Shown here one piece after another: positions 1-20,318 of a DNA stretch of 20,318 bases. Below the pieces are notes generated by a model. It did no database searches and was not told where the DNA came from. It saw nothing but the letters and a program-made list of their open reading frames with translations. This DNA comes from a virus. The stretch spans positions 1 through 20,318 of the IMG/VR virus record IMGVR_UViG_3300008339_000659; one strand, 5' to 3'. A program made the position numbers and the translations under genes. The stretch's first letter is position 1; each line of letters starts with the position of its first letter.

Positions 1-711
1 TTCTTCATTTAAATCTTCATAACTTTTAACTTTTAGTATTGGTAAGTCTGTCCAATCATCATAAATGTAATTATCTATAACTATTGGAATACAACCCAAA
101 TATAAACTTTCCCATGTTCTATGACAATCTATACCATTTCCAGGGGGTGAAATAACAAATAAACTCTTAGACATATTTATCGCATACTCATCAAAAGATA
201 AATTTGATTGATATATTAATGGTAATTTATTTTTATTTAAAATATTCAATATATTTTTTCTATTTGGATTTGTTAAATTCCAATTACAATAAATTGTAAA
301 TTCTTTTTTATTATTTTTTAATGTTTGTATATTTTGAACAAACCATTTAGTCATATATTGTGGTTCATAAAATGGATCTTTGTGGGTTTTTAGACCCAAG
401 GGTATTGATATCAAATCCTCACAAATGTGTGTTGGATTTATAGCAAACCATTTATGAATGCTATTGGGCTTTTTACTATATCTAAAATTATCAATTGGAT
501 AATCTGAGTGATGAGTTATTAGTAAATATTTTTTATTTGACTCTCGTATATTATCAAATAGATAATTTAAATCATCAGTTTTACAAAAAATAATACAATT
601 TTTATTTAATATTTCTTTATCAAATAATTTATTATATGATAAAACTATGGAATAGTCTGCTATTTTTTCATAATTTGCAGCATTTAAAATATTATCAATT
701 TCTATTTCCAT
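1..711 (-). CDS. Exostosin-like glycosyltransferase, 3' end outside window (partial)
   Basis: An open frame of 237 codons begins with ATG at 711 and runs off the left edge without a stop, so the C-terminus is missing. The translation begins MEIEIDNILNAANYEK. Near residues 188-211 it has a motif SPPGNGIDCHRTWE followed by SLYLGCIPIV. This S-P-x-G-x-G...R-x-W-E...G-x-I-P-V pattern is typical of the nucleotide-sugar-binding half of exostosin/GT-B-type transferases, where a conserved E and a Pro-Val strand follow the glycine loop. The gene overlaps the end of the preceding gene (695-1393) by 17 bases, which points to co-transcription and coupled translation. The role is inferred to be sugar transfer onto a glycan; donor and acceptor are unknown. 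No signal peptide or membrane segment is visible, so it should act in the cytoplasm. Confidence 0.75.
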   Translation of the reverse strand, partial: MEIEIDNILNAANYEKIADYSIVLSYNKLFDKEILNKNCIIFCKTDDLNYLFDNIRESNKKYLLITHHSDYPIDNFRYSKKPNSIHKWFAINPTHICEDLISIPLGLKTHKDPFYEPQYMTKWFVQNIQTLKNNKKEFTIYCNWNLTNPNRKNILNILNKNKLPLIYQSNLSFDEYAINMSKSLFVISPPGNGIDCHRTWESLYLGCIPIVIDNYIYDDWTDLPILKVKSYEDLNEE

Positions 712-1393
712 GCCTATCTACTAATATCCAATCATCGCTGTAGCCGTGTTCTTTAGAGTACTGATCAATTTGGGGGATATACATTATATTTTCATTATAC
801 ACCATTAATGATAATATTGCTTGATCGTGTCTATGATCTATAAAATCTTTAAAATTATCCATTCTTATATTTGGTGTGTCTTCTATTAATCCTGGAATTA
901 AACAATTTTCTAACCATTTTTCAACAAATGAAACAGAATATGAACATTTTCTAAAAAATAGATAGGTCGCTTGCATTTGATTTTCTTCAGAAAAATCATT
1001 TTTATTATTTTTATTCAGATAGAAAAAACAATCACCTTTAGTCCATTTTGAAGTTTTTTGCTTCATTGAAAAATTCAAAACACCTTTATGGTTTATCATT
1101 CTTAAAATATTATCTACATTTTTTATTATTTTTGCGCCAGAATCCATATAAACTAAATACGAATCATTTTCTATTTGATTTAATGTTTTTAAAATCAGAT
1201 AAGGTTTCCATAACCAATATCCAGCACCTCTACTTTGACTTAAAATTTTATTATTTTTAATTTTAAAAGTTTCATCTATATCATTATTATTATATCCTTT
1301 AGAAATAAATCCAAAAGATTCTGCACTTTTTAAACCAATTTGTTGGCTATTTAAAAATCCATTATTTGCATAATTTATAAAATATTTTTTCAT
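695..1393 (-). CDS. Glycosyltransferase-like protein (GT-A-like)
   Basis: 232 residues. The motif RGAGYWLWKPYL (about 55-66) followed by SYLVYMDSGAK (about 79-88) resembles proteins found in bacterial capsule and polysaccharide loci, where the D-S-G segment takes the place of the metal-binding DxD of GT-A transferases. The C-terminal half contains DHRHDQAILSL (about 186-196), a typical acceptor-side motif in these proteins. The start at 1393 is one base after the stop of the upstream gene, so translation is probably coupled. There is no signal peptide or transmembrane segment. The family call rests on motif resemblance only; sugar donor and acceptor are not deducible. Confidence 0.65.
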   Translation of the reverse strand: MKKYFINYANNGFLNSQQIGLKSAESFGFISKGYNNNDIDETFKIKNNKILSQSRGAGYWLWKPYLILKTLNQIENDSYLVYMDSGAKIIKNVDNILRMINHKGVLNFSMKQKTSKWTKGDCFFYLNKNNKNDFSEENQMQATYLFFRKCSYSVSFVEKWLENCLIPGLIEDTPNIRMDNFKDFIDHRHDQAILSLMVYNENIMYIPQIDQYSKEHGYSDDWILVDRHGNRN

Positions 1394-1394
1394 T

Positions 1395-2003
1395 TTAAGA
1401 TGCCGATCTACTAATATTGGTATTATACAGATATTTATGTAATACTTTATCTATTTTATAGCTACTCTCAACCCTTTTACTCATTTTACTTACCCAATCA
1501 GCATCCTCGCAGGATTCATTATATTGATTTCTTATCTCTATAAATTTTTCATTTTTTGCCAATTCAGATCTCCAAGCACACAAATGCCATGCTGGTCTTT
1601 TTACTTTATAATTTGGATTTGTTTTTAAATAATTGTAATCAACACCTTCTATTGCGTTTCCATGATCAAAAGTAACATAAAATTCAAATCCATTTACATT
1701 ACAATACTGATTGAATGTTATTACATCATATTTATTATCTCTGCATATTGGGACCAATTCTTTAAAATAATCATCAGTAATGTCGTCATCATCGTCTAGA
1801 AACGCAATATAATTTCCATTCGCTATACTTAATAAATCATTTCTCTTTTCAGTTATTGATTTTTTTCTATTATCTGTCAAAATTAATATTTCCACATCTC
1901 CATAAGAACAAAGGGAATCTAATTTTTTAAATAACTTATTAGCCAGATCCAATCTTTCAGTTATCGATAATATTAAAACTGATAAACAAATATTTTTTTT
2001 CAT
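1395..2003 (-). CDS. Family 2 glycosyltransferase
   Basis: The likely start is the ATG at 2003, because its ATGA overlaps the stop of the upstream gene; an in-frame ATG five codons earlier (2018) is less likely. This gives about 202 residues. The N-terminus MKKNICLSVLILSITER is the first beta strand of a GT-A fold, and FLDDDDD (about 68-74) is the DxD metal/nucleotide-sugar site. A later segment, RPAWHLCAWRSELAK, matches the acceptor-side part of family 2 enzymes. It is shorter than many GT2 proteins (250-300 residues) but contains the whole catalytic core. It should transfer a sugar from a nucleotide-activated donor in the cytoplasm. Confidence 0.8.
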   Translation of the reverse strand: MKKNICLSVLILSITERLDLANKLFKKLDSLCSYGDVEILILTDNRKKSITEKRNDLLSIANGNYIAFLDDDDDITDDYFKELVPICRDNKYDVITFNQYCNVNGFEFYVTFDHGNAIEGVDYNYLKTNPNYKVKRPAWHLCAWRSELAKNEKFIEIRNQYNESCEDADWVSKMSKRVESSYKIDKVLHKYLYNTNISRSAS

Positions 2004-2737
2004 AAAGAATTTTTCCAATTTATTTTTGGAGATAAAAGATCTCCATGTGTTGCATACCCAGGTATTGGACTTATCATTAATCTATGTCTAATATCAGTTA
2101 GGGTACAAAAAAGCTCATAATCTCCTGGTATTTTTCTATAAGGATGTTCATCAACATTCAATAGCAATAATGAAGCTTTAAATACATTCTTATCCTCTTT
2201 TAGAGTAATTACCTTAGATGCGAATGTCATTGTTGCAGTATTAACTGTTCTCCAATAATCATTAATACCAAAAAATATTTCACTCTTATAGCTTTTAAAA
2301 TTTTCAAATATATAATCTATTTCTTTATTATAATTTATATTAAAATGTTTTTTATATCTTTCTGGACTATCGTATAAATTTACATAATCTGCCCTACAAT
2401 AATTAAATGCTTCATTTAAAGCATTTCTTGAATATTGTCTGTGAAGATAATCATTTTCAACAAAATAAATTATATCATCATCTTTATTTTCTGTAATTGC
2501 TTTATTATATGTAAAATCAAAACTACCACAGTTTCCCAAAGATGTTCTTATCACTTCCACCTTATATTTTTTCAACCACTGCATCGTTTCGTCTGAAACA
2601 TTATCTGCAATAATTACTAATTCTGATTCATTTACTTCAAAATTTTTAATAAAGTTATTTAAACAATTTTCATTTGTAAAATATTCGGGAGCCTTACCCC
2701 TTCTATTATTATCAGATAATCTATAATAAATTTTCAT
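2000..2737 (-). CDS. Putative glycosyltransferase, GT-A-like
   Basis: 245 residues, starting MKIYYRLSDNNRRGKAPEYF. The N-terminal part contains VIIADNVSDET (about 41-51), then GSFDFTYNKAI (about 71-81) and IIYFVENDYLHR (about 89-100). The order N-S/T...N-x-A-x followed by an acidic E-N-D after a hydrophobic strand mimics the nucleotide-sugar pocket of family 2 transferases, with END in place of DxD. The start shares bases with the stop of the upstream gene (TAATG), and its own stop overlaps the next start (ATGA). It is probably part of the same polycistronic unit. I recognise the fold class but not a named family. Confidence 0.6.
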   Translation of the reverse strand: MKIYYRLSDNNRRGKAPEYFTNENCLNNFIKNFEVNESELVIIADNVSDETMQWLKKYKVEVIRTSLGNCGSFDFTYNKAITENKDDDIIYFVENDYLHRQYSRNALNEAFNYCRADYVNLYDSPERYKKHFNINYNKEIDYIFENFKSYKSEIFFGINDYWRTVNTATMTFASKVITLKEDKNVFKASLLLLNVDEHPYRKIPGDYELFCTLTDIRHRLMISPIPGYATHGDLLSPKINWKNSL

Positions 2738-3288
2738 TATCTTCTCTTTAGTATCAAAAATCCATTATTGTTTGTATATTCTGATTCAATATACCAATGA
2801 GAATTTTCTTTCAAAAATTCAATAATTGCTTTATAGATTCCACATCCACCTCTTTCTCCCCTCTCTCTAAAACTAATTGTGTCATGAAATATCAAATATT
2901 TCTTAGCTTTATTTCCATGTAATTCTAATTCTTTTTTCATTTGGTCATATTCGTGAAGTGTATCTATGAATAGAAGATCACATTCCTCTATTTGAATCTT
3001 TGTGGTATCACCTAGAATAAACTGATAATCAATCCCGCAATCTTTTGCTGCTGAATAAACTTCATCTATATTTCCACCCCATTTGGATGGTGGTTCTATA
3101 TCATATGATATCATTTTAGTAGGTTTACCAGCAAGCATAGCCCATGTACTTACTATTCCACGGACACCAAATTCTACAACATTTTCACACTCTTCAACAT
3201 AAGATTGTAGTGTAGGAAGGTGTTGGTGTATATCTGATGGGGCTGAACAATAATATTGGTATTTTGTATTAATTACAGAACAATTCAT
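2737..3288 (-). CDS. Class I SAM-dependent methyltransferase-like protein
   Basis: 183 residues. VVEFGVRGIVSTWA (about 37-50) matches the glycine-containing motif I of a small methyltransferase group related to CmcI/Methyltransf_24. ISYDIEPP (about 60-67) supplies the acidic residue expected after strand 2, and LLFIDTLHEYD (about 105-115) plus YLIFHDT correspond to motifs IV and V. The predicted substrate is a sugar or glycan, given that it sits among transferase genes, but this is inference. It overlaps the start of the downstream gene region by 20 bases and the 5' end of its own message lies inside the upstream gene. No membrane segment is present. Confidence 0.7.
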   Translation of the reverse strand: MNCSVINTKYQYYCSAPSDIHQHLPTLQSYVEECENVVEFGVRGIVSTWAMLAGKPTKMISYDIEPPSKWGGNIDEVYSAAKDCGIDYQFILGDTTKIQIEECDLLFIDTLHEYDQMKKELELHGNKAKKYLIFHDTISFRERGERGGCGIYKAIIEFLKENSHWYIESEYTNNNGFLILKRR

Positions 3289-3940
3289 GTTTTTTATCCT
3301 TTAATATTTCAATATATCTCTTACCATGAAATCCAAAACAATTTTCAAGTTTATGGTCTTCCGAAATTGGTATCTCTACTGAAAATTTTTTTGCCAATTC
3401 CACTGGAGCAAATTTGATACCATTTTCTTCTAACATTTTTCTGACCACTACCGAAATTGTTACATCCTCATTTGTTAATGATTGTTTATGAAATTCTCTA
3501 AATCCAGATATTTTATTTGTCATATCATATAATTTTCTAGAACGAATAGAAAATCCACCATTACCCACCACTGGACTATTTCCTGTCCATCTCATTCCAG
3601 AAGGCCACGGTGCTCCGATATAATCGTAGTTTAAAAAATCGTCATCCCATAAATTATAATTTATTGGAAATCCATCAGTCTGAACAACCATGAAATATTC
3701 AGAATCTGAATAGTTAATTAATTTTTGAAATAACAATTCATTTAAATCGCAATAATTTAAAATATCAATATACTTAACATTAAATTCATTGTTGTTGTAT
3801 TCTTTACTTGGTGTTAAAAACAATACTTCAGATATAAAATAATTTAAATTAGTTAAAATATTTTTAGCAATATTTTGATACTGTTCAGTTTCAGTTCCAA
3901 GGCCATCCACTATAGTTAGTGCTATATTTTTTATATTCAT
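3269..3940 (-). CDS. DUF5672-type glycosyltransferase-like protein
   Basis: Start chosen at the ATG at 3940 because it forms an ATGA overlap with the upstream stop and follows a GAAGATGTGAG purine tract; an ATG six codons upstream (3958) is in frame. The protein has about 223 residues and begins MNIKNIALTIVDG. Landmarks are MVVQTDGFPIN (about 84-94), YDYIGAPWP (about 105-113) and VGNGGFSIRSRK (about 125-136). This combination (QTDxF, DYIGAPW, GNGGFSxR) is what I know as the DUF5672 family, found in polysaccharide loci and giant-virus or phage genomes and regarded as glycosyltransferase-like. The donor sugar is unknown. Confidence 0.75.
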   Translation of the reverse strand: MNIKNIALTIVDGLGTETEQYQNIAKNILTNLNYFISEVLFLTPSKEYNNNEFNVKYIDILNYCDLNELLFQKLINYSDSEYFMVVQTDGFPINYNLWDDDFLNYDYIGAPWPSGMRWTGNSPVVGNGGFSIRSRKLYDMTNKISGFREFHKQSLTNEDVTISVVVRKMLEENGIKFAPVELAKKFSVEIPISEDHKLENCFGFHGKRYIEILKDKKHELFCN

Positions 3941-4578
3941 CTCACATCTTCTAAACAATGATGATCATCTGGTCCCTTCCAATATGGCCCAGGAACATTT
4001 GGTGGAATTCCATAACCTCTAAATTTATGCTTATGCCAAACCCTAACATCCTTTGCAGGGTTATACACCCTGTATTTAGCTTCAACAAAACACTGCATTA
4101 TTCTCAAATCGCAAGAATAGTAACCTATTGGAAAATCTCCATTTTTTACTTTAGACTTTCCCCTCCATACCCAAACATCATTTGACTCTGGTGCTGCTCT
4201 TCCATTTTGATGAAAACCATTTATAAAATAATGATCATCTTCTGGATACCATCTACTCAGGCCAATGGCAATTTCATCTGTAACTTTTTCATCTAATTCT
4301 AAAATACTATAATCAAAATAAATATCAGAATTTGCTATAAAATTTAGATCTTCTGGATTCGAAGCTTCTTCTAGATTAAATATATCTTGATATTTTGTTC
4401 TTTCACCAAATGGGTAAATTTTTGTAATTTTTGAAGAAAAAACAGGCAACTCTTCCTTCGTTATGACAAAAATATTATCAAAATATTTTAATTTTGCATT
4501 ATTTATTAGGCAGAAATCATATTCACTTTGCCTGTGTTGATTGTCTGTTTTGATATACTCAACAAATAAATTTTTCAT
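3937..4578 (-). CDS. Putative glycosyltransferase of a phage/capsule-locus family
   Basis: 213 residues. The protein starts MKNLFVEYIKTDNQHRQSEY and contains DLNFIANSDIYFD (about 77-89), a hydrophobic strand followed by an N-S-D segment in the position of the DxD motif. It then has VWVWRGKSKV, YYSCDLRIMQCF and RVWHKHKFRGY. Proteins with this layout occur as uncharacterised transferases next to other sugar genes. The start codon at 4578 overlaps the stop of the upstream gene by one base (TAATG), so it is likely translated by reinitiation. The catalytic role is inferred from motif and neighbourhood, not proven. Confidence 0.55.
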   Translation of the reverse strand: MKNLFVEYIKTDNQHRQSEYDFCLINNAKLKYFDNIFVITKEELPVFSSKITKIYPFGERTKYQDIFNLEEASNPEDLNFIANSDIYFDYSILELDEKVTDEIAIGLSRWYPEDDHYFINGFHQNGRAAPESNDVWVWRGKSKVKNGDFPIGYYSCDLRIMQCFVEAKYRVYNPAKDVRVWHKHKFRGYGIPPNVPGPYWKGPDDHHCLEDVR

Positions 4579-5243
4579 TATATAATACCTTTGTTGGTGT
4601 AGTAAGTATTTTTTGCAGAATTTCCAATAATTTGTTCTTTATTCTGCCCCATGTCTATTAGACCTCTTATTTTTGAATCTCCATCCGAAATACCCATCAC
4701 AATCACAGCATCATCTTTATTGTAATTTGAATCAGCGAATAGACAAAAATTAGATCCAACTAAACCAATTTCAATCTGAATTTCTTCCAAAACTTCCAAC
4801 ATAATTTCGTGATCAAAAAACTTTTTTTCATTTTTTAAATAATACTCGCACTTTTCAATCCATTTATTGATAAATTCAAATGATTTTTCATTTCCACTTA
4901 AATATATTGGAGATGCCTTTGGAATAAAATTTCCCTTTTCATTTATACTATTAGTGGCAAAAACAACATCAGAATTTATATTTTCAAACATATCAAGTTT
5001 TTTATAAACATAACTGTCAATGTCTAGCCAAATAACTGGACCGTTAATTTTTTCCATACACTTTAGTATAAACGAAGGTTTATATAAACAATTAGATCTA
5101 TAAGAACCTCTTGATGTAATTTCTTCAACATAATATGGCATATTTAATTTTTGCATATTTTTAATAAAATGAAATGCATGTGAAGAATAATAAGTATTAT
5201 TTGTATCTACATCGCAAAAGTATGATATTACTGTAGTTTTCAT
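4578..5243 (-). CDS. Nucleotide-diphospho-sugar transferase-like protein, tandem copy A
   Basis: 221 residues. GSYRSNCLYKP (about 46-56) and VIWLDIDSYVYKKLD (about 70-84) carry the D-I-D motif expected to bind the metal and nucleotide sugar. Later come ASPIYLSGN and FFDHEIML, then IVMGISDGDSK near the C-terminus. The same landmarks in the same order appear in the gene immediately upstream (5240-5923), so the pair looks like a tandem duplication that has diverged strongly. The start overlaps that gene's stop (ATGA). The layout is like the nucleotide-diphospho-sugar transferase families related to PF03407; substrate unknown. Confidence 0.65.
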   Translation of the reverse strand: MKTTVISYFCDVDTNNTYYSSHAFHFIKNMQKLNMPYYVEEITSRGSYRSNCLYKPSFILKCMEKINGPVIWLDIDSYVYKKLDMFENINSDVVFATNSINEKGNFIPKASPIYLSGNEKSFEFINKWIEKCEYYLKNEKKFFDHEIMLEVLEEIQIEIGLVGSNFCLFADSNYNKDDAVIVMGISDGDSKIRGLIDMGQNKEQIIGNSAKNTYYTNKGII

Positions 5244-5923
5244 GATTGTACTAAAAATTTATTTCCTGGGCATTGAAATCTTATATTATTTTCATCAAAT
5301 CCCATTTTTCTAAGAGATTCTTCTTTTGATTGACCATCGGCCAATCCCATAGTAATTATTGGCTCCCCACCAATAACCTGCAAACCAGGCCAAACGCAAT
5401 AAGCATTACTTAAACATGCCATCCTAATGCCTGTATTTTCTGTTATAATTTTATTAAAAATACCCATTAAGACCTCATGGTCAAACATAGTATCTCTCTG
5501 ACTTTCCACCTGTTCGCTCGCTTCTATCCAAGCATACATGAATTCTAATGTCTTTGGTGTATAGTTAACATAGATTGGAGAAGCTTTTGGTAGAGCTATT
5601 GATGGATCTTCTTTTGTTGGAACCTTTGGAAAGGCAAATCCAACATCGACTTTATCTTTAAATTCATCAAAAACATCTAATGATTTATGTACTATAGAAT
5701 CTATGTCTAGCCAAACTAATGGCTTTCTAAATTCATTCATCATATCTAAAATAAATCTAGGTTTTGACAGACAATTGGATCTGTAAGATCCTTTTGATTT
5801 TTTCTCCCTTATTATGTGGGGAATTCCTAAATTATCTAAATTTTTAGTTAATCTTTTAGAGTGATCGCTATAATAGGTGCGACCATCAACATCAGAATAA
5901 AAAGAAATCACTGGAGTTATCAT
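5240..5923 (-). CDS. Nucleotide-diphospho-sugar transferase-like protein, tandem copy B
   Basis: 227 residues starting MITPVISFYSDVDGRTYYSD. WLDIDS (about 71-76) supplies the D-x-D site. GSYRSNCLSKPRFILD, ASPIYVNY, FDHEVLMG and ITMGLADGQSKEE match the downstream paralogue. The start at 5923 has no Shine-Dalgarno sequence in front of it; a T4-type late promoter box ends only seven bases upstream (5931-5938). If transcription begins at the usual distance, the mRNA leader would be a few bases or none. This gene is therefore probably the first cistron of a late transcript covering the leftward glycosyltransferase genes. Confidence 0.65.
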   Translation of the reverse strand: MITPVISFYSDVDGRTYYSDHSKRLTKNLDNLGIPHIIREKKSKGSYRSNCLSKPRFILDMMNEFRKPLVWLDIDSIVHKSLDVFDEFKDKVDVGFAFPKVPTKEDPSIALPKASPIYVNYTPKTLEFMYAWIEASEQVESQRDTMFDHEVLMGIFNKIITENTGIRMACLSNAYCVWPGLQVIGGEPIITMGLADGQSKEESLRKMGFDENNIRFQCPGNKFLVQS

Positions 5924-5930
5924 GGTCTAG

Positions 5931-5938
5931 TATTTATA
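5931..5938 (-). promoter_or_regulatory. T4-type late promoter box for the glycosyltransferase operon
   Basis: The minus strand reads TATAAATA, followed by CTAGACC and then the ATG of the 5240-5923 gene. The extended T4 late consensus is TATAAATACTATT, so eight box bases plus CTA match. The box overlaps the last codons and stop of the GT10 gene. It implies recognition by gp55-RNA polymerase with the gp45 clamp, both encoded in this window. In AT-rich DNA a chance match is possible; position directly before a start codon argues against chance. Confidence 0.65.
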
Positions 5939-6776
5939 AATTTTGAATTAGTTTATACAGAACATCGTCTGCATTTTCCATCTTATTTACCTTTTCAAAA
6001 TTTTCCCTTATTGCTTCAATTTTTGAGTAGTATAGCTCTGGTGTCAATGAGTTGATATCGAAACTAGAATCTAATGTTATTATTCCATCAGCGTTGAAAT
6101 AATTGCCAATATCTTTGGTTCCCCAGTAAACTGGTATAGTCCCCGTTGCGAAGCAGTCTGTTATCTTTTCTGTAAAATATGTACTATATCGATCATTCTC
6201 AATCACTATGGAGAACATGTAGTCATTCATTGCTTTTGATTTGTCACCCCAAGGTTTTTTCTCATAACCAAATCTCGGAGAACCTAGAACACCACCAAAA
6301 AGATCAACTTTATCTTTAAATTTTTCAGCAAAATGATGTCTTAATTCATGACCTATCGTCAATTTTTTACTAGATGCAATCATGGATGCTATTTTAGTTT
6401 TATCGAAAATTTTTCTATCTTCTATCCACGGCAAATTGCTTCCAGCAAACGAAAATTTAAAGTTGTTAAACTTTTCACAATATTCTCTATCCGAGATATA
6501 AACAGCATCAAAAGAGTCATTGATCAATTGTGCGTTTTGATCGAATAGGTGTTTGGGTATGTACATACCAAAAAAAATTGCTCTGGATTCGCATATCCAT
6601 GCAATTTTCTTTTCCCCTGGTTTCTTTTTGTAATTTATACCGTGAGGTATTGCTGCATCTATAAAAACTTTAATATTACAATCTTCAGCTGTCCAAGAAA
6701 AATATTTTGGTTTTAGATCAGAACAGGATGAAAGATTGATATCAAACGGTGCTCCAAAAGCTTGCATTAAATCCAT
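5934..6776 (-). CDS. Family 10 (alpha-1,3-fucosyltransferase-like) glycosyltransferase
   Basis: 280 residues. The C-terminal half carries the GT10 signature: SIVIENDRYSTYFTEKI (about 189-205) followed by TGTIPVYWGTKDI (about 211-223). This corresponds to the GDP-fucose-binding motif IENS/D...Y.TEK...G..PVYWG, with the Glu, Asn and TEK residues all present. LTIGHELRHHFAEKF (about 139-153) is the start of the donor domain. The N-terminal acceptor part is short, as in bacterial and phage members. It starts six bases after the regA stop with AGGAAAG upstream, so it is probably read from the replication-gene transcript; ATG at 6767 is an alternative start. It occupies the place of T4 gene 43. The expected reaction is fucose (or related sugar) transfer from a GDP donor; the acceptor is unknown. 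Confidence 0.85.
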   Translation of the reverse strand: MDLMQAFGAPFDINLSSCSDLKPKYFSWTAEDCNIKVFIDAAIPHGINYKKKPGEKKIAWICESRAIFFGMYIPKHLFDQNAQLINDSFDAVYISDREYCEKFNNFKFSFAGSNLPWIEDRKIFDKTKIASMIASSKKLTIGHELRHHFAEKFKDKVDLFGGVLGSPRFGYEKKPWGDKSKAMNDYMFSIVIENDRYSTYFTEKITDCFATGTIPVYWGTKDIGNYFNADGIITLDSSFDINSLTPELYYSKIEAIRENFEKVNKMENADDVLYKLIQNL

Positions 6777-6780
6777 ATAG

Positions 6781-7188
6781 TCACTTTCCTATATGGTATT
6801 TAGGTATCAATTCCCAATCCTTTTTATCTCCATGTGATAAAATTTTAATTCTTGCTAGGCTTATTTGTGGATCTCTGTAATCTTCGGAGTTTATGGCTTG
6901 GCATAAACCCCACTCAACCAAAAGTCTTACTATTGTATTTCTTCTTGAAATGTCCTCGTCGGATAAGTCACTTTCTAGATCATCTAATAAAAACATCTCT
7001 TTAAAGTGCAAAATCCAATATCTTGATCTTTTGTGTAAGATATGACAAGATTGGAACAATTTTTTATCTTTTTTTGAGGAAACGCCAATTCTAGTTAAAG
7101 TTTCTTTTATTTTAAGAAAATCTTCTTTAGAATTTAATTTAATCTCTACACCCAAACCATCCATTATTTCATCTACAGTATCTTCCAT
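6781..7188 (-). CDS. regA: RegA translational repressor
   Basis: Collinear with T4 RegA over its whole length: VEIKLNSKEDFLKIKETLTR, then KKLFQSCHILHKRSRYWILH and FKEMF, then DISRRNTIVRLLVEWGL, and a C-terminus ending LIPKYHIGK against T4 LVPKYTIGN. RegA binds AU-rich sequences around start codons of early mRNAs (genes 44, 45 and others in T4) and blocks initiation. Two in-frame ATGs exist. That at 7188 has GGAG nine bases upstream and is preferred (135 residues); that at 7203 adds MEFLC and lacks a Shine-Dalgarno. Even from 7188 the protein has about 14 residues before the point where T4 RegA begins. It lies just upstream of a glycosyltransferase rather than DNA polymerase. Confidence 0.95.
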   Translation of the reverse strand: MEDTVDEIMDGLGVEIKLNSKEDFLKIKETLTRIGVSSKKDKKLFQSCHILHKRSRYWILHFKEMFLLDDLESDLSDEDISRRNTIVRLLVEWGLCQAINSEDYRDPQISLARIKILSHGDKKDWELIPKYHIGK

Positions 7189-7202
7189 ACATAAAAACTC
7201 CA

Positions 7203-7228
7203 TAAATTATAATATTATTTATAATTTA
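7203..7228. repeat. Perfect AT-only inverted repeat in the regA leader
   Basis: TAAATTATAA at 7203-7212 and its exact reverse complement TTATAATTTA at 7219-7228 flank a six-base loop. The element covers the bases directly before the upstream regA ATG and contains the late-promoter-like box. In RNA it would form a weak all-AU hairpin; it could serve as a protein or RegA site, or be chance in AT-rich DNA. Confidence 0.6.
7216..7223 (-). promoter_or_regulatory. Late-promoter-like box upstream of regA
   Basis: The minus strand reads TATAAATA, ending 12 bases before the first regA ATG (7203). A transcript starting six or seven bases downstream would have a leader of about 20 bases up to the second ATG, with GGAG correctly placed. 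T4 regA is early/middle, and the box lies inside an AT-only palindrome, so function is uncertain. Confidence 0.4.
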
Positions 7229-7234
7229 GGGGTT

Positions 7235-7606
7235 TTAGAATTTACCTAACTGTTCCCTTATGTATTTTAAGTTATTTTCTTTAAATAGTGGTAAAACTTC
7301 TTTGGCTTTTTCTTTAGAATATCCATAGTATTCCATAATATTCTTCAGATCATCGGAATCAACATCTTCCTTTACCCATTTTGAAAATCTATTTTTCTTC
7401 TTAAAGGTGTAAAAATAATAATCATATTGCATCTTTTTAGGCAATTCGTGAAATTTATTCATAAAATTTACATGAAAAAGACACTCAGAAAAATAAGAAA
7501 ATGACTTATTTACAACATAAGGATTGTAAAACTTTTCAATTTCTGGATCTGTATCCATTATATTCTTTTTTGTCGAATTGATGGATTTTAAAAAGTCTGA
7601 AAGCAT
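7235..7606 (-). CDS. 62: Clamp loader small subunit gp62
   Basis: 123 residues, clearly shorter than T4 gp62 (187). It lies between gene 44 and regA, the invariant T4 position. The middle contains FYTFKKKNRFSKWVKED, which parallels the T4 segment ending RGKRYGKWAKLVED, and PEIEKFYNPYVVNKSFSYF resembles the T4 SKFMVENALSQFPE region. gp62 binds the gp44 tetramer and is needed to open and load the gp45 ring. The ATG at 7606 follows AAAGG about ten bases upstream and lies six bases past the gene 44 stop. The identification rests partly on position because gp62 diverges fast. Confidence 0.85.
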   Translation of the reverse strand: MLSDFLKSINSTKKNIMDTDPEIEKFYNPYVVNKSFSYFSECLFHVNFMNKFHELPKKMQYDYYFYTFKKKNRFSKWVKEDVDSDDLKNIMEYYGYSKEKAKEVLPLFKENNLKYIREQLGKF

Positions 7607-7612
7607 GAATTT

Positions 7613-8560
7613 TTAACCTTTAAACTCACATGTCATCATAATTTGAACCATGCAAGCCATTAAATGAATTTCTAGGTCTGCTACTCGGCTCATATCCTTC
7701 TGATACTCCCCAAGTATCAGAATAGCCTGTGGAATGCTAGAAGGGCTTAAACAGCCGTATAGGCTGTCATAAAGCTTTCTAATGACATCGGTTTCAGAGA
7801 GGTGGGAATTGGTGACAATCCACTTTCTAACTTCTGGCAAATTCTTTGTCTTCAAAAATCCAATTAAATTCTTAATTTGCTCCTCTGTGATATTCATCAA
7901 TATTCCAGAGTCAATCGTACCAGACACGCCATATCTTTGAAGTTCATTCAAAATTCTACGCATATCTGGAAAATATTTCATAATAAGTTGACTTAAAATC
8001 TTCTTATCGCATGAAATGTTTTCGTTCTTAAGAATATCCATGCAGCGATCCATCATCTCAGCCGCAATGGATGCTTTTTCAGAAACTGGAATATTAAAGT
8101 CAATACAAGTACAGCGAGAGTGAATAGGCTCAATAATTCTCGACTTATAGTTGCAAGTTATAATGAATCTACAGTTTTTTGAAAATTCTTCAATTGCACC
8201 CCTCAAGGCTGGCTGAATACTTTGTGCATTTGAATAATCAAACTCATCCAAAATTACCACTTTCTTTGTATCGTGGAATGAGACTGTACTCGCAAATTGT
8301 CTGATTTTTGTTCTGAGGGTATCGATATTTCCGTCTTCAGAACAGTTAATCATGATCCAATCGCAATTCAATTCATTACACAAAGCCTTGGCTACTGTCG
8401 TCTTTCCAGTTCCAGCAGAACCTGATAATAGTAGATTTTGTGGCTCCTTTTTAGCAACCATGTCCTTGAAGGTTTGCTTCAAGGACTTTGGTAGGATGCA
8501 TTCTTGAATTGTTTGTGGTCTGTACTTCTCTACAAACAAAAATTCTTTAGAATTTGTCAT
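7613..8560 (-). CDS. 44: Clamp loader ATPase gp44
   Basis: 315 residues, matching T4 gp44 (319). It is an AAA+ ATPase: FVEKYRPQTIQECILP at the N-terminus, Walker A GSAGTGKT (47-54), Walker B VVILDEFD (101-108), sensor 1 TCN (135-137) and the clamp-loader SRC motif IHSRC (146-150) that carries the arginine finger. Four copies plus one gp62 form the loader that places gp45 on primer-template junctions, using ATP. It begins three bases after the gene 45 stop with GGAAT upstream. Note DEFD rather than the common DExx variants. In T4 this message is a RegA target. Confidence 0.97.
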   Translation of the reverse strand: MTNSKEFLFVEKYRPQTIQECILPKSLKQTFKDMVAKKEPQNLLLSGSAGTGKTTVAKALCNELNCDWIMINCSEDGNIDTLRTKIRQFASTVSFHDTKKVVILDEFDYSNAQSIQPALRGAIEEFSKNCRFIITCNYKSRIIEPIHSRCTCIDFNIPVSEKASIAAEMMDRCMDILKNENISCDKKILSQLIMKYFPDMRRILNELQRYGVSGTIDSGILMNITEEQIKNLIGFLKTKNLPEVRKWIVTNSHLSETDVIRKLYDSLYGCLSPSSIPQAILILGEYQKDMSRVADLEIHLMACMVQIMMTCEFKG

Positions 8561-8563
8561 TTT

Positions 8564-9250
8564 TTATTCCGTATAGTAAGAATCTGGCTCCATTGCAAAC
8601 CAATACCTAAGATTAATGTTTTGATTTTCAAACTGCCCAGCAATATTCTTTGAGAAGGTTACCTCATAATCTCCAGGAAGAAGGCGAATATTCTCAATCT
8701 TGAAGTTTAGTGAAAACTCAGCCCCATTGCTATCCCCCTCCAATTGCACCTTGTAACTATTGCTAGTCGGATCTTTCATATCAGATAGATGGGCGTAAAT
8801 ATTAGAACCATCGCTAATAAATGAAAGATCTGGCAATTGGAGAACAGAAGAAATTCTATGAAGTTCATTGAATAGTCCATCTGGAATCTGAGTCGTGACA
8901 CTCATGCTTGGCATATTTACAGTCTTCTGTGGATATGTTAGAAGCCTTGGTTCAGAATAGTTGTACTTGACTACAGAACCATTTGAACCCGTAATGCTTA
9001 CGCTCTTCTCACCAAATTCAAATTGAGGATTGTTAAACAAACTTACAAGTCCTAAAAACTTGTTCAGATCCCAAATTCCAAATTCAACATCAAAAGTTTC
9101 CTCAATGACTGCCTCAGCCATTCCACTTTTAGATGGGGTAATAGTTTTAATAACATTTCCTGGCTTCACAAGAATGTTTGAATTCATAGAAGCAAAGTTT
9201 TTAAGAATCGATAAAGTTGTTTTGCTGATTGTAATAGATGTAGATGTCAT
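8564..9250 (-). CDS. 45: Sliding clamp gp45
   Basis: 228 residues, the same length as T4 gp45, and immediately upstream of gene 44. The N-terminus TSITISKTTLSILKNFASMN and the segment WDLNKFLGLVSLFNNP match the T4 clamp fold, and the C-terminus has VTFSKNIAGQFEN. The trimeric ring tethers polymerase to DNA and also acts as the mobile activator of gp55-dependent late transcription. GGTGATTT precedes the ATG at 9250. This gene and 44 look less AT-extreme than the flanking small genes, which fits strong expression. Confidence 0.95.
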   Translation of the reverse strand: MTSTSITISKTTLSILKNFASMNSNILVKPGNVIKTITPSKSGMAEAVIEETFDVEFGIWDLNKFLGLVSLFNNPQFEFGEKSVSITGSNGSVVKYNYSEPRLLTYPQKTVNMPSMSVTTQIPDGLFNELHRISSVLQLPDLSFISDGSNIYAHLSDMKDPTSNSYKVQLEGDSNGAEFSLNFKIENIRLLPGDYEVTFSKNIAGQFENQNINLRYWFAMEPDSYYTE

Positions 9251-9270
9251 AAATCACCATTGTATCAAAA

Positions 9271-9450
9271 TTATTCAAAGTCGTCAAGATCGTCTTCATC
9301 CAAATGGCTATAGTCGCCACTGACGAAATTCTTCAACTTATTTTTATATTCATTTCTTTCTGAAGATTTTTCACGATCCTTGATGCCACGATCATAAGTT
9401 TTAACTGTTTTTTTGTGTTCGCCTTTTCCGTTTTTATCTTTCTTTGACAT
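9271..9450 (-). CDS. Small highly charged hypothetical protein (59 aa)
   Basis: A 60-codon frame from ATG 9450 to TAA 9271, too short for many gene callers. It begins MSKKDKNGKGEHKKTVKTYD, strongly basic and polar, and ends YSHLDEDDLDDFE, strongly acidic. AAGGG lies about seven bases before the ATG. The gene fits exactly between its neighbours (nine bases to the previous stop, 20 to gene 45). I do not recognise it. Small charged proteins are known at this site in T4-like phages (in T4 it is occupied by rpbA and other small genes), but it has no similarity in length to RpbA. A role connected with RNA polymerase or the clamp is only a guess. Confidence 0.7.
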   Translation of the reverse strand: MSKKDKNGKGEHKKTVKTYDRGIKDREKSSERNEYKNKLKNFVSGDYSHLDEDDLDDFE

Positions 9451-9459
9451 TTTTTACCC

Positions 9460-9780
9460 TTATAATTCTACCCAAATTAGACCACTCTCGTCAAGTACTC
9501 TTGTAAACAATCTACCAGATTGTCTATCCAACCACCTATCTCCTTCATTCGTGTTTTGTGGTTCAAGAATACTATAATAAAATCTAGACGATATCTCAAA
9601 TTCTTTCCAAGCACTTCCTATGGTTTTTGGTTGAATTCCAACTATAACATCAGTTGCAATATATTTTTTATTCTCAAAATCTACAACATCACCAGTATAG
9701 TATGTGCTGACATTTCCATTCTTGTCGTATTTTCTGTAAATTCCTCTTAGGTTTACATCTTCTGGTTTATACTCAATCAT
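9460..9780 (-). CDS. Hypothetical protein with tail-fibre/carbohydrate-binding-like motifs (106 aa)
   Basis: 106 residues. The first half contains YYTGDVVDFENKKYIAT (about 27-43) followed by a W at about 58. This resembles the G-D-x-V...Y-A...W pattern of CBM5/12-like modules. The second half, EPQNTNEGDRWLDRQSGRLF, then WVEL, resembles the short P-x-x-x-x-G-D-x-W-x-D...G-x-L/Y...W-V unit repeated in phage tail and fibre proteins. The start overlaps the gene 46 stop (ATGA), so it is in the replication operon despite looking virion-like. No signal peptide. Function unknown; a small virion decoration or glycan-binding protein is one possibility. Confidence 0.75.
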   Translation of the reverse strand: MIEYKPEDVNLRGIYRKYDKNGNVSTYYTGDVVDFENKKYIATDVIVGIQPKTIGSAWKEFEISSRFYYSILEPQNTNEGDRWLDRQSGRLFTRVLDESGLIWVEL

Positions 9781-11486
9781 CCTACCATCCTGCTAAAGTT
9801 ATTTTTCTTTTCAAACTGAAGAACGCTTGTAAATTTATCTACTATTTGATCCGCTTTATGGCTGATCACAAAAACATTTGAATTATTGTTGCCTAGAATA
9901 TTTAATAGTTTCATTACTTCTTCAGTTCCACCAGCATCTAGAGAAGAATCAAAAACTTCATCCAAGATAAGCAAATTGCAATTTACACTATTCTTCATTC
10001 TTGCGATATCTCTCCAAGCCAATAGAAGTGATAAATCTATTCTCATTTTTTCACCTTCGCTGAAGTTCATGTAAGAAAACTCGTCCCGATTTCTACTTTT
10101 AATCGATTCATTGAATTCTTCGTCAAGGAAAAACTGAACAAAAAAATCCATAGATTTTAAATACTTATTAATATTCTTGTTCATTGCTGGCAAGTAATAT
10201 CGAATTATTTTAGACTTGACACCACCATCTTTCAACAGGGTATAAGCATATTCATAATTTATCAGATCTTCTTTTTTATCTTCTTTTTCAATAATAAGCA
10301 TGTTTAATTCTTTTTCCATCTCAGAAAGTTTTATTTTTTCTTTTTCTACTTCTACACTTTCGTCAGAATCTATGCTTATCTTTGATTTTAAGTTGTCCAA
10401 AGATATTTTGATGGCATACGCTTGTTTTTCAAACTCTTGAATTTTTCCATCAATATTCTTATTATATTCCCTGTCTATATTTATATTTGAGATTAAATTT
10501 TCAATATTTTTAATATTTTCCTGAAATTTAGCGTAGGCAGTATCTATAGTTTTTAACTTTTCAGTCAATTCTAAAATATTTTTATTTTTTGTTTCTTCTG
10601 TTATCTTACCCTTGCATTTTTGGCAAATTTCTTCTTTATCGTAAAAAGAAAGTTCATCGATTATTGTTTCCTTTTTACTTTCCAACTGAGATATTAATTT
10701 GTTTAATTTATTTAATTCTTTCACATTATCGGAATAGACAGTCTCATCTATTTGTTTTTTAGTTGAATTTTCTTTCTCTATCTTATCTAATAATACTTTG
10801 TAATTATTTGTCTTTTGTTGTATCTCAGTTTTAATTTCTTCAATATTTGAAGAACTTTTAGTTTTGTTTATAATGATTTTTTGATATTCTATTTTTTGAT
10901 TCTGTAAATCAATTTTGTGAGAAATATCTTTAAGATTTTCTTTACACTCGGTTGTTTTAGTTTTTAGCAAATTATTCATTGTCGTAAAAACATCTATGTC
11001 CAATATATTTTCAATTACAGATCTTCTGTCTGATGCTGTTAATTGCATAAATGGTATAAAGGAAGAACTTCCAAGTATTACTACCTGACTAAATGTTTTG
11101 AAATTCATCTTCAAGATTTGTTTTTCCAACAAATCTTGGTAATCCGAAGACTTAGCATCCTGATTTAGCATTTTGTCATTTTTGAATATTTCAAATATCT
11201 TTGGATTCAATCCTCTGCGGATTTTATATTCATCATTTCCTATTTCAAAAAAAATCTCAACTATACTTTCTTTGCTATTGATTGAATTCTGCAATTGTGG
11301 TATGTTGATTTTTCTAAAAGGTTTTCCAAAGAGTGCGAATGTTATAGAATCTAGAAGTGCAAATGACTTCCCACTTCCATTGCTCCCACAAACTAATGTT
11401 GTTGGAGATTTTGTTAATTCTAGTTCAGTAAACCTATTTCCAAATGACCCAAAGTTTTTAAATCTTATCTTCTTGAATATTATCAT
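9777..11486 (-). CDS. 46: Recombination nuclease subunit gp46 (SbcC/Rad50-like ATPase)
   Basis: Start set at ATG 11486, giving about 569 residues (T4: 560), because MIIFKKIRFKNFGSFG is the first beta strand of Rad50-type proteins; the frame extends eight codons further but that stretch is not conserved. Walker A GSNGSGKS (34-41), a long coiled coil with a CQKC zinc hook (about 288-291), signature FSEGEKMRIDLSLLLAWRDI, Walker B LLILDEVFDS, and FVISHK at the end. Many stretches match T4 directly, including EEFNESIKSRNRDEFSY. With gp47 it resects DNA ends for recombination-dependent replication and helps degrade host DNA. It overlaps the small upstream gene by 29 bases. Confidence 0.96.
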   Translation of the reverse strand: MIIFKKIRFKNFGSFGNRFTELELTKSPTTLVCGSNGSGKSFALLDSITFALFGKPFRKINIPQLQNSINSKESIVEIFFEIGNDEYKIRRGLNPKIFEIFKNDKMLNQDAKSSDYQDLLEKQILKMNFKTFSQVVILGSSSFIPFMQLTASDRRSVIENILDIDVFTTMNNLLKTKTTECKENLKDISHKIDLQNQKIEYQKIIINKTKSSSNIEEIKTEIQQKTNNYKVLLDKIEKENSTKKQIDETVYSDNVKELNKLNKLISQLESKKETIIDELSFYDKEEICQKCKGKITEETKNKNILELTEKLKTIDTAYAKFQENIKNIENLISNINIDREYNKNIDGKIQEFEKQAYAIKISLDNLKSKISIDSDESVEVEKEKIKLSEMEKELNMLIIEKEDKKEDLINYEYAYTLLKDGGVKSKIIRYYLPAMNKNINKYLKSMDFFVQFFLDEEFNESIKSRNRDEFSYMNFSEGEKMRIDLSLLLAWRDIARMKNSVNCNLLILDEVFDSSLDAGGTEEVMKLLNILGNNNSNVFVISHKADQIVDKFTSVLQFEKKNNFSRMVG

Positions 11487-11586
11487 TATTGATAACCTTT
11501 TCTGGCACAATCATGGATCTAAATTTTATTTTTTGTTCAGTATCTTCAACAAAAAGATAATCATCTGCTGTTTTTTCTTTGTTCAT
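11458..11586 (-). CDS. Small overlapping hypothetical protein between 47 and 46 (42 aa)
   Basis: An ATG at 11586 overlaps the gene 47 stop in an ATGA arrangement, and the frame ends at TAA 11458, inside gene 46. It encodes 42 residues beginning MNKEKTADDYLFVEDTEQ and containing KFRSMIVPEKV. Without this frame there would be about 97 bases between 47 and 46, unusual in this packed operon. T4 also has small genes (46.1, 46.2) at the same point, but I see no clear sequence match. AGAAAG lies about nine bases upstream. The product is acidic, soluble and of unknown function. Confidence 0.6.
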   Translation of the reverse strand: MNKEKTADDYLFVEDTEQKIKFRSMIVPEKVINNDNIQEDKI

Positions 11587-12629
11587 AATGACATGCTTTC
11601 TATGTAGAGATCTTTTATTATGGTTTTAACTTTTTCTTTATTTTTGATCTGTTCGGTGTTGTCTATTTCTTTTGCTATGATTGTCAGCGTATCTTGTGTG
11701 ACATCAACATCATCTTCTTTTTCTTGTTGATTGTCAAGATCCTCTATTATAGTAAATTCTTGAGGCTCGTTTGACAGAATATAATCGACATATTGTTCAA
11801 ACTTTTTCTGTCTTTTTTTGTTGATAACCACTAATTTTATATAACAATTCTTAATAGACTCTGGGTTTAATTTTTCAACCTCATTGTCAGTTGAATCGTC
11901 ATATTTCAAAACATGGAATATTTTTCTAGTATTTTCTATAAATTCCAATTCCCGTGTTTTGGTATCCAATACAGTGAATCCCTTTTTACAATTTATATCT
12001 CCAAAATTCATCTGATACTGCGATCCGAGATAATGAATATTGCCTCTTGATTGCCTTATATGAAAATGACCAGATAGAACTTTATCAAACTTATTGAACA
12101 TCTGCTCATCATTTCCAGAAGAGTGCTTTATTCCAGTAATAATCTCAAAACCATTAATCTCAAAATGTCCAACCAGTATTGAGGCTGATGTTGAATTTAT
12201 AAATGAATAACAAAGATCCTCATTGTCTTTGGTTATCCACGGAACTAATCCAAGCTTTAATCCATCCAAATATAATTCTGTTGGATTTTCAATTATATTA
12301 AAATTATCATAAAAAGAAAATAATTCTTTTATAGAATTAATTGCATTTGTATTTTTAAAATAAGTATCGTGGTTGCCGATAGTTAAATAGACATTTATAT
12401 CATTGTCTTTAAAAAAAGATGCAAATCTTTTATGAATCTGATTGAGTGTGAAAAAATTCACATATTTTCTTCTATCCAATAAATCGCCCATGTGAATCAC
12501 ATGTCGAATCTTATTTTCTTTAAGATATGGAAAAAATACATTTTCAAAAAAACTCAAAGATTCCTCAAGAAAAAAAGAAGCATCATTCTTATACCCGAAA
12601 TGGGTATCGCTAATTATAGCAATTTTCAT
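11583..12629 (-). CDS. 47: Recombination nuclease subunit gp47 (SbcD/Mre11-like)
   Basis: 348 residues (T4: 339). All phosphoesterase motifs are present in order: ISDTHFG (6-12), MGDLLDRR (47-54), TIGNHDTY (83-90), LVGHFE (152-157) and SGHFHIRQ (186-193). These supply the Asp, His and Asn ligands for two metal ions. The C-terminal hundred residues are charged and low-complexity, ending QKKFEQ... and a helix likely to bind gp46. It forms the nuclease complex with gp46 that processes double-strand breaks. Its start overlaps the gene 55 stop (ATGA), and the purine-rich end of gene 55 serves as its ribosome binding region. Confidence 0.97.
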   Translation of the reverse strand: MKIAIISDTHFGYKNDASFFLEESLSFFENVFFPYLKENKIRHVIHMGDLLDRRKYVNFFTLNQIHKRFASFFKDNDINVYLTIGNHDTYFKNTNAINSIKELFSFYDNFNIIENPTELYLDGLKLGLVPWITKDNEDLCYSFINSTSASILVGHFEINGFEIITGIKHSSGNDEQMFNKFDKVLSGHFHIRQSRGNIHYLGSQYQMNFGDINCKKGFTVLDTKTRELEFIENTRKIFHVLKYDDSTDNEVEKLNPESIKNCYIKLVVINKKRQKKFEQYVDYILSNEPQEFTIIEDLDNQQEKEDDVDVTQDTLTIIAKEIDNTEQIKNKEKVKTIIKDLYIESMSL

Positions 12630-13171
12630 TTCTTTTTCTTTCTTTTTCTCTTTCCCTTTGCTTCTGTTTCTTTTTCTAATTTTTCTAAATCATGCTCTGA
12701 TAAGAAAAAATTTCTCTGAATAAATTCGGATAGAGTCGCAGATTCATTGTTTTCTCTCAACCATTCAGTATACTTTGAATCTATATCATTATGCTGCATA
12801 CACTTATATTTTATATAAGCTTGTTTTTTTTCTTTATCTATTCTTCTAAGAAAAGCATAATATATTATTTGTGTAAAGTATGAGAATGGATTTTCCGATT
12901 TTTGATCATCGAAGTTATGTGCGTATTGTAGGCAGTTTTCCACCCCATCGCTAACCATATCTTCTCTAAATGGGTAGTTTATGAAATTAGGTCTTCTTGA
13001 CAATCTATCTGCTATTTGATAAAAACAAAGACCAATATAATCAGTCACTGGTGGCATTGGCTTGTTTTTTAATTTTGCTTCGTTTACAATGATTTTCCAT
13101 TTGTTCATTGCAGACAAAAATTCATCGTTATCAACATAATGTTTGTCTTTTTTCTTTTCTGCTTTGCTCAT
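12626..13171 (-). CDS. 55: Late transcription sigma factor gp55
   Basis: Start at ATG 13171, giving about 181 residues (T4: 185); a GTG five codons earlier is in frame but overlaps a promoter. The core IADRLSRRPNFINYPFREDM followed by VSDGVENCLQYAHNFD, then NPFSYFTQIIYYAFLRRIDKE is the sigma region 2-like part of gp55, which recognises the TATAAATA late box. The C-terminus ends in a run of basic residues, KGKRKRKKKK. In T4 the gp55 C-terminus is a hydrophobic/acidic motif that binds the gp45 clamp, and nothing like it is visible here. No Shine-Dalgarno precedes the start; a sigma70-type promoter ends six bases upstream. Confidence 0.95.
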   Translation of the reverse strand: MSKAEKKKDKHYVDNDEFLSAMNKWKIIVNEAKLKNKPMPPVTDYIGLCFYQIADRLSRRPNFINYPFREDMVSDGVENCLQYAHNFDDQKSENPFSYFTQIIYYAFLRRIDKEKKQAYIKYKCMQHNDIDSKYTEWLRENNESATLSEFIQRNFFLSEHDLEKLEKETEAKGKRKRKKKK

Positions 13172-13177
13172 AACAAT

Positions 13178-13205
13178 ATTATACACATTTTTATTAAAAC
13201 TTCAA
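13178..13205 (-). promoter_or_regulatory. Sigma70-type promoter for gene 55
   Basis: On the minus strand TTGAAG, a 16-base spacer, then TATAAT. The -10 box is a perfect consensus and ends six bases before the gene 55 ATG at 13171. Transcription would start at or within a base or two of that ATG. It is the only clear host-type promoter in the leftward replication block and fits early or middle expression of the late sigma factor. Confidence 0.7.
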
Positions 13206-13227
13206 TATATTTTTTTACACTTTTTAC

Positions 13228-13256
13228 TTGACAGGTTTTAATAGGTCTAATATAAT
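13228..13256 (+). promoter_or_regulatory. Perfect-consensus sigma70 promoter facing rightward
   Basis: TTGACA at 13228-13233, a 17-base spacer, then TATAAT at 13251-13256: both hexamers and the spacer match the ideal host promoter. The predicted start is near 13263. It points rightward, against every gene in the window, into the 3' end of the 13299-14009 gene. No plus-strand coding frame with a ribosome binding site follows, so the product would be an antisense or small RNA. Confidence 0.75.
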
Positions 13257-13285
13257 TGTTGTGTGGTATTAAGGAAGATTGGGTT

Positions 13286-13304
13286 TCTTAAAGGTTCTTT
13301 AAGA
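13286..13304. repeat. Inverted repeat (hairpin) over a stop codon
   Basis: TCTTAAAG (13286-13293), loop GTT, CTTTAAGA (13297-13304): an exact eight-base stem. It covers the stop codon of the 13299-14009 gene. Neither strand has a run of T after it, so it is not a standard terminator. It also lies 20-40 bases after the predicted start of the rightward promoter. Confidence 0.6.
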
Positions 13305-14009
13305 GTAATCATCACTAAGTGGATCTGGATTCCAATCTGAGAATTGATTTCCAAAGTCTTCTCTACCCTTTTCATCCCCAGTAAATTTATTTCTCTTTTT
13401 GATCTCATCGATCATCTTAAGCAACATATCTGGTTCTAGAATACCAGAAGTGATTAAATTCATGATGGCTTCTGGTGGAATAACCATATTAAGATATAAC
13501 ATTGGTCTTTCCTTAAGTTCGTCTGGAATCATTGGATTCTTAAGAACTTCTTTCTTTTTTCTTCTTTTCTTTCTTCTTTTATTTCTCATTTCCTCATCTA
13601 CTGCATGTAGATAATCTTGAGAAATATCAGAATTTAATTCATTTAGAAATGAGTCTAAAAAGTCTCCGACTTCATTCGACATATTTTCTATATTAGTTTT
13701 CATCTGAGATTCATCTACTGGTTTTTTCTCATTGTCTTCTCTTTCCTTTTCACCATCGTAGATTGATGAACACTTTTTGCTTGGTTCTATAATTGCAACA
13801 ATTCTATCTTTTTTGATCTCAATTGTCTTATCATCGCTGTTGTGTAGCCAATCTCTTAAAAAGGTAACATCAACAGCCATGCCATTATTACCAGACATAG
13901 TAGAACTAATAAAAACCATTGGCCTTTCAATTAGAAGGCTTGTTTCGTTTTCAACAACAGAACCTATCAATTCTTCACCATTATTGAGTTTTAATATTTT
14001 ATATCCCAT
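13299..14009 (-). CDS. Sm-like (LSm/SH3-barrel) domain protein with basic tract (236 aa)
   Basis: 236 residues. The first 75 look like an Sm fold: KILKLNNGEELIGSVVE (4-20) is the glycine-containing Sm1 strand pattern, LLIERPMVF follows, and IEIKKDRIVAIIEP (63-76) closes the barrel. A linker rich in E, D and K follows, then an extreme basic tract, RNKRRKKRRKKK (142-153), and a helical C-terminus (PPEAIMNLITSGILEPDMLL). A strong AGGAGG lies four bases before the ATG and overlaps the uvsW stop. Genes of this kind between uvsW and 55 occur in marine T4-like phages as conserved hypotheticals. RNA or nucleic-acid binding is inferred from the fold and basic tract; function is unproven. Confidence 0.75.
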   Translation of the reverse strand: MGYKILKLNNGEELIGSVVENETSLLIERPMVFISSTMSGNNGMAVDVTFLRDWLHNSDDKTIEIKKDRIVAIIEPSKKCSSIYDGEKEREDNEKKPVDESQMKTNIENMSNEVGDFLDSFLNELNSDISQDYLHAVDEEMRNKRRKKRRKKKEVLKNPMIPDELKERPMLYLNMVIPPEAIMNLITSGILEPDMLLKMIDEIKKRNKFTGDEKGREDFGNQFSDWNPDPLSDDYS

Positions 14010-14017
14010 ATTTCCTC

Positions 14018-15487
14018 CTAAAGTCGAATTTTCTTGATATTGTAGTTGAACTTCTCTTTATTATATATCTTGATTCTTTCATCAAAATGTCTTAGGGTAT
14101 GGTTTCTGTAGGATTTCCAACATAGATCATCCGCAATATCAAATAAAATCACTGAATCTTTCGTATCTGACTTTCTAAGACCTCTACCAATCGATTGTAA
14201 TACTCTAATTACAGATTTTGATGGCGAAGCAAATACGATAGCATTGATGTTTCTTATATTTATGCCTGTACTGCATGTCCCATATGAGGCAACTAGAACA
14301 CTGTTTTTATGATTATCCACAACTTTTCTTATTTGTTCTCTTTCTTCGATATCTGTTTTTCCACTAATCATAAATGTTTCTTTTCCAGATTCCTTCTTTA
14401 TTTGATCATAGAGTGGTATTCCATGCTTATCAACATAATTGAATAAAACTAAAATATTTCCAGATATGTTTTTACATAATTTTGAAATAAAATTATTTCT
14501 TTTTTTGTTGCAAATCAACCATTCCATTTCATCAGCATATCTGGCTTTTTTAACACTTTCATATTCTTTTACATCGTAAGATAAAATTACAGAATTAATA
14601 TTCAATGTCGATAAGATCTTATCATCCATTAAATTTTTAGTTGTAGTTACAGAATGAACCCTACCAAATAGACCTTCTATTATCAGTTTATGTGCTTGTG
14701 TATTGTCTAGTGTACCAGTTGTACCGATTCTAAATGGAGTATTCAAAAGCTTTTTCATTATAGAAGATAGAGATTTAGCCTTATATAGATGGACTTCATC
14801 ACCAAAGATTCCATGATAATTTGAAAAATAATCGTGATCTTCTCTAAAGATACTTTGCCATGTTGAAATTGTTATTCTTTTAGATGATGTTTTTTCTTGT
14901 CCCTGAAAGATAAGATGAATTTGTCTTAAAAAATCCTTGTCTGAGTTTGAGTAATCTTTAAAATCAGAAGCAAGCTGAGTGACAAGACCTGTTGTTGGTA
15001 CAAGAATTAAATATTTTGTCGAATCAAAGTTTTCAAGTAAAAATTTTAATGTTAAATAGATTATTAGTGATTTTCCAGAACCTGTTGGGGAAACCAGTAG
15101 TATTCTATTATTTTTAATTGATTCTTTTACAGCACTAAGTTGATAATCGTGCGGTGTTATTTGCTTTTTATTTGAATATATAATTTGCTTATTTAACCAT
15201 TCGTCAATGTAAGAATCTTCAAATGGAATTTTTTCAAATCCATCAAGAGAGTATTGATACTTTCTTTCATTTAAAAAATGTTCTATATAATCAACCAATC
15301 CAGAATATATCGTCCTTGAAGCGTAGTTGAATAACTTTATAGTTCCATCCCATTTTTTCTTTTTAAATGCTGGAGTGTATTGATGATTTGGAACTTTGAA
15401 TGTAAAAAAAGATGAAATTTCTTTTGCGATAGAATCATCACAATGAACTTTTATAAAAACTTCATCTAGTTTTTCTATTCTTATCAT
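14018..15487 (-). CDS. uvsW: UvsW RNA/DNA helicase
   Basis: 489 residues from ATG 15487 (TGATG overlap with the uvsY stop; TTG at 15490 is less likely). Superfamily 2 motifs: SPTGSGKS (133-140), ILVPTTGLVTQLASDF (161-176), GDEVHL (229-234), GTTGTLD (255-261), and near the C-terminus VLVASYGTCSTGIN and QSIGRGLRK. The end, EKFNYNIKKIRL, matches T4 EKFNYVMKTVNL. UvsW unwinds R-loops and branched DNA, shutting off origin replication and promoting recombination-dependent forks. The P-loop here is canonical, whereas T4 has the atypical PTSAGRS. It is translationally coupled to uvsY, its recombination partner. Confidence 0.96.
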   Translation of the reverse strand: MIRIEKLDEVFIKVHCDDSIAKEISSFFTFKVPNHQYTPAFKKKKWDGTIKLFNYASRTIYSGLVDYIEHFLNERKYQYSLDGFEKIPFEDSYIDEWLNKQIIYSNKKQITPHDYQLSAVKESIKNNRILLVSPTGSGKSLIIYLTLKFLLENFDSTKYLILVPTTGLVTQLASDFKDYSNSDKDFLRQIHLIFQGQEKTSSKRITISTWQSIFREDHDYFSNYHGIFGDEVHLYKAKSLSSIMKKLLNTPFRIGTTGTLDNTQAHKLIIEGLFGRVHSVTTTKNLMDDKILSTLNINSVILSYDVKEYESVKKARYADEMEWLICNKKRNNFISKLCKNISGNILVLFNYVDKHGIPLYDQIKKESGKETFMISGKTDIEEREQIRKVVDNHKNSVLVASYGTCSTGINIRNINAIVFASPSKSVIRVLQSIGRGLRKSDTKDSVILFDIADDLCWKSYRNHTLRHFDERIKIYNKEKFNYNIKKIRL

Positions 15488-15921
15488 CAAACACCTTGTG
15501 TAAATTTAATCCAATCAATTGCAGCCCTTACAGACCACATTTTATTGGAAATTGCCTTTACAATTCCCTCAATGTAATTTACTTTTTCTTTTTGATATTC
15601 TATCTTCAAATTTAATTGACAGATATCATTATCACTTTCGATGAACTTGTCTAAGTCTTGTCTTATAAGAGAAAGTTCAAAGGCTTCCCAATTTAATTCA
15701 GCCAATCTTTCTTCACTCATTTTTCCAGAGTAATATAACCATTTATCTCTTTTTAATTTTGATAAATCGGTTTCGTACTTTGAAAGTATAAGTTTTTCAT
15801 CAAACAAAATGCAAAGATATTTGTTATGTTGCTGTGGTATAACAGTAGCTTCATAATCTAAATTTGTTTTATCGATGGAAAGATCTTTATCTGCTTCTTT
15901 TTTAATTTCATCTAAATTCAT
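15487..15921 (-). CDS. uvsY: Recombination mediator UvsY
   Basis: 144 residues (T4: 137). The N-terminus LDEIKKEADKDLSIDKTNLD followed by YEA parallels T4 LEDLQEELKKDVFIDSTKLQYEA, and LKRDKWLYYSGK parallels KARLDYYSGR. The C-terminus VKAISNKMWSVRAAIDWIKF matches the T4 helix LDAIKSRGFAIKHIQDMRAF. UvsY forms hexamers that load UvsX recombinase on gp32-covered single-stranded DNA. It lies one base after the following structural gene's stop and overlaps uvsW, the same pairing as in other T4-like phages. Confidence 0.93.
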   Translation of the reverse strand: MNLDEIKKEADKDLSIDKTNLDYEATVIPQQHNKYLCILFDEKLILSKYETDLSKLKRDKWLYYSGKMSEERLAELNWEAFELSLIRQDLDKFIESDNDICQLNLKIEYQKEKVNYIEGIVKAISNKMWSVRAAIDWIKFTQGV

Positions 15922-15922
15922 A

Positions 15923-16489
15923 TTAAATAGTATAATCTTTCAATATATCAAAATGTGTATAGTTAAAAATGACAGATGCAATAACTGGATCTGTATCTGG
16001 TGAAGTTACATCAAAATCCAAACCAGACAAAAATGATGGAAATATATTGTAATACTTAAATGATATTATTGGTCTATAATTATTATTTAAAATTAAGAGA
16101 ATAGCACTTGATGTCTTATGAATTTCACTTAATCTCTCTTTATTATTTACCCACGGTGCTATTTTTTGCATCCAATCTAATATCTCTTTGTAATTTACCA
16201 TATTCTCATCAACTGGAAAACTTAACTGTATATCTTCGACAATATATCGATTTCCAGGTCTTACCATTTCTATTCCAGTTGGAGTAGATTGAATTGATTG
16301 ACCTAAACTCAAAGATGGTAAATTTACTCTCTGAGCAAAGTATGTTACAGTTGGACATCTGCTTAAAATAAAAATAAATTTATTTTGTAATAGATAATTT
16401 CTATTTTCTGGAATCACTGGATTTTTTGCTAAGAAATCTCCAGGTAATTCTTTTTTGATATCGTCTGGTATATTGCTCGGATTGAACAT
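15923..16489 (-). CDS. Tail-tube-fold structural protein, probably gp3-like tail completion/sheath stabiliser
   Basis: 188 residues (T4 gp3: 176). NKFIFILSRCPTVTYFAQRV (36-55), then NLPSLSLG and a later EDIQLSFPVDENMVNYKEIL are a pattern repeated in tail-tube-related proteins of marine T4-like phages, where a strand pair around 'FxLxRxPxVxxFxQxxxLPxLxxG' is followed by 'VDExxxNYxEIxxW'. The C-terminus GLDFDVTSPDTDPVIASVIF completes the barrel. In cyanophages the gene between 23 and uvsY is annotated as gp3, which ends the tail tube, so the call leans on position. The ATG at 16489 follows a late promoter box by five bases and has no Shine-Dalgarno. Confidence 0.6.
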   Translation of the reverse strand: MFNPSNIPDDIKKELPGDFLAKNPVIPENRNYLLQNKFIFILSRCPTVTYFAQRVNLPSLSLGQSIQSTPTGIEMVRPGNRYIVEDIQLSFPVDENMVNYKEILDWMQKIAPWVNNKERLSEIHKTSSAILLILNNNYRPIISFKYYNIFPSFLSGLDFDVTSPDTDPVIASVIFNYTHFDILKDYTI

Positions 16490-16494
16490 AATAG

Positions 16495-16502
16495 TATTTA
16501 TA
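16495..16502 (-). promoter_or_regulatory. T4-type late promoter
   Basis: The minus strand reads TATAAATACTATT, a full match to the extended T4 late consensus, and the next three bases are the ATG of the 15923-16489 gene. With the usual start distance transcription would begin on that A. The box directly follows the terminator stem, so the T-rich tail and promoter share bases. Confidence 0.85.
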
Positions 16503-16506
16503 AAGA

Positions 16507-16534
16507 AACAGGCTGGTCTTTCGACCAGCCTGTT
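16507..16534 (-). terminator. Rho-independent terminator behind gp23
   Basis: AACAGGCTGGTC (16507-16518) and GACCAGCCTGTT (16523-16534) form a perfect 12-base stem. On the minus-strand RNA the loop is GAAA, a stable GNRA tetraloop, and TCTTTAT follows. It lies 18 bases after the gp23 stop. It should separate the abundant capsid message from the tail/recombination genes and protect its 3' end. Confidence 0.9.
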
Positions 16535-16552
16535 CGTTAAGACTTACTCCGA

Positions 16553-17980
16553 TCAGCCTTCTCTACCGTGGAGGCTCTTGACTCTGGTTAGACGGTAGTA
16601 AACATTGCTGTTTAGATCTAGACCATCTGTGAGTGCGTTTGAGCCAGCGAAGCTTGTTTGACCCTTGGCGAATGGATTTGCAACCATTCCGTAACGAGTC
16701 TTGAAGCCAATCTTTGGTTGGAAGGTATCTTGACCGACTGCTCTTACCATTTGGAGAGGAACATATGGGCAGTAGAACATACCAGCGTCATATGGTGAGG
16801 TTCCCTTGTATCCAACGAGGAAGAAGTCAACTCCTGCTGGGACGAATGGATCGATATAGACCTTATAGCGACCATTGAGGACTCCAGCAAAGACATTTCC
16901 AGTATCATCAACGCTTAGGTTGACATTGAGTGCTGGTGAGATATTGAGGAATCCACCCATTGCAAGTGCTGATGCAACATCTGCGCTGCAAAGGATGAAG
17001 TTACCTTTACCTCTACGAGTTTCCTTGGCGATAACATTTGCTTCGCGTTCGATCTGATACATAAGACCACGATAGCGTTCTGCTGACCAACGACCGTCTG
17101 AGTCTTCGGTTAGATTGTAGCTACCAGCAAGATCGAGTCCAGTTTGCTGTGAACCTGTCTTGGCAACAGTGTAAACTGCGCGTAGAATTTCTCTGTTGAT
17201 TTCGTTGAGAATTTCAACTGAGAGAATGTTCGCAAGTTCAGATTCGGCATCAAGACCATGAACAGCCTTAAGATCTTGAGCAAGTTCGGTTGTATATTCT
17301 GCCTTGAGTGCTCTTGTACGGGCTTGTACTGCAACGCGCTCAATGCTGAAGGCCATTTCCTTGAACTTAGGATCGCTAGCATCACTTCCGCCGAGTTTTT
17401 CAGCATCAGCGGTAAGGAATCCACGGAATCTCTCAAATAGATTCTTACGAGTAATAGCTGTTAGTGTAGCACCAGTGTTTGTTCCTAAACCAAAGGGGTT
17501 GGTATAGGTTGAACCTTCTGTGGTATTATTATTACCAGTTGAACCAGAAACACCAGAGAAAGATGCAATTGGTTCATCATACATTGCTTCTAGACCAGCT
17601 GGACCATCGTACTTAGCTCTGAAGGCAAAGATTAGACCAGTTGGTGCAGTCATTGGTTGAACGCTTGCAATGTCGTAAGCAACAACATTTGGCATTGCAC
17701 GGCGAACGAGGCTGATTAGGATTGGGTCATAACCAGCAAGGCTTCCGTTTGCTGAAGCAGCTTGAGTGACTGAGAAACCACCACCCATTGAGTTGGTTGG
17801 TGCAGCTTCTGTAAGAAGTTGGTTTCTTTCTTCTGCTAAAGCTCTCTTTTGATTTTCTAGAAGAACGGCGGTTGTTCTTCTTCTATGAATGTCCTCAATC
17901 TTTGTTAGTTCTGGATGGTCAATGAGTGGTGACCATTTTTCTAAAAGTGTGTCGTATGGTGTAGTTCCGTTAAAATCCAT
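16553..17980 (-). CDS. 23: Major capsid protein gp23
   Basis: 475 residues (T4 precursor: 521). Aligns with T4 gp23 throughout: SLVRRAMPNVVAYDIASVQP followed by MTAPTGLIFAFRAKY; LKAEYTTELAQDLKAVHGLD; LNEINREILRAVY; FAGVLNGRYKVYIDPF; VGYKGTSPYDAGMFYCPYVP; GFKTRYGMVANPFA. It forms the hexamers of the head. The N-terminal about 58 residues are a charged propeptide; LLTE (55-58) fits the gp21 cleavage rule (L/I-x-E), giving a mature end at AAPTN. A late promoter box and AGGAGA precede the start. Its codon use is visibly richer in G and C than its neighbours, as expected for the most abundant virion protein. Confidence 0.98.
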   Translation of the reverse strand: MDFNGTTPYDTLLEKWSPLIDHPELTKIEDIHRRRTTAVLLENQKRALAEERNQLLTEAAPTNSMGGGFSVTQAASANGSLAGYDPILISLVRRAMPNVVAYDIASVQPMTAPTGLIFAFRAKYDGPAGLEAMYDEPIASFSGVSGSTGNNNTTEGSTYTNPFGLGTNTGATLTAITRKNLFERFRGFLTADAEKLGGSDASDPKFKEMAFSIERVAVQARTRALKAEYTTELAQDLKAVHGLDAESELANILSVEILNEINREILRAVYTVAKTGSQQTGLDLAGSYNLTEDSDGRWSAERYRGLMYQIEREANVIAKETRRGKGNFILCSADVASALAMGGFLNISPALNVNLSVDDTGNVFAGVLNGRYKVYIDPFVPAGVDFFLVGYKGTSPYDAGMFYCPYVPLQMVRAVGQDTFQPKIGFKTRYGMVANPFAKGQTSFAGSNALTDGLDLNSNVYYRLTRVKSLHGREG

Positions 17981-18000
17981 TTCTATATTCTCCTATTTTT

Positions 18001-18008
18001 TATTTATA
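18001..18008 (-). promoter_or_regulatory. T4-type late promoter for gp23
   Basis: The minus strand reads TATAAATA directly after the gp22 stop, 20 bases before the gp23 ATG, with AGGAGA in the leader. Distance and leader are typical of T4 late genes. It lets gp23 be made in excess over the scaffold. Confidence 0.88.
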
Positions 18009-18950
18009 TTATTTGACTTTTGGATTTGATGCCTTTAATTGCTTGCTGATTGACTGAACATAAATGCTCATATCTTCATTTAGATTAACTGGAGCAATCT
18101 GATCACTTTCCATGATTGAGGATTGTGCTGATTGGGTTGGTTTTGTTTCACCATTTAGATATGATTCCTTTATGATTTTAATTTTATCTCTGTATTGATC
18201 TAAAGAATCAAAGTTGATTCCTTCCGATAGAGATGCAATTTTTTCAATTTCAGTATCAGCAAGTCCTGCTGTTTCTTCGAAGAAGATGTTTAAGCACTTT
18301 GCTACTGCTACTTCTTCATTGAGGGCCATATTTTCTTGAATTAGCTTGTTCATTGATTCTTGAAGTTCGTTGTGTTCATCGAATAGTTCATCAACGATAT
18401 CAACTTTGTCTTCTGGAATGTCAACATAGCTGTTTTCAAATAGATCCTTTAGACCACGCATAAAGTTTTCAGCAATTTCTGTTCTGAAGCCTTGCTCTAC
18501 TTGTAGTCTATTTTCTTCCATCCATTCATTAATAGCGTATGAAAGATATTCATCAATTGATTCTGTTAGTGTTGAAGCGACAGACTCCGTTTGCTCTGCG
18601 ATTAATTCTTCAGATGCTTGAAGGATTGCTTGCTCAACGATTGAGATTTTTTCATTTAAAGCTGCTTCAAAAATAACGGCAGCTCTTTGCTTAAATTCGT
18701 CCGATAAATCTTGTCCTTCAAATAAAGCATTGATATAGTCGGTTATATCTAACTCAACACTTTCTTCCATCTGTGCTCCCATTGTCTGATCAGTGCCACC
18801 AGCATTTGAAACTCCTGCTGGAGAAAGGGATGCCATATTCTTTTTAGCATCTCCGTCCTTTGCTATTGCTTTTGCAAACATTGGAGTCACTCCGTTGGAC
18901 GAAAATGTTCCTTTTCCACTCTCATCATGTACATCTTTATTTCCTTGCAT
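18009..18950 (-). CDS. 22: Prohead scaffold/core protein gp22
   Basis: 313 residues (T4: 269). Acidic, helical and coiled-coil-rich. LSDEFKQRAAVIFEAALNEK (about 81-100) matches T4 ISPEAKETFGTVFEATVKQH, and EDKVDIVDELFDEHNELQES matches the T4 PEESVDVVAEMEEELQEHKEE region. It ends with LNEDMSIYVQSISKQLKA, like T4 IVSVYAKVASRF. It builds the internal core of the prohead and is cut to peptides by gp21. The first about 60 residues (glycine- and serine-rich, GKGTFSSNGVTPMFAK) are an extension with no T4 counterpart. GGAG lies nine bases before the ATG, and a late box lies 21 bases upstream. Confidence 0.93.
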   Translation of the reverse strand: MQGNKDVHDESGKGTFSSNGVTPMFAKAIAKDGDAKKNMASLSPAGVSNAGGTDQTMGAQMEESVELDITDYINALFEGQDLSDEFKQRAAVIFEAALNEKISIVEQAILQASEELIAEQTESVASTLTESIDEYLSYAINEWMEENRLQVEQGFRTEIAENFMRGLKDLFENSYVDIPEDKVDIVDELFDEHNELQESMNKLIQENMALNEEVAVAKCLNIFFEETAGLADTEIEKIASLSEGINFDSLDQYRDKIKIIKESYLNGETKPTQSAQSSIMESDQIAPVNLNEDMSIYVQSISKQLKASNPKVK

Positions 18951-18971
18951 ATTTTTCTCCGTGTTTTATAT

Positions 18972-18979
18972 TATTTATA
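18972..18979 (-). promoter_or_regulatory. T4-type late promoter for gp22
   Basis: The minus strand reads TATAAATA, 21 bases before the gp22 ATG, with GGAG in the leader. It lies in the 70-base gap after the 19021-19746 gene; no hairpin terminator is seen in that gap. Confidence 0.82.
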
Positions 18980-19020
18980 TAATTAATTTTTTTAACAATT
19001 TTGTATGTAACATTAAATTA

Positions 19021-19746
19021 TTATCTCAGTCGTCTATTTGTACGAGGGGTAACTATACCAGCTCGTATTTCAGCTTCTTGAGTACCTGTTCTGCGTCTAT
19101 TCAATTCGTTCTTTATATCTCTTATATCATCTTCTCTGGTTTTTGGTACAATATTAGTTGGTGGTCCAGAAACTGGAATTTTTACTCCATTTGTTGGCTG
19201 TTTTGACATATTTCTTCTTACATAATTTGAAGCTTTTATACCCCTATACACTCCAGTTAAAACTCTCGGCAGGACTGTTGTTAGTCCAGCAGCAAACAGA
19301 GATTTTATTCCACCAGTAGCTATATTTGTAACAGTTCCCATAGCACCACTTGGACCAATAGTTGAACCTTGACTCAAAGAACCTTGAATATTTCTTTTGA
19401 TTCCAGATACTACAGTACCACCAATAGTTTTTTGTGGTCTATATTTTATTCTTTTAGTTACAATTCCAGAATTAACGGTTCCTGCTTCTGGCTCATCTGT
19501 TCCAGAAGTTGTTGGTGTATTTGATACTGTACTTTGTGGTTCATTTTCTAAATCTCCACGAAAAGGACCAGATGGAATTCTCCAATTTTGTGGAAATTGA
19601 AATCTTTGAGTTGCTTTTCTTCTGGCTATAGCCTGTAGACTATTATTGCCAGATAATTCTTTTCTAATACCCTGAGCAATTAAACCTAATCTACCTAAAT
19701 TAGAATAATTAACTTCATCTAGAGATATATTTTTTGAAAAACTCAT
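19021..19746 (-). CDS. Hypothetical basic protein in the prohead operon (241 aa)
   Basis: 241 residues, unrecognised. The composition is unusual: rich in G, T, S, P, R and N, with little acidic content. NIATGGIKSLFAAGLTTVLP (about 141-160) is a moderately hydrophobic glycine-rich stretch, possibly a membrane-active or amphipathic segment, and many R/K residues flank it. The end is REDDIRDIKNELNRRR, a charged helix, then a basic tail RTNRRLR. The start is preceded by AGAGGAATTTA overlapping the gp21 stop. In T4 genes 21 and 22 are adjacent, so this is an insertion in the head-core unit. A minor prohead or DNA-binding internal protein is a plausible guess. Confidence 0.8.
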   Translation of the reverse strand: MSFSKNISLDEVNYSNLGRLGLIAQGIRKELSGNNSLQAIARRKATQRFQFPQNWRIPSGPFRGDLENEPQSTVSNTPTTSGTDEPEAGTVNSGIVTKRIKYRPQKTIGGTVVSGIKRNIQGSLSQGSTIGPSGAMGTVTNIATGGIKSLFAAGLTTVLPRVLTGVYRGIKASNYVRRNMSKQPTNGVKIPVSGPPTNIVPKTREDDIRDIKNELNRRRTGTQEAEIRAGIVTPRTNRRLR

Positions 19747-20318
19747 TAAATTCCTCTCATGAATCTTTCGAATATTTCAAGAGCTTTATTTTCGTAATCT
19801 TTAGCTGAAATCTTTTTAATTTCTTTGTGAAATTTTTCTATTTCTTGTTCTTTTAAAAGACCATTATCCCAGACCCATTCCTTGCCTTCCAATATTCCGT
19901 TTACGAAAGCTTGTGGGGCTGATGGATCTGAAACGATGTCTATTGCGGAAAGAGTAAAATCTGATTGAACCTCATTGATTTCATTTACTTTTTTAAGGCT
20001 TCCCATACCCCTTGAAGAAACTCCAAGCAAAGCACCTTCATCTATTAAAGATTTAACAATCTTTCCCATTGGAGTATCTAAAACTTTAGCTTTACCGTAA
20101 AAGTTATTTCCATCCTGATTAAGTTCTACTATCATGTGGGACACACGATCAAGATTAACTGTTGGACCAGATGGATGATTTAGTTCACCTAAAGCTCTTT
20201 TCTTATTTACATATTCTTTGAGGTATCTTTTACACTCATTTTCTAGAATATTGACAGAATAGCGTCTACCGTTTCTATTTACGGTTTCAGCCTGCATCAT
20301 TATTCCTTCAATGAAATA
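19746..20318 (-). CDS. 21: Prohead core protease gp21, N-terminus outside window (partial)
   Basis: 190 residues are visible and the frame stays open to the right edge, so the first 35-40 residues (by comparison with T4, 212 aa) are missing. The ATGs near 20300 are internal: the upstream codons read YFIEGIMMQAETVNRNGRRY, matching T4 YIEGIFMQAEVVNRNKRLYP. ALGELNHPSGP holds the catalytic His and LLGVSSRGMGSL holds the nucleophilic Ser of this herpesvirus-type serine protease; DIVSDPSAPQAF follows. It cleaves scaffold, core proteins and the gp23 propeptide during head maturation. The stop overlaps the next gene's ATG by one base. Confidence 0.95.
   Translation of the reverse strand, partial: YFIEGIMMQAETVNRNGRRYSVNILENECKRYLKEYVNKKRALGELNHPSGPTVNLDRVSHMIVELNQDGNNFYGKAKVLDTPMGKIVKSLIDEGALLGVSSRGMGSLKKVNEINEVQSDFTLSAIDIVSDPSAPQAFVNGILEGKEWVWDNGLLKEQEIEKFHKEIKKISAKDYENKALEIFERFMRGI

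Follow-up and report, generated by a model that had tools for sequence, protein, structure and literature searches.

Based on sequence comparison, we propose, with a probability of about one half, that an early promoter of the host-sigma70 type makes a cis-antisense transcript that would restrain the late Sm-like-domain and uvsW genes until gene 55 acts. The promoter, TTGACA-17-TATAAT, was found in a 20,318-base virus fragment from IMG/VR, which was analyzed as the whole record and is called the window below. Early in infection, host polymerase would transcribe gene 55 in one direction and, at the same stage, the antisense promoter would direct a non-coding RNA into the Sm-like gene from its 3’-end and on towards uvsW. 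The transcript would act in cis through polymerase collision and RNA pairing, holding leaky Sm-like and uvsW expression low until the gene 55 protein turns on the late promoters. We infer that the promoter fires in infection, that it does so at this time, that its RNA extends this far and that uvsW/Sm-like expression is lowered. The features of the window that bear on the proposal are as follows.

12626-13171 (-), gene 55, the late sigma factor
13178-13205 (-), gene 55 promoter TTGAAG-16-TATAAT, predicted to start transcription at the A of the gene 55 ATG (leaderless)
13228-13233 (+), -35 box TTGACA of the antisense promoter, seen in the sequence and kept in relatives
13251-13256 (+), -10 box TATAAT of the antisense promoter after a 17-base spacer, seen in the sequence and kept in relatives
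13257-13281 (+), start region found constrained by comparison with relatives: T(-1)G(+1)T, where +1 is G13263, then a purine-rich tract (GGTATTAAGGAAGATTGGG)
13263-13298 (+), predicted 5’ part of the antisense RNA ahead of the Sm-like stop codon, placed from the position of the -10 box
13286-13304 (+), 8-bp hairpin TCTTAAAG-GTT-CTTTAAGA overlapping the Sm-like stop codon, present but not conserved
13299-14009 (-), Sm-like-domain gene, 236 aa, antisense to the predicted RNA
13921-13940 (+), weak, non-conserved terminator-like hairpin (GGCCTTTCAATTAGAAGGCT TGTTTCGTTT), a possible end point of the antisense RNA
14018-15490 (-), uvsW helicase gene, the next gene antisense to any longer read-through RNA
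15487-15921 (-), uvsY

The site at 13228-13256 (+) has the hexamers TTGACA and TATAAT within the 16-18 spacing of sigma70-type early promoters, and it was the sole 12/12 site among 119 promoter-like matches in the window. The exact pattern TTGACA-17-TATAAT occurred once in the record, compared to zero occurrences of a reversed-pattern control. An earlier note on this DNA had described a perfect plus-strand promoter that opposes every gene; the match is indeed exact, and all identifiable genes of the window are on the minus strand. The predicted antisense start, G13263, lies 7 bases past the -10 box and 36 bases before the Sm-like stop codon, and by position and orientation the predicted RNA overlaps the Sm-like gene from the opposite strand. 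The coordinates also agree with the claim that the promoter lies back to back with that of gene 55, with 22 bp between the two -35 boxes. As previously noted, no plus-strand coding frame follows the promoter in the window, and we found none conserved among relatives. The gene 55 mRNA would be leaderless not only in the window (13169-13205, minus strand) but also in 18 of 48 pelagiphage-like loci.

The minus-strand order is uvsY, uvsW, the Sm-like-domain gene and gene 55, followed by genes 47, 46, 45, 44 and 62, with genes 44-47 and 62 assigned by order and length. The promoter sits at the boundary between a late block (major capsid gene, uvsY, uvsW, Sm-like) and an early block (55-47-46-45-44-62). 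Late-type TATAAATA boxes lie ahead of the late block at 16502, 18008 and 18979 in the window, and no strong early promoter was found among the TATAAATA boxes upstream of uvsY-uvsW-Sm (16502, 18008). In T4, a late promoter drives uvsW, and the UvsW helicase unwinds R-loops at origins (PMC3016281). The unwinding of origin R-loops would be a reason for keeping uvsW silent early, if it carries over to the marine phages, where uvsW is probably expressed late by analogy with T4 and from the motif positions only. The Sm-like assignment of the neighboring gene was borne out by membership of the Pfam Sm_like family, mainly via the P-RSM4 homologue (E=1e-43); the window protein scored E=4e-4, under the curated cut-off. 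A PDB sequence search using the Sm-like homologue gave no match, and a single-sequence AlphaFold model of the Sm-like protein was uninformative (pLDDT 43). Elsewhere in the window, a run of minus-strand genes at 695-6776, downstream of a regA-like gene at 6781-7203, resembles glycosyltransferases or sugar-modifying enzymes, as named by eye.

We gathered gene 55 loci by profile searches and from isolates, and scored 180 non-redundant loci for the best antisense-strand promoter within 160 bases upstream of gene 55 at a threshold of at least 10/12. The promoter was recovered in 82/82 cyanophage-type loci and in 52/98 other loci. The background, taken from 4,579 other 160-base windows of the same loci, was 3.8% at ≥10/12, 0.46% at ≥11/12 and 0.13% at 12/12. 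The loss of both hexamers in close relatives had been named as grounds for abandoning the promoter; both were 12/12 in L001-L012. Among these, L003-L012 (gene 55 about 71-73% identical) have diverged in the sequence of the spacer and flanks, yet have the same hexamers and 17-base spacing. The named relatives were Kyanoviridae, comprising the pelagiphages HTVC008M and Mosig, the methylophage Melnitz and cyanophages. The antisense promoter is TTGACA-17-TATAAT in HTVC008M, TTGACA-16-TATAAT in Mosig, TTGACA-17-TAGAAT in Syn1 and S-RSM4, and TTGACA-17-TACAAT in P-SSM2; Melnitz kept TTGACA with the -10 box off its usual distance. P-RSM4 also carries it, and a scan of that whole genome returned the locus as the only intergenic antisense site at ≥11/12. 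These comparisons indicate that the predicted promoter is conserved beyond neutral expectation. HTVC008M (L113) has two more 12/12 consensus promoters, at 23571 (-) and 19462 (-), which run antisense to structural genes, either inside them or at their margins.

What argues most strongly for a function on the antisense side is the linkage of the promoter to the 3’-end of the Sm-like gene. The Sm-like gene adjoins gene 55 in 133 of 135 promoter-bearing loci. The earlier note had placed the promoter ‘next to gene 55’; its tie is to the Sm-like gene instead: 14 loci that were scored negative (L045, L051, L054, L061, L068, L071, L075, L077, L088, L092, L094, L098, L104 and L105) carry the promoter (10-12/12) directly behind the Sm-like gene, as far as 900 bp from gene 55, most having scored negative because of intervening genes between the two. 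Since the promoter stays at the Sm-like 3’-end, it belongs with the Sm-like/uvsW side and not with gene 55. The same split loci make it unlikely that the promoter is a partner of gene 55, setting gene 55 output by polymerase competition or divergent supercoiling with the RNA as a by-product. That explanation draws on the back-to-back arrangement and on the cyanophages, in which the two promoters overlap and the predicted starts are mostly 54-78 bp apart, with clusters at 54-55, 63-65 and 72-78 bp. In many of these divergent pairs (L116-L195), one TTGTCAA heptamer serves as the -35 box of both promoters. However, the starts are mostly 75-128 bp apart in pelagiphages, and the conserved motif in the start region would be left unaccounted for. 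Because polymerase could not occupy both promoters simultaneously where they have TTGTCAA in common, effects on gene 55 such as competition may add to the antisense action in cyanophages.

The earlier note had suggested an undescribed small RNA or antisense regulator. A deeply conserved, gene-less promoter that faces Sm-like/uvsW held up, and an antisense transcript would be the best reading; Rfam, folding and synonymous constraint gave no sign of a structured small RNA. The eight-base hairpin is present in the window, but it is lost in the L003-L012 alignment, and folding of the window RNA was no better than that of shuffles (z -0.17 to -0.34). We therefore rejected a conserved RNA hairpin at 13286-13304 on both its loss in relatives and a z of about -0.2 to -0.3. 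A search of Rfam 15 gave no match for the antisense RNA at or above the gathering threshold. Shine-Dalgarno-preceded ORFs of at least 30 aa were found behind the promoter in 3 of 134 loci compared to 5 in shuffled sequences; with antisense ORFs at the shuffle level and none conserved, a hidden small protein was discarded. The synonymous positions of the Sm-like gene beneath the antisense RNA carried no excess conservation, and a sequence-specific antisense RNA body was dropped for want of such constraint. The lack of extra synonymous constraint would make an effect in cis likelier than a sequence-specific RNA.

Within the antisense RNA, 16 of 126 loci have terminator-like sites compared to 9 in shuffled sequences, and seven of the 16 came from one clade; such sparseness counts against the antisense-silencing proposal. 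The individual sites include ACGACGC-loop-GCGTCGT-TTTT at +296 in the L003-L012 clade, a 10-bp stem followed by T7 at +137 in AG-345-P14, and a site at +65 in L042.

Beyond the -10 box, information is confined to about 25 bases, and the constraint is strongest over +1 to +17. The start region reads T(-1) G(+1) T(+2), followed in cyanophages by N-A-G-G-G-T-T-(C/G)-A and a run of purines. The TG[TC] triplet was absent at the expected place in only 2 of 140 promoter-bearing loci; the loci were anchored on TG[TC], so the invariance of TG is built in. The start sequence differs strongly between the pelagiphage and cyanophage groups, and the motif is mostly absent from other early promoters of the same genomes. 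A leaderless GTG start codon at +1 was considered and rejected, as its third base varies.

In many relatives the start is spanned by an inverted repeat. Of 123 distinct sites, 26 had perfect stems of 5 bp or longer, compared to about 4 expected from letter shuffles, and the 26 sites hold 21 different arm pairs (for example AGGCA/TGCCT, GGTCTA/TAGACC, CACTGT/ACAGTG, AACAG/CTGTT and CAGGA/TCCTG). Against arm-swapped controls, which ignore relatedness, the observed value was 3.46 versus 2.96 (sd 0.11) for the pelagiphage type and 4.24 versus 3.91 (sd 0.057) for the cyanophage type. The repeat of the relatives is not present at 13257-13281 of the window. If transcription starts at G(+1), the RNA lacks the left arm, and any action of the repeat would be at the DNA level, either as an operator or as a non-template-strand hairpin. 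An attempt to assign the repeat to a strand from an excess of G-T over A-C pairs was abandoned, as the arm-swapped controls had a similar bias. The antisense-silencing proposal gives the inverted repeat no role. Only tentatively do we extend the proposal to an antisense switch common to Kyanoviridae and Emdodecavirus (the Sinorhizobium phages discussed below), in which an early promoter whose start lies in a co-varying inverted repeat would fire against uvsW/Sm-like and delay the passage from origin-driven to late recombination-driven replication.

The same promoter and start motif were also found in the sense orientation before small early ORFs in P-RSM4, P-SSM3, Syn1 and S-RSM4, at the following positions.

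P-RSM4 53297 (L207 about 2298) (+), sense copy
Syn1 16536 (L208 about 2040) (+), sense copy
P-SSM3 131822 (L209 about 1823) (+), sense copy
S-RSM4 177761 (-), sense copy

A motif scan of IMG/VR with the cyanophage form returned 80 sites, 63 of them antisense at Sm-like/55 and the other 17 mostly ahead of early-looking ORFs. The use in sense before early ORFs suggests that this is a working promoter type. We discarded an autoregulated repressor behind the sense copies, since the downstream genes in P-RSM4, P-SSM3, Syn1 and S-RSM4 look unrelated. The copies ahead of unrelated ORFs look as if the promoter module had been shuffled within genomes.

The concentration of constraint in +1 to +17 could also be read as a trans-acting small RNA that regulates mRNAs of the host or the phage through its first ~20 bases (GU.AGGGUUCAAGG type), possibly chaperoned by the Sm-like protein. 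The terminators at +65 to +315 in some relatives and the Sm_like family protein encoded by the adjoining gene would fit such an RNA. We consider it quite unlikely, since the pelagiphage and cyanophage start sequences are strongly unlike, ordinary early mRNAs would carry an identical leader, and the window RNA folds at the shuffle level and has no Rfam match.

The oriF origin of T4 is near uvsY. The gene-less promoter beside uvsW/uvsY could likewise serve as a replication origin, its RNA priming the leading strand via an R-loop as at oriF. This would agree with the inverted repeat at the start site of many relatives and with the T4 origins, where promoter transcripts serve as primers (PMC3016281). 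Two results render an origin promoter improbable: GC skew had no consistent extreme at the site in five genomes, so that an origin could not be placed by this means, and the same module is also found ahead of ordinary early ORFs.

Outside Kyanoviridae, gene order is the same in the Sinorhizobium phages phiM12 and phiN3 (Emdodecavirus), which have an antisense TTGACA-16-TATAAT in the corresponding position, with a start palindrome. In phiM12, a 12/12 promoter and the start palindrome CAGGA-ATG-TCCTG are followed by a 50-aa annotated ORF on that strand (L368 2107-2259, minus strand). In phiN3 (L370 800-1200) the frame is shifted and unannotated, and a related C-terminus can be read in a different frame. 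Either the promoter predates the ORF-less condition or Emdodecavirus acquired the ORF. The small annotated ORF directly downstream of this promoter in phiM12 counts against the antisense-silencing proposal. The phiM12 ORF and the frame-shifted remains in phiN3 would be expected if the promoter had ancestrally driven an opposite-strand protein gene that persists in Emdodecavirus, and had been retained elsewhere by inertia. Such a remnant is distinctly improbable, given that inertia would not preserve both hexamers together with the start motif in all 82 of the diverse cyanophage-type loci, which have no conserved ORF. A chance consensus match, as might be expected of an AT-rich genome with 10/12 matches in 3.8% of windows, is refuted by the position, orientation and hexamers kept across the two phage groups.

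The literature searched, which left out the Syn9 transcriptome, the PeSL papers and the T4 genome review, held no description of this antisense promoter. Antisense and small RNAs of T4-like phages have seldom been characterized: a 2010 review knew of no functionally characterized trans-acting small RNA in T4 (PMC3014915), and a single confirmed antisense RNA has been described in cyanophages (PMC2984593). Kept at the same position in almost all the marine T4-like phages examined, such a promoter would count as a core element of regulation, and its carriers rank among the most abundant viruses of the sea.

Antisense RNAs and stem-loop early promoters are already known in T4-like phages. The sigma70 early promoters of marine T4-like phages are TTGACA-17-TATAAT and are used by unmodified host polymerase (PMC2984593); the promoter described here differs in that it points against all genes, lacks an ORF and has a common start-region motif. 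CfrI of cyanophage S-PM2, an experimentally shown antisense RNA of about 225 nt at psbA and a homing-endonuclease gene (PMC2984593, PMC5931967), resembles our candidate as an antisense RNA of a T4-like cyanophage against phage genes. In contrast to CfrI, the uvsW/Sm-like/55 site is a prediction, and almost all of the Kyanoviridae examined share it. Antisense transcription of T4 gene 32 (Belin 1987, as cited in PMC3014915) is a further case of antisense RNA against a gene of a T4-like phage, at another locus and in another phage group. The PeSL cassettes of T4-like phages (Arbiol 2010, Comeau 2014), as far as they are outlined in PMC4503421, consist of an early promoter with a stem-loop and are copied around the genome. 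The window has the promoter and no inverted repeat, many relatives have the repeat as well, and copies occur at several places in the genome, as with PeSLs. Unlike PeSLs as outlined there, which are mobile cassettes between ORFs of hypervariable regions, the promoter described here occupies a fixed core locus with minor sense copies; its inverted repeat straddles the predicted start, and its main copy is antisense and ORF-less at one conserved locus.
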